64,000 bases of DNA from Lawsonibacter asaccharolyticus (lineage in GTDB: Bacteria; Bacillota; Clostridia; Oscillospirales; Oscillospiraceae): the NCBI GenBank assembly GCA_003112755.1, contig BFBT01000001.1:744001-808000 (forward strand). The letters are read 5' to 3'. The stretch's first letter is position 1. Every line of letters starts with the position of its first letter. This document shows positions 1-64,000 of this stretch, in pieces. The notes below the pieces were generated by a model that did no database searches, was not told where the DNA came from, and was given only the letters and a program-made list of their open reading frames with translations. The position numbers and the translations under genes are program-made.

Positions 1-50
1 CTGCTCCCGGCTGACGGGGCGGAGGGCGGAGAGGGCCCTTTGCTCTAATT

Positions 51-413
51 CTAGCATAGCTTTCCTCGCTTCCTCAATATGGCCTTATATCTCCTCAGTG
101 TATCAAGCGGCATACCGCCCATCCTCTGGCAGATCTCCGCCTCTGTCATTCCGGCCCTAGCCAACAACATCACCTTGTCGATGTCATATTTGAGCCTTTG
201 ACCGCCTCTCTCTTCCGGGATATCCCGCTTTGGCTCTGGATCATACTCCGGACACGACCTTATGTAGTAGCTCTCTATGTAGCCGCCCTTTGTGCCGCCC
301 TGTCCTCGTTTTTTCGTTTTGTTGGCCCTCCATCCCGGAACAGGGGAGAAGCTGCGGCTCCAGGAGCACCCTCCGCATGCTTTCTGACAGGTCCAACATG
401 GATTTTCATGCAT
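51..413 (-). CDS. Phage protein with Cys cluster and C-terminal HTH-like segment
   Basis: Unrecognised 120-residue phage protein. The N-terminus begins MHENPCWTCQKACGGCSW, a compact C-x2-C-x3-C-x2-C pattern that looks metal-binding, with a further Cys in SCPEYDPEP. The last 45 residues (DIDKVMLLARAGMTEAEICQ onward) read like a helix-turn-helix. The ATG at 413 was chosen over the longer frame to 503 because GGGGGAAGG lies just upstream and the start then overlaps the rusA stop by only 8 bases, as is normal in this gene run. It is last in the visible leftward early operon. A DNA-binding role is inference; no name is justified. Confidence 0.6.
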   Translation of the reverse strand: MHENPCWTCQKACGGCSWSRSFSPVPGWRANKTKKRGQGGTKGGYIESYYIRSCPEYDPEPKRDIPEERGGQRLKYDIDKVMLLARAGMTEAEICQRMGGMPLDTLRRYKAILRKRGKLC

Positions 414-795
414 ACGGCCTTCCCCCCGGCATGATCTCGACCTTGATGGCGCCCCCATCCCAGAACTCATGCGACACCATCTTGACCCATTTCCGGTTAT
501 CATCCGGTAATATGTAGCCTTTCATTGCGTCCAGAAACGCTTTCCCTAAAACCGCATGATTATCGCAGTCCAGGCCGTCATCCCAATAAAATCTCACCTT
601 CACCGGTCGGTCTAGCATCCTGTTCCTGATCCCAGCTTTATGCATAGCTGCTCGGGCGATCATGTGGAGCTCTTCGGCATCCTTCCGCCGCTTCTGTGGA
701 TGCTTGCCCGCATAATAGGCGTTCAGGCCAAATCTTCGGTTCCATTCTGACTTCCCTTTTTTGGTCGTTGGGTAGTTGATGATAAAACTCAGCAT
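406..795 (-). CDS. rusA: RusA-family Holliday junction resolvase
   Basis: Endonuclease that resolves four-way DNA junctions formed in phage recombination and replication. The 129-residue length is typical. The acidic signature is visible in DGLDCDNHAVLGKAFLDAMK and in LPDDNRKW, matching the Asp residues that bind the catalytic metal in RusA. The N-terminus MLSFIINYPTTKKGKSEW resembles the beta-strand of the family. It lies downstream of the helicase and a 53-residue protein in a leftward replication/recombination run, the usual site of rusA in temperate phages of Firmicutes. It would function in the cytoplasm as a dimer (family knowledge). Confidence 0.88.
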   Translation of the reverse strand: MLSFIINYPTTKKGKSEWNRRFGLNAYYAGKHPQKRRKDAEELHMIARAAMHKAGIRNRMLDRPVKVRFYWDDGLDCDNHAVLGKAFLDAMKGYILPDDNRKWVKMVSHEFWDGGAIKVEIMPGGRPYA

Positions 796-808
796 TTCTC
801 CGCACCCC

Positions 809-970
809 TTACTCTAGCGATTTGGAATACGAATCTAAAACTGTTTGTAGGGCGACTGCTACCTCTTCATACATTTCCGAATATCTATCAAGACCTTCTG
901 ACCTCATAAAATCTCTCTGAGCACGCTTTCTTTTGATTTCGCCCATGACTAATTCATAGACCCTGTCCAC
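809..970 (-). CDS. Small charged phage protein (53 aa)
   Basis: Short frame starting at a GTG with GGAGG nine bases upstream, beginning MDRVYELVMGEIKRKRAQRD and ending SYSKSLE. It overlaps the end of the helicase gene by 17 bases and stops 13 bases before rusA, so it fits the packed layout. It is mostly helical and highly charged with no recognisable domain. An in-frame ATG eight codons later is an alternative start. Function unknown. Confidence 0.55.
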   Translation of the reverse strand: MDRVYELVMGEIKRKRAQRDFMRSEGLDRYSEMYEEVAVALQTVLDSYSKSLE

Positions 971-2237
971 GTTTCCGCGCCTCCTCCCATGAATAGCACT
1001 TTATCGGCCTCCCTCCAGCTTCATATAATCTTCTGGATGGCTCGTTATATTCAAGTTTGATCCTTGCTCTAGCTCCGAACTCTCTATTTTTCAAAATAGT
1101 GAGTAGGGAGGAGTACCCAAGTTCCTGTTCTCTCTCCTCGGGTACTCGTTCAACCTTGAATACATTGTCAGCTCTGTTTGTAATGTCGCTGGAACCTCCG
1201 ACATCATCTGCCTCCAAACGTCTGCCCTCTGTCTTCCTTGGGTGTGCCACAAGGTGCACATGCACGTCAAGTCTTTTGGCAAACGAAACCAGACGCCCCG
1301 TAAATGCGGACTGAGCCCTCCAGAATCCAAGGTTTGATTCATCTTTCAGCTCCGCAGTCATAATGTTATCTACGAGGAACGTATCTGCTCCATATCGGCG
1401 GTTGGCATACTCAAAAATCTTTAGAATGTTTGCTTCATCGTGCGCCTCTTTTCTTTGGATGTCTGTTAAGAAAAGGCGCTCGTTCCACCATTTGTCGATA
1501 TAAGGAACGACCTCTTTATTCACGTCAAACAGGACCCGACCGCTTCTCTGATCCACTCTTCGTGTCACATTGAGATATCCAGCCGCCTGCTGCAATAGCC
1601 CGAGTTTAAACTGCTCTTTGGGCAGTTCACCGGAATAGGCACACACAACATGGTTCTGATTGACTGCATCAAGCAGGATCTGCCCCAGAAGTGTGCTCTT
1701 ACCTTCTCCACGTTTCCCTGTCCAAACGGATAATTCCCCAGAAGAAAACCCACCGATCGCACTGTCTAGTTCATGTAGTCCAGATATCACACGCTTTGCA
1801 TTTTTCCTCTTCTGGCAATCCACATCTGCAAGGTTGATGATCCCATGGACAGGAGCCTCTTCTCCGTTCAGCAGAAGATTATCCAAAGCTCTTATACCAC
1901 GGTCTCCCACCAGGGAAAACAAGCTCTTATACCCCTGAAAACTATCTTCTGTAGGGATGATGATCGGGATAGACACTCTTGCCTCCAGCTCTGCGGCTGC
2001 TGTATCCTGTTCCAGCCCCGGTGGTATCACGATCAGGATGTATGGGAAAGAGTTGATATACTCCATCCACGGCTCGAGCTCTTTCCACTCAGCCAGAATC
2101 CCTTTGCACACAGCGTTCATTCCAACAGTCTGCATGTCTTCTGCGTCCTTACACCACCACAGCCCAGACGGCTGTGATGGGTCCATCATATCAGGTCGGA
2201 ACAGCAGCGAATCACTTGCTCCAGTAGTCATCGCCAT
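954..2237 (-). CDS. Phage replicative DNA helicase, DnaB/Twinkle type
   Basis: Hexameric ATPase that unwinds the phage replication fork. The C-terminal RecA-like domain starts near residue 150 at HELDSAIGGFSSGELSVWTG, followed by the Walker A motif GKRGEGKST and downstream motifs ILLDAV, FLVDNIMT (Walker B region) and VHLVAHPRKTEG. The N-terminal 140 residues (YILIVIPPGLEQD, RVSIPIIIPTED) look like a Toprim-like fold rather than the DnaB N-terminal domain, as in Twinkle-like phage helicases; no zinc finger is evident. At 427 residues it is complete. It overlaps the replisome organizer gene by 26 bases, so the two are probably co-translated. Confidence 0.85.
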   Translation of the reverse strand: MAMTTGASDSLLFRPDMMDPSQPSGLWWCKDAEDMQTVGMNAVCKGILAEWKELEPWMEYINSFPYILIVIPPGLEQDTAAAELEARVSIPIIIPTEDSFQGYKSLFSLVGDRGIRALDNLLLNGEEAPVHGIINLADVDCQKRKNAKRVISGLHELDSAIGGFSSGELSVWTGKRGEGKSTLLGQILLDAVNQNHVVCAYSGELPKEQFKLGLLQQAAGYLNVTRRVDQRSGRVLFDVNKEVVPYIDKWWNERLFLTDIQRKEAHDEANILKIFEYANRRYGADTFLVDNIMTAELKDESNLGFWRAQSAFTGRLVSFAKRLDVHVHLVAHPRKTEGRRLEADDVGGSSDITNRADNVFKVERVPEEREQELGYSSLLTILKNREFGARARIKLEYNEPSRRLYEAGGRPIKCYSWEEARKRGQGL

Positions 2238-2856
2238 CTGATTGCTTCCTCCTCTTTTCCCAGGTCCTTACTGCGGCTTTCCAGTCCACGACCGGACGAC
2301 CTGGCCCGTACTTCCAGCCTCTTGCCGCGTAATAGTCTACAAATGCTTCAGGGTCTATTCCGTTCTTCTTCCCCTCGCAATATTCCCGAACTTCGTCTAC
2401 TGTGGGAGGATCAAAACTTTTTCTTTTAGACCCCGAAGGGGTCTTTTCTTTTGGATTCGGATTGGATTGGATTACGGAGACATTTGCTTGCAATTGCTTG
2501 CAAATGATTTCAGATGTACTCTCGCTGAGATCAGGAGCTGGATACTTGCTTTTCTTCGCACGGATGGTTTGGTGGACTTCCCATGTTGGGAGATATAGGT
2601 ACGGCTTACTGTCACACTCGTACAGCCTCACGATGCCTATATCCGCCAGCTTCGTCAGCGCACTGGACACATCCTTCAGAGTGATCCGATCCTTCAGCGG
2701 GAAAAGCCTTGCTTTCAAAACCGCCGGTCTTGCATCAAAGCGCCCATAATCATCACAATTCACGATCAACCGAAAGAAAAAGACTTCTTCAAACCAGCTC
2801 AATCCATCAAGACTTTCACTTGTACAAATCGATTCTTTTATAATTCGGTTCGGCAC
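2212..2856 (-). CDS. Phage replisome organizer / replication initiation protein
   Basis: 214-residue protein with an N-terminal winged-helix region (LSWFEEVFFFRLIVNCDDYG, ALTKLADIGIVRLYECDSKP, LPTWEVHQTIRAKKSKYP) typical of phage replisome organizers that bind the origin and recruit helicase. The C-terminal part carries a short helical module (FDPPTVDEVREYCEGKKNGI, DWKAAVRTWEKRRKQ) similar to helicase-loading tails. It sits directly upstream of, and overlaps, the helicase gene. The replication origin of such phages often lies within this gene, but no clear iteron set was seen. Confidence 0.75.
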   Translation of the reverse strand: MPNRIIKESICTSESLDGLSWFEEVFFFRLIVNCDDYGRFDARPAVLKARLFPLKDRITLKDVSSALTKLADIGIVRLYECDSKPYLYLPTWEVHQTIRAKKSKYPAPDLSESTSEIICKQLQANVSVIQSNPNPKEKTPSGSKRKSFDPPTVDEVREYCEGKKNGIDPEAFVDYYAARGWKYGPGRPVVDWKAAVRTWEKRRKQSDGDDYWSK

Positions 2857-2869
2857 ACTTCATGCCCCC

Positions 2870-3280
2870 TTAAAAGGGCAAACTGCCATCATCATCTGTA
2901 AGCTCAGAAAACTGCTCCTGCTCATCATTTCCATATTGAGCATCGGACCCAGGATCTCGTTTGGAGTCCCCGAAGTAGACATTGTTTGCAATGACCTCAG
3001 CACTCCGGCGTTTGTTGCCGTCCTTGTCCGTCCAGTCACGGAGCTGAAGGCGGCCATCTACCACGGCCATGCGGCCTTTTGTGAAGTAGCGGCTGACAAA
3101 CTCGCCGGTCTGCCGCCAAGCTACCACATCAATGAAATCGGTAGTGCAGTCTCCAGTAGCCTTATCCTTAAAGTCCCGGTCCACCGCCAGAGTGAAGGAG
3201 GCCACAGCCGTTCCGGTCTGGGTGTGCCGGAGCTCTGGATCTCGGGTCAAACGTCCCATAATAGTGATATGGTTAAGCAT
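2870..3280 (-). CDS. ssb: Single-stranded DNA-binding protein
   Basis: Tetrameric OB-fold protein coating single-stranded DNA. The sequence MLNHITIMGRLTRDPELRHT is a textbook SSB start, followed by VASFTLAVDRDF, FIDVVAWRQTGEFVSRYF and the acidic tail ending DDDGSLPF, which normally docks partner proteins. The start at 3280 is fixed by GGAGAATAGAA directly upstream and by homology; an open frame extends to 3481 but lies outside the family. Length 136 residues. It is one of two or more SSBs expected in the cell, this one phage-encoded. Confidence 0.93.
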   Translation of the reverse strand: MLNHITIMGRLTRDPELRHTQTGTAVASFTLAVDRDFKDKATGDCTTDFIDVVAWRQTGEFVSRYFTKGRMAVVDGRLQLRDWTDKDGNKRRSAEVIANNVYFGDSKRDPGSDAQYGNDEQEQFSELTDDDGSLPF

Positions 3281-3497
3281 TTCTATTCTCCAATCTGTAT
3301 TCGGCATAGCTGACACTATCGCCATACCTGTTTTTTCCTGATACCATACGGCGGGAGATAGGATGTCCAGCATGACGCAGGTCCCAGATACGGGCCCCCA
3401 GGCGGTAGCATCCAAGGTCCTGAATGGCCTGCATGGGGTTGATGGTCCCAAAGTCCTCCATATAGTGCAGCACTCGCTCACACTGTGTCAGTCCCAT
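3273..3497 (-). CDS. Small HTH protein of phage early region (74 aa)
   Basis: Begins MGLTQCERVLHYMEDFGTIN, followed by PMQAIQDLGCYRLGARIWDL, a winged-helix segment seen in many small phage proteins described only as helix-turn-helix domain-containing. GAGGTACAAAAA precedes the ATG. It overlaps both the HNH gene upstream and ssb downstream by a few bases, indicating one transcript. Probably DNA-binding; target unknown. Confidence 0.65.
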   Translation of the reverse strand: MGLTQCERVLHYMEDFGTINPMQAIQDLGCYRLGARIWDLRHAGHPISRRMVSGKNRYGDSVSYAEYRLENRNA

Positions 3498-3832
3498 TTT
3501 TTGTACCTCACCTTCTCCTCGCTCCAGTCAGGGTAAAATCCTTTGAGGTAGTCGATGATATAAGTACGGATGTCCTTACGGCTGTTAAATCCCAACGGGC
3601 GAAGCCGGTCCATAAACAGCCCTTCATCAAAAGCATAGTGACATTTATCACAGAGGGTGACGATGTTCTCCTCAACCCCCATTCCGCCCTGAGATCTGCG
3701 CACCACATGACAGTGGGGACCGCCAGGAGCACCGCAGAGGATACAGGTTGCCGGGCCGTGGTTACAGTCTCTTTCGGCCACAGCAGCCTTTACCTTCACC
3801 GGAATGGATGTTGCCCTAGTCTGACGATGCAC
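3488..3832 (-). CDS. HNH endonuclease-family protein
   Basis: 114-residue protein with paired zinc knuckles C-x2-C (CILCGAP) and C-x2-C (LCDKCHYAF) flanking the HNH core (HCHVVRRSQGGMGVEENIVT). A GTG start with AAGGAGG nine bases upstream was chosen. Position among recombination genes rather than next to terminase suggests a recombination/replication role; a terminal HNH partner of the packaging machinery is the alternative but would usually sit at the cos end. Catalytic activity is inferred only from the motif. Confidence 0.78.
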   Translation of the reverse strand: MHRQTRATSIPVKVKAAVAERDCNHGPATCILCGAPGGPHCHVVRRSQGGMGVEENIVTLCDKCHYAFDEGLFMDRLRPLGFNSRKDIRTYIIDYLKGFYPDWSEEKVRYKKWD

Positions 3833-4355
3833 GTCCCCATTCCTCCTTCATAGCCGCAAGCTTTTCAGGCGGCAACGTCTCAATGCCAAGGTCTTTGCAA
3901 TCCTGCACGATGCTGTCAATGAGTCTGGACATCTGCTTTGTGTTATATTGGCTGGAGCCGTAGTACGCCCGAACTACCCGACGATCCCCGGACCTGGAAT
4001 AATCCACAATTTCCGTGGGCCATCCCGTCCCCTGCCTTTCCCACACCGTGCGGAAGGTCTTGACCGCAGCCTCCTCCAGAATGAAGTCCCGGAAAATCCC
4101 GATTTCCCGCACCTTCTGGAGATAGAGTTCCTCCTTCGTGGAGCGGATAGCGTCCGCCAGCTTGTCCAAAAGGACCCAGCAGTAGGCATTGGCATCCAGG
4201 CTCCGCTTTTCCCGGTGCTCCTTGATCTCGCAGTCATAGAGACGATTTTGCTTGTCCAGGATGAAGGTTCTGGCTATAGCTGGCTCATTGACTTTTATAC
4301 AGAGCCATACTCCGCCGTCCATCTGTATCTTGGCATCTTGAAATGTAAGATTCAT
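3816..4355 (-). CDS. ninB: NinB-type recombination protein
   Basis: 179 residues matching the phage lambda NinB (Orf) family: DCEIKEHREKRSLDANAYCW and LLDKLADAIRSTKEELYLQK are the family hallmark, followed by YSRSGDRRVVRAYYGSSQYN and SRLIDSIVQDCKDLGIETLP. NinB proteins bind single-stranded DNA and act as recombination mediators, replacing RecFOR at gaps. Starts at an ATG preceded by AAGGCGGCAAG and overlaps the annealing-protein stop by four bases (ATGA type). Confidence 0.82.
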   Translation of the reverse strand: MNLTFQDAKIQMDGGVWLCIKVNEPAIARTFILDKQNRLYDCEIKEHREKRSLDANAYCWVLLDKLADAIRSTKEELYLQKVREIGIFRDFILEEAAVKTFRTVWERQGTGWPTEIVDYSRSGDRRVVRAYYGSSQYNTKQMSRLIDSIVQDCKDLGIETLPPEKLAAMKEEWGRASSD

Positions 4356-4933
4356 TTACTTGCCGCCTTTTCAGCCGCAAGAGCCTTCTTCTGGCAGTCT
4401 GGGCACAGGCATCGATTAAACCGCCCAGTGGAATAGATAACTATTTCATTCACATGCCATGGTGTTTTATCTCGTTTATAGATTGGCAAGATCCCTTTCT
4501 TACAATCAGCGCATTTCGGGGTGTAACCTTGAAGTTCCTCCGCATATAAAGAAAGGTCCATCAATTCTTGCCTATTTGCAGTTTCTTCCGCAGAAGATAC
4601 TGCTGTATCAATGCCAAAGCCACACATTCCTAACGCACGGCCAACAGCAGAGGTCTCGCAGTTTTCGAGATAAGATGTCTTATTTATATAACTGGCATCT
4701 TCGCTCTCATAGGCTGTCCCTGTACCCAATATTTTGCCTGGGTATTCCGCATAAATTGTTGCCCCAAACACACACCGTCCATTTGTGTCGTTTTTGAGTT
4801 CAGTTACAATAGCTCCCTCTGGGTAGCACATACGAAACGCCTTGATTCGCTGGTTGACTTGTGCATACTTCTTCCCTTTGATATCAGTCAGTTCAATGGA
4901 ATCGTTTGCTTCCTGAAGCGCTTTGAAATCCAT
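4352..4933 (-). CDS. Probable single-strand annealing / recombination protein with zinc-ribbon tail
   Basis: 193-residue protein. The central motif ENCETSAVGRALGMCGFGID, followed by AVSSAEETANRQEL, is the conserved signature shared by ERF- and Sak-type phage annealing proteins. The N-terminal half (YAQVNQRIKAFRMCYPEGAI, VFGATIYAEYPGKILGTGTA) matches the related DNA-binding core. The C-terminus has C-x2-C and C-x-C-x2-C pairs (PKCADCKKG, RCLCPDCQKK), apparently a zinc ribbon. ATG at 4933 follows AGGAGG by four bases. It lies beside ninB and ssb, a standard recombination cassette. Subfamily not certain. Confidence 0.62.
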   Translation of the reverse strand: MDFKALQEANDSIELTDIKGKKYAQVNQRIKAFRMCYPEGAIVTELKNDTNGRCVFGATIYAEYPGKILGTGTAYESEDASYINKTSYLENCETSAVGRALGMCGFGIDTAVSSAEETANRQELMDLSLYAEELQGYTPKCADCKKGILPIYKRDKTPWHVNEIVIYSTGRFNRCLCPDCQKKALAAEKAASK

Positions 4934-4941
4934 AATTCCTC

Positions 4942-5157
4942 CTAATTCAGCCATTCCCGATAATCTAGGCCGTTCATCTCAATGTATTCCTCTAAGATAT
5001 CCGGGTATCCAATGCGAAGCCATCTGATAAGGAGATCGGGCCTTTCATTGATAAACTGCTCCCGATTCTCTGGGTTGTCTTGATTCTCTGGGTTCACATA
5101 TTCTGGATACCCCGTCCGCATGGCAGCGGTGATGTCTGGATGTTCGATGTTCTCCAT
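4942..5157 (-). CDS. Small acidic phage protein (71 aa)
   Basis: Begins MENIEHPDITAAMRTGYPEY and ends GLDYREWLN; unusually rich in Glu, Asp, Asn and Pro. Two near repeats of a TGYPEYV / IGYPDIL motif occur around residues 14-20 and 50-56. It has no membrane segment or known domain. The weak ribosome site leaves the start uncertain (another ATG at 5184). Small acidic early phage proteins are sometimes inhibitors of host nucleases, but nothing here proves that. Confidence 0.5.
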   Translation of the reverse strand: MENIEHPDITAAMRTGYPEYVNPENQDNPENREQFINERPDLLIRWLRIGYPDILEEYIEMNGLDYREWLN

Positions 5158-5161
5158 TTCA

Positions 5162-5284
5162 TCACCCCATGACCCAAAAGGCAAATGCCATACCGCCCCA
5201 GAAGGTCAGGCAGAGCATTGCTCCTATTCCGATCATCCACCGGACCTCTCGGGCCCTCTGGCGGCGCTCTTCTCGTGTTCTCAT
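5162..5284 (-). CDS. Small membrane protein (40 aa)
   Basis: Begins MRTREERRQRAREVRWM with a basic, Arg-rich head, followed by one hydrophobic segment (IGIGAMLCLTFWGGMAFAFW). GGAGAAGGAAGAA lies immediately upstream. Its ATG overlaps the TGA of the next upstream small gene (ATGA), which supports both as real. Predicted single-pass, positive side inside. Function unknown. Confidence 0.5.
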   Translation of the reverse strand: MRTREERRQRAREVRWMIGIGAMLCLTFWGGMAFAFWVMG

Positions 5285-5376
5285 TTCTTCCTTCTCCTAT
5301 CCCATATGTCCCAAATTATCAGCGCCATTGCTACAATAATGCAGGCGTATGCGCCCACGAGCATCCACTCACGCAA
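5281..5376 (-). CDS. Tiny membrane protein (31 aa)
   Basis: TTG start with GGGAGG eight bases upstream; product MREWMLVGAYACIIVAMALI then IWDIWDRRRKK. One transmembrane helix followed by a basic C-terminus, the reverse charge order of its neighbour at 5162. Four-base overlap with that neighbour suggests coupled translation and perhaps a two-subunit membrane complex (inference). Confidence 0.45.
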   Translation of the reverse strand: MREWMLVGAYACIIVAMALIIWDIWDRRRKK

Positions 5377-5563
5377 GCTGCTTCCCTCCCAACGTCATCA
5401 AATAAAACCACTGCTCCTGAGTGAGACGAACCTCCTGCTCGTCCAGGATCTTTGCAATAGAGCCTTCGCCGCATCCGATCTCATGGGCAAGGCCCCTTTG
5501 TGAGAGCCGGTGCCGCTCCATAGCTCGCTGGGTAATGCGGCGGATGGCCTCATTCGGCGTCAT
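5369..5563 (-). CDS. Small HTH phage protein (64 aa)
   Basis: Starts MTPNEAIRRITQRAMERHRL, after GGAGG seven bases upstream, and continues SQRGLAHEIGCGEGSIAKIL, a recognisable Cro/XRE-type helix-turn-helix (LSQRGLA...GCGEGSIAKIL). No effector domain. It overlaps genes on both sides by 8-14 bases. A control protein for early phage genes is plausible but not shown. Confidence 0.55.
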   Translation of the reverse strand: MTPNEAIRRITQRAMERHRLSQRGLAHEIGCGEGSIAKILDEQEVRLTQEQWFYLMTLGGKQLA

Positions 5564-5717
5564 CGTCACGCCTCCAGTTCTGACGGATAAACTCTTCCAT
5601 CGTAAATCCATAAACTTGAGTGGTTAGCCAATCTACTTGTGCTTTGACATCACCACCAAGCTCTCCGAGCTCCTTAATGGAGCTGAGGCGTCCAATTTTT
5701 GTCTCTTTCTCTGCCAT
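5550..5717 (-). CDS. Small phage protein (55 aa), first gene of early operon
   Basis: Begins MAEKETKIGRLSSIKELGEL and ends NWRRDDDAE. AAAGGAAAAAAT precedes the ATG. It is the first gene after the promoter/palindrome region at 5735-5766 and overlaps the next start by 14 bases. Helical, charged, no recognisable domain. Confidence 0.5.
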   Translation of the reverse strand: MAEKETKIGRLSSIKELGELGGDVKAQVDWLTTQVYGFTMEEFIRQNWRRDDDAE

Positions 5718-5742
5718 ATTTTTTCCTTTCCGGCTTGACAGA

Positions 5743-5766
5743 GAACGAATGTTCTAGTATCATATA
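5743..5766. promoter_or_regulatory. GAAC-N4-GTTC palindrome with promoter elements at head of early operon
   Basis: GAACGAATGTTC (5743-5754) matches the Gram-positive LexA box core GAAC-N4-GTTC. Reading left, a TATGAT -10 (fwd 5759-5764) would place the start of transcription on this palindrome, upstream of the 55-residue gene. Reading right, TTGACA (5735-5740) and TATCAT (5758-5763) are 17 bases apart and contain it. SOS control of the phage early genes fits, but a phage repressor site is equally possible. Confidence 0.5.
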
Positions 5767-5845
5767 TCTATCAAGCCTAATTGGCGCTATCAGTTAGGTT
5801 TGCTAGCCTCGGTCGGCGGTGGTGCGCTGGCCGGGGCGCTTTTAT

Positions 5846-6709
5846 TTAGCTCTGATTGGTTACTACGGTATCAGCGCCTTGCACCTCAACCCATCCATGC
5901 TTCAATCGAGCTTCAGCCTCTTTCATCTGAATTAGCTCCGGTGTGATAGACTGAGCAATAATTCGGTTTGCGTCAGCCTCGGCCTGAGCCTCGATCACCT
6001 TGACTTGCGCCTCAGATTCGGCCACTACCTTGTCTGTCTCTGCCTGGGCTTTGGCTGTCTGTTTCTCTAGTTCTGCGATTTCTGCGTCCTGCTTAGCCTG
6101 CTCCTTAGCCTGTACCTTTTGCTGGAGAGTCTCGTCGAGCTGAACATCAATCACTAAAGCGCTGGAGACGTTAATACCATATTCCTCAGTAAGGCGCTCG
6201 TTGAGATATGTAGTAATGGCCTCGTTGACCTCACTCTTTTTGTCGCTGTAAATATCCATGACTGTAAACTGTGGAGTAACTTCTTTTACATATGCAATGA
6301 TGCTGTTTTGGACTCGGCTTTCTACAATGGTTTCGCCAGACATACCGTTAAACTGTTTGTACACATCTACTACTCGATCCGGGAGAAAATTGTAATTGAC
6401 AGTCATGTTGATTTTCACCATTCCGCCGTTAGCAGGAGCATCGATGGACCAGTCTGCGTGCTCCTTTTCGTTGTAATCTCCCGGATTGTTGCTTAGGACA
6501 AGCTGCTGCTGGGAGATGGGGAATTGTTTGACCGACTTGAAAGGACTCATAAAGTGCCACCCTTGGGAGAGTGTCTGGTCCTCCACGCCATTGGCGCTAT
6601 AAACAACGCCCACATTGCCAACGGCGACACGTTCAAGGCACAGGATCATAAATATCGCACAGATAATAGCGCAGATTACAGCGCCCACAACCGCAAATAC
6701 TTTCTTCAT
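5846..6709 (-). CDS. SPFH/Band 7 (prohibitin-like) membrane protein encoded by prophage
   Basis: 287 residues: one N-terminal transmembrane helix (VVGAVICAIICAIFMILCLE), then an SPFH domain (VAVGNVGVVYSANGVEDQTL, PQFTVMDIYSDKKSEVNEAI) and a long Ala/Glu/Gln coiled coil (VQAKEQAKQDAEIAELEKQ...VKVIEAQAEADANRI) ending in a conserved-type tail (SITPELIQMKEAEARL). SPFH proteins form ring-like membrane scaffolds that organise lipid domains and proteases such as FtsH. AGGAGG precedes the ATG and overlaps the stop of a 26-residue peptide gene. Its position outside the replication block, near the immunity region, suggests a lysogenic or moron function such as superinfection exclusion or FtsH modulation (inference). 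Confidence 0.85.
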   Translation of the reverse strand: MKKVFAVVGAVICAIICAIFMILCLERVAVGNVGVVYSANGVEDQTLSQGWHFMSPFKSVKQFPISQQQLVLSNNPGDYNEKEHADWSIDAPANGGMVKINMTVNYNFLPDRVVDVYKQFNGMSGETIVESRVQNSIIAYVKEVTPQFTVMDIYSDKKSEVNEAITTYLNERLTEEYGINVSSALVIDVQLDETLQQKVQAKEQAKQDAEIAELEKQTAKAQAETDKVVAESEAQVKVIEAQAEADANRIIAQSITPELIQMKEAEARLKHGWVEVQGADTVVTNQS

Positions 6710-6718
6710 GTTTTCCTC

Positions 6719-6799
6719 CTATTTTCTGAAAATGAAAAACCAAAAGAATAAAAAGAATATTGATGCCACTACAATAAATGTTGAAATAATTGGTAACAT
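6719..6799 (-). CDS. 26-residue membrane peptide coupled to SPFH gene
   Basis: Frame MLPIISTFIVVASIFFLFFW ending FIFRK, almost wholly hydrophobic with two basic residues at the end. AGGAGG lies five bases before the ATG, as strong as any ribosome site in the window, and its TAG overlaps the SPFH ribosome site (spacing to the SPFH ATG is 9 bases). This suggests translational coupling and a membrane partner for the SPFH protein. Too short for homology-based naming. Confidence 0.55.
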   Translation of the reverse strand: MLPIISTFIVVASIFFLFFWFFIFRK

Positions 6800-6850
6800 A
6801 TCATCCTCCTAGTTGCCCTCTCCCGTGTGCCACCACGGGCGGGGGCATCC

Positions 6851-7114
6851 TTATATCATCCCACGGCTCTGTACGATTGCCTTAGCCACAAGATCTGTTT
6901 CATAGCCTCGCTTTCTTGCTCCAAGGCGGACGGCTGGAACATCGTGTTCTTGGGCCCATCGGTCCCCGCTGGATGGCTTTGGGTAATAGCCCATCTCTCG
7001 AGCAACGTCTACGGGGGACATGATCCCGCCGTGTCTCTCATACAGTAGCCGACGCTTTTCAGCTATCTCTTTGCCCAGCGCACTTTCTGTTCGCTGGGTC
7101 TCTCTTCTTTGCAT
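6851..7114 (-). CDS. Phage DNA-binding protein, HTH/MerR-like (87 aa)
   Basis: Starts MQRRETQRTESALGKEIAEK after AGGAGGAGCC. The segment SPVDVAREMGYYPKPSSGDR followed by WAQEHDVPAVRLGARKRGYE resembles the winged-helix of excisionase/MerR-like proteins that read a short recognition helix and a beta wing. First gene of the leftward SPFH unit and divergent from the gene at 7206. Could be an excisionase or a regulator; not distinguishable here. Confidence 0.5.
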   Translation of the reverse strand: MQRRETQRTESALGKEIAEKRRLLYERHGGIMSPVDVAREMGYYPKPSSGDRWAQEHDVPAVRLGARKRGYETDLVAKAIVQSRGMI

Positions 7115-7149
7115 GGCTCCTCCTTTCTGCCGCAGATGCGGCGTTTTGG

Positions 7150-7178
7150 TTGTCCGCCTCCCCCTTCTGTGATAAAAT
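7150..7178 (+). promoter_or_regulatory. Promoter of the 67-residue phage gene
   Basis: TTGTCC (7150-7155) and TAAAAT (7173-7178) are separated by 17 bases and lie 27 bases upstream of the ATG at 7206, with the ribosome site AGGAGGGAGG between. Confidence 0.5.
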
Positions 7179-7205
7179 ATAAGTGGTTAGGAGGGAGGTG
7201 AGAAA

Positions 7206-7409
7206 ATGTCTGACTTTAATACTTTCCCCAGTGCTCCTGTTGAGGCAATCGCATATCTTTATGTCCAAACACAAGATTTAACTGGGAAAACACCCGTTCA
7301 GATCTATGAAATGTATCTTGATGCCTATTATCAGATACTGAAAGACCGGAACCAAAAGAAGAACGAAGACTGGTTTAGCCAAAAGAGAGAAGAAGTGCTG
7401 AAAGACTGA
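7206..7409 (+). CDS. Small phage protein (67 aa)
   Basis: Begins MSDFNTFPSAPVEAIAYLYV and ends SQKREEVLKD. Resembles short prophage proteins of Firmicutes with a YLYVQTQDLTGKTPVQIYEM-type core, described only as hypothetical. GAGGGAGGTGAGAAA precedes the ATG. Monocistronic between two leftward genes; convergent with the 48-residue gene that overlaps its last 35 bases. Confidence 0.6.
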   Translation: MSDFNTFPSAPVEAIAYLYVQTQDLTGKTPVQIYEMYLDAYYQILKDRNQKKNEDWFSQKREEVLKD

Positions 7410-7521
7410 CCATCGCATTTGTCAATTGATAGAGGTCTCGATCCTCTGCTGATTTCTCTGAACGCTCGGAAAGTAGCTGCAACTGCTTTTCGAGCGTTTC
7501 TTTAATCTGCTGATTGTTCAT
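7375..7521 (-). CDS. 48-residue phage protein, convergent overlap
   Basis: Frame MNNQQIKETLEKQLQLLSER ending SALLLSFG. GGAGG sits eight bases before the ATG. It is amphipathic and helical. Its 3' end overlaps the 3' end of the rightward 67-residue gene by 35 bases, so the two transcripts are antisense at their tails. Located just downstream of the 79-residue HTH gene and probably co-transcribed with it. Confidence 0.5.
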   Translation of the reverse strand: MNNQQIKETLEKQLQLLSERSEKSAEDRDLYQLTNAMVSLSALLLSFG

Positions 7522-7592
7522 CCTTTTCACCTCCTTTATTCCCGCCCCGTCAGGGGGCGGATTATTTTTCCATTTTCATGGAATAGTCCGGT

Positions 7593-7832
7593 TTATTGTG
7601 CTTCTGAACTGGTATCCTGACTGCAATCCTGAATCTCCAAAATATCCCTGATGGCCTGGACAATCTTAGGGGCATTACGCTTTCCCTTTAAAATCTTATC
7701 CATGTACCCGCTGTCTGCAAAAAGCCCCGTCCGGTTTGTGATCTCCTCCTCGAGCCACTTCTGCGTCTTGCCACGCTTCAATAGCTCCGTCTTTACGCAC
7801 AAACCAAACGGCGTGAATTTGCATGAATCCAC
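7593..7832 (-). CDS. Cro-like phage HTH protein (79 aa)
   Basis: Contains KTELLKRGKTQKWLEEEITN and GYMDKILKGKRNAPKIVQAI, a Cro/C1-type helix-turn-helix without oligomerisation domain. Divergent from the XRE repressor gene, with the operator array between them, which is the position of cro in a lysis-lysogeny switch. Its start ATG is inferred from MDSCKFTPFGLCVKTELL; an in-frame alternative was not seen. The strong leftward promoter (fwd 7938-7966) reads into it. Confidence 0.65.
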   Translation of the reverse strand: MDSCKFTPFGLCVKTELLKRGKTQKWLEEEITNRTGLFADSGYMDKILKGKRNAPKIVQAIRDILEIQDCSQDTSSEAQ

Positions 7833-7860
7833 GAAAATACCTCCTTCCGTACATTTATGG

Positions 7861-8022
7861 TTGACAAGTACTTAATATTGTACTAATATGTAAGCACCAC
7901 CAAACATTGTACTTTATTTCGTGCTTGCCATGACTGTATTATAGTACTAGATTAAGTGCAAGTCAATAGTTTCGCACGAAATTAAGTGCTTTTGTGATCA
8001 TGCACAAAACGGAGTACTTAAT
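7861..8022. promoter_or_regulatory. Divergent immunity promoters with repeated AGTACTTAAT operators
   Basis: Rightward promoter TTGACA (7861-7866), 17 bases, TAATAT (7884-7889). Leftward promoter, read on the minus strand: TTGACT (fwd 7961-7966), 17 bases, TATAAT (fwd 7938-7943). Six related words overlie both: AAGTACTTAAT at 7866, TTGTACTAAT at 7879, TTGTACTTTA near 7909, AGTACTAGATTAAGTGC near 7943, ATTAAGTGCTT near 7981 and AGTACTTAATT near 8012. The shared core is GTACTTAAT or its near complement ATTAAGTGC. Such a cluster is expected for the repressor encoded at 8024. The last copy sits between the ribosome site and ATG of the repressor gene, which suggests autoregulation. Confidence 0.7.
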
Positions 8023-8023
8023 T

Positions 8024-8380
8024 ATGAACAACTTGTACGAAAGAATTTTTTCCTTATGCTCTGAGAACGGGATAAAACCTGGGAAAATGTGTACGGATTT
8101 AGGAATCAGCAGAGGGAATATTTCAGACCTTAAAATGGGAAGAATCGAAAGCCTATCAGCAGATAAACTGGCAAAAATCGCAACATATTTTAAAGTATCT
8201 GTTGATTATCTTTTAACTGGCGAAGAAACAAAAAAAGCACCCACCGATGGTGAGCGCATAGTCAGCGACGACGATATTATGTTTGCCCTGTGGGGCGACT
8301 CCGACGACGTGGACGAAGACGACCTGGACGACGTAAAGCGATACGCCGCCTTTGTCCGGGAAAGGAAGAAGAAAAAATGA
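8024..8380 (+). CDS. XRE-family phage repressor (ImmR-like)
   Basis: 118 residues. N-terminal helix-turn-helix MNNLYERIFSLCSENGIKPG / MCTDLGISRGNISDLKMGRI, then AKIATYFKVSVDYLLTGEE, the standard XRE tail. The C-terminus is very acidic (DDDIMFALWGDSDDVDEDDL). The ATG at 8024 has GGAG nine bases upstream; a longer frame to 7994 would begin inside the operator array. Its TGA overlaps the ATG of the metallopeptidase gene, pairing the two as in ICEBs1 immR-immA, where the peptidase cleaves the repressor on induction. Confidence 0.85.
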   Translation: MNNLYERIFSLCSENGIKPGKMCTDLGISRGNISDLKMGRIESLSADKLAKIATYFKVSVDYLLTGEETKKAPTDGERIVSDDDIMFALWGDSDDVDEDDLDDVKRYAAFVRERKKKK

Positions 8381-8808
8381 TGGACCTGATGGGCCTATAC
8401 CGTCTTGCGGAAGATAATGATATTGCGGTAGATTGCTTTGAACTGAAAAAGCGGGAGGCCCTTTCGGTCATGGATAGCGATGGGACTTGCTATATTGCAA
8501 TCGATCCATTTAAATTAGCTTCGGAGCTAGATGAAAAAATGAAGCTGGGGCACGAACTTGGGCATAGCGTGACAGGTAGTTTCTATAACGAGTATGCGAC
8601 TTGTGATGTAAGGCGGAAGCATGAAAATCGTGCAGACAAGTGGGCAATCAATGAATTTGTTTCGGAGCAAGAATTGGACGAAGCCATTGCTGACGGACAT
8701 ACAGAGATGTGGGACTTAGCGGACTACTTCCACGTCACTGAAGATTTTATGAAGAAAGCTGTCTGCTGGTACACACATGGGAATCTGGCGACAGAACTGT
8801 ATTTTTAG
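8377..8808 (+). CDS. ImmA/IrrE-family metallopeptidase (anti-repressor)
   Basis: 143 residues with the zinc-binding motif in LGHELGHSVTG (HExxH) and the downstream acidic helix ENRADKWAINEFVSEQELDE that supplies the third ligand in the family. Start ATG at 8377 overlaps the repressor stop (ATGA); the open frame extends further upstream but lacks homology there. By family analogy it cleaves the XRE repressor after DNA damage or quorum signals and so triggers prophage induction. Confidence 0.87.
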   Translation: MMDLMGLYRLAEDNDIAVDCFELKKREALSVMDSDGTCYIAIDPFKLASELDEKMKLGHELGHSVTGSFYNEYATCDVRRKHENRADKWAINEFVSEQELDEAIADGHTEMWDLADYFHVTEDFMKKAVCWYTHGNLATELYF

Positions 8809-8830
8809 TTAGAAATGGTGGTGCATTGGG

Positions 8831-9754
8831 GTGGAACCATTTAAGGTCCCATTTTTTAAGCGAAGCCGCGAAAAATTGGCGATGGATATTTTCCTCGATG
8901 CTGAACTATATGCAAATGCCGCGAATAAGGCAAGGAGTATATCTGCCTTTATAGAAAATTACGACCTCCTTTTAGATGCCTTTAAAAAGCTTTCTGCAAT
9001 GAATGGTAGAATATCTAACCTAAAAGGAAATTTGACTGCTGAGTATTGGAAATTTGAGAGCGAATTTCAAAAACATCTGCACGATGCCATAGCGCGAAGT
9101 GCAGACGAAATTGTTGATGAGCACAAAGGGGTGTACAAATACGATAATCCGCATGTCAAGTCAAGAATCATACAGTATAAAAAAGACGTGGTAGAATACG
9201 AACATCGATGTAGTGTCGAGAATAAAGAGTTTGCATGGGCCCAATTCCGTTTTTTGTGCCACGAGTGTAATACCTTGGAGTTATTGAGACAAGACCAGAT
9301 ACAATTAAATTCTGATGTTCCTAATGGGTACGGGCTAGGCGAAGATCAAATTCAGAGCATTATTGATGCAGAAAAGAAATGGCAGATGGACCAGCAAGGT
9401 ATTGGCATAGTAGATAGTATGGAAGGCCATGACTTCGAGTATTGGTGTGCCGATCTTCTGCGGAAAAACGGCTATGAGAATGTAGAAGTAACCCCAGGCA
9501 GTGGAGACCAGGGAATCGATGTGCTTGCAGAGAAAGACGGCATTAAATACGCCATCCAGTGTAAGTGCTACTCTAAAGACCTTGGAAATACGCCCGTTCA
9601 GGAGGCGGAGGCTGGACGTGTGTTCTACGGTTGCCATGTTGGTGTAGTTATGACCAACAGATATTTCACAAAGGGGGCAAAGGAACTTGCGGAGAAAACA
9701 AGGACCATTCTTTGGGATCGAGACAGGCTGGAAGAAATGCTGGAAAAGCAATAA
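8831..9754 (+). CDS. Mrr-like restriction endonuclease-fold protein (prophage cargo)
   Basis: 307 residues. The C-terminal ~110 residues are a PD-(D/E)xK nuclease of the Mrr_cat type: MEGHDFEYWCADLLRKNGYE, then GSGDQGIDVLAEKDG with the catalytic Asp, and YAIQCKCYSK with the Q-x-K pair, followed by NTPVQEAEAGRVFYGCHVGV and TNRYFTKGAKELAE. The N-terminal 190 residues are helical with no known domain, probably target recognition or oligomerisation. GTG start at 8831 with a poor ribosome site. It lies just after the repressor pair, a classic moron position; cleavage of modified or foreign DNA is inferred from the family. Confidence 0.8.
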   Translation: MEPFKVPFFKRSREKLAMDIFLDAELYANAANKARSISAFIENYDLLLDAFKKLSAMNGRISNLKGNLTAEYWKFESEFQKHLHDAIARSADEIVDEHKGVYKYDNPHVKSRIIQYKKDVVEYEHRCSVENKEFAWAQFRFLCHECNTLELLRQDQIQLNSDVPNGYGLGEDQIQSIIDAEKKWQMDQQGIGIVDSMEGHDFEYWCADLLRKNGYENVEVTPGSGDQGIDVLAEKDGIKYAIQCKCYSKDLGNTPVQEAEAGRVFYGCHVGVVMTNRYFTKGAKELAEKTRTILWDRDRLEEMLEKQ

Positions 9755-9830
9755 AAATCCCCCGCCCCAATATTGACCATTTGAAAACGCACCTACACAC
9801 TACTTCACAAAATTCCGAGGTCTTATCAAT

Positions 9831-10067
9831 ATGAACCATCTCAAACACGAAGACATCACCTCATGGACGGTAGAGCGCATCAAGTCCCTTGACGATGACT
9901 CGTTCTGCGCTGAAGCTCGTGCGTTCCTTACCTACGCCCGATCCCACAAGGGGGAACTGTCAGAGGAGGAGCTGCGGCATATCATCCAGCAGACTGAGCA
10001 GATCAACGCCGAGCTGGGCCGGAGAGAGAAGAGGAAGAAGGGGTTCTTTAGGCTTTGGGGGAAATAA
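9831..10067 (+). CDS. Small charged phage protein (78 aa)
   Basis: Begins MNHLKHEDITSWTVERIKSL and ends KRKKGFFRLWGK, strongly basic at the C-terminus, helical throughout. No known domain. A short GC hairpin (CCCGCCC...GGGCG) follows its stop. Between the Mrr-like gene and the BRO gene; probably another lysogeny-module gene. Confidence 0.5.
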   Translation: MNHLKHEDITSWTVERIKSLDDDSFCAEARAFLTYARSHKGELSEEELRHIIQQTEQINAELGRREKRKKGFFRLWGK

Positions 10068-10115
10068 AAGCCCCGCCCGAGTGGGCGAGGATGAGAAACT
10101 AGAAAGGATAATTGT

Positions 10116-10940
10116 ATGGGAGATAAAAAGACAGCAATCAAGTTGTTTGAAAGTAAGGAAATCAGAACAGCTTGGGATTCTGAAAAAGAGGAATGGTATT
10201 TTTCAATCCAAGATGTTGTAGAGGCGTTAACCGATAGTGCAGATGTAAAACAGTATATTAAAAAGATGAAATCCAGAGACCCAGAATTAAATTTGAACTG
10301 GGGTACAATTTGTACCCTGGTTACAATGACGGCTGCTGATGGAAAATCTAGACGTGTACAAGCAACCGACACAAAAGGAATGTTGAGAATTATCCAGTCT
10401 ATATCATCTCCTAAAGCAGAGCCTTTCAAACAATGGCTTGCCATGGTAGGTAGCCAGCGTTTAGACGAAACAGCTGATCCTGAATTGGCAATTCAAAGGG
10501 CCCTTTATAATTACAAGAAAAAAGGGTATTCCGACAAATGGATCACACAACGGCTTAAATCTATTGAATTTCGCAAAGAGCTTACCGATGAGTGGGACCG
10601 GGCCGGGATTAAAGACTTAGAGTATGCAATTCTCACCAACGAATTAACAAAAGCATGGGCTGGAATGACTACAGGGGAATATAAAGCATACAAGGGACTG
10701 AAAAAGGAAAGCCTCCGGGACAATATGACAAATACTGAATTAGTCCTTAATATGCTTGCGGAAGTATCCACAACCGAAATTTCAAGAGCTACCAACCCAC
10801 AAGGACTCGAGCCAAGCAAAAAGGTTGCACAACAAGGTGGTGCCATCGCCAAAAACGCCCGGCAAGAACTAGAGGAGAAAACAGGGAAATCTGCAATTTC
10901 CAAGCATACAGCAAAAGACATAAAGGAACTTGATAAATAA
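10116..10940 (+). CDS. BRO-N domain phage protein / antirepressor
   Basis: 274 residues. The first ~110 residues are a Bro-N DNA-binding domain (IRTAWDSEKEEWYFSIQDVV, EALTDSADVKQYIKKMKSRD, VQATDTKGMLRIIQSISSPK, AEPFKQWLAMVGSQRLDE). The C-terminal half (WITQRLKSIEFRKELTDEWD, AILTNELTKAWAGMTTGEYK, KESLRDNMTNTELVLNMLAE, ISRATNPQGL) matches a module frequently fused to Bro-N in bacterial mobile elements, also found alone in chromosomes as a putative antirepressor or DNA-damage response protein. AAAGGATAATTGT precedes the ATG. Exact partner unknown. Confidence 0.78.
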   Translation: MGDKKTAIKLFESKEIRTAWDSEKEEWYFSIQDVVEALTDSADVKQYIKKMKSRDPELNLNWGTICTLVTMTAADGKSRRVQATDTKGMLRIIQSISSPKAEPFKQWLAMVGSQRLDETADPELAIQRALYNYKKKGYSDKWITQRLKSIEFRKELTDEWDRAGIKDLEYAILTNELTKAWAGMTTGEYKAYKGLKKESLRDNMTNTELVLNMLAEVSTTEISRATNPQGLEPSKKVAQQGGAIAKNARQELEEKTGKSAISKHTAKDIKELDK

Positions 10941-11040
10941 AAATCCCCACCCGGCGCTACCAACACCGGGCAGGGAAGGGGGGCAGAAGCTATGGTCGGC
11001 AATCTGCCCTTCTATTTTATCAGAATAGGAGGCGTTGTCA

Positions 11041-12153
11041 ATGGGCGAATATATCAGAAAGACCGCCCGGTACAATGGAAAGAAGTACGAGGCAACAGGG
11101 AAAACAGAGCTTGAAGCCATGACTAAGCTGGCGGAAAAGCTGGCAGCAGCCAAACGTGGGGAGGAAGCCATTGGCGGTTCGATGACTGTGACTGCATGGT
11201 ATAAGCAGTGGAAAGCGACCTATAAGGACCCGAAGGGGCTGACCAAGAAATCCCTTGGTATGTACGATGAAAAGTTCAACGGATATATCAAGCCTGCCAT
11301 CGGCTCCATGAAGCTCAAGGATGTGAAGGACGTACACCTCCAGCGTATTTTAAATGGGCAAGCGGGGAGATCCGCATCCCATGTAAAGAAGCTGCGAATG
11401 GTCATGCAGGAAATGTTTAAGAGGGCCAGACAGTCACGCCTTATTCCATACGATCCAGCTGAGCTCCTAGAGCTGCCCCATGTTCAGACGCACCAGCGGC
11501 GCTCTATAACGGACGAAGAGCGAGCAGCTATTCTTGCTGTAGCTGAGCATCACCGAGCTGGACTGTGGGTTCTTACCCTACTCTATACCGGAATGCGTCC
11601 TGGGGAGACGGCAGCCCTTACTTGGGCTGATGTGGATTTTGCAAATAATGAGATCCATGTCCACGCGGCAAAAGAAAGCGGCTCTCAGGCTATCAAAGGT
11701 CCAAAGACGGATTCCGGCGTCCGGGACATACCGATCCATTCAGACCTTCTTTGGAGGCTTCAGAACGCCAAGAAAAATTCCTTCGCTCCTGTATTCCCAA
11801 CCGGGGCTGGGAACTTTCAGAATGAGAACAGCCTGCGCCGCCTTTGGACTGGCTTCAAAAGAGAATTAGACTTATACTTAGGCGCAAAGACCGAGCGGAA
11901 TCGAATCGTAGAATCTGTGGTAGCTCCAGATCTCACCCCATATTGTCTGCGTCACACTTTTTGCACCGATTTGCAAAAAGCTGGTGTCCCTCTCAATGTG
12001 GCAAAAGAGCTCATGGGACACTCTGACATTCAGATGACCGCCAATATTTACACCCACAGAGACAGCTCAACACTCCATAATGGTATCGCCTTATTGGATG
12101 GGACTAGATCAATAGGCGGTGGAAATGGTGGTGGAAATAGAGAAATGTCATAA
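11041..12153 (+). CDS. int: Tyrosine recombinase / phage integrase
   Basis: Catalyses integration and excision at the tRNA site just downstream. 370 residues: N-terminal AP2-like arm-binding domain (RKTARYNGKKYEATGKTELE), SAM-like core-binding domain (TVTAWYKQWKATYKDPKGLT), and catalytic domain with Arg in YTGMRPGETAAL, H-x-x-R in YCLRHTFCTDL, His in ELMGHSDIQMT and the nucleophile Tyr in NIYTHRD. ATG at 11041 has AGGAGG eight bases before it; TTG at 11035 is an unlikely alternative. It is the last phage gene, 48 bases from the tRNA fragment. Confidence 0.95.
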   Translation: MGEYIRKTARYNGKKYEATGKTELEAMTKLAEKLAAAKRGEEAIGGSMTVTAWYKQWKATYKDPKGLTKKSLGMYDEKFNGYIKPAIGSMKLKDVKDVHLQRILNGQAGRSASHVKKLRMVMQEMFKRARQSRLIPYDPAELLELPHVQTHQRRSITDEERAAILAVAEHHRAGLWVLTLLYTGMRPGETAALTWADVDFANNEIHVHAAKESGSQAIKGPKTDSGVRDIPIHSDLLWRLQNAKKNSFAPVFPTGAGNFQNENSLRRLWTGFKRELDLYLGAKTERNRIVESVVAPDLTPYCLRHTFCTDLQKAGVPLNVAKELMGHSDIQMTANIYTHRDSSTLHNGIALLDGTRSIGGGNGGGNREMS

Positions 12154-12201
12154 AGAAATCTCTTAGAGCCACAAGGGTTATATGGTTTTATGATATACTG
12201 C

Positions 12202-12246
12202 TTCCGGTTCTGAATGTTGGGGGTTCGAGTCCCTTCGGCCGTACCA
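12202..12246 (+). other. attR: 3' fragment of tRNA-Arg(CCG)
   Basis: The 45 bases run from an anticodon loop (TTCCGGT, anticodon CCG) through 3' stem TCTGA, variable loop, T arm (GGGGG-TTCGAGT-CCCTT) and acceptor strand CGGCCGT-A-CCA. The expected 5' anticodon stem TCAGA and everything upstream are absent, so this is not a working tRNA. It is the att core left by integration; the intact tRNA should be at attL outside the window. The isotype is inferred from the loop only. Confidence 0.8.
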
Positions 12247-12247
12247 A

Positions 12248-12279
12248 CGGTGAGTCCTTTCAAGGACTCACCGTTTTTG
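12248..12279 (+). terminator. Terminator of the original tRNA gene
   Basis: CGGTGAGTCC (12248-12257) pairs with GGACTCACCG (12264-12273) followed by TTTTTG. It begins one base after CCA, so it is the native tRNA terminator, now separated from the tRNA promoter. Confidence 0.8.
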
Positions 12280-12335
12280 TTTAACACAAAAACTTTTAAT
12301 GGAATAATAAGAACATTTGGTTGGGGTGTCATACG

Positions 12336-12812
12336 ATGGAAACAAAAGATTGGATTTTAATGGTCGTCCCTATTATATCAAATGGTATTCTAGTATTTAT
12401 TATCCAATCTATTTTTCAGTCTAGATTAAAACATAACGAACACAAGGACGAAGTAAAACGAAAGATTAATTCTGAGTTGTTCTCTTTGCTGCTGGAATCG
12501 AAAAACAATTTTAGGGCTTTATGACATTGTTTGACAGATCATCCAGAAAGCACTGAATTATTTAATCAAAATCTTGGAAAGTTTAATTTTGGTATAAGAA
12601 AATTATTGGATTACTATAATGACTATAGTTTCTATCTGAGTAACTATTCTTCTATTATACAGCGATTAGAGTCCACTTACAATGAATATATAGCATTTGG
12701 CCGCAGTCATCTTACACTCAACAACGAAAGCAGGCAACAGCTCCAAGATTACATTAATACACTTTTTAAACTGATTTGTAACGCTTCAGAACGTTATATC
12801 AAAGAAATCTAA
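12336..12812 (+). pseudogene. Membrane-anchored protein gene interrupted by in-frame TGA
   Basis: One reading frame of 158 codons with a single in-frame TGA at 12522-12524. The upstream part starts METKDWILMVVPIISNGILV, a membrane anchor, then SRLKHNEHKDEVKRKINSEL. The downstream part continues without loss of character (HCLTDHPESTELFNQNLGKF ... YIKEI), helical and coiled. AT-rich codon use unlike the host genes around it points to transfer. Sequencing error, pseudogenisation or readthrough are all possible; the product is not recognised. Confidence 0.55.
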
Positions 12813-12910
12813 CTGGTATCTACCTTTTAAGAGACATAGTCGTTCCTGTTGCTTGAAAACCATTGATATTACTAGGTTTTTCAAGAAATTCTGTATTGCC
12901 ACTCCGACCA

Positions 12911-12947
12911 CGCCGGAGCAAAGTCCGCTTTGCTCCGGCGTCTTTTT
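12911..12947 (+). terminator. Rho-independent terminator after interrupted gene
   Basis: CGCCGGAGCAAAG (12911-12923) pairs with CTTTGCTCCGGCG (12928-12940) around TCCG, followed by TCTTTTTA. Confidence 0.8.
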
Positions 12948-13208
12948 ATGCCTGAGGCAAAAAAGACACCATTCATCCGCGCTCTTTCTCCTCTGTTCTA
13001 AACCAGACTCACTCCGCTGGGCTCCGGTTCGGGGCCGCCGCTTCGTAGCGGTATTGCTTACGACGAGCTTTTTCATTTCATTGTAAAGCTCCTCGTGCGC
13101 TCATTCTGTTTTCGGAATCACGACCACCACGCTGGTCCATGATTCAGAACCATCCCGGACGGCTTTTGTCCCAAGTTTGGCTCACTTTGGTCCCGCTATT
13201 TTTCCAGA

Positions 13209-13250
13209 GCCCGCCGCAGGCGATCCATGCCTGCGGCGGGCTTTTTATTT
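13209..13250 (+). terminator. Strong terminator
   Basis: GCCCGCCGCAGGC (13209-13221) pairs perfectly with GCCTGCGGCGGGC (13229-13241), loop GATCCAT, then TTTTTATTTTTT. No intact gene precedes it directly, so it may end a lost or undetected transcript. Confidence 0.8.
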
Positions 13251-13560
13251 TTTCGGTGCCTGCCTCCTTTTCCCACTCCCTCCCGCAGAAGCGTGAAATC
13301 TTGACTGCACAGCTTTGATCCGTTCTCTTCTGGTTTTTTTGAAATTATTATGACATTTTCAACTCAAGATTACCCTTTTGATTATCAAGGGGTCTCAGAA
13401 CGGGGCCGTTAAAAAGCATTCTGTGATTTTCTATTATAAACTTCAAAATATTACTTTGATTTTTTAAAAATCGTCATTACTTGGCCAATATTGCATCAAA
13501 ATATCAAACAATTGTCATTCATTTTTAGTCGTCAAAATGTAAAATTGCACAAACTTTAGA

Positions 13561-13637
13561 TGAAATATTTGTTTCAAAATTGAATTGACTATTTCTTATT
13601 TTTAAATTAAACTGTTCTCAATGAAATAATTATTTCA
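13561..13637 (+). promoter_or_regulatory. Promoter flanked by two TGAAA-N6-TTTCA palindromes
   Basis: Promoter TTGACT (13585-13590), 17 bases, TAAACT (13608-13613). Upstream is TGAAATATTTGTTTCA (13561-13576) and downstream TGAAATAATTATTTCA (13622-13637), the latter a perfect 16-bp palindrome. Centres are 61 bases apart, close to six helical turns, which would allow looping across the promoter. The RpiR-family regulator encoded in the same unit is the natural candidate binder. A weaker relative, TGAAATTATTATGACA, lies at 13340-13355. Confidence 0.65.
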
Positions 13638-13763
13638 ATTCGACCGATCTCAGGAGAAAGGAGAATACCCCTCCCATACAGGAGGGATCGGTGAACGGAT
13701 CTCTTTGCCGGACAGAAGTTTCCGCCTCACCAAAGCAGCCAGAAACAGAAAGGAAGAACTGAC

Positions 13764-15107
13764 ATGACATTAACAGACGTATTGGTTGACTTCGCACAAC
13801 TCAGCGTACTCATGATCGTTGCTGCCTGGTTGAGAAGAAAAATTTATGCTCTGCAACGCTTTTATATTCCCGCCGCCCTGCTGGCGGGCATCCTTGCGAT
13901 CCTGTGCGGCCCCCAAGTCCTTGGCCAGGTCTCTCCCATCCACATGGAATTTACCACGCTGGGGCAGTGGTCGGGCGTCCTGTCCGCCATCGTGTTCAGC
14001 TGTTCTTTCCTCGGCCTGAAGCTGAACAAAGTGGGGGCCGGCGCCATGCAGACCTATTTTCTGGGCGGCACCATCCATCAACTCCAGATTGTTGTGGGCC
14101 TGACACTGACCTTCCTGCTGGGCTTGTTCATCCAGGACCTGCCTTTGGGCTTTGGTCTGTTACCTGTCATGGGCTATTATGGTGGCCACAGCATGGCCAT
14201 CGCCGTTGGCACCACCTTCGTGGAAAATGGCTATATGGAAAGCGGCATTGAGCTGGGCACCACTTTCGCTACCGTCGGCCTGTTGTGCGGCGTGATCTGG
14301 GGTATGATCATCATCAACCGCGCGGCAAAAAACGGCAAGACCAGCATCAAGATGAAGATTGAGGACCTGCCCAAGGATATGCTCACTGGCTACTATGAGC
14401 CCGGACACCGCCCCTCTCTGGGCAACAGCGTCACCTCCTCCGCCACTTTAGACCCTCTGGGTGCCCAGTTAATGATGGTCGGCCTGATCATCATGGGGGG
14501 CTATCTGCTGCGCACCGGCCTGATGGCCATCAACCCCTTCTTCTCCAATCTGCCCCTGTTTGCCTGCTGTCTGATCTTCAGCGCTGTCTTCTGCATCTGT
14601 ACGCAGAAGAGCGCCAAGATCAACGACATGATCGACCGCCCCACCGTAGTACGCATTTCCGGGACTGCGCTGGAGTACCTGATCGTCTCCGCTCTGGCTA
14701 CCACAAACCTGGGCGTATTTGTCACCTACGCCGTCCCCCTGATCGTGGTCTGCATAGGAGTCTCCATCGTCACCTACTGGGCCTGCTTTATCCTGGGCAA
14801 GCGGGTCTTGCCCAAGAACGGCCAGTTTGAGACCGGCATCGGCCTGTTCGGCCAGTGCTGCGGCGTTCTGGCCACTGGCCTGCTGCTCCTGAAGATCGTG
14901 GACCCCGACTACAAAACCAACGCAGCCACCAACATCACCTCTTCCTCCACTCTGGGCTACACCTATCAGCTTCAGTACACCCTGATCTTTGCCACCCTCA
15001 TCATGACCAGCCCGCTGTTTACTTACATCTGGAGCTGGCTGCTGCTGGCTGTGCTGCTGGGCTGCGGGCTCTTCTTCGGACGCCGCATCCACGCTAGAGG
15101 GGAATGA
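13764..15107 (+). CDS. GltS-family sodium/glutamate-type symporter
   Basis: 447-residue polytopic carrier. The signatures are FAQLSVLMIVAAWLRRKIYA, YIPAALLAGILAILCGPQ, GYYGGHSMAIAVGTTFVENG (the Gly-rich half-helix motif) and TFATVGLLCGVIWGMIIINR, repeated as an inverted half with ETGIGLFGQCCGVLATGLLL. The family imports glutamate with sodium. The loop KIEDLPKDMLTGYYEPGHRP and distance from housekeeping genes, together with linked hydrolases, suggest a different carboxylate or amide substrate here. First gene of the five-gene unit, under the promoter at 13585. Confidence 0.82.
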   Translation: MTLTDVLVDFAQLSVLMIVAAWLRRKIYALQRFYIPAALLAGILAILCGPQVLGQVSPIHMEFTTLGQWSGVLSAIVFSCSFLGLKLNKVGAGAMQTYFLGGTIHQLQIVVGLTLTFLLGLFIQDLPLGFGLLPVMGYYGGHSMAIAVGTTFVENGYMESGIELGTTFATVGLLCGVIWGMIIINRAAKNGKTSIKMKIEDLPKDMLTGYYEPGHRPSLGNSVTSSATLDPLGAQLMMVGLIIMGGYLLRTGLMAINPFFSNLPLFACCLIFSAVFCICTQKSAKINDMIDRPTVVRISGTALEYLIVSALATTNLGVFVTYAVPLIVVCIGVSIVTYWACFILGKRVLPKNGQFETGIGLFGQCCGVLATGLLLLKIVDPDYKTNAATNITSSSTLGYTYQLQYTLIFATLIMTSPLFTYIWSWLLLAVLLGCGLFFGRRIHARGE

Positions 15108-15215
15108 GCGCTCCTCCCTGTCCGGTGCTCCGCCGGAGCTACGGGCAGGACTCCTTTCACGGATCACATCCCAAATGCGATGAAACACAAATATATCAAT
15201 AGGAGGACTGCAATC

Positions 15216-15962
15216 ATGAAAAACACCAAATGGATGAAAGAAATGACTTCCGCCGAACTGGCTGAGGCAATCAAGAATGGCACCGACACGGTCATCATCC
15301 CCGGCGGTGCCTATGAGGTCTACGGGCCCCAGCTCCCACTGGGCTCCGACACCATCGTGTCCCTTGCTGTCTGCGAGCGGGTGGCCGCCAAGACCAACGC
15401 CATTATCGGCCCTTGCTTCGAGGTGGGCGAGTCCGCCTCCCTCTATCAGTTCCCCGGCACCATCAAGATCATGCCTGATACCTACTATAGAGTAATGGAG
15501 GACATCATCGACTCCCTGGCCCACTGGGGCTTCAAGAACTTCATGTTCATCAATATGCACGCGGGTAATGTTCCTATCATCTCCCAGCTGGCCCGGGAGA
15601 AGCAGCGCCAGTACGGCATCAAGTGCAATCAGGTGGACTGGTGGCGCTTTATCCAGCCCAACTCCACGGACATCTGCGAGAATAAGGGCTGGCGTGCCCA
15701 CGGCCATGCCAGTGAGAGCGGCACCAGCGTGATGCTCCACCTACACCCTGAGTATGTGGAGATGGACAAGCTGTACAATGTGGAGCAGGACCCCTCCCTG
15801 TACAAGTGGCCTGACTTTATCACCTACCCTGAATTTGCTGAGCGCACTCCCAACGGCACTCTGGGCGATGCCACCTTGGCCAGCGCTGAGAAAGGCGAGA
15901 AGATCGTGGAGCGCTGTGTGGACCGCATCGTGGCCTTTATGAAGGAGCAGTTCGGCTGCTGA
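15216..15962 (+). CDS. Creatininase-family amidohydrolase with altered metal site
   Basis: 248 residues; ATG at 15216 follows AGGAGG, a longer frame from 15180 lacks one. Family landmarks: E34-V-Y36-G-P-Q-L-P-L-G-S-D45 corresponds to the usual E-x-H-G-x-H-L-P-x-x-x-D, so the metal-binding His at position 36 is Tyr here; NMHAGN (H115) replaces NGHGGN; HASESGTS replaces HAGExETS. E34, D45, H115 and E167 remain. The family opens cyclic amides such as creatinine or hydrolyses formamides. One metal site may be lost. Sits between a symporter and transporter/nitrilase genes, implying catabolism of the imported compound. Confidence 0.75.
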   Translation: MKNTKWMKEMTSAELAEAIKNGTDTVIIPGGAYEVYGPQLPLGSDTIVSLAVCERVAAKTNAIIGPCFEVGESASLYQFPGTIKIMPDTYYRVMEDIIDSLAHWGFKNFMFINMHAGNVPIISQLAREKQRQYGIKCNQVDWWRFIQPNSTDICENKGWRAHGHASESGTSVMLHLHPEYVEMDKLYNVEQDPSLYKWPDFITYPEFAERTPNGTLGDATLASAEKGEKIVERCVDRIVAFMKEQFGC

Positions 15963-16053
15963 AGAGCTGGCCCCCATTCGGTTCCCTGTCCCCTGAAAGC
16001 GCCGGCGGGACCGCTGGCGCTTTCAGGACGGGGCCCTGTCAGGAAGTGGCATA

Positions 16054-16953
16054 TTGAGATCGAATACAAATCTGATCGTCCGGGGGACGGCTTACAGCAT
16101 CCTGTCAGCCGTCATCTTCGGCTTCAACCCCCTGCTGGCGCGTCTGGTGTACGCTGGCGGCGGAAACGCAGCGGTGCTTGCCCTTTACCGCATGGTGATC
16201 GGGAGCATGCTGGGCCTGATCCTGCACAGGATCTTTGAGAAAGACTCGGTTTCGGTAAAGGGCAGAACTCTGCTCCAGCTAGCCCTCTGCGCCGCCGGCT
16301 ATGCAGTCACCCCCATCCTGCTATTTTCCTCCTACAACTATTTAGACTCCGGCATGGCCACCACCATCCACTTTGTCTATCCGGTTCTGGTCATCCTGGG
16401 GTGCGTGATTTTTTATCGGGAGGCCATCTCCAGGCTGAAAGTGGTCTGCGTGGTCCTGTGCACTGCGGGAATCCTGCTACTCTATACGCCAGGCGGGGGT
16501 GTGAGCCTGCTGGGTATCGCCCTCTCCTTTCTCTCCGGCGTCACCTACGCCTTTTACGCAGTCTATCTGTCGAAGAGCGGCCTGCAAAAGATGGGGGCCT
16601 TTCAGCTCATGTTCTGGCTGAACCTGCTCGCCACGGCCTACATAGGCCTCTTCACCGCAGTCAGCGGCACATTTACCATCGATATCCAGCCCTCCGGCTG
16701 GGCGGTGGTGGCACTCTTTGGCATACTCTCAGGTATGGCCGTTCTGCTGTTCCAATTAGGGGCAAAATATATCGGCGCACAAAAAACTTCTCTGTTTTCT
16801 ACTTTTGAACCATTGACCAGCGTCTTGATTGGCATTACAGTATATAAAGAGGCAATGACCCCGCGTGTCGTATGCGGATTGGTCTCCATCCTGGTCGCGG
16901 TCGTCCTGCTGGCGGCCGTCAAGGAGAAACAGAACGCCTCAATCTGCGAATAG
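16054..16953 (+). CDS. EamA/DMT-family transporter (10 TM)
   Basis: 299 residues with two tandem EamA repeats: YSILSAVIFGFNPLLARLVY ... IHFVYPVLVILGCVIFYREA and LLGIALSFLSGVTYAFYAVY ... FEPLTSVLIGITVYKEAMTP. Ten predicted helices. A TTG start at 16054 is preceded by AGGAAG. DMT proteins usually export amino acids, metabolites or nucleotide sugars; here it may remove an end product of the pathway or a toxic intermediate (inference). It ends 20 bases before the regulator gene. Confidence 0.82.
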   Translation: MRSNTNLIVRGTAYSILSAVIFGFNPLLARLVYAGGGNAAVLALYRMVIGSMLGLILHRIFEKDSVSVKGRTLLQLALCAAGYAVTPILLFSSYNYLDSGMATTIHFVYPVLVILGCVIFYREAISRLKVVCVVLCTAGILLLYTPGGGVSLLGIALSFLSGVTYAFYAVYLSKSGLQKMGAFQLMFWLNLLATAYIGLFTAVSGTFTIDIQPSGWAVVALFGILSGMAVLLFQLGAKYIGAQKTSLFSTFEPLTSVLIGITVYKEAMTPRVVCGLVSILVAVVLLAAVKEKQNASICE

Positions 16954-16973
16954 TTCGGAAGTAGGGATCTGCA

Positions 16974-17828
16974 ATGTCAAGCCTGGTCACAAAAATCGGA
17001 AAACAGGTCAACCAGATGACCAAGTCCCAGAAGAAGGTAGCCAACTATCTGCTGTTCAACATGGACAAGCTACTCTTCTTCACTGCAGACGAGCTGGCCA
17101 AGGCTGCCAACGTGAGCACGGCGACAGTGGTACGCTTCGCCCGGGAGCTTGACTTTGAGGGGTACACCGATATGCAGAAGGCGGCACGGCTCCGCTTCCA
17201 CGACCGGGAAGAGGAGCCGGAGGACCTGCCCCAGTCCAGCCCGGAAGAGGACAGTTCCGAGTATCTGCTGGAGAAGTCCTTCCGCCAAGACATTCAAAAC
17301 CTGAAACGGACGTTCCAGGACCTGTCCCGGGAGGACCTGGAACGGGCCTGCACCCTACTGAAGACCTCCAGGCGGGTCTATCTCGTGGGCATGCGCATTT
17401 CCCGCTCCATGGCCACATATGCCTATATCAACTGGGGGATGCTGCGGAAGGGCGTCCATCTGATTCACAATGAGGGCCTGGATTACGCTGAGGAGCTGAT
17501 CGAGATCAACTCAGAGGACCTGATTGTGGCCTTTTGGGCGCCGCGGTACAACCGGGCCACCTATCAGATGCTCTCCCATGCGAAAAGGCAGAAGGCCAGC
17601 GTGCTGCTCATCACCAACCGGGAGTTCAATTTGACCATGGAGGAGGGCGATTTCGACGTCATTCTCCGCTGCTGTATGGAAAATTCCTCCTATCAGAGCT
17701 CTTTTGTAGCTCCTGTTACCCTGGTGAACTATCTGACGCGGCAGCTGGAGCTGGAGTTCTCCAAAGACATCGCCGCGCGGCTGGCCAACTGGGATTCCCT
17801 GCTGGGCGATGACTTCTTTATGATCTGA
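16974..17828 (+). CDS. RpiR/MurR-family transcriptional regulator
   Basis: 284 residues. N-terminal HTH_6 domain (QMTKSQKKVANYLLFNMDKL, ADELAKAANVSTATVVRFAR, YTDMQKAARLRF), a linker, and a C-terminal SIS sugar-phosphate-binding-like domain from ~residue 120 (RRVYLVGMRISRSMATYAYI, EINSEDLIVAFWAPRYNRAT, VLLITNREFNLTMEEGDFDV). RpiR proteins respond to phosphosugars or other small ligands. In place of the usual S-x-S phosphate loop it has F-W-A-P-R-Y, so the ligand may not be a sugar phosphate. The likely operators are the palindromes near 13600. Confidence 0.85.
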   Translation: MSSLVTKIGKQVNQMTKSQKKVANYLLFNMDKLLFFTADELAKAANVSTATVVRFARELDFEGYTDMQKAARLRFHDREEEPEDLPQSSPEEDSSEYLLEKSFRQDIQNLKRTFQDLSREDLERACTLLKTSRRVYLVGMRISRSMATYAYINWGMLRKGVHLIHNEGLDYAEELIEINSEDLIVAFWAPRYNRATYQMLSHAKRQKASVLLITNREFNLTMEEGDFDVILRCCMENSSYQSSFVAPVTLVNYLTRQLELEFSKDIAARLANWDSLLGDDFFMI

Positions 17829-17899
17829 TCCGGACGCCGCCGGAGCGTGGAGCGGCCGTCCCAGTCCAACGTCCTCCACGCACGAAAGAAAGGTGAACG

Positions 17900-18733
17900 A
17901 TGATGAAAGTAAAACGCGAGAGCACATTCGTTCTAGCTCAGATGGCCTCCGACGGATACCCCGATCACAACCTGGAAGAGGCCCGAAAGGCGATGGCAGA
18001 AGCACAAAAATATGAGCCGGATATGGTGATCTTCCCGGAGTTGTTTATGAGCGAGTTTCCCCTGGGCACCCCTGTCGAGGTCTGCCACAGCACCGCCCAA
18101 CGCCTGGACGGCCCCTTTGTCACGGAGATGCGCGCCTTGGCCAAGCAGTACGGGACATGGGTGGTCTTCGGCATGAACGAAATCGTGGACGATCCGGACG
18201 ATGACCGCAACTATAACACCAGTGTGGTGGTGAACAGTGAGGGCGAGATCGTCACTCACTACCACAAGACCCACCTATATGACGCCTTCGGCAGCAAGGA
18301 GTCCGACAAGATCAAGCCCGGCGACCAGCTCTTTGAGCCCATCGACACCCCCTTCGGGCGCATCGGCCTGTTCGTCTGCTACGAGGTGCGCTTCCCCGAG
18401 GTAGCTCGGGACCAGCGAGCCAAGGGCGCGGATATCATTATCATGCCCACCGCCTGGGTCTGCGGCAAGATGAAGAGCCTCCATTTCCGCTCCCTAATTA
18501 CCGCCCGAGCCATCGAGAACACCGTCTATATGCTGGCCTGTGACCAGGCCAACGACAAGTCCATCGGTGAGAGCGTGGTGGTCGATCCCATGGGCGTGCC
18601 AGTGGCCTCCGCCGGTGGAGAAAAGCAGCTACTGGTCGCCCGCGTCAGTCTGGATCGGGTGGACGCCGTCCGCAAAAAGCTCCCCGCCTACAAGGACCGC
18701 CGCCCCGAGCTGTATGTCAACTACGGGAAGTGA
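17900..18733 (+). CDS. Nitrilase-superfamily carbon-nitrogen hydrolase
   Basis: 277 residues with the full Glu-Lys-Cys triad: E47 in IFPELFMSEF, K123 in THYHKTHLYDAF, C160 in GLFVCYEVRFPE. The Y-E-V-R-F-P-E block is typical of omega-amidase / aliphatic amidase-like members (Nit2, YafV), which cleave open-chain amides to acids and ammonia. AAAGGTG precedes the ATG pair at 17900/17903. It follows the regulator by ~70 bases and ends with a terminator, closing the unit. Together with the creatininase-like enzyme it suggests ring opening followed by deamidation. Confidence 0.87.
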   Translation: MMKVKRESTFVLAQMASDGYPDHNLEEARKAMAEAQKYEPDMVIFPELFMSEFPLGTPVEVCHSTAQRLDGPFVTEMRALAKQYGTWVVFGMNEIVDDPDDDRNYNTSVVVNSEGEIVTHYHKTHLYDAFGSKESDKIKPGDQLFEPIDTPFGRIGLFVCYEVRFPEVARDQRAKGADIIIMPTAWVCGKMKSLHFRSLITARAIENTVYMLACDQANDKSIGESVVVDPMGVPVASAGGEKQLLVARVSLDRVDAVRKKLPAYKDRRPELYVNYGK

Positions 18734-18776
18734 ACTCCTGTTCCCCTCAGAGAGCCCCAGCCGGGCCCCGTCTCCG

Positions 18777-18820
18777 CCCGCCGCAGGCGCGTCACGCGCC
18801 CGCGGCGGGCCCTTTTATTT
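18777..18820 (+). terminator. Terminator of the symporter-nitrilase unit
   Basis: CCCGCCGC-A-GGCGCG (18777-18791) pairs with CGCGCC-CGCGGCGGG (18795-18809), loop TCA, followed by CCCTTTTATTTTATT. Confidence 0.85.
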
Positions 18821-18927
18821 TATTAATGCGTAATCCTACTTTTCTTTTACCCCCTATCCTCCCGGGGCAGACGCACCGGAAGGAAATCCACACTAAAAGC
18901 CAAAATGGAAGGCGGCACTTTATTGAA

Positions 18928-18989
18928 TCGACATTGTAGACCTTCCCTGCTATAATCAGTCTATACAATAGACAAAAGGAGGGTCTACA
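18928..18989 (+). promoter_or_regulatory. Promoter and three GTCTA-type operator elements of the BlaI-like gene
   Basis: TCGACA (18928-18933), 17 bases, TATAAT (18951-18956). TGTAGACC (18935-18942) in the spacer and GGTCTACA (18982-18989) at the ribosome site are exact inverted copies. Between them GTCTAT-ACA-ATAGAC (18959-18973) is a perfect 15-bp palindrome on the start of transcription. All carry a GTCTA half, related to the TACA/TGTA sites of BlaI/MecI repressors. Binding would block both transcription and the ribosome site region. Confidence 0.68.
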
Positions 18990-18991
18990 GG

Positions 18992-20473
18992 ATGGTGGTG
19001 CGGAAAGAAGTCTGTCTAACTCAGAGCGAATGGTATGTGATGGATTGTCTGTGGGCGTATGCGCCTCAGACAGTGATGCAGCTGGCCACCGATCTCTCCC
19101 AGCGGGCAGGCTGGGCCAAGAGCACCACCATCACCACTCTGGAGCGGATGGAGGCCAAGGGACTGGTCCGCAGCACACCCGTGGGCCGGGACAAGCAGTA
19201 TCACCCATGTGTGCGGCGGGAGGAGGCAGCAAAGTCGGAGGTCTGCTCCTTCCTGGACTGTATCTATCGGGGGAGTGTGGGGCTGATGGTGTCCACCATG
19301 GCGGATGGCAGGCAGGCCATACAACAGCGGGTGGCCCGGCTGGGGAAGGGGGACCGCCCCCAAAAAGCCGCTCTGGCCGCAGTGGCGGTGCTCCTGACGC
19401 TGGCGGCGGTGCTCGCCTTCGGGGGCGGTCCCCCCTCCCCATACAGCTACGCCGGGTATGCGGCAGCCGTGGAGGACGCTCGGCCCATCCATCTCACAGC
19501 GCCGCCAGTCTCCAGCGCGGGGTATCCTCCCATAGAGGAGGAGGGTGCCCTGGAGGAGGCCCGGTCGCTCCTGCTCCAGGCGGTAGAGTATGACGACAGC
19601 AGGGATGCGACAGCTTTCGGGTTCTCGGACATGGCTCCATATTCCTATCAACTGGCCCTCTCCATGAGGGAGGACTGGATGTATTTCTACCTCTATCCCT
19701 CATCCAACGGCCCGGTCTATGTCCTGCCCTATCTGGACGGGGCGGCCAGCGGGGCCGTCCCCGTGGCCGCCCTGCCCAGCAGCACCATTTCTCAGCTCCT
19801 CCGTCTCTCAGCTCAGTCTCCCTCGATTCAGACCCAGGATGACCTGCTCTCCGCCATCCGGCAGGCCGACACTGTCCAGTGCTGCAAGGGGCGCGCTTAC
19901 AGCAGCACTGCGCCCCTCATCTCCTCCCCAGAGGCCAGGACACAGCTGGTCACCCTCCTTTCCGGCGGTGGGCACCCCACCGATTCCGTGAGCTTTGACC
20001 CAGATACTGTTCCCTTTCTCCGCATTTCCGGCGGGCCAGGAGACGGCGCAGTCTTCTATCTCGCTGAGCAGGAGCGGAACTGCTGTCTGATCCTTGCCCA
20101 AGAGAACGGTCCGCTTCCCCTGGCCCTTCTCCCCAGCGGAACTGCCCAATGGGTCCAGGAGCTGTCTTGGCTCCAGGACCTCTCCACCGTGGCTGCTCAA
20201 GCCCATTCCTTTGCGGCATACTTCGGCTCTCTCACCGGACGGTACGCCTCCATCCGGGACGCCGACCTGGTGGAGGAGGTGCGGCAGCTCTTGTCCTCCA
20301 GTAATCCCCAGGACGGTACCCTGGACCCTGCGGAGCTGTACTATGACTCCTGCCTGATCTTCTGCGGCGAAGGCGGTGGGGAGCTGGGCCGTCTCTCCCT
20401 GTCCAGCAGGGAAATGTGCCACGCTCTGGTGCAGATCAGTGACCGGCAGGAGGATCGGGATCGGGCCGCTTGA
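18992..20473 (+). CDS. Membrane-anchored BlaI/MecI-type regulator with large exported domain
   Basis: 493 residues. Residues ~5-110 are a BlaI/MecI/CopY winged helix (LTQSEWYVMDCLWAYAPQTV, WAKSTTITTLERMEAKGLVR, SFLDCIYRGSVGLMVSTMAD). One transmembrane helix follows at ~125-145 (KAALAAVAVLLTLAAVLAFG), then ~345 residues predicted outside the membrane with no recognised domain. The juxtamembrane Arg/Lys stretch and TM resemble the segment after the peptidase of M56/BlaR1 proteins, so this looks like a repressor joined to a BlaR1-type sensor tail with the peptidase missing. Monocistronic, probably autoregulated through the adjacent operators. The ligand is unknown. Confidence 0.72.
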   Translation: MVVRKEVCLTQSEWYVMDCLWAYAPQTVMQLATDLSQRAGWAKSTTITTLERMEAKGLVRSTPVGRDKQYHPCVRREEAAKSEVCSFLDCIYRGSVGLMVSTMADGRQAIQQRVARLGKGDRPQKAALAAVAVLLTLAAVLAFGGGPPSPYSYAGYAAAVEDARPIHLTAPPVSSAGYPPIEEEGALEEARSLLLQAVEYDDSRDATAFGFSDMAPYSYQLALSMREDWMYFYLYPSSNGPVYVLPYLDGAASGAVPVAALPSSTISQLLRLSAQSPSIQTQDDLLSAIRQADTVQCCKGRAYSSTAPLISSPEARTQLVTLLSGGGHPTDSVSFDPDTVPFLRISGGPGDGAVFYLAEQERNCCLILAQENGPLPLALLPSGTAQWVQELSWLQDLSTVAAQAHSFAAYFGSLTGRYASIRDADLVEEVRQLLSSSNPQDGTLDPAELYYDSCLIFCGEGGGELGRLSLSSREMCHALVQISDRQEDRDRAA

Positions 20474-20750
20474 CAGCCACCGTCTCCTGGCCTCGCGCCT
20501 CTTGTGTGGGCGTAAAGATATCCTGACGCCACCCCGTCCGCCTCCCCCCGGCCCTTGTGCCTGTGGGAGGCGGCATATTTTCCCCCTGTTGTCAAATTGA
20601 CGGATTTCCGGCATAAAAAAGTCGTATTTCCTGCGTTTTCAGCCGTTAAGAATCCGTTAAGATTGTTGTAAAGTTTTTGCGCCTGCACTATCATTAGAAG
20701 TGATTATTTTGGGTCCTTATGGCGTCCCAACAGTAGGAGTTTCTTGATTT
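20474..20750 (+). promoter_or_regulatory. Intergenic region with promoter of the dehydratase activase
   Basis: CGCCTCCC...GGGAGGCG (about 20539-20573) may end the preceding gene although its T-run is poor. TTGTAA (20666-20671) and TATCAT (20689-20694), 17 bases apart, form the likely promoter; AGGAG lies 11 bases before the ATG at 20751. Confidence 0.55.
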
Positions 20751-23684
20751 ATGAGTCTGCGCATCGGTATCGACATCGGCTCCACCACGGTGAAAGTGGT
20801 GGTGCTGGATGAACAGAACAAGCTGCTGTTCCGCTCCTATGAGCGGCACTACTCCAAGACCCGGGAGCGGGCCTGTGAGACCCTGAAGTCCATCTCGGGC
20901 CAGCTCAGCGGCCAGCGGGTCAAGCTGGTCATCACCGGCTCCGCCGGCCTGGGGGTGGCCAAGGCTGCCGGCCTGGACTTCGTCCAGGAAGTGTACGCCA
21001 CCGCCGCCGCGGTGAACACCTACATTCCGGACACCGATGCCGTCATCGAGCTGGGCGGCGAGGACGCCAAGATCATCTTTTTCGGCGGCGCGCTGGAGGA
21101 GCGGATGAACGGCTCCTGCGCCGGCGGGACGGGCGCCTTCATCGACCAGATGGCCACCCTGATGAATGTGTCGGTGAACGAGCTGGACTCTCTCTCCCTG
21201 AAGCACGAGAAGATCTACCCCATTGCAAGCCGCTGCGGCGTGTTCGCCAAGAGCGATATCCAGCCCATCCTGAACCAGGGCGGTCGGAAAGAGGACGTAG
21301 CCGCCTCCATCTTCCAGGCGGTGGTGGACCAGACGGTAGCCGGCCTCACCCAGGGCCGGGAGCTGAAGGGAAAGATCGTCTTTCTGGGCGGGCCCCTCCA
21401 CTTCCTGATGGGCCTGCGGCAGCGTTTTGTGGAGACCCTGAAGCTGGACGGGGAGCACGCCGTCTTTCCGGAAGACGGGGACTGCTTCGCCGCCATGGGC
21501 GCGGCCCTGTGCGCCACCGACTACGAGCCCGTCCCCTTTGAGGACGCCCTGAAGCGGCTGGAGGAGAGCCGGGAGACCAACACCTCGGCGGACACCATGC
21601 CCCCTCTCTTTGACACGCAGGAGGAGTACGACGCCTTTCTGGCCCGGCACAATGCCAGCCGGCCCCCAGAGGCGGACATCCACACTTACGCCGGCCCCGC
21701 TTGGCTGGGGATGGATGCAGGCTCCACCACCACCAAACTGGCCCTCATCACCGCCGACGGCGGACTGCTCTACACCTACTACCACTCCAACCTGGGCAAC
21801 CCGGTCTCCATCGTCCTGGAGCAGCTGAAAAAAATCTACGAGCTGTGCGGCGACCGCATCCAGATCAAAGGCGCGGCGGTCACCGGCTATGGCGAGGACC
21901 TGATCAAAAACGCCTTCTCCTGTGACCTGGGCCTGGTGGAGACGGTGGCCCACTACAAGGCCGCCGCCCACTTCAACCCCGATGTGGATTTCATCATCGA
22001 CATCGGCGGCCAGGACATGAAGTGTTTCAAGATCCGCAACGGCGCGGTGGACTCCATCATGCTCAACGAGGCCTGCTCCTCCGGGTGCGGCTCCTTTATC
22101 GAGACCTTTGCCAAGGCCCTGGGCTCCAACATCGCCGACTTCTCCAAGATGGGCCTGTTTGCCAAAAAGCCCGTCAACCTGGGCTCCCGCTGCACCGTGT
22201 TCATGAACTCCAGCGTCAAGCAGGCCCAAAAGGACGGCGCCAGCGTGGAGGACATCTCCGCCGGCCTGTCTATCTCCATCGTGAAAAACGCCATCTACAA
22301 GGTCATCCGGGCCGCCTCCGCTGACGACTTAGGCCAGCACATCGTGGTCCAGGGCGGGACCTTCCTCAATGACGCGGTGCTCCGCTCCTTTGAGCGGGAG
22401 CTGGGGCGGGAGGTGACCCGGCCCACCATTGCCGGCATCATGGGGGCCTTTGGGGCCGCTCTGGCCGCCCGGGACCTGCACCTGGAGCGGAGCGCCCTGC
22501 TCTCCTCCCAGGACCTGGAGAAGTTCACCCACACCGCCAAGCCTGCCACCTGCGGTCTGTGCACCAACCACTGCTCCCTCACTGTCAACACCTTCGACGG
22601 CGGGCGGCGCTTTATCTCGGGCAACCGCTGCTCCCGCCCCCTGGGGGAGGAGCCCCACCACCTGCCCGACCTGATGCGGTACAAGTATCAGAAGCTCCGT
22701 GCTCTCCACGGCAAGGGGGAGGGGGACGGTTTCCGGGGCCGCATCGGCATCCCCTTCGGGCTGAACATGTACGAAAACCTCCCCTTCTGGTTCACTTTCT
22801 TCACCAAGCTGAACTTTGAGGTGGTCCTCTCCCCTGAGTCCTCCCGCAAGCTGTATCTCAAGGGGCAGCGCACCATCCCCTCCGACACAGTGTGCTACCC
22901 CGCCAAGCTGCTCCACGGCCACGTAGAGGCCCTGGTGGAGGCGGGGGTGGACGCTGTCTGGTACCCCTGCATGTCCTACAACAACGACGAGGGCATCGGA
23001 GACAACCACTACAACTGCCCGGTGGTGGCCTACTACCCCGAGCTGATCGCCGCCAACGTGCCCTCTCTAAAGCAGACCCGTTTCCTGGACCCCTATGTGG
23101 GCCTGTGGCGGCACAAGGACTTCGGCAAGCGCATCGCCCAGCTGATGCATCAGGAGTTCGGCATCCCCAAAAAGGAGTCGGCAGCCGCCGCCCGGGCCGC
23201 CTACGAGGCCTATGAGGCCTACGTCCACGACGTACGCGCCACCGGCAAGGAATACATCGACTACGCCCGCTCCCACGGGCTGAACATCATCGTGGTGTGC
23301 GGCCGCCCCTATCACATCGACCCGGAGATCAACCACGGCATCAACGATCTGATCACCTCCTTCGGCTTCGTGCTGGTCACGGAGGACGCCCTGAGCTATC
23401 TGGAGGGCTACGCCCCCCGGAAGGTGCTCAACCAGTGGACCTTCCAGAGCCGGATGTACAACGCCGCCCGGTATGTGTGCACCCAGCCCGACATGCAGGT
23501 GGTCCAGCTGGTCTCCTTCGGCTGCGGCACCGACGCCATCACCACCGACGAGATGCGCTCCATTCTGGAGGACGGGGATAAGCTGTACACTCAGCTGAAG
23601 ATCGACGACATCAGCAACCTGGGCGCCGTCAAGATCCGCATCCGCTCCCTCATGGCGGCCATTGATGCGCGAAAAGAAAATTAG
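20751..23684 (+). CDS. Long-form 2-hydroxyacyl-CoA dehydratase activase-like ATPase
   Basis: 977 residues, two ASKHA ATPase domains in tandem (IGIDIGSTTVKVVVLDEQ at the N-terminus; LGMDAGSTTTKLALITADGG near 320), each with the Cys loop that holds a bridging [4Fe-4S] cluster in HgdC/BadFG activators (GSCAGGTGAF near 121; EACSSGCGSF near 440). A C-x2-C-x3-C motif (CGLCTNHC, near 600) precedes a C-terminal DUF2229-like region (SDTVCYPAKLLHGH, YPCMSYNNDE, VVCGRPYHIDPEINHG, VSFGCGTDA) resembling the dehydratase subunit. It would transfer electrons by ATP hydrolysis to the partner encoded next. Widespread in anaerobic Firmicutes; substrate not established. Confidence 0.85.
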   Translation: MSLRIGIDIGSTTVKVVVLDEQNKLLFRSYERHYSKTRERACETLKSISGQLSGQRVKLVITGSAGLGVAKAAGLDFVQEVYATAAAVNTYIPDTDAVIELGGEDAKIIFFGGALEERMNGSCAGGTGAFIDQMATLMNVSVNELDSLSLKHEKIYPIASRCGVFAKSDIQPILNQGGRKEDVAASIFQAVVDQTVAGLTQGRELKGKIVFLGGPLHFLMGLRQRFVETLKLDGEHAVFPEDGDCFAAMGAALCATDYEPVPFEDALKRLEESRETNTSADTMPPLFDTQEEYDAFLARHNASRPPEADIHTYAGPAWLGMDAGSTTTKLALITADGGLLYTYYHSNLGNPVSIVLEQLKKIYELCGDRIQIKGAAVTGYGEDLIKNAFSCDLGLVETVAHYKAAAHFNPDVDFIIDIGGQDMKCFKIRNGAVDSIMLNEACSSGCGSFIETFAKALGSNIADFSKMGLFAKKPVNLGSRCTVFMNSSVKQAQKDGASVEDISAGLSISIVKNAIYKVIRAASADDLGQHIVVQGGTFLNDAVLRSFERELGREVTRPTIAGIMGAFGAALAARDLHLERSALLSSQDLEKFTHTAKPATCGLCTNHCSLTVNTFDGGRRFISGNRCSRPLGEEPHHLPDLMRYKYQKLRALHGKGEGDGFRGRIGIPFGLNMYENLPFWFTFFTKLNFEVVLSPESSRKLYLKGQRTIPSDTVCYPAKLLHGHVEALVEAGVDAVWYPCMSYNNDEGIGDNHYNCPVVAYYPELIAANVPSLKQTRFLDPYVGLWRHKDFGKRIAQLMHQEFGIPKKESAAAARAAYEAYEAYVHDVRATGKEYIDYARSHGLNIIVVCGRPYHIDPEINHGINDLITSFGFVLVTEDALSYLEGYAPRKVLNQWTFQSRMYNAARYVCTQPDMQVVQLVSFGCGTDAITTDEMRSILEDGDKLYTQLKIDDISNLGAVKIRIRSLMAAIDARKEN

Positions 23685-23826
23685 AAATCAGAAATGAGGG
23701 AACTGGGACCGACCCGCTCCGGCGGGACCGGTTCAAACTCGCCGGCACAGCCGGCCCCCTCAATTCCTGACTTTTCGTTCCCCATTCCTGATTTTATTGC
23801 GACTATCGTCAGAAAGGGATTTTGAT

Positions 23827-25173
23827 ATGGCGAAGCTAGTATATGACGACACCGGCCGTCTCCTCTTTACCAAGGAGATGAAGGAGGAGTACACCATCCT
23901 CATGCCCCAGATGCTGCCCGTCCACTTCGGGATGTTCCAGCGTCTGCTGGAGCTGGAGGGCTACAAGGTGGATATGCTCACCTCCAACCACCGGGGCATC
24001 ATCGATGAAGGGCTCAAATATGTCCACAACGACACCTGCTACCCCGCCCTGCTGGTCATCGGACAGCTGATCGACGCCATCAAGCACGGCGGCTATGACC
24101 CCCACAAGGTGGCCCTGTTCATCACCCAGACCGGGGGCGGCTGCCGGGCCTCCAACTACATCCACCTGCTGCGCAAGGCGCTGGAAAAAGCGGACCTGGC
24201 CTTTGTGCCGGTGATCTCGGTGAATCTGTCCGGTCTGGAGAAAAATCCCGGCTTCTCCCTCACTCTCCCCATCATCCGCAAGATGGTCTACGCCATGATG
24301 TACGGGGACATCATCGTCAATGTGGCCAACCAGGTCCGGCCCTATGAGCGGGAGCGGGGCGCCACTGACGCCATGGTCTCCACCTGGCAGGGCCGGCTGA
24401 TCCAGGGCTTCCAGCAGGGTAAGGGGATGAGCCGCGGCCAGATGCGGACCAACTTTGACGCCATCTGCGCCGACTTTGCCTCCATCCCCGTCACCGGGGA
24501 GCAGAAGGTGCGGGTGGGCGTCGTGGGTGAGATCTATGTAAAGTTCTCCCCCCTGGGCAACAATAATCTGGAGGACTTTCTGCTCTCCGAGGGGGCCGAA
24601 CCCGTGGTCCCCGGCCTCACCGATTTCATGATCTTCAAGATCTACAACCGGGTGGTGGACGTGGATCTGTACGGCGGCAAGTGGATCAAGAAGGCTGCCT
24701 GCCAGCTCTTTATGAAGTACATTGAGGCCTGTCAGAAGGACATGATCCAGGCGCTGGAGCGCTCCGGCCGCTTCCGTGCACCGGGCACCTTCCAGGACCT
24801 GCACCGGATGATCCAGGGCTATCTGGGGGACGGCAATAAGATGGGAGAGGGCTGGCTCCTCACCGCCGAGATGCTGGAGCTCATCCACACCGGCACCCCC
24901 AACATCGTCTGCACCCAGCCCTTCGGCTGTCTGCCCAACCACATCGTTGGCAAGGGCATGCTGCGCAAGCTGAAGGACGACTATCCGTACAGCAATGTGG
25001 TGGCTATCGACTACGACCCCGGCGCCACCAAGATCAACCAGGAGAACCGCATCAAGCTGATGCTGGCCAACGCCAAGGCGCTGGCCAAGCAGCAGGGCGG
25101 GGAAGCCCCCGCCGCCGCCCGGGAGGCGGCCCCCACCCCCTCCTCCTACACCCATGCCGGGGCCCACGCGTAA
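23827..25173 (+). CDS. 2-hydroxyacyl-CoA dehydratase (HgdB)-like partner protein
   Basis: 448 residues. Begins MAKLVYDDTGRLLFTKEMKE; Cys residues placed as potential Fe-S ligands lie in HNDTCYPALLVIGQ (~70), TQTGGGCRASNYIHLL (~104) and CTQPFGCLPNHIVGKG (~361 and 366). The C-terminus is a short Ala/Pro-rich tail. ATG at 23827 follows AGAAAGGG. It is ~140 bases downstream of the activase and shares its strand and codon use, so they are probably one functional pair. Unlike true fermentative dehydratases there is no CoA-transferase or acyl-CoA dehydrogenase nearby, so a role in general metabolism rather than amino-acid fermentation is possible. Confidence 0.8.
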   Translation: MAKLVYDDTGRLLFTKEMKEEYTILMPQMLPVHFGMFQRLLELEGYKVDMLTSNHRGIIDEGLKYVHNDTCYPALLVIGQLIDAIKHGGYDPHKVALFITQTGGGCRASNYIHLLRKALEKADLAFVPVISVNLSGLEKNPGFSLTLPIIRKMVYAMMYGDIIVNVANQVRPYERERGATDAMVSTWQGRLIQGFQQGKGMSRGQMRTNFDAICADFASIPVTGEQKVRVGVVGEIYVKFSPLGNNNLEDFLLSEGAEPVVPGLTDFMIFKIYNRVVDVDLYGGKWIKKAACQLFMKYIEACQKDMIQALERSGRFRAPGTFQDLHRMIQGYLGDGNKMGEGWLLTAEMLELIHTGTPNIVCTQPFGCLPNHIVGKGMLRKLKDDYPYSNVVAIDYDPGATKINQENRIKLMLANAKALAKQQGGEAPAAAREAAPTPSSYTHAGAHA

Positions 25174-25185
25174 ATTCTATCTTCC

Positions 25186-25264
25186 AGAGGGCGGAGCTAC
25201 ATGGCTCCGCCCTCTTTGGGAGAAAAACAAGGCGTCTGAGCTCTCACTCAGACGCCTTGCCTGT
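25186..25264. terminator. Two stacked terminators between convergent genes
   Basis: First hairpin AGAGGGCGGAGC (25186-25197) / GCTCCGCCCTCT (25204-25215), then TTGGG. Second hairpin AAGGCGTCTGAG (25229-25240) / CTCAGACGCCTT (25247-25258) with A-rich left and T-rich right flanks, able to stop transcription both ways: the dehydratase pair and the leftward gene at 25280. Confidence 0.8.
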
Positions 25265-25279
25265 TTCCTCGTACGGAGT

Positions 25280-26350
25280 TCACGCCTCCGGGTCCCAGAT
25301 CCCCTGGGAACAGTCCAGGTCTGGGTCCAGCTCTTCCACCAGCAGGGCCAGCCGCTCCTCTCCTTCTGGGAGCCCCGCTTGGGAAAGCAGGTCCGCCATG
25401 CCGTCCTCCGGCGCCTCCAGCCAGACCCGCTGGGCATACCGCTCCAGCAGCTGGGCCGTCTGGCCGCCGGGACTCTCATCCCCCTCCAGCACCGCCCAGG
25501 TGCTCCGAAGGGCCAGCCGCGTCCCGTAGGGCTCCAGAGCCGCCTCCGCTCTGGCGAGGAACTCCTCCACCGGCTGAGACAGGTGCTCCAGGTCGTAGGC
25601 ATCCCCCTGCTTGATATAGCCCAGATTTCCCTCCGCCGGATAGCCCCAGTTGTCCAGCAGGATCTCGTCAAAGCCCAGCTGGGCCAGCTCCACCATCAGA
25701 GCGACCAGATAGTCCTGGACCGCCTGACTGGCTGGGCTGCTCCACCGCAGCTCCTCCGGATCGGTCCACCGGTAGCCGCTGTTGGTCCGGATGGCATATG
25801 TCTCATCCTTGGCCAGGGCGTGGTCCCGGAAGCAGGACAGGCGGGCCACCGTGTACAGCTCCCCGCTGTTGAGGGCCTGGAGCTGGCGGTTGATGTCCGC
25901 CTGTCCGGCGTTGACCCCCGCCGAGGCGGCCATGGCCAGCTGGGAGACGAAGCCCAGCTGGCCCCGGTCTGTCTTCATGTCCAGCAGGACGCTGTTGGCT
26001 CCTGCCTGGGCGGCCAGCGCCTCCGCCGAGCCGTCCTCCACCGCTGAAAGGGGGACAGTCACCGCCGCCAGAAGGGGCTCTCCCTCCTCCGGTGTCTCCT
26101 CCGGCTGGGAGGCGGCGGGCTCTACCGCCACCCGGAAGTCCTCCGGCTCCTGGGCCGGTCCCTCCTTTTGAAAGAAGGGCAGCTCCAGGTGATAACCCCC
26201 GTCGTCGTAGACGATGTATTTCTGCGCCATCCACACTCCGGCCACGGCCAGCACCACCAGTACCGCCAGGATCAGGGCTACGGTCTTCAACACGTCTGTG
26301 GTGCTCCTCCGTCCCCGGTAGGAGCCGTACACGAACCGCTTCCCGCGCAT
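25280..26350 (-). CDS. Membrane-anchored putative glycoside hydrolase (DUF4015-like TIM barrel)
   Basis: 356 residues. Basic head and one transmembrane helix (TVALILAVLVVLAVAGVWMA) anchor it outside the cell. The body resembles the DUF4015/putative glycosidase barrel: NSVLLDMKTDRGQLGFVSQL, ELYTVARLSCFRDHALAKDE, AVQDYLVALMVELAQLGFDE and ILLDNWGYPAEGNLGYI, the last two covering the usual acidic strand. ATG at 26350 has AAGGAGG six bases upstream. It lies ~120 bases after an SDR gene but has its own ribosome site; transcription with the azl-pheA run is uncertain. Cell-wall or glycan substrate is a guess. Confidence 0.72.
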   Translation of the reverse strand: MRGKRFVYGSYRGRRSTTDVLKTVALILAVLVVLAVAGVWMAQKYIVYDDGGYHLELPFFQKEGPAQEPEDFRVAVEPAASQPEETPEEGEPLLAAVTVPLSAVEDGSAEALAAQAGANSVLLDMKTDRGQLGFVSQLAMAASAGVNAGQADINRQLQALNSGELYTVARLSCFRDHALAKDETYAIRTNSGYRWTDPEELRWSSPASQAVQDYLVALMVELAQLGFDEILLDNWGYPAEGNLGYIKQGDAYDLEHLSQPVEEFLARAEAALEPYGTRLALRSTWAVLEGDESPGGQTAQLLERYAQRVWLEAPEDGMADLLSQAGLPEGEERLALLVEELDPDLDCSQGIWDPEA

Positions 26351-26469
26351 CACGGACCTCCTTTCCCACCCACCCGGCGTGAAAGGGGTCCGCCCTCTCC
26401 CTCGGGGGGTCGTCTCATTTCAGTATGCCGCCTTTCGGCGGCGCTATTCCCTCTCTCCCGCTCCCGCGG

Positions 26470-27207
26470 TCAGATCACGATCCCGCCGTTGGGCTGGATC
26501 ACCTGTCCGGTGAGGAAGGGGGCGCCGCCCCCTGCCAGGAACCACACGCTCTCCGCCACCTCTTCCGCCGTGCCGATCCGGCCCAGGGGGGTCTCCTCCG
26601 CCAGAGCGGCCAGGGCCTCGCTATCCAGTCCCCCGTTCATCTCCGTGTCGATGACCCCGGGGGCCACGCAGTTGACGGTGATGTGGGAGGGCCCCAGCTC
26701 CTTGGCCAGCGCCTTGGTCAGGCCGATGACCCCCGCCTTCGCGGCGGAATAGGCCACCTCGCAGGAGCCGCCAGTGACCCCCCACATGGAGGATACGGTG
26801 ACGATGGCCCCTCGCTGCCGGCGGACAAAGCCGGGGACCGCCGCCCGCAGGGTGTAGAACACCCCGTCCAGATCCACCCCCATCACCTGGCGCCACTGCT
26901 CGTCCGTGGTGTCGGTAAGTAGCTGCTGGGGCAGGGCGACCCCTGCGTTGCACACCAGGGCGTCCAGGGGGCCCAGCTGTTCCTCCGCCGCCCGGACCAG
27001 AGCGGCCGCCTGGGCCGGGTCAGACACATCGCCGGGCAGGAGGGCAGTCTGTCCCCCGGCGGCGGCGATCTCTGCTGCCAGGGCCTCCGCCCGGCCACGG
27101 GAGGTGCGGTAATTCACCCCCACACGCCAGCCCTCCCGGGCAAAGCGGCGGGCCACCGCCGCCCCGATGCCCCGGGAAGCTCCGGTGATAAGCACAGCCC
27201 TGTCCAT
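26470..27207 (-). CDS. SDR-family oxidoreductase (FabG-like)
   Basis: 245 residues, classical short-chain dehydrogenase: cofactor loop GASRGIG (residues 8-14), DVSD, VCNAGVALP, catalytic Ser in SSMWGV and YSAAKAG (Tyr-x3-Lys), VNCVAPGVIDTEM. N-R-T-S in the VNYRTSRGRAE strand is consistent with NADP(H). 3-Oxoacyl-ACP reductase is the default annotation; its position 13 bases after pheA and away from fatty-acid genes makes the true substrate open. Complete and unremarkable in length. Confidence 0.85.
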   Translation of the reverse strand: MDRAVLITGASRGIGAAVARRFAREGWRVGVNYRTSRGRAEALAAEIAAAGGQTALLPGDVSDPAQAAALVRAAEEQLGPLDALVCNAGVALPQQLLTDTTDEQWRQVMGVDLDGVFYTLRAAVPGFVRRQRGAIVTVSSMWGVTGGSCEVAYSAAKAGVIGLTKALAKELGPSHITVNCVAPGVIDTEMNGGLDSEALAALAEETPLGRIGTAEEVAESVWFLAGGGAPFLTGQVIQPNGGIVI

Positions 27208-27219
27208 CGCCTCTCCTCC

Positions 27220-28377
27220 TTACAGGTTGCTTTTGAAGTTTCCCAGGACCCGCATCTCCGCGGATGCCTGGGACAGCTCCTGGAGGGCACCGTCCATCGC
27301 CGGGTCCGCCAGACTCCCGTCAAACTCCAGGAAGAACAGATACTCCCAGCTCCGTCCCGGCAGAGGGCGGGACTCCAGCTTCACCAGGTTCAGCCCGTGG
27401 ACGGCAAAGATGGTGAGTACCTCATGGAGGCTGCCCACCTCGTCCGGAAGGCTGAGGACCGCGGAGATCTTGTCCGCCCCCTCCCGCAGCTCCATCACCG
27501 GGGAGACCACCACGAAGCGGGTGGTGTTGTTGCTGTTGTAGTTGACTCCCCGGGCCAGGATCTCCAGGCCATACAGCTCCGCCGCCCGGCTGGAACAGAT
27601 GGCCGCCTTGGTGATATCCCCGGTCTGGGCCACATACTGAGCGCTGCCCGCCGTGTCCCCGTGGGCCACCCCCACCCAGCCGGGATGCCGGGCCAGGAAG
27701 GGCTCGCACTGGAAGAGCCCCTGCTCGTGGGAATAGACATGGGTGATGGTATCCAGGGTAGCCCCATGGGGAGCCATCAGGCAGTGCTCTACCTTGACGG
27801 TATTCTCCCCCACGATGTAGCACTCATACCTGCCCAGCAGCTCGTACACCTGGCGGATAGCCCCGGTGGAGCTGTTTTCGATGGGCACCACGCCGTAGTC
27901 CGCCCCGCCCTGGGCCACTGTCTGGAACACCTCTTCAAAGGTGGGCAGGCCCTGGCACCGGCAGTCCTCTCCAAAAAAGCGCAGGGAGGCCATCTCGCTG
28001 TATGCCCCCGCCACGCCCTGATAGACCACCCTGGGTCTCTCCACCGGCTGCCGCGCGGCGGCCTCGGCCCTCCGGCATCGGCTGTATCCCGGACCGCGAT
28101 CGTTCCCTCCCACCCGGCGCCGCAGGTCCCGGCGGCTGAGGGCCAGCACAGTCTCAAACAGGTGGGCCAGCTCTAGTTTCCGGCCCTCATCCAACGTCTC
28201 CGCCGCTGCGCTCCGGAGCACCTCCAGCTCCCGCCGGGGGTCCATCAAGGGCAGCCCCAGCTCCTCCTTGCAGGCCCCGATCCGGCCGGTCACCTCCATG
28301 CGCTTCAAAAACAGCTCCGCGATCTGATCGTCCAGGCGGTCCACCTCTTGCCGCAGGGCGGCCAAACAGTCTTCCAT
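27220..28377 (-). CDS. pheA: Chorismate mutase / prephenate dehydratase (P-protein)
   Basis: Bifunctional enzyme of phenylalanine synthesis: chorismate to prephenate to phenylpyruvate. 385 residues. AroQ-type mutase at 1-85 (LRQEVDRLDDQIAELFLKRM, DPRRELEVLRS), prephenate dehydratase from ~115 (VVYQGVAGAYSEMASLRFF, VVPIENSSTGAIRQVYELLG) with the catalytic NTTRFVVVSP motif, and an ACT domain with SLHEVLTIFAVHGLNLVKLE and ESRP, the Phe-binding allosteric site. Start ATG after GGAGGAGCGGAA. It lies 12 bases after azlD in one leftward operon, linking aromatic synthesis with amino-acid export. Confidence 0.93.
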   Translation of the reverse strand: MEDCLAALRQEVDRLDDQIAELFLKRMEVTGRIGACKEELGLPLMDPRRELEVLRSAAAETLDEGRKLELAHLFETVLALSRRDLRRRVGGNDRGPGYSRCRRAEAAARQPVERPRVVYQGVAGAYSEMASLRFFGEDCRCQGLPTFEEVFQTVAQGGADYGVVPIENSSTGAIRQVYELLGRYECYIVGENTVKVEHCLMAPHGATLDTITHVYSHEQGLFQCEPFLARHPGWVGVAHGDTAGSAQYVAQTGDITKAAICSSRAAELYGLEILARGVNYNSNNTTRFVVVSPVMELREGADKISAVLSLPDEVGSLHEVLTIFAVHGLNLVKLESRPLPGRSWEYLFFLEFDGSLADPAMDGALQELSQASAEMRVLGNFKSNL

Positions 28378-28389
28378 TTCCGCTCCTCC

Positions 28390-28725
28390 TTACCCAAACA
28401 CGCCCTGGACCAGGGCCATATACAGGATCGTCCCTCCGAAGATGGAGAGCAGATCGTTCCCCTTCCACAGATGGAGGAGGACCACCGCCCCGCAGGAGAG
28501 GAGGGCGGGTACCCACCCCGCCGGGGTGGCAAAGCTGACGCCCTTCAGGCAGTAGACGATCAGCATGGCCATGATGGCCGGGGGCAGCACCCGCCCCAGA
28601 TAGAGCACCGCCTTGGGGGGCTCCTCCCCCCGGTCAAAGAGCAGGAAGGGCAGCAGCCGGGTGGCAAAGGTCACCACGGCCATCACCAGGATCAGGAGCA
28701 GATCCCGTGTGGTCTCTCCGTTCAC
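28390..28725 (-). CDS. azlD: AzlD-family branched-chain amino acid exporter subunit
   Basis: 111 residues, four hydrophobic segments (LLLILVMAVVTFATRLLPFL, VLPPAIMAMLIVYCLKGVSF, VPALLSCGAVVLLHLWKGND, LLSIFGGTILYMALVQGVFG), the usual small AzlD partner of AzlC. Starts with ATG overlapping the azlC stop by four bases, so the two are coupled. The pair exports branched-chain amino acids or analogues (known for AzlCD/LivFGH-independent exporters). Confidence 0.88.
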   Translation of the reverse strand: MNGETTRDLLLILVMAVVTFATRLLPFLLFDRGEEPPKAVLYLGRVLPPAIMAMLIVYCLKGVSFATPAGWVPALLSCGAVVLLHLWKGNDLLSIFGGTILYMALVQGVFG

Positions 28726-29459
28726 AGCGTCCGCTCCTCCTTTCCTGTCCCGGCCTTGTGCAGGGCCTGTCCCTCCGGCATTTTAGGTGAAAATACCAGC
28801 AGGGCGGCCACGATGACCACCAGCGCCAGGATCAGCATATTATCCTCCCCCGCCAGCCGCAGGCTGGCCAGGGTGGCCAGGCAGCCGATAGCAGCTGGCA
28901 GATGGTTCCGGGTCCCCTTCCATTGGCCCACCGCGATGACGATGAAGAGGGCGGTCATGGCGAAGTCTACTCCGGTGGTGTCAAAGGACAGGGCACTGCC
29001 CAGCAGGGAGCCCAGAACCGTGCCCAGCACCCAGTAACTGTGGTCCATCAGGGCAATGGCCAGGTAGTAGTCCTTCTCCCGCACCCCCTCCGGCGCCTTG
29101 GCGGACGCCAGCAGCGCATAAGTCTCATCAGTGAGGGAAAAGATCATATAGAGCTTCCGCAGCCCCATCCCCCGGAACTTTTCCAGCATAGACAGGCCAT
29201 AGAACATGTGCCGGAAGTTCAGCAGCAGGGTCATCAGAGCCGTCTGAAGGGGGGAGGCCCCCGCAGCCAGCAGAGTCACCCCCATGTACTGTCCGGCCCC
29301 GGCATAGATGATCAGGCTCATCAGCAGGGCCCAGAACACATTGTATCCCGCCGAATCCATCATCAGGCCGAAGGCCATCCCGATGGCCAGATAGCCCATC
29401 AGCACCGGAATGGTGACATGGAAAGCGGCGGAGAGGACGTTTCGATCCATCTCTCTCAT
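28722..29459 (-). CDS. azlC: AzlC-family amino acid exporter, large subunit
   Basis: 245 residues. HVTIPVLMGYLAIGMAFGLM, NVFWALLMSLIIYAGAGQYM and LMTLLLNFRHMFYGLSML are diagnostic of AzlC; the following FSLTDETYALLAS and LMDHSYWVLGTVLG blocks also match. First gene of the leftward azlC-azlD-pheA-SDR run. Both an end product (Phe) enzyme and an amino-acid exporter in one operon is unusual and may point to export of aromatic or branched-chain amino acids or their keto derivatives. Confidence 0.9.
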   Translation of the reverse strand: MREMDRNVLSAAFHVTIPVLMGYLAIGMAFGLMMDSAGYNVFWALLMSLIIYAGAGQYMGVTLLAAGASPLQTALMTLLLNFRHMFYGLSMLEKFRGMGLRKLYMIFSLTDETYALLASAKAPEGVREKDYYLAIALMDHSYWVLGTVLGSLLGSALSFDTTGVDFAMTALFIVIAVGQWKGTRNHLPAAIGCLATLASLRLAGEDNMLILALVVIVAALLVFSPKMPEGQALHKAGTGKEERTL

Positions 29460-29769
29460 TCACCCCATAGCGGTGGTGCCGTCTGCTGAGACGGGGCAGC
29501 ACACACCTCCGCCGGGCACCAAGTTTGTTGCGTTCCACATTTTACTCGTTTTTGGCCGGATACGCAAGGGATTTTCCCACTTTTTCCGCCATTTTCCGGG
29601 AACGGGCCCGTTCCTTTCTTCTCTCCTGTACAGATGACATAAAGATTCACAAATTTTCCCTTGTTTTTTCCGTCCCATTCCTTATAATAATTCGTAATCA
29701 GTAGCATCCGGGGAGTCCAAGGACGGGGCGCTCCGGGCGCCAATCTCATAAAAAAGTGAGGCCCCAGCT
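29460..29769. other. Divergent intergenic region azlC / lipid kinase
   Basis: 310 bases. Contains a GC hairpin near the azlC start (CCGTCTGCTGAGACGG about 29479-29494), AT-rich middle with CATTCCTTATAATAATTCG near 29680-29700 offering a TATAAT (29692-29697) for the rightward gene, and no gene. A T-box leader for azlC/pheA was looked for and not found. Confidence 0.5.
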
Positions 29770-30663
29770 TTGAAAACCATGCTTTTTCTCTACAACCCCA
29801 CCGCCGGCAAGGGGCGGGTGACGGCCGATTTGGCCGCTGTTCTGGATGTCTTTACCAAGGCGGGCTACCTGACCACCGTCTATCCCACCCAGGGGAAGGC
29901 GGATGCCACCCGCATCGCCGCCGAGCTGGGCGGCCAGTTCGACCGGGTGGTCTGCTCCGGCGGGGACGGCACGCTCAGCGAGACGGTGTCCGGCCTGATG
30001 CAGCTGGACCATCCACCGGTGCTGGGTTACATCCCCTTCGGCTCCACCAACGACTGCGCCACCACCCTGCGCCTGCCCCGGGACCCGGTGAAAGCCGCCC
30101 AGACCGCCTCAGAGACCGGCGTTCCCCGCCCCTGGGATATCGGCAGGCTCAACGGCCGCCCCTTCGTCTATGTGGCCGCTTTCGGCGCCTTCACCGAGGT
30201 ATCCTACGACACCCCCCAGGATCTGAAAAACACCTTCGGCCATCTGGCCTATGTGATGGCGGGCATCGCCTCCCTCCCCTCCATCACCCCCTACCACCTG
30301 AGGATCGAGTGCGACGACCAGGTGCTGGAGGACGATTTCTTTTACGGAATGGTGTGCAACACCATCTCCGTAGGCGGAATGAAGGCCCTGCCTACAGACC
30401 GGGTGGTGCTGGATGACGGGCTGTTTGAGGTCATTCTGGTCCGCAAGCCCACCAGCATCACCGACCTCACTGACAGCCTCCAGGCCCTTATCCGACAGGA
30501 GCCCCCCCAGTCAGGGGCCGTGCTCTCCTTCCACGCCTCCCATCTGAAGTTCACCGCCGAAAAGCCCATTCCCTGGACGCTGGATGGGGAGTACGGGGGC
30601 AGCCACGAGATCAACGTAGTGGAGAACTGCCGCCAGGCCCTGACTGTGATGCAGGGGGACTGA
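29770..30663 (+). CDS. Diacylglycerol/sphingosine kinase-family lipid kinase (DagK/YegS type)
   Basis: 297 residues. MKTMLFLYNPTAGKGRVTAD opens the DAGK catalytic domain, followed by FDRVVCSGGDGTLSETVSGL (GGDGT nucleotide motif) and LGYIPFGSTNDCATTLRLPR. The second beta-sandwich domain contains DFFYGMVCNTISVGGMKALP and TLDGEYGGSHEI. A TTG start at 29770 gives the standard N-terminus and the right spacing from GTGAGG. Phosphorylates a membrane lipid such as diacylglycerol for phospholipid recycling (family knowledge). Confidence 0.88.
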   Translation: MKTMLFLYNPTAGKGRVTADLAAVLDVFTKAGYLTTVYPTQGKADATRIAAELGGQFDRVVCSGGDGTLSETVSGLMQLDHPPVLGYIPFGSTNDCATTLRLPRDPVKAAQTASETGVPRPWDIGRLNGRPFVYVAAFGAFTEVSYDTPQDLKNTFGHLAYVMAGIASLPSITPYHLRIECDDQVLEDDFFYGMVCNTISVGGMKALPTDRVVLDDGLFEVILVRKPTSITDLTDSLQALIRQEPPQSGAVLSFHASHLKFTAEKPIPWTLDGEYGGSHEINVVENCRQALTVMQGD

Positions 30664-30682
30664 GCCCCCTTTCTTTCTCAAA

Positions 30683-30735
30683 GGAGCCCCGCTCCGCCGG
30701 CCATGGTGCCGGCGGAGCGGGGCTCCCTCCTTTTT
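30683..30735 (+). terminator. Long terminator hairpin
   Basis: GGAGCCCCGCTCCGCCGGC (30683-30701) pairs over 19 bases with GCCGGCGGAGCGGGGCTCC (30708-30726), then CTCCTTTTT. Also serves the convergent leftward gene at 30743. Confidence 0.88.
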
Positions 30736-30742
30736 GATGCGC

Positions 30743-31639
30743 TTATTCCCCAGACAGCGGGACCAGGTCCCCAACCAGGCTGACTGCCCGCTGGGCGCTC
30801 ACGCCCTGTTCAAAAGCGAGAGCATGGCTGTATGTCCCGTCCTTCCACGCGGCCAGATAGGTCCAGTCCCCATTCCCCTTGATGGTCACCATCTGTTCTC
30901 CCGCACTCTGGCTCCGTTCCCAGCCGTAGGCAGTGTAGCTGCCGCTGACCTCCTGGCTCCCCCGGGCCACCCGATAGCTGATGCCCTCCGGCCAGTTCAG
31001 CTGGGCCACCGCTCCGCTGATCACCTGGATCTTTTCAGGGGCTCCCAGCTCCCCGGGAGCTTTCAATGGGAACCCCACCGCCTGCTCCGCCTCGGCTGCG
31101 GTCTGATACTCCACTGCCCCGCCGGAGGGCGGTTCGTCCTCCGCGGGTGGTGCGCCCTCTGTCCGCAGGGCCACGGTCCCCCCCTCCATCGTCACGGTGC
31201 AGGAGAGCAGCTGGAACATGGAGGCGGGGACGTAGGTACGTCCCGCCACCACCACCGGCGCCGCTCCATAGTGCTCCGGCGAGGTAGCCCCGATGGAGGA
31301 CTTGCTGGCGCAGGCATAGCGGTCCAATCCGTAGGTCAGGTTCATGACCTGATCCTCATTTTCGATGCGGGTCCCGTTCTCTTCCGGCAGCCAGGTCACA
31401 GTCCATCCCAGGGCCTGGGCCACCTTCCACAGCGGGAGCATCACCTGTCCGTTCTCCTGGTAGGGCGCGGCGGGCGCCTCGCTCAGGTCCAGGCAAACTC
31501 CGTCCAGCGTCACCCCGCAGGCCGTGGAAGATGTCTGGCCCGCCCCGGCGGCCGGAGCCTCCCCGCCCTCCACAGCCCAGACGGGTACGCTCAGCAGGGA
31601 GGCGCACACCGCGCCGGCCAACAGCCGATTCCATTTCAT
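30743..31639 (-). CDS. Secreted copper amine oxidase N-terminal (stalk) domain protein
   Basis: 298 residues. Signal peptide MKWNRLLAGAVCASLLSVPV, cleavage likely after VWA. Residues ~40-160 are a stalk domain (ACGVTLDGVCLDLSEAPAAP, YQENGQVMLPLWKVAQALGW, VVVAGRTYVPASMFQLL) that binds cell-wall or protein ligands. The C-terminal part (EAEQAVGFPLKAPGELGAPE, KIQVISGAVAQLNWPEGISY) resembles DUF4367-type exported domains. Start at 31639 chosen by signal peptide and AGGAAA; upstream frame lacks a secretion signal. Exported structural or sensor role. Confidence 0.75.
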   Translation of the reverse strand: MKWNRLLAGAVCASLLSVPVWAVEGGEAPAAGAGQTSSTACGVTLDGVCLDLSEAPAAPYQENGQVMLPLWKVAQALGWTVTWLPEENGTRIENEDQVMNLTYGLDRYACASKSSIGATSPEHYGAAPVVVAGRTYVPASMFQLLSCTVTMEGGTVALRTEGAPPAEDEPPSGGAVEYQTAAEAEQAVGFPLKAPGELGAPEKIQVISGAVAQLNWPEGISYRVARGSQEVSGSYTAYGWERSQSAGEQMVTIKGNGDWTYLAAWKDGTYSHALAFEQGVSAQRAVSLVGDLVPLSGE

Positions 31640-31844
31640 AGTCGCGTTTCCTTTCCTGGTATCCAAAGTGTTCCTTCTATTTGTATAGACGACCCGACAC
31701 GGGATTTTGTTCCATCCCGGACCGTTTATTTTTTCGTCCCCGCTCCTCCATACTAATGGGACACACACCCACTGTCAAGGGCGCAGCCGCAGATGTCTCT
31801 CTTTTCCAGTGTACTGATTCTGCCGGACCTGGGGGCTCCCCGTC

Positions 31845-34800
31845 TCAGAAGAGGCTCAGCTGCTCTAGTCTCCGCTCCTGCCTCCGGCCCGCCTGCTCTT
31901 GGGCCACGCCCTGCGGCAGGCTGTCCAGGAAGGGAGAGGGTCCGCCCCCGGCGCTGAGGATCAGCTCCTCCCGGGCCCGGGTCATCCCCACATAGAGCAG
32001 CCGGCGCTCCTCCTCCAGATCCGCCGGACGGCCGGGCATCTCAAGGGGAAGCGTGCCTTCTGTCAGTCCCGCCACAAAGACGGCAGGAAACTCCAGTCCC
32101 TTGGAGGCGTGGAGAGTCATCAGCCGGACAGCCCCGGACTCCCAGCCCCGGCCCGCAGCCCGGCGCACATCCGCCTCCTCCCCCAGAGTGAGGGCCTCCC
32201 AGAGGGAGCGGAAGGCTGGGTAGAACACCGCCGTATTCCGCAGCTTCTCCAAGGCCGGCGAGGTCCCGTACCGCTCCTCCCAGCCCTCTACCAGTTTCCA
32301 TGGCTTCTCCTTCTCCACCGCTGGCTCCCACTCCTTCACCCGGTCCAGCCAAAGCTCTAGATGGCCATAGCCTCGGACCGCCTCCTCCAAGGCCGCCAAG
32401 TCTGCCCCCTGTGTCCAGAGGCGGCGGGCCCTTCCGGCCAGGTCGGCGGGACAGTCCCACAGAAGGCCCAGCGCGGTCTCCAGGGCTGCAGGGTCCGCCG
32501 GGCTTTGGAGGGAGCGGAAGAAAGCCAGTACTCCCCGCACCTGGCGGTCCTCCAGAAAGTCCTCCCGCCCGCTGACCACACAGGGGATGTCGTCGTGACG
32601 CAGGCACTTCTCCACCAGCTCCAGCTGCCGATGGGTGCGGCAGAGGACGGCGATGTCAGAGAAAGCCCGCACTGTCCGCTCGTGGCCCAGGGCCTGGGCC
32701 TCCAGCATGTCCACCCCGCCGGTCATACGGCCAATCTCCTTGGCGAGAAACACCCCCTCAGAGAAGGCATCCGGGCTCCTCACCATCCGTACCGCCGGGC
32801 CGGAGGGCCGGTTGGGGCGCAGGCGGCGGCAACCGCCCGGATTTTTCTCGATCACGGGGGCGGCAGCCTCCAGCACCTCCGGCGTGGAGCGGTAGTTCTC
32901 CACCAGCCGGATCTCCCGCAGCTCCGGCCGTTCCGCCCGCAGGCGCTGGAAACACTTCCCGTCCGCCCCCCGGAAACCGTAGATAGACTGGTCTGGGTCT
33001 CCGATGACAAAGAGCGACCCGCTGGCGCTCCAGGCCCGGACCAGCCGGTACTGGGTCTCGTTGATGTCCTGGAACTCGTCTACCAGCAGGTACCGGAAGC
33101 AGGTCCGGCCCCCAGTGTCCAGCGCCAGCGCCCGGATGAGCAGGTCATCAAAGTCCAGCATCCCCCGCTCCTCCAGCCGGGCACAGTAGGCCTGCCAGAT
33201 CTCCTCTTCCAGTCCAGCCGTCTCCAGAGACGCGCCGTTTTTTACCCGGGACACCCCCTGGAGCAGCGCCCGTGCGCTCCCCTTCCGGCCCAGCACCCGG
33301 AGGGTCTCCTCCGCCAGGGACAGGGCCTCCCCTTGGCCGATCAGCCCCACATCCCCCAGCAGAGCCAGGCAGATGGCATGGAAGGTCCCGATAGTCATGC
33401 GGGAGGCGGCCCGCCGCCCCAGGCGCTCCTCCAGCCGCTGGCGCATCTCAGCGGCTGCCTGGTTGGTGAAGGTCACCGCAGTGATCTCCCCCGGCCGGAC
33501 CCCCCGCTCCTCCACCAGCCACGCGATTCGGTCCACCAGGGTCTTGGTCTTGCCTGTGCCAGGTCCGGCCACCACCGCTACGGTTCGCTCCTCCGCCGAG
33601 ATGGCCGCCTGCTGCTGGGAATTGGAGCGCTGGAGGCCCTGCTCCCCCTCCCGCTCCGCCGCCTTCGGCCGCTTTGGGAGCTGTCCCCGCTTTTTCTCCC
33701 CCTGTTTTGGGGTCTCCTCTGCCCCAAACAGGGAGACCTGTCCGCTCAGGCGCTGAATCTCCGCCGGGGCAAGGAGGGAGATGGCACCGTATTCCCCGTC
33801 AAACCCGGGGCGGCGCTCCACCTGCCCCAGCCGCAGGCGCCGGATGCCCTCCGCCACGCAGGGGCCCGCTTCCCGCTGCAGGTCCTCTATGGGGACGTCC
33901 CGCAGGATAGTGAATTCCGGCCCCAGGGTCTGCAGCAAGCGCTCATACTGTTCCAGGGTCTTTTTCCCGGCGGCCGAGCCGCCGGTGGAGGCGGCGATCA
34001 CCTCCGGCAGGGGGGCCAGGCTCTCGAAGGGCTTGGCTTCCTCCGGCCGGAAGCCCGCCGGCCGGTCGGCCAGCTCCTCCACCCGGTGCTCCACCCCGAT
34101 GGTCAGCTTTTTCCCGCACACCGGACACAGTCCGCCCCGTTCCGCCGTCTCGGCGGGGGTGAGGCACACCCCGCAGTTCCGGTGTCCGTCCAGGTGGTAC
34201 TTTCCCTCCTCCGGGAAGAACTCCAGGGTGCCCAGAAGCCCCTCCCCGGTGCGGATAGCCTGGACCAGCTCCGGATAGGAGAGGCCGGTGTCCAGCAGGT
34301 CGGCCTCCCGGCCCAGCCTGGAGGGGGAGTGGGCATCCGAGTGGGACAGAAGGCTCAGCCGGTCCAGCGCCGATACCCGCCAGTTCATGGGCGGGTCAGA
34401 GGACAGTCCGGTCTCCACTCCGTGGATCTGGTCCGCCAGGTCCCCAAAGCACTCCTCGACGGTGTCAAAGCCGGAGAAGGCACCGAACATGGCAAAGTGG
34501 GGCGTCCAGATATGGGCGGGGATGAATTCGGCCTCTGGGCAGGTCTCCAGGGTCAACTCCAGCAGATCCCGGCTGTCCAGCCCCAGAATGGGGCGGCCGT
34601 CCGAGTGGATGTTGCCGATGGCCTCCAGCCGGACGGACAGTTCTTCCGCCGCTTCCAGGCTGGGGAGGAGGATCAGGTTGTGCACCTTCCGCGTCCGCCC
34701 GTGGCGCTTGTAGATGCAGCTGATCTCCCCGGTGACCACGAAACGGGGGGCGGCCCCGGGCGCAGTCCCCTCCATTGTCAGCCCCTCCCGCAGGGCATAG

Positions 34801-34985
34801 ACCCCCTCCCCCGCGGGGACCAGCTGCTCCCGCATCTCCGCCCGCCAAGCCGGATGGGTGAAGTCCCCTGTCCCTATCAGCTGGATGCCTTTGCGCCGGG
34901 CCCACCAGTCCAGGTGGGGCAAGTCGCAGTCCCGGCTGGTGGCCCGGGAGAACCTGGAGTGGATATGAAGATCAGCAATATACAT
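31845..34985 (-). CDS. EndoQ-like PHP nuclease fused to UvrD/Rep helicase
   Basis: 1046 residues. Residues 1-~430 match the EndoQ family (TIGR00375): PHP motif MYIADLHIHSRFSRAT, GTGDFTHPAW, PAHIWTPHFAMFGAFSGFDT, LSHSDAHSPSRLGREA, then a zinc knuckle CGVCLTPAE...CPVCGKK (~271-293). EndoQ nicks 5' of deaminated bases and abasic sites. From ~455 an SF1A helicase follows: GPGTGKTKTLVDRI (I), VTFTNQAAAEMRQRL (Ia), LLVDEFQDINETQY (II), GDPDQSIYGFRGAD (III), LVENYRST (IV), MTLHASKGLEFPAVF (V), EEERRLLYVGMTRAREEL (VI). All motifs are intact. The fusion joins lesion nicking to unwinding. Monocistronic. Confidence 0.88.
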   Translation of the reverse strand: MYIADLHIHSRFSRATSRDCDLPHLDWWARRKGIQLIGTGDFTHPAWRAEMREQLVPAGEGVYALREGLTMEGTAPGAAPRFVVTGEISCIYKRHGRTRKVHNLILLPSLEAAEELSVRLEAIGNIHSDGRPILGLDSRDLLELTLETCPEAEFIPAHIWTPHFAMFGAFSGFDTVEECFGDLADQIHGVETGLSSDPPMNWRVSALDRLSLLSHSDAHSPSRLGREADLLDTGLSYPELVQAIRTGEGLLGTLEFFPEEGKYHLDGHRNCGVCLTPAETAERGGLCPVCGKKLTIGVEHRVEELADRPAGFRPEEAKPFESLAPLPEVIAASTGGSAAGKKTLEQYERLLQTLGPEFTILRDVPIEDLQREAGPCVAEGIRRLRLGQVERRPGFDGEYGAISLLAPAEIQRLSGQVSLFGAEETPKQGEKKRGQLPKRPKAAEREGEQGLQRSNSQQQAAISAEERTVAVVAGPGTGKTKTLVDRIAWLVEERGVRPGEITAVTFTNQAAAEMRQRLEERLGRRAASRMTIGTFHAICLALLGDVGLIGQGEALSLAEETLRVLGRKGSARALLQGVSRVKNGASLETAGLEEEIWQAYCARLEERGMLDFDDLLIRALALDTGGRTCFRYLLVDEFQDINETQYRLVRAWSASGSLFVIGDPDQSIYGFRGADGKCFQRLRAERPELREIRLVENYRSTPEVLEAAAPVIEKNPGGCRRLRPNRPSGPAVRMVRSPDAFSEGVFLAKEIGRMTGGVDMLEAQALGHERTVRAFSDIAVLCRTHRQLELVEKCLRHDDIPCVVSGREDFLEDRQVRGVLAFFRSLQSPADPAALETALGLLWDCPADLAGRARRLWTQGADLAALEEAVRGYGHLELWLDRVKEWEPAVEKEKPWKLVEGWEERYGTSPALEKLRNTAVFYPAFRSLWEALTLGEEADVRRAAGRGWESGAVRLMTLHASKGLEFPAVFVAGLTEGTLPLEMPGRPADLEEERRLLYVGMTRAREELILSAGGGPSPFLDSLPQGVAQEQAGRRQERRLEQLSLF

Positions 34986-35078
34986 GGATGTCCCCCTCTT
35001 TTCACAAGGATCCCCTCCATTATACCGTTTTTCTCTCTCCGGTGCAATGCACGGGCCGGCTTTCTCCCCCTTTTTCTG

Positions 35079-35450
35079 TCATATTCCGGGAGTTGAAGAC
35101 ACTCCCTCCTCTCTTCTCTCCATCGCCCGCTGCACATCGTTGGACAGGATCTCCAAAAATTCCGATGCGGTGGGCGGCCCGTCCAGGGGATACCCCGCCA
35201 TCTCCCGCAGCAGTTCCGGGTTGGTCCGCCACGCGATCTGCACCGCAGTGCGGATGTTCCGCTCCACCGCGGTCCATTTCCGCCCGCAGCGGCTGCCCAC
35301 TTCCCAGTAGATCTCCTTGGTCACTGCCTCCAGGCTGTCCTCCTGGTCCACCGCCAGCTGAATGGCCATTACGATGCGGCCATAACAGCGGCATCGCCTC
35401 GTGATCCCCAGGGCGCGCAGTTCCCGTCGAATTACATTTATTTCATTCAT
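35079..35450 (-). CDS. Orphan Spo0A C-terminal DNA-binding domain protein
   Basis: 123 residues covering only the sporulation-regulator Spo0A effector domain: ELRALGITRRCRCYGRIVMA, DSLEAVTKEIYWEVGSRCGR, KWTAVERNIRTAVQIAWRTN (recognition helix block of Spo0A is S-R-V-E-R-A-I-R-H-A-I-E-V-A-W) and ASEFLEILSNDV. No receiver domain. ATG at 35450 has GGGAGG eight bases upstream. It may bind 0A boxes (TGTCGAA) or compete with Spo0A without phosphorylation control. The neighbouring leftward gene is the EndoQ-UvrD fusion, 93 bases away. Confidence 0.85.
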   Translation of the reverse strand: MNEINVIRRELRALGITRRCRCYGRIVMAIQLAVDQEDSLEAVTKEIYWEVGSRCGRKWTAVERNIRTAVQIAWRTNPELLREMAGYPLDGPPTASEFLEILSNDVQRAMERREEGVSSTPGI

Positions 35451-35712
35451 CGACATTTCCTCCCAATTTAGTTTTAAGGAAATCATACGACAAAATGGAA
35501 GCAATTATATCAAATCCGACGATATGCGCTTAGATTCGTTTATATTCGACACTCGCTGTCCACATTCCCCCCTTTTTCTGCACCTCCTGCCCCCACATTC
35601 CTGAATTTTTATTTCCACCTATTTTGGGGGCTGGAAAATCGCTTCCTTTCATGCTATCCTCTGATAGGGATCCTTCTCTGTCCCCCCTGCCGCCTATCAG
35701 AAAGGAGCAATC

Positions 35713-36000
35713 ATGCGGACACAACTCTGGCAGCTGGCCTGCCTCTATTGGACCACTGCAAACCTGCTGGCCTTCGCCCTGATGGGGCTGGACAAGCGCC
35801 GGGCCCGCCGGGGCTGTTGGCGCATTTCGGAGAAGGCCCTGTTCTTCTTTCCCGTCCTGGGCGGTTCCCTGGGGGGGATGCTGGGGATGTACTTTTTCCA
35901 CCACAAGACCCGCCACTGGTATTTTCGGGCAGGCTTCCCTCTCCTGTTTCTGTTCCAGGCGTTCCTGCTCTTCTTTCTGTGGCGGTGGCTGGCGCCCTGA
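35713..36000 (+). CDS. DUF1294 small membrane protein
   Basis: 95 residues with the DUF1294 signature LMGLDKRRARRGCWRISEKA followed by FPVLGGSLGGMLGMYFFHHK TRH. Three hydrophobic segments. Preceded by AAAGGAGCAATC. The family is widespread, sometimes fused to cold-shock domains; molecular role unknown. Confidence 0.85.
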   Translation: MRTQLWQLACLYWTTANLLAFALMGLDKRRARRGCWRISEKALFFFPVLGGSLGGMLGMYFFHHKTRHWYFRAGFPLLFLFQAFLLFFLWRWLAP

Positions 36001-36325
36001 TATGCCTGGAGCAGGCTGTCCCCGCTGTGCGCACGTCTTGTCCACTCACGACAGGCAAAGTTCACACTTGCAGGACAAGTCGTATTTTTTCACATACATG
36101 CCGCCGAAAAAGCAGATTTAATTCACTCTGTCAAAAAGTCCTTCAGGGACCTTTTGGCAGCCTGTAATTCCTTCGCACCTGCGGGTGCGGGACTCTGCGG
36201 ATCGCTTCCTACGAGCTGAGGGGGCCTGCGGGCCTGCGCCGCGCCCCCCTCCTCTCCCCGCTCTGCCGGTGTCGGTCCCGGATATGAACTGCGCCCGCCT
36301 CAACTGAGGTGGGCGCAGCTCCCAT
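36001..36325. other. Intergenic region with terminators
   Basis: A weak hairpin AAAAAGTCC-TTCA-GGGACCTTTT (about 36134-36157) may end the DUF1294 transcript. CTGCGCCCGCCTCA (36289-36302) pairs with TGAGGTGGGCGCAG (36305-36318) and would end the leftward GNAT gene. No gene was seen between. Confidence 0.6.
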
Positions 36326-36847
36326 TTACAGCTTTTTGTCGTAGCAGTTCAGAATCTCCCGGATAAAGCCCTGGAAGAAGAACTCCGTCCCGCCCACAAA
36401 GGTATAGCCCAGCTTGGGATACATGGTGTTGGCCGGAAGATTCCCCTCATAGGTGTCCAGGCGCATCACCTTTTTCCCCTTCCTGCGGGCCTCCTCCTCG
36501 CAGAAGGCCACGAACTCCCGTGCCTTCCCTCGCCCAGCCCACCGGGGGCTGATGCAGAGGGTGTGGATCACCATGACATCCTCCGGATCCGCCGGGACGG
36601 ACCAGTTCAGTGCGGCATATTCCGCCAGCTGCTCTCCGTTCAGGTTGACGCAGCCGTACACCTCTCCGTCCTCCTCCGCCACATACAGGGTGCCGGCCTC
36701 CAGGGCCGCACGCGCGTGTTCAACCGTGGGGTACTTCCCCCGCTGCCAGTTGGTAAAGGAGGCGGGCCGTTTCTCCTCCTCCGCCAGGATCTCCTCATAG
36801 ATGCTCCCCACCAGGGGCAGGTCCTGCTCTGTCGCCAGTCGGATCAT
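36326..36847 (-). CDS. GNAT-family N-acetyltransferase
   Basis: 173 residues. MIRLATEQDLPLVGSIYEEI opens a GNAT fold; GCVNLNGEQ beta-strands, VMVIHTLCISPRWAGRGKAR (acetyl-CoA binding loop, R/Q-x-x-G-x-G/A form) and MRLDTYEGNLPANTMYPKLG Y are present. Acetylates an unknown amine substrate. Complete, with GAGAGAAGGT before the ATG. Downstream of ftsH divergent group but separated by ~70 bases; independent transcription possible. Confidence 0.85.
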   Translation of the reverse strand: MIRLATEQDLPLVGSIYEEILAEEEKRPASFTNWQRGKYPTVEHARAALEAGTLYVAEEDGEVYGCVNLNGEQLAEYAALNWSVPADPEDVMVIHTLCISPRWAGRGKAREFVAFCEEEARRKGKKVMRLDTYEGNLPANTMYPKLGYTFVGGTEFFFQGFIREILNCYDKKL

Positions 36848-36916
36848 ACCTTCTCTCTCCCTCTTTGTCGATCTTGAAAAAATCGGGGCGGCTCAGCGCC
36901 GCCCCGGTCTTCTGCT

Positions 36917-39097
36917 TTACGGCCGGTCCTGCTCCGGCTTCTCATTGGGCCCTTCCCTGTCCTGAGGGGGCGGTGTCTCGTCATCCCGGGGCTGGGCGGG
37001 CGGCTCCTCCGGACCGCTCTGCTCCGGCTCTCCGTCTGGGAGCTGCGGCGCAGACACCGGCTCACTGACGATGTGGATGTTCTTGGCGGGGGGCTCGATG
37101 TCCCCAGTGAGGGAACGGCTCCTGCCCTGGGTGGAGGCGTAAGCGTCCTCCACCAGGGCGGGGTCCCGCCCCTGGATGATCGCCACCATCTCGCCGCCGG
37201 TGATGGTCTCCTTCTCCAGCAGGTAGGCCACCACCTTGTGCATGTCCTCCAGGTTTTCCCGGATCAGTTCCACTGCGTCCTGATAGCACTGGTCCAGGAT
37301 GGCCTTTACCGCCTTGTCCATGACAGCGGCGGTGTCCTGGGCGCAGTCCAGGCCGTAGCCCCCGTCCAGGTACTGGTTCCGGATGGAGCCCAGAGCCATC
37401 ATACCAAACTCGTCGCTCATGCCGAACATGGCTACCATGTTCCGGGCCAGGTTGGTGGCCTCCTGGATATCCTGGGAGGCACCGTTGGTCATGGTGTTGA
37501 GCACCACCTGCTCGGCGGCCCGACCGCCCATGGAGACGGTGATTTTGGCCATCAGCTCTTCCTTGGTGCGCAGGTTGGTCTTGTCCTCCTCGGGCATCAG
37601 CAGGGTGTAGCCCAGGGAACCTTCCGTGTGGGGGACGATGGTGATCTTCTGCACGGGCTCGGCGTTCTTCTGCTTGTAGGCCACCATAGCGTGTCCCACC
37701 TCGTGGTAGGCCACCAGCTTCTTCTCAAACTCGGTAAGGACGCTGTTCTTCTTCTCGCTTCCAGCGATAACGAATTCGAAGGAGGCCAGCAGATCCTCCT
37801 GGGTGACCACTCTTCGGCCGTGCCGGACTGCCCGCAGGGCGGCCTCGTTCACCAAGTTGGCCAAGTCTGCGCCCACGGTCCCCGCGGTCGCCAGAGCGAT
37901 CTTCTTGAGGTCCACGTCCTCTCCCAGCTTGATCTTCCGGGTGTGGACCTGGAGGGTGGCCAGACGGCCGGCCAGGTTGGGCCGGTCGATGGTAATGCGG
38001 CGGTCGAACCGGCCGGGCCGCAGCAGGGCCTTGTCCAGCACCTCGGGCCGGTTGGTGGCCCCCAGCACGATGACGCCCTTGCCCGGGTCGAAGCCGTCCA
38101 GCTCGGCCAGCAGCTGGTTCAGGGTCTGTTCCCGCTCGTCGTTGCCGCCCATGCGGTTGTCGCGGGACTTGCCGATGGTGTCGATCTCGTCGATGAAGAT
38201 GATGCAGGGGGCCATCTTGCTGGCCTCCTTGAACAGGTCGCGGACCCGGCTGGCGCCCACGCCCACAAACATCTCTACAAAGTCAGAGCCGGAGATGGAG
38301 AAGAAGGGCACGCCCGCCTCTCCAGCCACCGCTTTGGCCAGCAGGGTCTTGCCGGTGCCCGGAGGGCCCACCAGCAGGGCGCCCTTGGGCAGCTTGGCAC
38401 CGATCTCCGTGTACTTCTGGGGATTGTGGAGGATGTCGATGATCTCCTGGAGGGATTCCTTGGCCTCGTCCTGGCCAGCCACATCCCGGAAGGTGACGCC
38501 GGTCTTCTTCTCCACATAGACCTTGGCGTTGGCCTTGCCCACGCCGCCCAGTCCGCCCATGCCGCCCTTTCCACCGATGCCCCGGAACAGGAACATCATC
38601 AGTCCCACCATCAGCAGCAGGGGAAGCACATAGGAGAGGATCAGGCTGAGGAAATAGGCCGACTCGTCCACCGGCTCGGTGTAGGCGTGATCGGCGTGCT
38701 CCTCCAGCATGGCCAGCAGCTCCGGGTCGTCCACCCCGGCCAGGGGGACGGTGATATACTGCTTTTCCTCCTCCGTCTGGGCAGGAACAGGGATCAGGGA
38801 GTTCATCAGGCTTCCGCTCCCGCCGGAGGTCTCCTCCCGGGGCAGCTCCACCTCCACGCCGTCCCGCAGGGTGAAGGTGTATTTGCCGTTCTCCACATTG
38901 ACGGTGTCGATCTTGTCCTCCGCCAGCCACTCCTTGAAGGTGGTGTAGGGCACTTCCACAGTACCCATGTTGGCATAGCTTGAGGTGCAGCTCTTGATCA
39001 TCATTGTGAACAGCAGGGCCCAAAAGATGATGCTGACCAGGCCCATGATGTTTCTCTTGTTGTTATTTCCGTTATTGTTTCCTTTATCTGGTTTCAA
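36917..39097 (-). CDS. ftsH: ATP-dependent zinc metalloprotease FtsH
   Basis: Membrane AAA+ protease that degrades misfolded membrane and regulatory proteins. 726 residues: TM1 ([20 protein letters not shown]), extracytoplasmic domain, TM2 ([20 protein letters not shown]), AAA domain with Walker A GPPGTGKT (~243) and Walker B IIFIDEID, second region of homology [12 protein letters not shown], and zinc site HEVGH (~465). The ~70-residue Pro/Glu/Asp tail is longer and more acidic than usual. A TTG start at 39097 with CAGGAGG nine bases upstream is preferred; upstream frame to 39220 lacks a ribosome site. Confidence 0.95.
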
Positions 39098-39172
39098 AGG
39101 AGAAAACCTCCTGCCTTTTCCATAAGATCGTTCGGACTGCTCCGGCCGGGTGTGCGGGGTACATTGATTAGT

Positions 39173-39201
39173 ATCATACCATATCTCCTTATTAAAAACA
39201 A
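39173..39201 (-). promoter_or_regulatory. Promoter of ftsH
   Basis: On the minus strand TTGTTT (fwd 39196-39201), 17 bases, TATGAT (fwd 39173-39178), about 75 bases before the ftsH TTG start. Confidence 0.5.
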
Positions 39202-39394
39202 GAAAGAGCGCTGTAAACATTTTGTGAAAGTTGACGATGCTGCCCCATCGCCCGTCTTTTTTCCTGGTTTCCTCTCTTTTCGGCCGTTTTCCTCCGATCC
39301 CCGCAATTTGACCCTTCCCCTCCCTGCCGGATTGTGATATATTATTTTATTATGTTATTATGCAAACTGGAACGACGGATGGGAGGACTGCTCC

Positions 39395-40180
39395 ATGAAC
39401 AAACGACCCCCGCTGCGCCGCTCCGCCCCTGTGGAGGCGGAAAACGACGGCGTCATTGAAGGCCGCAATGCGGTCACCGAGGCCCTGCGGGCCGGCGTAG
39501 CCATCGACAAGATCTTTCTCATGAAGGGGGACACAGATCCCACCCTGGGACACATCGCCTCCGCCGCCCGGGAGAAGGGCATTGTGGTAGTGGACGCCGA
39601 CCGCCGGAAGCTGGACGGCATGAGCCGCACCCATTCCCACCAGGGGGTCATCGCCCTGGCCGCCGTGCGGGAATATGCCACTGTGGACGACATCCTGAAT
39701 ATTGCCCGGGAGCGGGGTGAGGCCCCCCTCATCGTGGTCTGCGACGAGCTCAGCGACCCACACAATCTGGGGGCGGTCATCCGCACCGCCGACGCCGCCG
39801 GTGCCCACGGAGTCATCATTCCAAAGCGCCGCTCCGCCGGCCTGACCGCCGTGGTGGCCAAGACCTCTGCCGGGGCGGTGGCCCATGTGCCGGTAGCCCG
39901 GGTGCCCAACCTGCCCTCCCTGCTCAAGGAGCTGAAGGAGGAGGGCGTCTGGGTGTTCGGCACCGCTGCCGGCGGTACCACCCAGCTCTATCAGGCCGAT
40001 TTAAAGGGCCCCGCCGCCATCGTCATTGGCAGCGAGGGGGACGGCATGGGCCGTCTAGTGGCGGAGAACTGTGACTTCACCGTCTCCATCCCCATGTTTG
40101 GCAAGATCAACTCCCTCAACGCCTCCGCTGCCGCTGCTGTCCTGCTTTACGAGGCGGTGCGTCAGCGCCTGGGCGGATAA
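39395..40180 (+). CDS. rlmB: 23S rRNA (guanosine-2'-O-)-methyltransferase, RlmB/TrmH family
   Basis: SpoU-class methyltransferase, 261 residues. N-terminal substrate-binding domain (VIEGRNAVTEALRAGVAIDK, GMSRTHSHQGVIALAAVREY) and trefoil-knot catalytic domain with motif 1 DPHNLGAVIRTADAAGAHGV, motif 2 AAIVIGSEGDGMGRLV and motif 3 MFGKINSLNASAAAAVLLYE. Methylates G2251 of 23S rRNA in E. coli; in Firmicutes the close paralogue may act on tRNA-like or other positions. GGGAGG precedes the ATG. Divergent from ftsH. Confidence 0.9.
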   Translation: MNKRPPLRRSAPVEAENDGVIEGRNAVTEALRAGVAIDKIFLMKGDTDPTLGHIASAAREKGIVVVDADRRKLDGMSRTHSHQGVIALAAVREYATVDDILNIARERGEAPLIVVCDELSDPHNLGAVIRTADAAGAHGVIIPKRRSAGLTAVVAKTSAGAVAHVPVARVPNLPSLLKELKEEGVWVFGTAAGGTTQLYQADLKGPAAIVIGSEGDGMGRLVAENCDFTVSIPMFGKINSLNASAAAAVLLYEAVRQRLGG

Positions 40181-40246
40181 CGCACCTGCCGCCCCCAGGG
40201 GTCAGCGGCACAGAATTCCCATTTCACACATCACAGAGGAATGACC

Positions 40247-42496
40247 ATGAGCGACCGTGAGGATAAAAAACTGAATCTCGGCGACGAGCTGGCCGATGTC
40301 AAGTCCCTGATCGCCGGTGCGGAGGACGGCGGCTTCTCCCTGGACGACATTCTGGCCGAGTACGGCGTCAAAAGCCCGCCGGGGCGCAGCGCCATCCCCC
40401 TGCGCCCGTCGCCCCCGGAGGACGACGGCCCCGACCTGCCCTGGCCGGAGGCCCCCCGTCCCCGTCGGAACCGAGACAACGTGGTGGCCTTCCCAGGGGG
40501 AGGAGCTCTACCTCCGGAGGAGGACGGCCCCGCCCCCCAGGATGAGTCCGAGCCGGAGAAGGGCCCTTCGGAGCCCGAAGGGGAGGCCCCGGAGGCAGAC
40601 GCCGTCCTGGATGCCGAAGAAAATGGAGACAAGGTGGTCGAGTTTCCCGAGGAGGAGAGCCCTCTGGCCTCCTTCCTCAAGGACATCAGCAAAAAGGCGG
40701 ATGACTACGCCGACCGTATGTTTGAGGAGTCGGAGCAGATGGACCCAGAGGAGGTCCGCCGCCTGGAGACCCTGATCCCCGGCACCGACCAGGAGACGGA
40801 GGAGGACCTGCGCTATGTCCGCCGGCCCCGCCGGCAGGAGCCCCCGCCCCCCGACCTCCCCCCCCAGGAGCTGGCCCGCACCTACGGCAAGGGCCTTAAG
40901 GGGCTCCGGGTCCGCTCCCTATTGGTCTTTCTTTTGGCCGCCGCCGCTCTGGTCCCCTGCCTGCTCCCCTCGCTCCCTGTCTCCCTCCCCCCGGAGCTGG
41001 CGGTGGGATATCCCCTCCTCCTCTGGATCTCCGCCGGGCTTCTGGGGGCAGGTATGCTGCTGTCTCTCGACGTGCTGGCCGCCGGCCTGTGGCGCGGTTT
41101 GAGGCTGAAGGTGGGGATGGACACCCTGGCCGCCCTCTCCTGCGCCTTCACCCTGGCGGATACCTTGCTGCTGGCCGGGAGCCAAGACCGGGGCGGGCAG
41201 CTCTCCTACTGTCCCGCCGCCCTGTTCGGCCTGTTCTTCCTGCTCCACGGCACCTATCACAAGCGGTGTGCCCTGCGCCTGTCCTGCCGCACCGCAGCGG
41301 CTGCCGCGGAGCCCTATCTGGTCACTCTGGACGAGGGCAAGTGGAACGGGAAGGACACCTACGCCAAGTGGTCCGGCACCCCCGCCGGCTTTGGCAGCCA
41401 GATCCAGATGGACGACGGCGCCCAGCGCATCTACCGGGTGTTCTGTCCCGTCCTGCTGCTGGCCTGCATAGTCTTTTCCCTGCTGGCCTCCTTCGGCATC
41501 GGGGAGGGGGAGCACCTGATGTGGTGTCTCTCCGCCACCTTCACTGCCGCCGCCGGCTTCGGTGGGGCACTGGCCTATGGCCGCTCCTTCCACAAGGTGG
41601 CCCGCCGGGTCTCCCAGAGCGGCGGTGCCTTGGCCGGCTGGCCCGGCGCGGCCGGGTCCCGGCGGGGCAACCGGGTCCTCATCACCGATCTGGACCTGTT
41701 CCCCCCCGGCTTTGTGGAGCTCAACGGCATCAAGGTCTTTGGGGACTTCTCCGTGGAACGGGTGGTGGGCTACACCGCCACCCTGATCCGGGACTCGGGC
41801 TGTGGGCTGGAAAAGCTCTTCCACGACCTGCTCCGCACCCAGGGGGCCATCTTCCGCAGGGCGGACAGCCTGTGCTGCTATGAGGGCGGAGGCCTCTCCG
41901 CCAACATCCGGGGGGACCAGGTGCTGGTGGGTTCCGCCGCCTTCATGAACCTGATGGAGGTGCCCCTGCCCCAGGGGCTGAACGTGAAAAACGCGGTCTT
42001 CTGTGCCATCGATGGAGAGCTGGCCGGCATCTTCGCCCTGAATTACACCCTGCCCGACACCGTGTTTCCCTCCCTCACCTCCCTGCTTCGGGAGCGGGTT
42101 GGGCCGGTGCTGGCCACCCGAGACTTCAATCTCATCCCGGCCATGCTCCAGCAGCGGTTCAAGCTGGCGGCAGACCGGATGGACTTTCCTCCGGTGGAAC
42201 GCCGGCGGGAGCTGTCCGATCCGGAGCAGGACCACACCGGCGTGCTCACCGCCGTGCTCTGTCGAGAGGGGCTGCTCCCCTTCGCCGAGTCGGTGGTGGG
42301 GGCCCGCCGCCTGCGCCGGGCCGTCCGGGCCTCCGCGGTGCTCACCTGCGCCGGCTCCACCCTGGGGGTTCTGCTGGCCTACTACCTGACCTCTGTGGAC
42401 GCCTACGCCTCCCTCTCCCCCCTGAACCTGCTGTTTTATCTGCTGATGTGGCTGCTGCCTGTGTGGTTCCTCAGCGGCTGGGTCCACCGGTATTGA
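40247..42496 (+). CDS. Degenerate P1B-type ATPase-like membrane protein
   Basis: 749 residues, no standard name. Residues 1-220 are cytoplasmic, acidic, Pro-rich. Eight hydrophobic segments follow in the P1B-ATPase order: four (~223-345), a short loop in place of the A domain, two (~400-445), a ~210-residue cytoplasmic region, two (~685-740). The cytoplasmic region tracks a P/N domain: VLITDLDLFPPGFVELNGIK (where DKTGT should be, ~481), NIRGDQVLVGSAAFMNLMEV, FCAIDGELAGIFALNYTLPD and GPVLATRDFNLIPAMLQQRF. The catalytic Asp context DKTGT, TGE and the CPx motif are all missing, so it is probably inactive as a pump. ATG at 40247 with GAGGA six bases upstream. Confidence 0.65.
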   Translation: MSDREDKKLNLGDELADVKSLIAGAEDGGFSLDDILAEYGVKSPPGRSAIPLRPSPPEDDGPDLPWPEAPRPRRNRDNVVAFPGGGALPPEEDGPAPQDESEPEKGPSEPEGEAPEADAVLDAEENGDKVVEFPEEESPLASFLKDISKKADDYADRMFEESEQMDPEEVRRLETLIPGTDQETEEDLRYVRRPRRQEPPPPDLPPQELARTYGKGLKGLRVRSLLVFLLAAAALVPCLLPSLPVSLPPELAVGYPLLLWISAGLLGAGMLLSLDVLAAGLWRGLRLKVGMDTLAALSCAFTLADTLLLAGSQDRGGQLSYCPAALFGLFFLLHGTYHKRCALRLSCRTAAAAAEPYLVTLDEGKWNGKDTYAKWSGTPAGFGSQIQMDDGAQRIYRVFCPVLLLACIVFSLLASFGIGEGEHLMWCLSATFTAAAGFGGALAYGRSFHKVARRVSQSGGALAGWPGAAGSRRGNRVLITDLDLFPPGFVELNGIKVFGDFSVERVVGYTATLIRDSGCGLEKLFHDLLRTQGAIFRRADSLCCYEGGGLSANIRGDQVLVGSAAFMNLMEVPLPQGLNVKNAVFCAIDGELAGIFALNYTLPDTVFPSLTSLLRERVGPVLATRDFNLIPAMLQQRFKLAADRMDFPPVERRRELSDPEQDHTGVLTAVLCREGLLPFAESVVGARRLRRAVRASAVLTCAGSTLGVLLAYYLTSVDAYASLSPLNLLFYLLMWLLPVWFLSGWVHRY

Positions 42497-42500
42497 AAAG

Positions 42501-42531
42501 CCGGGCGCGCCGCTCTGCGCGGCGCGCCCGG
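42501..42531. terminator. Bidirectional terminator
   Basis: CCGGGCGCGCCGC (42501-42513) pairs with GCGGCGCGCCCGG (42519-42531). AAAA on the left and CTCTTT on the right; separates the convergent genes ending at 42496 and 42537. Confidence 0.78.
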
Positions 42532-42536
42532 TCTCT

Positions 42537-43481
42537 TTACGCCCGTCCCTCCCGGGGCATGTGGGCCTCCAGCCAGGCCAGCAGGTCGTCAAAGACCTGC
42601 TGCCGGTCCAGCTCGTTAAACATCTCGTGTCGGCCGCCTGGATACAGCTTCAGGGTCACGTCCCGGCAGCCCGCCGCCTGGAACATGGCGTACACTTTGC
42701 GCACCCCTTTTCCCATGCCGCCCACTGGGTCCTGGTCCCCAGAGAAGAAATAGACCGGCGTGTCCGGGTCCATCCGCGCCAGGTTCTCCCGGCGGGCAAT
42801 GTACTGGAGACCGCCCATCATGTCCCGGAACATGGACACGCTGGACTTGTGGCTGCACAGCGGGTCGGCCAGATAGGCGTCCACCTGCTCCTCGTCCCGG
42901 GAGAGCCAGTCCGCGCTGGTCCGGTTGGGCCGGAACCTGCGGTTATAGGCCCCCAGGGAGAGGCGGTCCACCAGCGGGCTCACCCCGTCATACCCCAGCC
43001 GGCGGCACTCCAGTCCGGCCAGCAGCTTTCCGAAAGCCACCAGGGGGGCGGGCTCCTGCCCGGTCCCCGACAGGATGGCTCCGTCCACCGTCCCCGGATG
43101 GTCGATGAGGTAGGTCCGGGTGAGGAAAGAGCCCATGGAGTGGCCCAGGAGGAAGTAGGGGACGCCCGGATGCTTCTCCCCCTGGATGCGGCGCAGTCGG
43201 GCGATGTCGGCCACTACCAGCTTCCACCCGTTCTGGGGGGCAAAGGCGCCGTAGCGGCCGTCCTGGACCGTGTTCCCGTGTCCCAGGTGGTCCTCGCCGC
43301 ACACCAGAAAGCCCTGTCGGGTCAGGAATCGGGCCGCTGTCTCATAGCGGCCGATGTGCTCCCCCACCCCGTGTACGATCTGCACCACGCCCCGAGGCTC
43401 CTCCGGGGGCAGCCACGCCCCGGCGTAGCAGGAGCTGCTCCCATCGCTGGACGGAAATCGGAACTGTTGAAATTGACACAT
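42537..43481 (-). CDS. Alpha/beta hydrolase, monoacylglycerol lipase / lysophospholipase type
   Basis: 314 residues. Serine hydrolase with oxyanion motif VVQIVHGVGEHIGRYETAAR, nucleophile elbow FLLGHSMGSFLTRTYL (Ser ~115), Asp in YFFSGDQDPVGG and His in GGRHEMFNELD. This is the PldB/Hydrolase_4 pattern. It removes acyl chains from mono- or lysolipids. No signal peptide: cytoplasmic. Begins MCQFQQFRFPSSDGSSSCYA after AGAGGG. Stands alone. Confidence 0.88.
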   Translation of the reverse strand: MCQFQQFRFPSSDGSSSCYAGAWLPPEEPRGVVQIVHGVGEHIGRYETAARFLTRQGFLVCGEDHLGHGNTVQDGRYGAFAPQNGWKLVVADIARLRRIQGEKHPGVPYFLLGHSMGSFLTRTYLIDHPGTVDGAILSGTGQEPAPLVAFGKLLAGLECRRLGYDGVSPLVDRLSLGAYNRRFRPNRTSADWLSRDEEQVDAYLADPLCSHKSSVSMFRDMMGGLQYIARRENLARMDPDTPVYFFSGDQDPVGGMGKGVRKVYAMFQAAGCRDVTLKLYPGGRHEMFNELDRQQVFDDLLAWLEAHMPREGRA

Positions 43482-43554
43482 GACACCGGCCCTCTTTCGT
43501 GTTAAGATACCCTCTGGTCCTTATGGCTCAAGTCTATCAGATTTTCTCCATCCG

Positions 43555-44253
43555 TCAACCCCCGCTGGGCAGGGGCTGCATCTGCTCCAGCAGGCATCGG
43601 ATGGCCTCCATGCGGTGCTCCGCCTGCCCGTCCAGCGTCTCATACAGCCCCCCGCAGGCGGTGCTGTCCCCTTCCGCTGCCGCCCGCTGGCATAACCGTC
43701 TCCACTTCTGCTCCTGCAGGAACTGTTCCCGCAGCGCTGCGGCCAGGGGGCAGACCCGCGGGATGGGCGGGCTGGAGAAGTGGTAGCAGGCGCCGGTGAG
43801 CAGGAACCAGCAGGCCGCCAGCCGCTGGGCCGTCCTGCGCTGCTCCGCCGCCAGGGCGTTCAGGGTCCGGGCCCCGCTGCCCCGGGCCCGCCGGGCCAGC
43901 TCCAGATAGATCCTGTGGCCCATCCAGGCCCCTTCCATCAACTCCTCCAGCTGCCGGACCTGCCCAGCGGCCTGCTCCGCCGGAGCGGGAACTTGGCTCT
44001 GGGGCTGGAGCTGCGCCGAGCTCTGGATCTGGGCCGCCGGGGCGGCCCCCTGATCCTGATTCTGGAGCTGCGCCGGGGCGGGTATCCGTTCCGCCTGCCG
44101 CTCCGCCCCGGTCCCCGGCCCGGTCGGCGCCCCCACCTGGATGGGGCTCATGTCCTGGTTGGGCATCACTCTGCGCCAGACCCGCTCAAAGGTCTCCAAA
44201 TCCACCACCGCCCGCTCCGTGTCCTGGGCCGGGGCGGTCTGTCTCTGTTCCAC
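43555..44253 (-). CDS. Ferritin-like domain protein with Gln/Ala-rich linker
   Basis: 232 residues, GTG start after AAGGAGG. Residues ~1-30 are a charged head (VVDLETFERVWRRVMPNQDM), then ~80 residues rich in Gln, Ala, Pro. The C-terminal ~130 residues form a predicted four-helix bundle: LEELMEGAWMGHRIYLELAR, TLNALAAEQRRTAQRLAACW, LQEQKWRRLCQRAAAEGDST, DGQAEHRMEAIRCLLEQM. Spacing of E, H and E/Q residues (E..GHRIYLELA; E-Q-R; E-H-R) resembles rubrerythrin-like or spore-coat ferritin-like domains, but the di-iron set is incomplete. Function unknown. Confidence 0.6.
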   Translation of the reverse strand: MEQRQTAPAQDTERAVVDLETFERVWRRVMPNQDMSPIQVGAPTGPGTGAERQAERIPAPAQLQNQDQGAAPAAQIQSSAQLQPQSQVPAPAEQAAGQVRQLEELMEGAWMGHRIYLELARRARGSGARTLNALAAEQRRTAQRLAACWFLLTGACYHFSSPPIPRVCPLAAALREQFLQEQKWRRLCQRAAAEGDSTACGGLYETLDGQAEHRMEAIRCLLEQMQPLPSGG

Positions 44254-44384
44254 AGTCGCTCCCTCCTTATTTCGGGCCTGCGCCCGCCTGGATTCTCCCC
44301 ATCCTATGCGCCGGAGGGGCGGATGGATACAACTCTCCCCGTTTTCCCGTCTTTCAGACTTTTTGTGAAAAAGGAGTGTTTCCC

Positions 44385-44807
44385 TTGTCTCTCTCTTCTT
44401 CCAACGCCGACCTGCCTGGAGTCCACCTCAACTCCGTGGTCAACGCCCCCCACCAGTTCTCCTATGAGAGCGGCGTTCTGGTCACCCGGGTGGAGCCCGG
44501 CTTTGCCCAGGGGGTGCTGGAGGTGGGCCCCAACAGCATCAACCCCCACGGCAAGGTCCACGGCGGCGCCCTGGCCACCCTGGCGGACACAGTGGGCGGG
44601 TGCTGCGCCTGTTCCAAAGGGGGGCTTTGCGTCACCTCCAGCAGCACCATGGAGTTCCTCCGCCCCGCCGATGGCCCCCGCATCTTCTGCACTGCCACCC
44701 CGAAGAAGATGGGCTACCACCTCTCCGTCATCCAGGTGGAGCTGACCAATGTGTCCGGTGAAACCGTGGCCACCGGGACTTTCACCTTTTTCATGTCCCA
44801 CAGCTGA
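44385..44807 (+). CDS. PaaI-family hotdog-fold thioesterase
   Basis: 140 residues. TTG start at 44385 with AAGGAG eight bases upstream (GTG at 44376 would overlap that ribosome site). Hotdog core: VVNAPHQFSYESGVLVTRVE, NPHGKVHGGALATLADTVGG (HGG active-site helix) and TSSSTMEFLRPADGPRIFCT, ending GTFTFFMSHS. Hydrolyses acyl- or aryl-CoA thioesters. Stand-alone gene. Confidence 0.87.
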   Translation: MSLSSSNADLPGVHLNSVVNAPHQFSYESGVLVTRVEPGFAQGVLEVGPNSINPHGKVHGGALATLADTVGGCCACSKGGLCVTSSSTMEFLRPADGPRIFCTATPKKMGYHLSVIQVELTNVSGETVATGTFTFFMSHS

Positions 44808-44846
44808 CTTTTTTCTCGTTTTTTCCCAAACCGCCCGTCAAATGCC

Positions 44847-44875
44847 TTGACTTTTTGACAGAGGCGTGGTAGGAT
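44847..44875 (+). promoter_or_regulatory. Promoter of the lysine riboswitch transcript
   Basis: TTGACT (44847-44852), 17 bases, TAGGAT (44870-44875). Transcription would begin near 44882, just before the riboswitch P1 stem. Confidence 0.6.
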
Positions 44876-44901
44876 ACTTGCACTTCCAACTGAATCGTGT
44901 C

Positions 44902-45061
44902 GGATAGAGGCGCGGCGTTCATGCGTACGCCGGGACAGAGGCCAGGCAGCCGTCCCGGGGGAGAGGGAACGCCGCCGAAGGTCGGGCCGCCTGCCTGGGC
45001 GTCCCCTCCTGGGCCGGGGGAGAATATCCCCCGGACTGTCACTGCAAGTGGAGCGCTATCC
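44902..45061 (+). ncRNA. Lysine riboswitch (L box)
   Basis: P1 is GGATAG (44902-44907) pairing with CTATCC (45056-45061). Conserved blocks in order: GATAGAGGCGCGGC, CATGCGTA, AGAGGGAACGCCGCCGAAG, and ACTGTCACTGCAAGTGGAGCG, matching the L-box pattern AGAGGCGCG ... GCCGAAG ... CTGTCACT ... GGAG. The length of about 160 bases fits. Lysine binding would switch the downstream hairpins to termination and shut off the transporter. Identity rests on these motifs and the gene it controls. Confidence 0.87.
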
Positions 45062-45152
45062 AGGGGGGCCTGCCGTCTGGCCTGTTTTCGCCGCCAGACC
45101 GCCCCCCTTCGCCATGGCCGCTCCGGGATCGCGCGCCATGGCCTTTTCTTTT
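45062..45152 (+). terminator. Riboswitch expression platform with terminator
   Basis: GGGGGGCCTGCCGTCTGGC (45063-45081) can pair with GCCAGACCGCCCCCC (45093-45107). GCCATGGC (45111-45118) pairs with GCCATGGC (45135-45142), followed by CTTTTCTTTTG, an intrinsic terminator. Which alternative fold excludes which was not computed. Confidence 0.7.
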
Positions 45153-45212
45153 GTCTGACCGCCGCTTCAGCTGGGATGTGTGTGGATCAAAAGAAAGGAA
45201 GGAACGATTTCT

Positions 45213-46973
45213 ATGAGAACGCGACGCACCTGGATCACACGGGCGGTGCTGGTGGTCATGCTGCTGCTGGCCCTGACCACCTCCGTCTTCGCCTCCAACC
45301 CCACCGACGAGCCGGGCAGCAAGATGATCGAGTGTCCCGACTGCGGCACCAGCACCGCCTGTATGGTGTGCTACGGCCTGGACCCACAGTGCGAGTCCTG
45401 CGGCGGGACCAATGTGTGTGCCACCTGCGGCGGGACCGGCTATGTCCAGTCCCCCAGCAGCTTTTACAACACCGCCTTCTCCCTGTTGCCCCCGGTCATC
45501 GCCATCGCCCTGGCCCTGATCACCAAGGAGGTCTACTCCTCCCTGTTCATCGGCATCCTGGTGGGCGGCCTGCTCTACTCCAACTTTGCCTTTGAGGGCA
45601 CCCTCGTCCACGTGTTCAGCGACGGCATCGTCTCCGTCCTGTCTGACAGCTACAACGTGGGCATCCTGATCTTCCTGGTCATCCTGGGCACCATGGTGTG
45701 CCTGATGAACAAGGCGGGCGGCTCCGCCGCTTTCGGCCGCTGGGCCAAGAAGAACATCAAGAGCCGGGTGGGCGCTCAGCTGGCCTCCATCGTGCTGGGC
45801 TGCCTGATCTTCATCGACGATTACTTCAACTGCCTCACCGTGGGCAGTGTGATGCGCCCCATCACCGACCGGCATCATGTGTCCCGGGCCAAGCTGGCTT
45901 ATATCATCGACGCCACCGCTGCCCCGGTGTGCATCATCGCCCCCATCTCTTCCTGGGCGGCCGCCGTCTCTGGCTTTGCGGAGGACGGCCAGGGTCTGAC
46001 CCTGTTCATCCGGGCCATCCCCTATAACTTCTATGCCCTGCTCACCATCGTAATGATGCTGGGTCTGGTCCTGATGAAGGTGGATTTCGGCCCCATGGCC
46101 AAGTTCGAGCGCAACGCCATTGAGAACAACGACCTCTTCTCCGGTTCCAACCCCTATGCCATGCTGGATGAGGAGATCGACGACACCAAGGGCACGGTCA
46201 TGGACCTGGTGCTGCCCATCGCGGTGCTGGTCGTCTGCTGCGTCATCGGCATGATCTACTCCGGCGGCTTCTTCTCCGGCACCGACTTTGTCTCTGCCTT
46301 CTCCAATTCGGACGCCTCCGTGGGCCTGATGTTCGGCTCTGCCTTCGGCCTGCTCTTCGCCCTGATCTACTACACCGTGCGCCGGTCCATGTCCTTCAAG
46401 GAGATGATGTCCTGCGTTCCTGAGGGCTTCAAGGCCATGGTCCCCGCCATCCTCATCCTCACCTTTGCCTGGTCTCTGAAGTCCATGACCGACTCCCTGG
46501 GCGCCAAATATTTTGTCCGTGATTTTGTGTACAACAATGCGGAGAGCCTGCAGAACTTCCTGCCCGCCATTGTGTTCCTCATCGGCTGCGGCCTGGCCTT
46601 TGCCACCGGCACCAGCTGGGGCACCTTCGGCATCCTGATCCCCATCGTGCAGAACGTCTTCCCCCTGGACAATCCCCTGGGCATCATCTGCATCTCCGCC
46701 TGCATGGCGGGCGCTGTGTGCGGCGACCACTGCTCCCCCATCTCTGACACCACCATCATGGCCTCTGCCGGCGCTCAGTGCGACCACGTGAACCACGTGT
46801 CCACGCAGCTTCCCTACGCCATCTCCTGTGCGGTCATCTCCTTTGTCACTTATATTGTGGCCGGTTTCGTGCAGACCCCCTTCATTGCCCTGCCTGTGGG
46901 CATCGTACTCATGCTGGCTTTCCTGTTTATCATGAAGCAGCTCTCCCCCGGCCAGTCCCACCGCGCCGCATGA
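45213..46973 (+). CDS. NhaC-superfamily lysine transporter (LysW-like) with N-terminal Cys-rich domain
   Basis: 586 residues. ATG at 45213 follows AAGGAAGG. The N-terminus is unusual: a signal-peptide-like helix (RAVLVVMLLLALTTSVFASN), then four C-x2-C pairs between residues 40 and 77 (CPDC, CMVC, CESC, CATC) in a DnaJ-like zinc-finger pattern that should lie outside the membrane. The rest is an NhaC-type antiporter fold (LPPVIAIALALITKEVYSSL, GSAAFGRWAKKNIKSRVGAQ, LIFIDDYFNCLTVGSVMRPI, FATGTSWGTFGILIPI, GDHCSPISDTTIMASAGAQC). Riboswitch control indicates lysine as substrate; proton/sodium exchange is the family mode. Confidence 0.85.
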   Translation: MRTRRTWITRAVLVVMLLLALTTSVFASNPTDEPGSKMIECPDCGTSTACMVCYGLDPQCESCGGTNVCATCGGTGYVQSPSSFYNTAFSLLPPVIAIALALITKEVYSSLFIGILVGGLLYSNFAFEGTLVHVFSDGIVSVLSDSYNVGILIFLVILGTMVCLMNKAGGSAAFGRWAKKNIKSRVGAQLASIVLGCLIFIDDYFNCLTVGSVMRPITDRHHVSRAKLAYIIDATAAPVCIIAPISSWAAAVSGFAEDGQGLTLFIRAIPYNFYALLTIVMMLGLVLMKVDFGPMAKFERNAIENNDLFSGSNPYAMLDEEIDDTKGTVMDLVLPIAVLVVCCVIGMIYSGGFFSGTDFVSAFSNSDASVGLMFGSAFGLLFALIYYTVRRSMSFKEMMSCVPEGFKAMVPAILILTFAWSLKSMTDSLGAKYFVRDFVYNNAESLQNFLPAIVFLIGCGLAFATGTSWGTFGILIPIVQNVFPLDNPLGIICISACMAGAVCGDHCSPISDTTIMASAGAQCDHVNHVSTQLPYAISCAVISFVTYIVAGFVQTPFIALPVGIVLMLAFLFIMKQLSPGQSHRAA

Positions 46974-47010
46974 CCCAGCTCTTTTCCGGCCATCTTATTT
47001 CCCTCAAGTG

Positions 47011-47050
47011 AAAAGCCCCGGCATCCGCATTTTCGGATGCCGGGGCTTTT
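47011..47050. terminator. Bidirectional terminator
   Basis: AAAAGCCCCGGCATCCG (47011-47027) pairs over 17 bases with CGGATGCCGGGGCTTTT (47034-47050). Ends the lysine transporter transcript and the leftward small gene at 47061. Confidence 0.9.
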
Positions 47051-47060
47051 TCCTGTCTTT

Positions 47061-47198
47061 TTACTGTTTTTCCTCCTGCTCCAGCTTCTCCCGAAGCACT
47101 TTGAGGGCAAAATCCACCGCTGGGATGGACTTGGCCGCGCAGTACTGGCGGATATTCTGCAGCTCTCGGATCGCCTCCTGTGTCGTCACGGCGCTCAC
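47061..47198 (-). CDS. Small protein (45 aa)
   Basis: Frame MSAVTTQEAIRELQNIRQYC AAKSIPAVDFALKVLREKLE QEEKQ, GTG start preceded by AAAGGGAGC; a second in-frame GTG three codons later is possible. Amphipathic helices with one Cys. Immediately followed by a strong terminator, which supports expression. Resembles no named family known to me. Neighbouring upstream gene on the same strand is the ABC permease ~245 bases away. Confidence 0.5.
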   Translation of the reverse strand: MSAVTTQEAIRELQNIRQYCAAKSIPAVDFALKVLREKLEQEEKQ

Positions 47199-47441
47199 GC
47201 TCCCTTTCCCTGTATTCTCCTTTTATTGTACCACGGGGTCCGGGCCGGGCGCAAGGGGCCCGCCGTTCCGGCGCGCTCATTTTCCGCCCCGGCCCCCGCC
47301 CCAGAGGATCAGGAGGACACCCCCGGCCGCTATTCCCCAGGCCGCCGGACCGTCCGGCTCGATGCTCCTGGTAAGACAGAGGAGGGCCAGCGCCAGCCCC
47401 AGCGCCTTTCCGCCCCACAGGGACGCCCGCTCCCAGTCCCC

Positions 47442-48092
47442 TCAGAACTCCTTCCTGGCGTAGATCCTGCAGGAGATCCAGCAGGACAGGAGCATCCCCA
47501 CCAGGGGCACCAATGGCACCAGGGCAAAGACCCCCAGGACAGCAAGCTCGGGCAGCTGATCCAGCCAGGACAGGTCTATCCCATCGAAGAGGCCCAGCTT
47601 GGCGCCCCCCAGCAGCACCACGATAGGGGCAAAAATGATGACATACATCCAAGGCCGGGCCCGCTCCGGCCCCAGCTGATAGACCACCGGCAGCATAATG
47701 TCCGCGATCATCAGCCCTAAGCCCATAGAGACCAGCAGGGTGGCCAGCAGCTCCCCCAGATCCTCCCGTGCCAGCAGGGAGGCCAGGATGCTCCCCACCA
47801 GCCCGATGGCCGCCGCCGCCAGCAGCACCAGCAGCAGGAAGAGATACCGGGCCTTTACCACAGCGGTACGTCCCACGGGCAGCACAGCTGCGTACCGGTC
47901 CCACTTCGCCGCCTCGTCATAGCTGAAGCTGGAGATGGGCAGCACCATCACGATCACCTCCACCATAGCCAGGGCCATGGACATGGGGAAAACGCCCAGC
48001 ATGGCCAATCCGGAGTAGAACAACAGGAACAGGGCATAGAGCCTCAGGGTCTTCCGCATCACAAGGGCATCCTTCATCATCAGGCCGGTCAT
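47442..48092 (-). CDS. ABC-2-type transporter permease
   Basis: 216 residues, six hydrophobic segments (FLLFYSGLAMLGVFPMSMAL, AMVEVIVMVLPISSFSYDEA, FLLLVLLAAAAIGLVGSILA, LATLLVSMGLGLMIADIML, PWMYVIIFAPIVVLLGGA, LAVLGVFALVPLVPLVGML). The S-S-F-S-Y-D-E-A-x-K-W-D-R-Y block is typical of the ABC2_membrane_5 family paired with GntR-linked ATPases. Overlaps the ATPase gene by four bases. The exported substrate may be a peptide antibiotic or lipid-II binding compound (analogy to YtrABC). Confidence 0.85.
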   Translation of the reverse strand: MTGLMMKDALVMRKTLRLYALFLLFYSGLAMLGVFPMSMALAMVEVIVMVLPISSFSYDEAAKWDRYAAVLPVGRTAVVKARYLFLLLVLLAAAAIGLVGSILASLLAREDLGELLATLLVSMGLGLMIADIMLPVVYQLGPERARPWMYVIIFAPIVVLLGGAKLGLFDGIDLSWLDQLPELAVLGVFALVPLVPLVGMLLSCWISCRIYARKEF

Positions 48093-48949
48093 GCCGACTC
48101 CCCCTTTCCGATCAAGAGCATGATATCCTCCAGCGTCACCCGGTCCAGCATCAGGCCGGGGTATTTCCGGGCAAAGGCCGCCCGGTCCCGTACCAGCGCT
48201 TCACAGCCGAAGCTGCCCTTCCGCACCCGCACCAGATCTCCGGGCTGGATGTCCCGCAGCTGGGCCTGGGTGCAGCCCAGCTTGGCATAGTGCTCCAGAA
48301 TGGCGTCCTTGCTGTCCGAGAGCACCACGCGGCCCTGGTGGATGTAGGTGATATAGTCTGCGATCTTCTCCAGGTCGCTGGTGATATGGCTGGAAATAAG
48401 GATCGCGTGCTCCTCGTCCTCGATAAAGCCCTGGAACTCGTCCAGGATCTCATCCCGCACCACCGGGTCCAGCCCCGCGGTAGCCTCGTCCAGGATCAGC
48501 AGCCGGGGTCGGTGGGCCAGGGCCGCCGCCAGGGACAGCTTCATTTTCATGCCCCGGGAGTATTCCTTGATAAATTTTTTCTCCGGCAGTTTGTATTTCT
48601 TCAGATACCGGCGGTAGAGCTCCTCGTCCCAACCCCGGTACACCGGCGCCAGAATGACGCCTACGTCCTTTGCCCGCAGGCTGTCATGGAAGAAGCACTC
48701 GTCCAGCACTACTCCCACATCCTGCTTGATCTCCTTCTCCCCCTCCAGATCATCCATCCCCAGCAGGGTGACGGTCCCGGCGTCCCGCCGGACCAGGTTC
48801 AGCAGGCATTTGATGGTGGTGGTCTTGCCCGCCCCGTTTTCCCCGATCAGCCCCATGATGGCTCCGCCGGGGACCCGGAAGGAGACATCCTCCAGGGCAA
48901 ATCCGTCGTATTCCTTCCGCAGTCCCTCTGCGACAATGATGTTTTCCAT
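48089..48949 (-). CDS. ABC transporter ATP-binding protein
   Basis: 286 residues with Walker A GENGAGKTT, Q-loop region VGVVLDECFF, signature YSRGMKMKLSLAAAL, Walker B LLILDEATAGLDP, and the switch His in ISSHITSD. A C-terminal extension of ~70 residues follows (RDRAAFARKYPGLMLDRVTL EDIML), as in BcrA-type export ATPases. Four-base coupling to the permease and five-base gap after the GntR gene make one operon. Confidence 0.92.
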   Translation of the reverse strand: MENIIVAEGLRKEYDGFALEDVSFRVPGGAIMGLIGENGAGKTTTIKCLLNLVRRDAGTVTLLGMDDLEGEKEIKQDVGVVLDECFFHDSLRAKDVGVILAPVYRGWDEELYRRYLKKYKLPEKKFIKEYSRGMKMKLSLAAALAHRPRLLILDEATAGLDPVVRDEILDEFQGFIEDEEHAILISSHITSDLEKIADYITYIHQGRVVLSDSKDAILEHYAKLGCTQAQLRDIQPGDLVRVRKGSFGCEALVRDRAAFARKYPGLMLDRVTLEDIMLLIGKGESA

Positions 48950-48953
48950 CGCT

Positions 48954-49328
48954 TTACACCTCTTGATACAGCTCTGTCAGCATTTCCTTCAGCTCCTCCA
49001 GAGACACCGCCCCGCGTCGGGCCTCTTCGATGGCCTGGGTGAGCTTTTCCTCCACCCGGCGCAGCTGGGCCTCCCGCAGCAGCTCCCGGTTCTGAGGGGC
49101 TACAAAGCACCCCTTTCCCGGCACATTCTCCAGGAATCCGTCCCGCTCCAGCTCCTCATAGGCCCGCTTGGTGGTGATGACGGAGATCCGCAGCTCCTTG
49201 GCCAGCAGGCGCATGGAAGGCAGGGCGTCCCCTGCCGCCAGCGCGCCTGCCATGATCTGCTCCTTGACCTGGTCCGTGATCTGTTCGTAGATCGGCTTTC
49301 CACTGGAATTACTGATGATGATGTCCAC
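48954..49328 (-). CDS. GntR-family (YtrA subfamily) repressor
   Basis: 124 residues. GTG start at 49328 gives the classic MDIIISNSSGKPIYEQITDQ opening and a spacing of six from AAGGTG. Winged helix: GALAAGDALPSMRLLAKELR, ISVITTKRAYEELERDGFLE, NVPGKGCFVAPQNRE. Only a short dimerisation tail follows, as in YtrA. First gene of the GntR-ATPase-permease operon and the likely binder of the palindrome at 49429. Confidence 0.88.
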   Translation of the reverse strand: MDIIISNSSGKPIYEQITDQVKEQIMAGALAAGDALPSMRLLAKELRISVITTKRAYEELERDGFLENVPGKGCFVAPQNRELLREAQLRRVEEKLTQAIEEARRGAVSLEELKEMLTELYQEV

Positions 49329-49428
49329 TTGCGGCACCTTATAAGCACCCCGCCAGACCAGGCGTGCGGCGTCCGGACCGCCGCCGGCCCGCCCAGGGGA
49401 GCGCTTATCCTTTCTCTCGGGTCATATT

Positions 49429-49475
49429 GTATATATACTATATGCACAGTATAACAGTCATTTTCCTTTTGTCAA
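49429..49475 (-). promoter_or_regulatory. Promoter and operator of the GntR-ABC operon
   Basis: On the minus strand TTGACA (fwd 49470-49475), 16 bases, TATACT (fwd 49448-49453). Directly downstream GTGCATATAGTATATATAC (fwd 49429-49447) is a 19-bp palindrome with two mismatched pairs, placed on the transcription start, as expected for YtrA-type autorepression. Confidence 0.72.
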
Positions 49476-49608
49476 TAGGCCGGCCCTATTTTTTTGAAAA
49501 AATTGTGGGCCGCCCGAAAGGCCTTCTCTCAGGAAAGGCGGCACGGCGCATACCGCCATAAATGAGGGGGCGGCCTTCCATGGAGATGCAGGCCTGCAGG
49601 GAACAGCG

Positions 49609-49649
49609 AAAGCCGCCCCCTCCGCCAAGCTGGCGAAAGGGGCGGCTTT
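49609..49649. terminator. Terminator downstream of DegV gene
   Basis: AAAGCCGCCCC (49609-49619) pairs with GGGGCGGCTTT (49639-49649), with a small inner hairpin (CGCCAAGCTGGCG). The rest of 49329-49669 holds a second GC-rich repeat of GGGGGCGGC and no gene. Confidence 0.7.
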
Positions 49650-49669
49650 TTCCGCAATCCCGCAAAATA

Positions 49670-50515
49670 TTATTCCTGATCCAGGTAGACCACTACGGCT
49701 CCGTCGGGGCCCACATGGGTACCCACCACAGCCCCCACAGAATTCTGCTCCACCCGGGCCGGGTGATACTTCTCCACCACCCGCTCCCGCAGCTGGTCAC
49801 AGAGGTTGTGGGTCTGGGTATATCCAAAGTACAGGGGCAGACGGGGCTCAGGATGGATCTCGTCCCCCATCAGCTTCAGCAGGTTGTCCAGGCCGTTCTT
49901 GACCCCCAGGCCCTTGCCCAGGATGCCCACCTCTCCCTCCCGCAGGGTGATGAGGGGCTTCACCTTCAGCAGCGTCCCCACCACCGCCATGGAGGCGGGC
50001 AGGCGTCCCCCCTTATGCAGATACTCCAGGGTGTTCACGATGCCGAACAGGCGCACCCGGTGGCTGGCGGATTCCACCTGCTCCGCGATCTCCCGTGCGG
50101 ACAGCCCCTCATCCCGCAGCACGCAGGCGAAGTCTACCAGCATTCGCAGCCCGCACAGGGCCTGCTGGGAGTCCACGATATAGATCTCGTCGTAGCCGCT
50201 GAGCTCCTTGGCCAGCTGAGCGCTCTGGAAAGTGCCGCTGAGCTTGGAAGCCAGCAGCACACACACCAGGCTGTCCCCCGCGTCCCGTACCTGCTCAAAA
50301 TGGGCCAGAAAGTCCTGGGGGGTGGGCTGGCTGGTGGTCGGCAGGCTCTCCGCCTGGGCCAGCCGTCGAAAATACTCCTGGTGGGTGATCTCCACATTCT
50401 CCCGGAAGGCCTCCTCCCCGAAGTTCACCAGCAGCGGGACCACTCGCACCCCCTTCTGCTCCGCCTCTTCCGGCAGGATATCGGATGTGCTGTCGGTCAG
50501 GATCTGAACGGACAT
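49670..50515 (-). CDS. DegV-family fatty-acid-binding protein
   Basis: 281 residues. MSVQILTDSTSDILPEEAEQ opens the family, with TSQPTPQDFLAHFEQ, VLLASKLSGTFQSAQLAKE, YIVDSQQALCGLRMLV and LGIVNTLEYLHKGGRLPASM, residues that coordinate the fatty-acid carboxylate in FakB proteins. The ATG at 50515 is preceded by GGGAGG at nine bases. FakB presents fatty acid to the FakA kinase for incorporation into phospholipid. Starts 3 bases after the MarR-family gene ends, so both are in one operon. Confidence 0.88.
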   Translation of the reverse strand: MSVQILTDSTSDILPEEAEQKGVRVVPLLVNFGEEAFRENVEITHQEYFRRLAQAESLPTTSQPTPQDFLAHFEQVRDAGDSLVCVLLASKLSGTFQSAQLAKELSGYDEIYIVDSQQALCGLRMLVDFACVLRDEGLSAREIAEQVESASHRVRLFGIVNTLEYLHKGGRLPASMAVVGTLLKVKPLITLREGEVGILGKGLGVKNGLDNLLKLMGDEIHPEPRLPLYFGYTQTHNLCDQLRERVVEKYHPARVEQNSVGAVVGTHVGPDGAVVVYLDQE

Positions 50516-50517
50516 GG

Positions 50518-51012
50518 TCAAGAACCTCCCTTTTTTTCACTGACGCCGGTCTTCCCCGGCCGCTTCAACGAGTCGAACAGCTCGTCCAGCTGACGCAGGC
50601 ACTGGACCAGCACCTGGGACTCCTCCTCATTCAGACGGCTGCATACCCGGTGGACTACCCGGCCATAGAACTGGGTATGGACCCGGCTGGCCTCCGCCCC
50701 CTTCTCAGTCAGCAGGACCCGTATCACCCGTCGGTCCCGGTTCTCCCTCTCCCGGACCAGGTATCCCTTCCGCACCAGAGTGTTCACCGCTACCGTCAGC
50801 GAGCTGACCTGGATGGAGAGGCCGTCGGCGATGCCTGTCATGGTGTTGCGGCCATCCGCCATCCGCTCCCCCACTGCATCCAGCACGTGCAGTTCCCGCA
50901 CGGAGAGGTCATCCGCCCCCACGTGGTGCAGGGCCCGCTCCTCCAGATCCATGATATGGTCGAACATGTGGTCCAAAAAGCTCTTGAAATAGCGCTCCTG
51001 CTCCGCTGTCAC
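50518..51012 (-). CDS. MarR-family regulator linked to DegV (FabT-like?)
   Basis: 164 residues. Winged helix core DDLSVRELHVLDAVGERMAD, MTGIADGLSIQVSSLTVAVN, TLVRKGYLVRERENRDRRVI (D-x-R-D/R wing), then VHRVCSRLNEEESQVLVQCL. GTG start after GGGGGAGAG. The neighbour encodes a fatty-acid-binding DegV protein and the operator resembles TTTGA/TCAAA boxes of FabT, so lipid-responsive control is a reasonable inference. General MarR of unknown ligand is the fallback. Confidence 0.82.
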   Translation of the reverse strand: MTAEQERYFKSFLDHMFDHIMDLEERALHHVGADDLSVRELHVLDAVGERMADGRNTMTGIADGLSIQVSSLTVAVNTLVRKGYLVRERENRDRRVIRVLLTEKGAEASRVHTQFYGRVVHRVCSRLNEEESQVLVQCLRQLDELFDSLKRPGKTGVSEKKGGS

Positions 51013-51047
51013 CGGGCTCTCCCCCTCTCCGCCGGCAAGTATTTTTC

Positions 51048-51107
51048 TTTGAATTTCAAATAGTTTGAAGTTCTAATTATTTTACTCTGTCCTTTTCGTC
51101 CTGTCAA
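51048..51107 (-). promoter_or_regulatory. Promoter with TTTGAA/TTCAAA operators of the marR-degV operon
   Basis: Minus-strand promoter TTGACA (fwd 51102-51107), 17 bases, TAAAAT (fwd 51079-51084). Downstream, TTTGAA-T-TTCAAA (51048-51060) is a perfect palindrome, and its right half forms a second one with TTTGAA at 51064-51069 (TTCAAA-TAG-TTTGAA). Three alternating half-sites at the start of transcription suggest cooperative autorepression. Confidence 0.72.
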
Positions 51108-51125
51108 GTATTCCCACAAATTTTC

Positions 51126-51154
51126 TGGACTTTCCCCGGCAAATCGGCTATACT
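51126..51154 (+). promoter_or_regulatory. Promoter of the CmpB-like gene
   Basis: TGGACT (51126-51131), 17 bases, TATACT (51149-51154). Back to back with the leftward marR promoter. Confidence 0.55.
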
Positions 51155-51209
51155 TCTTAACAGACAGACATGGACGCATCCCACGCAGCCTGAGGGCAGG
51201 AGGTATCTT

Positions 51210-52133
51210 TTGCATTCTTTTTATTTGTTTTTATGGATCTTTTTTATTTATTCCTTTCTCGGCTGGTGCCTGGAGGTCTGCTTTTTCGCCCTGAACACCG
51301 GTAAATTTGTCAACCGCGGCTTTCTCAACGGCCCGGTCTGTCCCATCTACGGCTTTGGCGTGGTCATCGTGGTCCTCTGCCTCACCCCTCTTATGGAGAA
51401 CACACTCCTGCTCTTTCTGGGCTCGGTGCTCCTCACTTCCCTGCTGGAACTGGGGGTTGGCTTCGCGCTGGAGAAGCTTTTCCATCAGCGCTGGTGGGAC
51501 TACACCAACGAGCCTTTCAACCTGGGCGGCTATATCTGCCTGCGCTTCTCCCTGGCCTGGGGGCTGGCCTGCCTGCTGGTGATGGAGATCATCCACCCCT
51601 CGGTGCTATGGCTTATCCGCCACATCCCCCACACCCTGGGCCTGGTCCTGCTGGCCTGCTTCGTCTCCGTCATGGCGGTGGACCTGACCGCCACCGTGCG
51701 CACCATCGCCCGGATCAACCGCAGCCTGGGCCAAATCGACGAGCTGGCCGGCCGTATCAAGGCTCTCTCCAATGATTTGGGCGAAAATTTGGCTGACCGG
51801 GTGCTGGACGCAGCCGAGAAAGGTGCGGACTGGAAGGAGTCCCTGGCCGACCGGCGTGAGGACCTGATGGAGGATCTGGCCAGTTGGAAAGAGGAGCTGG
51901 CCGAGCAGCGCAGCGAATATCAGCTGGATCTGGCGCTGCGCCGGGCCCAGCGTCTGGAGGAGCTGGAACAGCTGCGCAAATCCCTGAGCGAGCTGCTGGA
52001 CCGCCACACCTTCGGTCAACGCCGCCTGCTGCGGGCTTTCCCCCAGATGCGCTCCATCGACCACAAGCAGGCCCTGGAGCGGCTGCGCCAGCGTCAGAAG
52101 GAGCGTCAGGAGAAAAAAGGCGGGTCTGTGTGA
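51210..52133 (+). CDS. CmpB-family putative ABC-transporter type IV membrane protein
   Basis: 307 residues, TTG start with GGCAGGAGG six bases upstream. Four to five hydrophobic segments with the family signature FIYSFLGWCLEVCFFALNTG, KFVNRGFLNGPVCPIYGFGV, LLELGVGFALEKLFHQRWWD Y and FNLGGYICLRFSLAWG. After the membrane part a ~150-residue cytoplasmic coiled coil follows (SLGQIDELAGRIKALSNDLG ... LRRAQRLEELEQLRKSLSEL). No ATPase partner nearby, so transport function is doubtful; a membrane scaffold is equally possible. Confidence 0.8.
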   Translation: MHSFYLFLWIFFIYSFLGWCLEVCFFALNTGKFVNRGFLNGPVCPIYGFGVVIVVLCLTPLMENTLLLFLGSVLLTSLLELGVGFALEKLFHQRWWDYTNEPFNLGGYICLRFSLAWGLACLLVMEIIHPSVLWLIRHIPHTLGLVLLACFVSVMAVDLTATVRTIARINRSLGQIDELAGRIKALSNDLGENLADRVLDAAEKGADWKESLADRREDLMEDLASWKEELAEQRSEYQLDLALRRAQRLEELEQLRKSLSELLDRHTFGQRRLLRAFPQMRSIDHKQALERLRQRQKERQEKKGGSV

Positions 52134-52201
52134 TCTTCCTTTGCAGTATCTGTTATTTTGTGATATACTAACGATAACCACTTTTGAAAGGGGGCTCTCC
52201 C

Positions 52202-52735
52202 TTGGATGAGCTTTTGGACCTGAAGCAGCGGCTGGAGCAGGAGCGTCCCACCCCCTGGGCGGAGCTGCCTGATCTGGCCCTTTACATGGATCAGATCATC
52301 TCCTACATGCCCCGCCAGCTGATCCATTTCGACGACGGCGAGGTCCTCACCTCTGCCATGGTCAACAACTATATCAAGGACGGTCTGGTCCCCCGGGCGG
52401 ACGGGAAGCGGTACGGTCCCATCCATCTGGGCTACCTCACCGCCGTGTGCGCCCTGAAGCGGGTGCTCTCCGTGCGGGACATGAAGGTGCTCGTCTCCGC
52501 CGGGGAAAAGCGGGAGAAGCCGCCGGAGGAGCTGTACGCCTACTTCCTCCAGGCCCTGGACCGGGCGCTGAATGAGACCGCCCAATCCCTGCCACCCCAG
52601 GCCGCCCCCGAGGACCTGCCCCGCCTGGCCCTGGACCTGGCCCTGCGCAGCTATGCCAGCCAGCTGGCCTGTGCACGCATCCTGGATATTCTCCAGCCCC
52701 CGTGCGAGGAGGCCCCAAAAAAGGCAAAAAAGTGA
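52202..52735 (+). CDS. DUF1836 protein (HTH-like)
   Basis: 177 residues. LDLKQRLEQERPTPWAELPD, LALYMDQIISYMPRQLIHF, LTSAMVNNYIKDGLVPRADG and KRYGPIHLGYLTAVCALKRV are the DUF1836 block, a MerR-like helix-turn-helix predicted in Firmicutes. TTG start at 52202 is preceded by AAAGGGGG at seven bases (the frame extends six codons upstream). It is the first gene of a run with degV and prmA and may regulate them. Confidence 0.82.
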   Translation: MDELLDLKQRLEQERPTPWAELPDLALYMDQIISYMPRQLIHFDDGEVLTSAMVNNYIKDGLVPRADGKRYGPIHLGYLTAVCALKRVLSVRDMKVLVSAGEKREKPPEELYAYFLQALDRALNETAQSLPPQAAPEDLPRLALDLALRSYASQLACARILDILQPPCEEAPKKAKK

Positions 52736-52795
52736 TCTCATCGCGATCCCTTCGGAGCGGCACCGCTCCAGTTCAAATATCAGGAGGTCAATCTT

Positions 52796-53668
52796 ATGTC
52801 CGACTTCATCATTCTCACCGACTCCTCCGCCGACCTGAGCGGAGAGATGGCCCAGGCTGCGGACGTGCAGGTACTTCCCCTCACTTTCACCATCGGCGGG
52901 GCCGATTACCACAACTACCCCGACAACCGGGAGATGGACCCCCATCTCTTCTACCAGCGCCTCCGTGCCGGCGAGGTGGCTACCACCGCCGCAGTCAACA
53001 TGAACCAGTATGTGGAGGCCATCGAGCCCCTGCTCCAGGCTGGCCGGGACGTGCTGGTACTGGCTTTCTCCTCCGGTCTGTCGGCCACCTTCCAGTCCTC
53101 CAAGCTGGCGGTGGAGGAGCTGAGTGAGAAGTACCCGGAGCGGAAGCTGTACACTGTGGACACCCTGTGCGCCTCCCTGGGCCAGGGGCTGCTTGTGTGG
53201 TACGCCGCCCAGGAGCGGAAGAAGGGCCGCACCATCGAGGAGGTCCGGGACTGGGCCGAGGCCAACAAGCTCTCCCTCTGCCACCAGTTCACGGTGGATG
53301 ACCTGCACTTCCTCAAGCGGGGCGGGCGCATCTCCGCCACCACCGCCGTGGTGGGCTCCATGCTCCAGATCAAGCCTGTGCTCCACGTGGACGACGAGGG
53401 GCACCTCATCAACATCGGCAAGGCCAGGGGCCGGCAGTCCTCCCTGAAGGCCCTGGTAGACAAGATGGAAAAGACCGTCACCGAGGCGGGGAAACAGACC
53501 GTCTTCATCAGCCACGGCGACTGCCTGGAGGACGCGGAGGCCGTGGCCCAGATGGTCCGGGAGCGCTTCGGCACCCAGGACATCCGCATCAACTATGTGG
53601 GCCCCGTCATCGGCGCCCACTCCGGCCCCGGCACCCTGGCCCTGTTTTATCTGGGCACTCAGCGCTGA
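52796..53668 (+). CDS. DegV-family fatty-acid-binding protein (second copy)
   Basis: 290 residues. MSDFIILTDSSADLSGEMAQ, TFTIGGADYHNYPDNREMDP, TAAVNMNQYVEAIEPLLQAG, LAFSSGLSATFQSSKLAVEE, TVDTLCASLGQGLLVWYAAQ and HFLKRGGRISATTAVVGSML mark a FakB-type lipid-binding protein of a different subgroup from the copy at 49670. AGGAGG lies at seven bases. Co-directional between DUF1836 and prmA. Two DegV proteins 2.3 kb apart may present different acyl chains. Confidence 0.9.
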   Translation: MSDFIILTDSSADLSGEMAQAADVQVLPLTFTIGGADYHNYPDNREMDPHLFYQRLRAGEVATTAAVNMNQYVEAIEPLLQAGRDVLVLAFSSGLSATFQSSKLAVEELSEKYPERKLYTVDTLCASLGQGLLVWYAAQERKKGRTIEEVRDWAEANKLSLCHQFTVDDLHFLKRGGRISATTAVVGSMLQIKPVLHVDDEGHLINIGKARGRQSSLKALVDKMEKTVTEAGKQTVFISHGDCLEDAEAVAQMVRERFGTQDIRINYVGPVIGAHSGPGTLALFYLGTQR

Positions 53669-53703
53669 GCCAACTTCTATTTTCATCACAAAGGAGCGTC
53701 TCC

Positions 53704-54660
53704 ATGGACGAGATCAAATGGCTGGAAGTGGCCGTCAACACCACCCCGGACCGCCTGGACGAGGTGACCGCCAAGCTGACCGCCGCGGGCATGACCGGGC
53801 TGGTCATCGAGGATGAGGGGGAGTTCCAGCAGTTTCTGGAGCAGAACCGGCAGTACTGGGACTATGTGGACCAGGAGCTGATGGACCGGATGCGGGGCGT
53901 CACCCGGGTGAAGTTCTACGTCACCGACGACGGGGCCGGCCGGGTCCAGCTGGAGCAGTACACACGTGGCCTGGACGCGGAGTACACCGTCACCCCCCTG
54001 ACGGACAACGATTGGGCGTACAGCTGGCAGAAGTACTATAAACCTCTGGAGGTCGGCCGGCGCCTCTATGTAGTGCCCGAGTGGATGCGGGATGAGCCCG
54101 TTCCAGAGGGCCGCAGCCCCCTGTACCTCAACCCCGGCCTCACCTTCGGCACCGGCTCCCACGCGTCCACCCAGCTCTGCCTGGAGGGGGTGGAGGAGCA
54201 CACCCTCACCGGCCGGCCCGTGCTGGACCTGGGCTGCGGCAGCGGCATCCTCTCCATCGCTGCTCTGTGCTTGGGTGCCAGCACCGCCGCCGCGGTGGAC
54301 ATCGACCCCAAAGCGGTGGATGTGGCCTATGAGAATGCCGCCCTCAACGGCATCGGCCGGGACCGCTATACCGTCCGGGCGGGAGATATCCTCTCCGACC
54401 GGGCGCTGGCCGCCCAGCTGGCCTGTCAGCGCTATCATCTGGTGCTGGCCAACATCGTGGCCGACGTGATCATCCCCCTGTCCGCTCAGGTCCCCGCTCT
54501 GCTGGCGGAGGATGGGGTGTTCCTGTGCTCCGGCATCATCGACACCCGCGCTCACGAGGTGGAGGAGGCCCTGGTCCGCCAGGGGCTGACCCTCACCGGC
54601 CGGCGGGAGAAGAACGGCTGGGTGGCCCTGGAGGCCCGCTGCCCCTCCCCCCGGGGCTGA
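53704..54660 (+). CDS. prmA: Ribosomal protein L11 methyltransferase
   Basis: 318 residues. Trimethylates lysines/amino terminus of L11. N-terminal substrate-recognition domain (WLEVAVNTTPDRLDEVTAKL, DNDWAYSWQKYYKPLEVGRR), then class I SAM fold with TFGTGSHASTQLCL, VLDLGCGSGILSIAALCLGA, AVDIDPKAVDVAYENAALNG and HLVLANIVADVIIPL. Full family length; AAAGGAG before the ATG. Closes the rightward run with a terminator 110 bases later. Confidence 0.93.
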   Translation: MDEIKWLEVAVNTTPDRLDEVTAKLTAAGMTGLVIEDEGEFQQFLEQNRQYWDYVDQELMDRMRGVTRVKFYVTDDGAGRVQLEQYTRGLDAEYTVTPLTDNDWAYSWQKYYKPLEVGRRLYVVPEWMRDEPVPEGRSPLYLNPGLTFGTGSHASTQLCLEGVEEHTLTGRPVLDLGCGSGILSIAALCLGASTAAAVDIDPKAVDVAYENAALNGIGRDRYTVRAGDILSDRALAAQLACQRYHLVLANIVADVIIPLSAQVPALLAEDGVFLCSGIIDTRAHEVEEALVRQGLTLTGRREKNGWVALEARCPSPRG

Positions 54661-54770
54661 TCTCCCCGTCCCCGCCCCCCGGCGCGGGCGGTTGGCAACA
54701 CATGGTTTTCCCTTGTCCCATTTGGGCTGATTTAGGCCTGCCCAACGATTTATTCGCCGAAATACACAGA

Positions 54771-54806
54771 AAAAGCTCCACCCTTGAACAGGTGGAGCTT
54801 TTCCCT
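54771..54806 (+). terminator. Terminator after prmA
   Basis: AAAAGCTCCACC (54771-54782) pairs with GGTGGAGCTTTT (54791-54802), then CCC. The remaining bases to 54925 change to low GC and contain nothing recognised. Confidence 0.82.
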
Positions 54807-54925
54807 AGTCTATGTTTGACCTGCATGCTGCAAACCTCAAAAGGCACATACCAACACACTGATGATGAAAATTTAGTATGCACTTTTTCAATACAAGCCC
54901 AGTCCAAAAATTAAAACGAGGCAGC

Positions 54926-55378
54926 TTACTTCGGCAGCTCGCTTTCTTCAACGGCAACTGCTTCAAGGTCAATATCGCTCCAATAAGCTCCAATGTCTGC
55001 ACTCGTAAAGTATTCAAAATTACCTGTTGAGGATTTTAGATTGCCAGTCTTTACTCCATAGCAGCCATAAATCAATTCGTAGGTCGTTCCGTCGGATAGA
55101 TTAAATCTAAAACTGGTTATCTTTGCTCCTGTGGTTTCTTCTACTTCTTTGAGTTCTAAGGTCAGCCCCTCGAACATATCATACAGGTCTTTTATAGTTT
55201 CTTCTGCATCAACAACTTTCTTTTCTGCTGAAACGGGCGCTCCCGCATAGCGGTACAGTTCAATGGTTTCAACATCTCCAACCTCAAATGGAAAGTTGAT
55301 ATTGACCGTTTTTTTGTTGCAGCCGACCAGCCAAAGCATTAAAACCAGTAAGGATATCAAAGCTATTGTTTTTTTCAT
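54926..55378 (-). CDS. Predicted lipoprotein (150 aa)
   Basis: Signal peptide MKKTIALISLLVLMLWLVGC with lipobox L-V-G-C. The mature part (FEVGDVETIELYRYAGAPVS, AEETIKDLYDMFEGLTLELK, ITSFRFNLSDGTTYELIYGC) resembles small exported beta-rich lipoproteins in clostridia with no assigned role. AT-rich codon use differs sharply from prmA and the CDF gene on either side. Downstream of the zinc-ribbon gene by 34 bases, likely one transcript. Confidence 0.75.
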   Translation of the reverse strand: MKKTIALISLLVLMLWLVGCNKKTVNINFPFEVGDVETIELYRYAGAPVSAEKKVVDAEETIKDLYDMFEGLTLELKEVEETTGAKITSFRFNLSDGTTYELIYGCYGVKTGNLKSSTGNFEYFTSADIGAYWSDIDLEAVAVEESELPK

Positions 55379-55412
55379 ACTACCATGCTCCTCTGTTAAA
55401 TCAGGATTTATA

Positions 55413-55643
55413 TTATTCGTTGCTGTCCATCCACATTAAAATCTTCTTACATTTAGGACAGTACCATGCAGTTTTTTCAAGAACAGAAGTTTCTACGCTG
55501 ATAGTTTTTCGGGTAAAAAAACCTTTTAGCCCACATTTTTTCTTTTCTTCATTAGAAGTAAATTCATACCAATGTCCACCACTTTGTCCAATACCTTCAA
55601 CAGTTCCTTGTTCCATTTCCATTCCACAATCTAAACATTTCAT
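55413..55643 (-). CDS. Zinc-ribbon protein (DUF6487/PF20097-like)
   Basis: 76 residues. MKCLDCGMEMEQGTVEGIGQ ... YCPKCKKILMWMD: two C-x2-C knuckles flanking a short beta domain, the layout of PF20097-type small zinc ribbons. TAGGAGGAAGTAGTAT precedes the ATG. Forms a two-gene unit with the lipoprotein. Low GC suggests recent acquisition. Confidence 0.75.
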   Translation of the reverse strand: MKCLDCGMEMEQGTVEGIGQSGGHWYEFTSNEEKKKCGLKGFFTRKTISVETSVLEKTAWYCPKCKKILMWMDSNE

Positions 55644-55686
55644 ATACTACTTCCTCCTAGGCAAATTGGGAATTTATTTTCTGTCT

Positions 55687-55715
55687 ATTTTATCATAGTT
55701 TTCTGCTCTGTTCAA
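55687..55715 (-). promoter_or_regulatory. Promoter of the zinc-ribbon/lipoprotein unit
   Basis: On the minus strand TTGAAC (fwd 55710-55715), 17 bases, TAAAAT (fwd 55687-55692), 44 bases before the ATG. Confidence 0.65.
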
Positions 55716-55845
55716 TGTATAGTAAAATCGATGGAGTTGGAGCCCATCAGTCCCGAAGTAAAAAGGGTCCCCACCTCCTTTTTCTTGACTGCTCCTTCCA
55801 GATGTGGGATAATAATAAAATTCCGAAATGACAGGAGGAGTCCCC

Positions 55846-57030
55846 GTGACCGCGTTTCTCATTCGTCTTCTGCTCCCCTCCGGTGCGGATCCCGGAGACC
55901 CCCAGGTCCGTCAGCGGTGCGGCTCTGTGTCCGGGGGCGTGGGCATCGTGCTCAATGCCCTGCTCTTTCTGGGCAAGCTCCTCTCCGGCCTGGCCACCGG
56001 CTCCATTGCCGTGGTGGCCGATGCCTTCAACAACCTGTCTGATGCTGCCTCCTCCGTCATCACCTTGGTGGGGTTCCGGCTGGCCGGACAGGACGCCGAC
56101 CAAGAGCACCCCTTCGGCCACGGACGGATGGAGTACCTCACCGGTCTGGTGGTGGCCCTGGCCATCCTTCTGATGGGGGTGGAGATCGGCAAGTCCTCCC
56201 TGGAGAAGATCTTTTCCCCGGAAGTCACCACCTTCTCCTGGATGGCGGTGGTCATTCTCTTCCTCTCCATCCTGGTAAAGCTGTGGATGTTCTTCTTCAA
56301 CCGGACCCTTGGCCGCCGCATCGGCTCCGCCGCCATGGAGGCCACCGCAGCAGACTCCCTCTCCGACTCCGTCTCCACTGGGGTCGTTCTCCTGTCCACT
56401 CTGATCTCTCACTTCCTCCATGTCCAGGTGGACGGCTTCGCCGGCCTGCTGGTGGCGGTGTTCATCCTGAAGACTGGGTGGGATTCTGCCAGGGAGACCC
56501 TGGACCCTCTGCTGGGCCGCCCCATGGACCCCTCGCTGGCCGCCGATATCGACCGGCTGGTCCTGTCCCACCCCCACATCCTCAACATCCACGACCTAGT
56601 CTACCATGACTACGGCCCCGGGCGGGCCATGATGTCCTTCCACGTGGAGGTCCCCGCCGGCTGCGACCTGCTGGAGATCCACGACGTAGTGGACCACATC
56701 GAGCGGGAACTGAAGGAGCGCCACCACATCGAGACCGTCATCCACGTGGACCCGGTGGTCAATGACGAGCGCACCCTGGCCCTGCGGGACCAGGTGACCC
56801 GGCTCACTCAGGAGCTGGACCCGGTCCTCACCATCCACGATTTCCGCATCACGGCTGGTCCGCTCCACACCAACCTGATCTTTGACGTGGTGGTCCCCTA
56901 TGGCTTCCGCCTCACCGACCAGCAGGTGCTGGAGCAGCTCACCCGGTCGATCCGAGCCCTGTCCGATCACTACTACCCGGTAATCCAGGTGGATCACTCC
57001 TATATCGATCAGCGGAGCGTCCAAAACTGA
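55846..57030 (+). CDS. Cation diffusion facilitator (CDF) metal exporter
   Basis: 394 residues. GTG start at 55846 with AGGAGG seven bases upstream. Six TM helices; metal-site motifs ADAFNNLSDAASS (TM2) and DQEHPFGHGRMEYL, with AADSLSDSVSTG in TM5. A cytoplasmic dimerisation domain follows (HPHILNIHDLVYHDYGPGRA, HVEVPAGCDLLEIHDVVDHI) and is followed by an unusual second repeat of ~80 residues (LDPVLTIHDFRITAGPLHTN, LIFDVVVPYGFRLTDQQVLE), so the C-terminus is duplicated relative to FieF. Exports Zn, Fe, Co or Mn by proton exchange. Confidence 0.9.
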   Translation: MTAFLIRLLLPSGADPGDPQVRQRCGSVSGGVGIVLNALLFLGKLLSGLATGSIAVVADAFNNLSDAASSVITLVGFRLAGQDADQEHPFGHGRMEYLTGLVVALAILLMGVEIGKSSLEKIFSPEVTTFSWMAVVILFLSILVKLWMFFFNRTLGRRIGSAAMEATAADSLSDSVSTGVVLLSTLISHFLHVQVDGFAGLLVAVFILKTGWDSARETLDPLLGRPMDPSLAADIDRLVLSHPHILNIHDLVYHDYGPGRAMMSFHVEVPAGCDLLEIHDVVDHIERELKERHHIETVIHVDPVVNDERTLALRDQVTRLTQELDPVLTIHDFRITAGPLHTNLIFDVVVPYGFRLTDQQVLEQLTRSIRALSDHYYPVIQVDHSYIDQRSVQN

Positions 57031-57184
57031 GGGATATTTACAAAAAATTCACCCAAGAGGGGCAAAATCCCTTATAATAGAAGGAGAACGGTCTGATGCG
57101 GGGCCGTGGCACGCGCTCCCGGTCACAGGATAAACTTTGGGGAGCGCCCTGTCTCTTCCCCGAAACATGGAAAAGGCGGTGCTG

Positions 57185-57892
57185 ATGATGGCAAAAAAAG
57201 TTCTGATCGTAGAGGACGACAGCAACATTGCGGAGCTTCTGAACCTCTACCTGGAAAAAGAGGGCTTTGAGCCCCTGGTGGCCAAGGACGGCGGCAAGGG
57301 GGTGGAGCAGTTCCGGGCTTTCCAGCCCGACCTGGTGCTGCTGGACATCATGCTGCCGGTGATGGATGGCTGGTCCGTACTGAAAAAGATCCGGGAGAGC
57401 AGCAAGGTGCCCGTCATCATGCTCACCGCCAAGGGGGAGACCAGCGACAAGGTCTCCGGCCTGGAAATGGGTGCGGACGATTATATTGTCAAGCCCTTTG
57501 AGATGAAGGAGGTCCTGGCCCGCATCCACGCTGTGCTGCGGCGCACCGCCGGCGGCGAGGAGGAGGGGGGCGCCAAAAAGCTGGCCTTTGACAAGCTGGT
57601 CATCAATCTGGACTCCTATGAGCTGATCGTCAACGGCCAGCCGGTGGACACCCCGCCCAAGGAGCTGGAGCTGCTGTTCCACCTGGCCTCCTCCCCCAAC
57701 CGGGTATTCACCCGCAACCAACTGCTGGATGAGGTGTGGGGCTTTGACTACTTCGGAGACTCCCGCACTGTGGACGTGCATATCAAGCGCCTGCGGGAGA
57801 AGCTGGAGGGGGTCAGCGACCAGTGGCGTCTGAAAACGGTCTGGGGCGTGGGCTACAAGTTCGAGGTCTCCCCCGCCGGGACGCCCGGCTGA
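57185..57892 (+). CDS. OmpR-family response regulator
   Basis: 235 residues from the ATG pair at 57185/57188 (AAGG upstream). Receiver domain KKVLIVEDDSNIAELLNLYL with phospho-Asp in LVLLDIMLPVMDGW, Thr in VIMLTAKGE and Lys in VKPFEMKE; winged-helix DNA-binding domain from ~135 (LVINLDSYELIVNGQPVDTP, LLDEVWGFDYFGDSRTVDVH, WRLKTVWGVGYKFEV). Its partner kinase follows 14 bases later. A TATAAT at 57073-57078 marks the likely promoter. Confidence 0.92.
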   Translation: MMAKKVLIVEDDSNIAELLNLYLEKEGFEPLVAKDGGKGVEQFRAFQPDLVLLDIMLPVMDGWSVLKKIRESSKVPVIMLTAKGETSDKVSGLEMGADDYIVKPFEMKEVLARIHAVLRRTAGGEEEGGAKKLAFDKLVINLDSYELIVNGQPVDTPPKELELLFHLASSPNRVFTRNQLLDEVWGFDYFGDSRTVDVHIKRLREKLEGVSDQWRLKTVWGVGYKFEVSPAGTPG

Positions 57893-57906
57893 GGCAGGTG
57901 TTTGCC

Positions 57907-59343
57907 TTGAAAAGCCTGTATAAGCGCCAGCTGTTCATGATGGTGGCCATCGTCTTTCTCTCCTTTTTCATGCTGTCCGCCGCTTTCATGATGCTCTCCT
58001 ATCGCTATATCATCGCAGAAAAGCGGGACGCCATGGAGCGCAACGCCGACTATATCGCCTCCTTTACTTCCGAATATATCCAGCAGTCTGGGAGCCTGGA
58101 TGTCTACTTCCGCAGCTATGTGGCTACCCTGGCTTCTGTCTCCGACTCCAACGTGCTGCTCTCCGATGTGGACGGGGATATCATCTATGCCTCCGGCGGC
58201 AGCTCCTCCGACCTGTCCAATTACACCGACAGCCGCATCCCTCAGCGGGTTCTCCAGCAGGTGCTGTCCAGCGGTTCCTACAACGGCCTGACTAACCTGG
58301 ACGGCATCTACTCCGAGAAGCGGTATCTGGCCGCCTACCCCTTCGGCATCATCTTCGGCGGAGCCACCATCCCTCAGGGGCTGGTGCTGGTCTCCTCCGA
58401 CACTTCCAGCGTCTCCGAGATGTGGCGTGCCACCGCCACCATCTTTTTCTTTACCGCTGTGACGGTGCTGCTCATCGCCGTGATTGCCAGTTCCATCACC
58501 TCCTCTCATCAGGTCCGTCCGCTGAACGAGATGGCAGAGGCCGCCCGGAAATTCGGGCAGGGGGAGTTCGACGTGCGGGTCACAGGCTATGAGAACCGGT
58601 GCGACGAGGTGGGCACCCTGGCGGAGGCTTTCAACTCCATGGCCGCCTCCCTGTCCAAGGTGGAGACCCAGCGCAGCGAGTTCATCGCCAATGTCTCCCA
58701 CGAGCTCAAGACCCCCATGACCACCATCTCCGGCTTTGCGGAGGGCATCCTGGACGGCACCATCCCCCCAGAGCGGGAGCGGGACTCCCTGGAGATCATC
58801 GTCTCTGAGACCCGCCGCCTGTCCCGGCTGGTGCGGCGGATGCTGGACCTGTCCCGCCTCAATGCTTTGACGGAGAACATCACCGCTCAGGAGCAGTTCG
58901 ACCTCACGGAGACCGTCTCCCAGGTATTGGTCAGCCTGGAGGGCAAGATCACCGGACGTGACCTGGATGTGGATGTTAAAATGCCGGACGAGCCCCTGAA
59001 GGTGTGGGGCGACCCGGATTCGGTGACCCAGGTGTGCTACAACCTGCTGGACAACGCCGCCAAATTTGCCGCCAAGGGGACCACCATCACGGTCCAGATC
59101 ACCAAAAAGGACGGCAAGGCGTACACCTCCATCCGCAATCTGGGGGCCACCATCCCTCCAGACGAGCTCTCTCTCCTCTTTGACCGCTTCCACAAGGCGG
59201 ACTACTCCAGAAGCATGGACCGGGAGGGCGTGGGCCTGGGTCTGTATATCGTCAAGACCATTTTGGGCAATCTAAAAGAAAACATCACCGTGACCAGTGA
59301 GGACGGTGTCACCAACTTTACCTTCACCCTCACCCTCGCCTGA
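57907..59343 (+). CDS. Membrane sensor histidine kinase
   Basis: 478 residues. TTG start at 57907 with AGGCAGGTG upstream; frame reads further back through the regulator gene. TM1 (LFMMVAIVFLSFFMLSAAFM), ~145-residue extracellular sensor (YIQQSGSLDVYFRSYVATLA, IIFGGATIPQGLVLVSS), TM2 (ATIFFFTAVTVLLIAVIASS), HAMP, H-box EFIANVSHELKTPMTTISGF, N-box VCYNLLDNAAKFA, and G-box DREGVGLGLYIVKTIL. Domain order is that of WalK/VanS/PhoR-like kinases without PAS. Forms a two-component system with the preceding regulator; the HtrA gene downstream may be a target. Confidence 0.92.
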   Translation: MKSLYKRQLFMMVAIVFLSFFMLSAAFMMLSYRYIIAEKRDAMERNADYIASFTSEYIQQSGSLDVYFRSYVATLASVSDSNVLLSDVDGDIIYASGGSSSDLSNYTDSRIPQRVLQQVLSSGSYNGLTNLDGIYSEKRYLAAYPFGIIFGGATIPQGLVLVSSDTSSVSEMWRATATIFFFTAVTVLLIAVIASSITSSHQVRPLNEMAEAARKFGQGEFDVRVTGYENRCDEVGTLAEAFNSMAASLSKVETQRSEFIANVSHELKTPMTTISGFAEGILDGTIPPERERDSLEIIVSETRRLSRLVRRMLDLSRLNALTENITAQEQFDLTETVSQVLVSLEGKITGRDLDVDVKMPDEPLKVWGDPDSVTQVCYNLLDNAAKFAAKGTTITVQITKKDGKAYTSIRNLGATIPPDELSLLFDRFHKADYSRSMDREGVGLGLYIVKTILGNLKENITVTSEDGVTNFTFTLTLA

Positions 59344-59544
59344 GTTCTTCCAGGCTCCTCTGTGACGTTTTCTTTGGGCCTGCGGCGCGGGCCCCTTTCG
59401 TCCGGCCGCGTATGTTTGTCCCCCCTGCGGCATATTCTTTGACTGGAAGGGCGTGCGGGCGGCCCTTCGCCCCCATGTCCCCCTGCTCCGAGCAGGAATC
59501 TTCACACTGAACTGAGCGCCCCAGGGCGCGGGGAGGTTTCTTCT

Positions 59545-60783
59545 ATGGACAATCGAAGCGATGGGCTCTGGCAGGGCGGCCCCTGGGAGCAGCCTGCCCG
59601 CCCCTTCTCCCCGCCGCCCGCCGTGGTAATCCCGCCCCAGAAATACCGTCCTCCCAGGCCGCCCCAACGCCGCCACAGCGGTCGGATCGGCTTTCTCATC
59701 GCGCTGGCTTTGATCGTCTCCCTCACCGCCCTTGCAGTCTTGTTCAATGGCGGCCTCGCCCCCCGTTCCGCGGACCCCGTCCCCTCTGGGTCCGACCCGG
59801 GATACAGCAGCTGGGAGCAGGAGGAGGACCTCTCCGCGCCCCCTTCCATTCCGCAGGCGGAGACCGGCACCGGCGTCATCCTCTCCATTACTCCCCCCTC
59901 CGGTGAGGCGCTGACCTACACCCAGGTCTATGAAAAGGCCGCCCCCTCCATTGCGGCCTTGACCGCATACAGCGCCGGAATGGTCTCTACCGGTACTGGG
60001 ATCGTACTCACTGCCGACGGATATATCGTTACCAACGCCCATATCATCGCCGGCGCCGAACAGGTCAACGTCACCCTCTCCGACGACTCGCTCTGGTCCG
60101 CCCAGTTGGTGGGCTTCGAGCCTTTGGAGGATCTGGCGGTGCTGAAGATCGACGCCTCCGGCCTCACCCCCGCCCAATTTGGCGATGACACCCTGCTCCG
60201 CAGCGGAGACCCCGTCTCCGCCATCGGCAACCCCATGGGCTACCGCTCCACCATCACGCCGGGCATCGTATCTGCCCTGGATCAGCCGGTATCAGTGGAA
60301 GGGACCACCATGTACCTCCTCCAGACCAGCGCAGCCATCAACTATGGCAGCTCCGGGGGCGCCCTGCTCAATGACCGGGGCCAGGTGGTGGGGGTGACCA
60401 CCATCAAGATCGTGGCAGACGACGGCTCTGCCGAGGGGCTGGGCTTCGCCATCCCCACCACCCGGGTCAAGCAGGTGGTGGACCGCCTCATCGCTGGAGC
60501 GCCGGTCACCCGCCCTTCCCTGGGGATCATCGTACGCCGGGGCCAGGGGGAGAACGGCGGTCTGGTGGTGGAGGAGGTAGATCCGGACAGCGACTGCCAC
60601 CGGCAGGGCATTCAGCCCCAGGATATCATCGTGGCGGCCAACGGGCAGCAGGTCCAGACCTTCGCCGACCTGGAGCGGATCAAGCGCACCCTGGACGTGG
60701 GCGACTCCCTGCTCCTGGAGGTCCTGCGGGGCGGGGAGCACCTGGAGTTCACCGTCACTCTGATGGATCAGGACGACTTCTGA
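59545..60783 (+). CDS. HtrA/DegP-like S1C serine protease with PDZ domain
   Basis: 412 residues. Cytoplasmic Pro-rich head, TM helix (IGFLIALALIVSLTALAVLF), Ser/Pro linker, then a trypsin-like domain: His in IVTNAHIIAGAEQ (~164), Asp in FEPLEDLAVLKID (~195), Ser in INYGSSGGALLNDR (~268; G-N-S-G-G is usual, here G-S-S-G-G). PDZ from ~320 (LGIIVRRGQGENGGLVVEEV, QGIQPQDIIVAANGQQVQTF). Cell-surface quality-control protease. 200 bases after the kinase gene with its own GGGGAGG ribosome site. Confidence 0.9.
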   Translation: MDNRSDGLWQGGPWEQPARPFSPPPAVVIPPQKYRPPRPPQRRHSGRIGFLIALALIVSLTALAVLFNGGLAPRSADPVPSGSDPGYSSWEQEEDLSAPPSIPQAETGTGVILSITPPSGEALTYTQVYEKAAPSIAALTAYSAGMVSTGTGIVLTADGYIVTNAHIIAGAEQVNVTLSDDSLWSAQLVGFEPLEDLAVLKIDASGLTPAQFGDDTLLRSGDPVSAIGNPMGYRSTITPGIVSALDQPVSVEGTTMYLLQTSAAINYGSSGGALLNDRGQVVGVTTIKIVADDGSAEGLGFAIPTTRVKQVVDRLIAGAPVTRPSLGIIVRRGQGENGGLVVEEVDPDSDCHRQGIQPQDIIVAANGQQVQTFADLERIKRTLDVGDSLLLEVLRGGEHLEFTVTLMDQDDF

Positions 60784-61193
60784 CTCTGTCCCCGCCCAAG
60801 CGCGTCTCCCGGTCCGGGAGATACGCTTATTCTGTGTGGAAATCCTCCATGGACGTTTTCCACAGCATGCATCCCGCTACTTTTCCGCCCGCTCTGGGGC
60901 GGAAAAGTCCTCGCTTTGCTCGCCGCAGCCCTTGACGTACAAAGGCTGCGGAGGATGTGATCTCATTCGAGGCGGGCTGCCGCCCCCTCGAACTCCCCTG
61001 TCTGATCCTGAAACATCTGTCCCTGAAAAAAGCTTTCGAAAAGCCGAGTGCGTCTCCCGATCCGGGAGACGCACTTTTGTCCCCTTGTCCGCCGTGCCCG
61101 GAGCATCTTCCTTTCCACTTGCCTTTTTTCTCCGTCCGGAGTACACTAGAAGCAGGAAGCATCCTTCATTCTGAGTGCGGGAGGTAATGCAAG
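60784..61193 (+). other. Hairpin-rich intergenic region, possible structured RNA
   Basis: Five consecutive stems: TCTCCCGG/CCGGGAGA (60805-60821), TTTTCCGCCC/GGGCGGAAAA (60881-60906), CCGCAGCC/GGCTGCGG (60923-60951), CGAGGCGG/CCGCCcCCTCG (60968-60990), and GTGCGTCTCCCG/CGGGAGACGCAC (61048-61074) followed by TTTTG. The first and last share the TCTCCCGG...CCGGGAGA core. The last is a good terminator. No protein frame with a ribosome site was seen. Could be an sRNA, a UTR repeat or a duplicated terminator with an insertion between. Confidence 0.45.
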
Positions 61194-61967
61194 ATGGCAA
61201 AATTCATCCGTTTTCTGGGGCCGGACGGCCCCACCTATGGCCGCGTGGAGGACGACGTGGTCTACACCCTGTCCGGTGACCTGTTTGGCTGGTGGGAGGA
61301 GACCGGAGAGGGTTTTCTCCTGGACGGTCTGAAGCTCCTGCCCCCGTGCTCTCCCGGCAAGATGCTGGCGGTGGGCTTCAACTACCGGGATCACGCCGAG
61401 GAGTTCCACACCCCCATTCCCACCGACCCAAACATCTTCCTTAAGCCGCCCAGCTGCCTGGCCGCCCATGGGCAGAAGGTCCTCTATCCCCGCGCCCTGA
61501 CCCGGCAGGTAGAGTATGAGGCGGAGCTGGTAGTGGTCATTGGCCGGCATGCCCGCCATGTCACCCCGGAGCAGGCCCCGGACTATATTCTGGGCTACAC
61601 CGTGGGCAACGACGTCACCGCCCGGGATCTCCAGTCCCCCACCGGGCAGTGGGCGCTGTGCAAGGGCTTTGATACCTTCGGCCCCATCGGTCCCTGTATC
61701 GTCACCGATGTGGACCCCCGGGCCGGGCTGGAGATCGAGAGCTTTGTCAACGGGGAGCGGAAGCAGCACTCCAACACCCGCAATCTCATCTTTGACCCCT
61801 TCCACCTGGTGAGCTATCTCTCTCAGGCCCTCACCCTGGAACCTGGCGACGTGATCTTCACCGGCACCCCTTCCGGTGTCAGTCCGGTCCATCCCGGCGA
61901 CGTGATGGAGATGCGCATCCAGGGCATCGGCTCTCTCATCAATCCGGTAGCCGCCGAACCCCTGTGA
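61194..61967 (+). CDS. Fumarylacetoacetate hydrolase (FAH)-family enzyme
   Basis: 257 residues. MAKFIRFLGPDGPTYGRVED, then ILAVGFNYRDHAEEFHTPIP-type block (VGFNYRDHAEEFHTPI), metal-binding EYEAELVVVIGRHARHV, GYTVGNDVTARDLQ, KGFDTFGPIGPCIV and DVIFTGTPSGVSPVHPGDVM. These define the C-C hydrolase/decarboxylase/isomerase superfamily (HpaG, oxaloacetate decarboxylase FAHD1-like). A magnesium-dependent reaction on a 2-oxo-dicarboxylate is expected; the exact substrate is not deducible. GGGAGG eight bases before ATG. Confidence 0.88.
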   Translation: MAKFIRFLGPDGPTYGRVEDDVVYTLSGDLFGWWEETGEGFLLDGLKLLPPCSPGKMLAVGFNYRDHAEEFHTPIPTDPNIFLKPPSCLAAHGQKVLYPRALTRQVEYEAELVVVIGRHARHVTPEQAPDYILGYTVGNDVTARDLQSPTGQWALCKGFDTFGPIGPCIVTDVDPRAGLEIESFVNGERKQHSNTRNLIFDPFHLVSYLSQALTLEPGDVIFTGTPSGVSPVHPGDVMEMRIQGIGSLINPVAAEPL

Positions 61968-61968
61968 G

Positions 61969-62020
61969 CAGAAAAATCGCTCTCCCAGACCTTTGAGTCC
62001 GGAAGAGCGATTTTTCTGCT
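61969..62020. terminator. Terminator between FAH and AIM24 genes
   Basis: CAGAAAAATCGCTCT (61969-61984) pairs with AGAGCGATTTTTCTG (62004-62018); T-rich on both strands, so it serves both convergent genes. Confidence 0.8.
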
Positions 62021-62026
62021 CCTTGT

Positions 62027-62704
62027 TTACTTGCTGCTGGGCAGGACAGACGCCACCGCCGCCGCAAAATTATTGATGGGCATAGTCTGGAGCACGATGC
62101 GCCCCGGGCCGGTGACCACGGTGTTGAACAGCCCCTCACCGCCAAAGAGGACGTTTTTGACGCCCTTCACCGTCTGGATGTCAATGGAGCAGGTTGCGTC
62201 CATCATGGCCAGGTTTCCGCTGTCTACCACCATCTTCTCCCCCGCCTTCAGCTCGTACTCCACCGCAGAGCCGTCGATCTCCACGAAAGCCTTGCCACGG
62301 CCGGACAGCTTCTGCATGATGAAGCCCTCGCCGCCGAAAAATCCGGCGCCCGTTTTCTTCTGGAAGAAGATGGACAGCTCCACCCCCTCCTCCGCTGCCA
62401 GGAAGCCGGCCTTCTGCACCACCATCGGGCGGTCGTCCATGACCTCCACCTCCCGGATGGAACCGGGGAAGCTGGAGGCAAAGGCGATCATCCCCGCGCC
62501 GCCCCGGGCGGTATAGATATTCTGAAATATGGACTCGCCGGAAAACATCCTCCCGAAAGCCTTGCCGATGCCGCCCGCCGAGGTCTGCATCTCTATGTTG
62601 GGGCTCATCCAGACCATGGACCCCTTCTCTGTGATCATGCTCTCTCCGCTGGCCAGCTGGCAGATCACCACCGGCATGGGTTCTCCTGTGATTTGATACT
62701 GCAT
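62027..62704 (-). CDS. AIM24/TIGR00266-family protein
   Basis: 225 residues. MQYQITGEPMPVVICQLASG and ESMITEKGSMVWMSPNIEMQ open the family, followed by IFQNIYTARGGAGMIAFASS, AAEEGVELSIFFQKKTGAGF and FGGEGLFNTVVTGPGRIVLQ. ATG at 62704 follows AAAGGCGGG. Members form beta-rich bundles; a mitochondrial homologue affects cristae and bacterial ones appear in tellurite/stress clusters. No biochemical role is established. Confidence 0.88.
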   Translation of the reverse strand: MQYQITGEPMPVVICQLASGESMITEKGSMVWMSPNIEMQTSAGGIGKAFGRMFSGESIFQNIYTARGGAGMIAFASSFPGSIREVEVMDDRPMVVQKAGFLAAEEGVELSIFFQKKTGAGFFGGEGFIMQKLSGRGKAFVEIDGSAVEYELKAGEKMVVDSGNLAMMDATCSIDIQTVKGVKNVLFGGEGLFNTVVTGPGRIVLQTMPINNFAAAVASVLPSSK

Positions 62705-62801
62705 GGTTTTCCCGCCTTTCTGATCGATCAGTCTCTTTTCCCCACTCCTGGGGGCCGCCTCCAGTATAGCGTATCCACTCCTTGGCGGCAACTATAAAAA
62801 A

Positions 62802-62833
62802 GCGGGCCGCGGAAGTCTCCTCCCGCGGCCCGC
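62802..62833 (-). terminator. Terminator of prfB
   Basis: GCGGGCCGCGG (62802-62812) pairs with CCGCGGCCCGC (62823-62833); on the minus strand TTTTTTATAG follows. Confidence 0.85.
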
Positions 62834-62859
62834 CCTTCTGTCCCCGGCCGTTCCGTTGG

Positions 62860-63981
62860 TCATTTCTCCGCCCAGTTCCCGGTGGCCTCAGCGGTAAGGT
62901 AGGCGTTGATGAACCCGTCCAGGTCCCCGTCCATCACGCCGTTGATGTTGCTGGTCTCATAGGCGGTGCGGTTGTCCTTTACCATCTGGTAGGGCATGAA
63001 CACATAGGAGCGGATCTGGCTGCCCCATTCGATCTTCAGCTGGACCCCCTTCAGGTCGGATATCTTGTCCGCCTTCTCCTGCATCTGCAGCTCCACCAGT
63101 TTGGCCCGGAGCATCTTCATACAGTTGTCCTTGTTCTGGAACTGGGAGCGCTCCTGCTGAGAGGCCACCACGATACCGGTGGGCTTGTGGATCAGGCGCA
63201 CAGCGGAGGAGGTCTTGTTGACGTGCTGGCCGCCGGCGCCGCTGGCCCGGTAGACCTGCATCTCGATGTCCTCGGGGCGGATATCCACCTCCACATCCTC
63301 GGGCAGGTCAGGCATGACCTCCACTGAGGCGAAGGAGGTCTGCCGCCGGGCGTTGGCATCAAAGGGAGATACCCGAACCAGACGGTGGACGCCGTGCTCC
63401 CCTCTCAGGTAGCCGTAGGCGTTCTCCCCCTCCACCATGATGGTAGCCGACTTGATGCCCGCCTCGTCCCCCTCCTGGTAGTCCATGATCTGATAGGTAA
63501 AGCCGTGGCGCTCGGTCCAGCGGGTGTACATGCGGTAGAGCATCTGGGCCCAGTCCTGGGCCTCAGTGCCGCCGGCACCGGGGTGGATGGTCAGGATCAC
63601 ATTGGAGCTGTCATACTCCCCAGTGAGCAGGGTCTGTAAGCGCGCCTCCTCCATGTCCCGCTCCAGCTGGGCGAAGCCCTCCTCAAGCTCGGGCAGCAGG
63701 GATTCGTCCTCGAACTCATTGCCCATCTCGCACAGGGCCATCAGGTCGTCCCACTCCCGGCGGCGCTTGTTCTGCTTGTCCACCTTATCCTGTAAATTCT
63801 TGATGCGCTGCTGCACCTTCTGAGCCTTCTCCAGGTTGTTCCAGAAGCCGTCGGCGGCGCTCTCCGCCTGGAGCATGTCCAGTTCCCGCTCGGCGGATTC
63901 CAGGTCCAGGGCTTTTCCCAGTTCCTCCAGGGTGGGAGCCAGGTTGTTCAGCTTGACCTTGTATTCGTCGAATTGGAGCAT
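62860..63981 (-). CDS. prfB: Peptide chain release factor 2
   Basis: Recognises UGA/UAA and triggers peptide release. 373 residues in a single frame: helical domain 1, tripeptide anticodon SPF (VSPFDANARRQTSF), GGQ motif RASGAGGQHVNKTSSAVRLI, and tail RTAYETSNINGVMDGDLDGF. Start MLQFDEYKVKLNNLAPTLEE after GTGAGG. The programmed +1 frameshift site (CUU-UGA) common near codon 25 is absent: the frame reads GKALDLESAERELDM without a stop. So level control by readthrough of its own UGA is lost. Confidence 0.95.
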   Translation of the reverse strand: MLQFDEYKVKLNNLAPTLEELGKALDLESAERELDMLQAESAADGFWNNLEKAQKVQQRIKNLQDKVDKQNKRRREWDDLMALCEMGNEFEDESLLPELEEGFAQLERDMEEARLQTLLTGEYDSSNVILTIHPGAGGTEAQDWAQMLYRMYTRWTERHGFTYQIMDYQEGDEAGIKSATIMVEGENAYGYLRGEHGVHRLVRVSPFDANARRQTSFASVEVMPDLPEDVEVDIRPEDIEMQVYRASGAGGQHVNKTSSAVRLIHKPTGIVVASQQERSQFQNKDNCMKMLRAKLVELQMQEKADKISDLKGVQLKIEWGSQIRSYVFMPYQMVKDNRTAYETSNINGVMDGDLDGFINAYLTAEATGNWAEK

Positions 63982-64000
63982 ATGGTCCTCACTCTTTCCA

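Follow-up and report, generated by a model that had tools for sequence, protein, structure and literature searches.

A single protein that joins a damage-specific nicking enzyme, endonuclease Q (EndoQ), to a UvrD-type motor is encoded in the window, which is the whole stretch of 64,000 nucleotides analyzed, and the fusion is confirmed as real. The gene lies at 31845..34985 on the minus strand, as do all features described below, and encodes 1046 amino acids followed by a stop codon. The EndoQ domain, residues 1-412 (33750..34985), comprises a PHP nuclease, a zinc knuckle, and a C-terminal helical part. An SF1A helicase of the UvrD/PcrA type occupies residues 451-1032 (31890..33635). The linker, residues 421-450 (33636..33725), is predicted to be disordered, with a pLDDT below 50 and a mean majority-residue frequency of 0.25. 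In the structure model, the EndoQ fold and the UvrD fold are both complete, and the latter has all four domains (1A, 1B, 2A, and 2B). The preliminary description had placed EndoQ and UvrD in one polypeptide, and this is borne out by a fused frame that recurs across many genomes. The domain assignment was also correct, and both active sites look intact, but two putative beta-clamp-binding peptides had been overlooked. The best reading, which we hold to be probable though far from certain, is that of a clamp-docked enzyme that nicks and peels deaminated and abasic DNA. This reading is based on the architecture, the conserved catalytic residues, the two conserved motifs, the single clade that holds the fusion, and the distribution of UDG and EndoV.

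Comparison of the EndoQ half with the TIGR00375 model, which had been suggested earlier as a check, gave a match that spans model positions 2-374, but its score of 148.6 bits is below the curated cut-off of 326.6. This cut-off was passed in just 2 of the 398 genomes of the phylum sample, so the separate EndoQs of that sample mostly fail it too. Structure comparison shows that the EndoQ fold is present across the whole domain of the window protein, and it is 33% identical to PfuEndoQ across 375 columns. According to PMC8307549, the zinc ligands of PfuEndoQ are Glu76, His84, and His139, whose replacement by alanine kills activity, while His139, Gly169, and Ser171 exclude normal bases. In the alignment, E76, H84, H139, G169, and S171 of PfuEndoQ correspond to E87, H102, H158, G193, and S195 of the window protein. 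Aligned with PfuEndoQ were 95 rows of fusions, 13 short rows from within the clade, and 31 separate EndoQs. Some genomes entered twice from different sources, as in L062/L108 and L076/L157, so the number of rows should not be read as a number of independent species. These essential and lesion-gating residues are kept in 94 or 95 of the 95 fused rows, the single miss being a gap that likely originates from L064, a frame-broken fragment of 872 amino acids. The same residues are kept in all short in-clade rows, in the separate EndoQs, and in PfuEndoQ. The PHP motif SDAH, residues 216-219 (34329..34340), is also conserved in this alignment; it corresponds to chain positions 192-195 of PfuEndoQ, which are numbered one lower in the 2015 paper. 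The zinc knuckle, H268-C271-C287-C290 (34116..34184), has an HCCC pattern, whereas PfuEndoQ and all 31 aligned separate EndoQs have CCCC. C249 of PfuEndoQ is replaced by H268 in the window protein and by histidine in 94 of the 95 fused rows, so the four-cysteine site is absent. Such an HCCC knuckle could still bind zinc. From the conserved residues, the window protein is predicted to nick 5' of dI, dU, dX, and AP sites.

The helicase half does carry the SF1A motifs first ascribed to it. All 65 aligned fusions share eighteen invariant motif positions, including K479, D636, E637, R699, and R1003. The sequence of motif I (Walker A) is AGPGTGKT, at residues 473-480 (33546..33569), where both K479 and T480 are invariant. 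For each of the UvrD, PcrA, and Rep models listed, the window protein scores under the cut-off, and no NCBIfam model attains its cut-off with it. Further UvrD-type frames are present in the source genome, one of which, of 861 amino acids, appears to be PcrA-like. Between the conserved blocks flanking domain 2B, about 116 residues were counted in the fusion and about 142 in this PcrA-like protein; the motif IV-V stretch, where domain 2B is expected, is thus about 26 residues shorter in the fusion. UvrD and PcrA relatives move with 3'->5' polarity, and the same direction of unwinding is assumed for the window protein by analogy. PF27218 is precomputed for most of the 120 database relatives listed; no match to it was found for the window protein in the Pfam search.

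Clamp-binding peptides follow a QL[S/D]LF-type consensus. Two putative beta-clamp-binding motifs were found in the window protein, namely QVSLF at the junction, residues 416-420 at the end of EndoQ (33726..33740), and QLSLF at the C-terminus, residues 1042-1046 (31848..31862). Both are located in a disordered or terminal segment and adjoin variable stretches of low pLDDT. Conservation was measured with a broad motif, Qxx[LMF][FLWMY], and a strict motif, QxxL[FW]. The alignment used had 65 rows, that is, 64 of the 70 candidate loci plus the window; the omitted loci were four missed by the start pattern, L106, and L110, which runs off its contig. Every one of the 65 rows has Q416, and 52 have F420. 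The junction carries the broad motif in 61 of 65 rows, compared with 4.6% when the same letters are shuffled. Q1042 is present in 64 of 65 rows, the remaining row having a gap. A larger set comprised 93 complete fusions, the window's own copy and the L064 fragment among them. In 92 of these the broad motif lies at most 14 residues from the C-terminus, and in 75 the strict motif does; as a control, the broad C-terminal motif was counted in the other frames of the same loci and found in 31 of 2983. The junction motif was found under a similar pattern in 72 of 81 fusions, with 13 more bypassed by the Walker pattern. Exceptions exist, since the C-terminal motif is absent from L106 and some junctions deviate. 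Among EndoQs without the helicase, a clamp motif was present within the last 40 residues in 0 of 13 short in-clade copies and within the last 30 residues in 1 of 31 separate EndoQs. By the latter count, this set does not support a clamp link for bacterial EndoQ in general. PMC4858679 notes beta-clamp motifs in the C-terminal regions of bacterial EndoQs and reports that the archaeal EndoQ of T. kodakarensis requires its C-terminal PIP box for PCNA binding and stimulation. The junction motif of the fusion sits near the position where archaeal EndoQ ends in this PIP box. Judged by motif and position, the bacterial peptides would bind the clamp (DnaN).

The phylogenetic spread of the fusion was checked and proved to be wide. 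In the family sample, a TIGR00375 match was present in 15 of 150 genomes, and 12 of these 15 had one open frame of 1039-1173 amino acids. In the phylum sample, 207 of 398 genomes had a match, and a search with the window's EndoQ half (E <=1e-40) identified the fusion clade in 60. The other 147 matching genomes lie outside this clade, and at least four of them are weak matches (E 1e-8 or worse) that are likely not EndoQ. EndoQ is common rather than rare in the phylum, and the earlier view of it as mainly an archaeal and occasional bacterial enzyme needs correction here. By open-frame length, 49 of the 60 clade genomes are fused, a count in which G161, G319, and G481 are truncated at a contig end and G489 has an internal stop; the remaining 11 have an unfused copy only, among which G353 ends at a contig edge and G390 is fragmented. 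The protein database returned at least 7992 matches, of which the 120 listed were all 741-1099 amino acids long; fusions are named there, for example, 'UvrD-helicase domain-containing protein' or 'TIGR00375 family protein'. Fused carriers among the best 80 of 588 relatives include Flavonifractor, Neglectibacter, Anaerotruncus, Eisenbergiella, Blautia, Christensenella, Propionispora, and Enterocloster. The carrier of the window is a gut-type Clostridia bacterium. Within its genus, EndoQ was found in 2 of 61 genomes (2 of 31 of good quality), the second copy being unfused, and the gene is sporadic at this level. A genus search with an 11.2-kb query gave, among the matches listed, other query stretches and one EndoQ match (G586).

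A sequencing or annotation join of two genes, which the preliminary description had named as the outcome that would undo the fusion, is refuted by recurrence, as many assemblies made independently have the frame intact, among them those of complete or single-contig genomes such as G078 and AP025576.1. Broken versions do occur at two other loci, with a broken frame in L064 and an in-frame stop before the helicase in L090, but nothing at the window locus favors a join, and its probability is negligible.

Phylogenetic analysis of 72 EndoQ domains was performed with a quick tree method on 45 of the 95 fused rows, picked for spread, together with the window, the 13 short rows, 12 of the 31 separate EndoQs, and PfuEndoQ. 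The fused and short rows form one group with a support of 100, to which neither PfuEndoQ, itself on a long branch, nor the separate EndoQs of Clostridia belong. The short rows, 2 of whose 13 derive from broken genes (L064 and L090), are scattered among the fused ones, and at least five changes are forced by the starred branches, also with corrected PfuEndoQ letters. We read this as one fusion that was probably followed by repeated loss of the helicase, with a single origin left unproven by the tree. The recurrence of helicase-less EndoQs within the clade indicates that the helicase is dispensable in some lineages. The distances of the two halves are correlated (Mantel r 0.75, with 0 of 1000 permutations as high); since such a correlation is expected for any single inherited gene, it argues against domain swapping only.

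The distribution of the fusion was compared with that of other enzymes for deaminated bases. UDG (PF03167) was found in 357 of the 398 phylum genomes and was absent from 41, although absence from incomplete genomes may represent missed sequence. It was absent from 18 of 60 clade genomes, from 16 of the 147 genomes whose TIGR00375 match lies outside the clade, and from 7 of 191 with no match. The clade differs from all other genomes (23 of 338) with a Fisher p of 2e-6; the comparison of any TIGR00375 match with none gave p 2e-5, and that of the clade with other EndoQ genomes p 0.0016. The 18 UDG-less clade genomes span 13 family codes. In five families that allow a contrast between fused and other genomes, chosen and hand-tabulated after the data were seen, the direction was the same in each (one-sided p 0.0007); the family-stratified p was 0.017 when one family was collapsed to genera and another omitted. 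Within the clade, UDG was absent from 18 of 49 fused versus 0 of 11 unfused genomes (Fisher p 0.024), a contrast that rests on frame length, with G161, G319, G481, and G489 counted as fused and G353, which ends at a contig edge, as unfused. EndoV (PF04493) was found in 7 of 398 genomes, 3 of which belong to one family, and none of the 7 matches TIGR00375 (p 0.0055). The UDG and EndoV associations are both confounded by ancestry. The source genome itself has UDG (2 matches), two Exo_endo_phos-family frames, an nfo match below the cut-off only, and no EndoV (PF04493) match; because UDG is present, uracil repair by the fusion would be redundant there. That deaminated DNA is repaired by an alternative route, as first proposed, thus gains some independent support from the enrichment of UDG-less genomes and the lack of overlap between EndoV and EndoQ, tempered by the confounding with ancestry. 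The term 'self-contained', which had been applied to this route, is too strong, since a polymerase, a 5' flap nuclease, and a ligase are still needed after a nick 5' of the lesion and the source genome keeps its UDG.

The gene neighborhood was analyzed by clustering frames of at least 90 amino acids within 7 kb, or less at contig ends, of 93 fused loci and the window. No neighboring gene is shared by most of these loci. The commonest neighbor cluster was found in 20 loci, on mixed sides and strands, and resembles ABC-transporter ATPases by eye. The neighbors in the window are ordinary. A tblastn search of 50,697 phage records and 72,556 plasmid records with the EndoQ half came up empty, and 8 stretches of viral contigs that fitted a pattern encoded no relative; a mobile gene was rejected on these searches. 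LexA-like boxes were not enriched in 83 upstream regions. GAAC-N4-GTTC was found in 0 of 83 as an exact match and in 4 of 83 with at most one mismatch (shuffles 8.4%), a second pattern in 2 of 83 (shuffles 1.5%) and 15 of 83 (shuffles 29%), respectively, and a third in 0 and 2 of 83. SOS regulation was also rejected on these counts.

Characterized EndoQs flip the lesion, nick 5' of it, and leave a 3'-OH. In the mechanism proposed here, an AP site or a nucleotide carrying hypoxanthine, uracil, or xanthine would be flipped into the zinc pocket of the EndoQ half, which would cut on its 5' side. The nick would have a 3'-OH, and the downstream strand would bear the lesion at its 5' end. The SF1A half would then load at the nick and run 3'->5' on the intact strand; this strand is predicted because 3'->5' movement along the nicked strand would peel the wrong side. 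The lesion-bearing strand would be peeled off as a 5' flap, a polymerase would extend the 3'-OH, and repair would presumably be completed by a 5' flap nuclease and ligase. QVSLF and QLSLF may occupy the pockets of the dimeric beta clamp, which would sit at the 3'-OH for resynthesis and hold nuclease, helicase, and polymerase at one site. Nicking and unwinding would be coupled in this way. A more ambitious version can be offered only tentatively, namely one-protein nucleotide-incision repair in which the enzyme fills both clamp pockets with its own peptides, nicks and peels deaminated bases, and can stand in for UDG and EndoV in anaerobic Clostridia.

The reverse order of action was considered, in which the helicase works first near replication forks, EndoQ samples the emerging single strand, and unwinding serves as a search rather than for peeling. 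Two clamp-type motifs would put the enzyme at the replisome, and PMC11354406 reports that PfuEndoQ cuts uracil and hypoxanthine better in single-stranded DNA than in the tested duplexes. The same paper, however, describes an abasic-site analogue in single-stranded DNA as a very poor PfuEndoQ substrate, nicks in single strands at a fork would by reasoning break the fork, and the order of action is not decided by sequence. We regard this order as unlikely. Still less likely is a role in anti-phage or anti-plasmid defence, where a Gabija-like nuclease-helicase would nick and unwind uracil- or hypoxanthine-rich or modified foreign DNA. The sporadic presence of the gene within the genus would fit such a role, and a review states that bacterial EndoQ may act in antiviral defence (PMC8307549). 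GajB models of PADLOC also match the helicase half, at best with E 4.8e-70 and 234.7 bits; PADLOC gave 46 matches, and the 25 listed, 24 GajB and 1 RTasHel (DRT), all lie across the helicase part. The PcrA model nevertheless scores higher (287.1 bits), and among solved structures PcrA is matched far above GajB (5.3e-65 vs 7.7e-10). Moreover, frame clustering showed no partner gene that recurs in most loci, phage and plasmid records gave no match, and the clamp-type motifs and the link with UDG absence point to housekeeping repair.

About as improbable as defence is the view that two ordinary enzymes share one chain, with independent halves and a fusion that merely fixes their ratio. The variable, low-pLDDT linker and the recurring helicase-less relatives agree with this view, while the fused copy in 49 of 60 clade genomes and the junction clamp-type peptide, kept in 61 of 65 rows, argue against it.

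If the nick-and-peel reading is correct, the fusion could be a one-protein way to begin repair of deaminated bases and could explain how some UDG-less Clostridia handle them, in a phylum sample with EndoV in only 7 of 398 genomes. The helicase fusion and the two clamp-type peptides name candidate next steps of the pathway, which are testable with one purified protein. In a full-text literature search, judged by titles and the starts of abstracts for part of the matches, no EndoQ-UvrD fusion was described; TIGR00375 as a search term returned 0 papers, and no biochemistry of any fused member was found in the literature searched. The parts are known and their combination is common in sequence databases, yet no description of the fusion was found in that literature.

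With endonuclease Q (PfuEndoQ, TkoEndoQ, and B. pumilus EndoQ), the window protein shares the whole fold, the PHP site, the lesion-gating residues, and the position of the knuckle, and, as in archaeal members, a clamp-type peptide follows the core. It differs in being fused to a helicase, in its HCCC rather than CCCC knuckle, and in its 33% identity to PfuEndoQ and sub-cut-off TIGR00375 score. Similarly, the SF1A motif residues and the four-domain fold are shared with UvrD, PcrA, and Rep, but the window helicase is under the model cut-offs, has a shorter 2B stretch, and carries a clamp-type motif at its end. Gabija also pairs a nuclease, GajA, with a UvrD-like helicase, GajB. GajA has a different fold and is encoded by a separate gene, whereas frame clustering of the fusion loci showed no partner gene that recurs in most of them. 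In the rolling-circle pairs RepD-PcrA and gpA-Rep, an SF1A helicase is loaded at the nick and unwinds DNA from there, and such loading is shared with the action proposed for the fusion. These pairs are separate proteins with sequence-specific covalent nickases and act in replication rather than repair, whereas the fusion is one protein, with a proposed role in repair.

The close sister EndoQs at loci L133 and L159 are present in two forms, one fused and the other without the helicase. In the unfused member of this pair, EndoQ stops just short of the junction motif (the putative beta-clamp-binding motif, QVSLF in the fusion protein encoded in the window), and no helicase frame was found in its locus. 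The fusion gene itself was also seen with its frame broken at locus L064, and with an in-frame stop separating EndoQ from the helicase at locus L090. Two genomes, G150 (contig C112) and G450 (contig C6), carry a fused copy and a second EndoQ frame of the same clade, about 5-10 kb apart. This second frame is about 465 aa long, with one in-frame stop inside the matched stretch.

EndoV was almost missing from the phylum sample (7 of 398 genomes), and none of the 7 EndoV-carrying genomes had a TIGR00375 match.

Within the window, the immediate upstream neighbour of the fusion gene (35079-35504, minus strand) encodes a 141-aa protein consisting almost entirely of the Spo0A C-terminal DNA-binding domain, which PF08769 matches over residues 25-122 (E 1.4e-25); the domain search gave no receiver domain match within it. 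A bifunctional chorismate mutase and prephenate dehydratase with an ACT domain is encoded at 27220-28377, also on the minus strand.

A fused copy was also observed in a metagenome bin named Treponema (locus L101, Treponema sp. UBA4873 record). Either this copy left Clostridia by transfer, or its contig is a contaminant of the bin.
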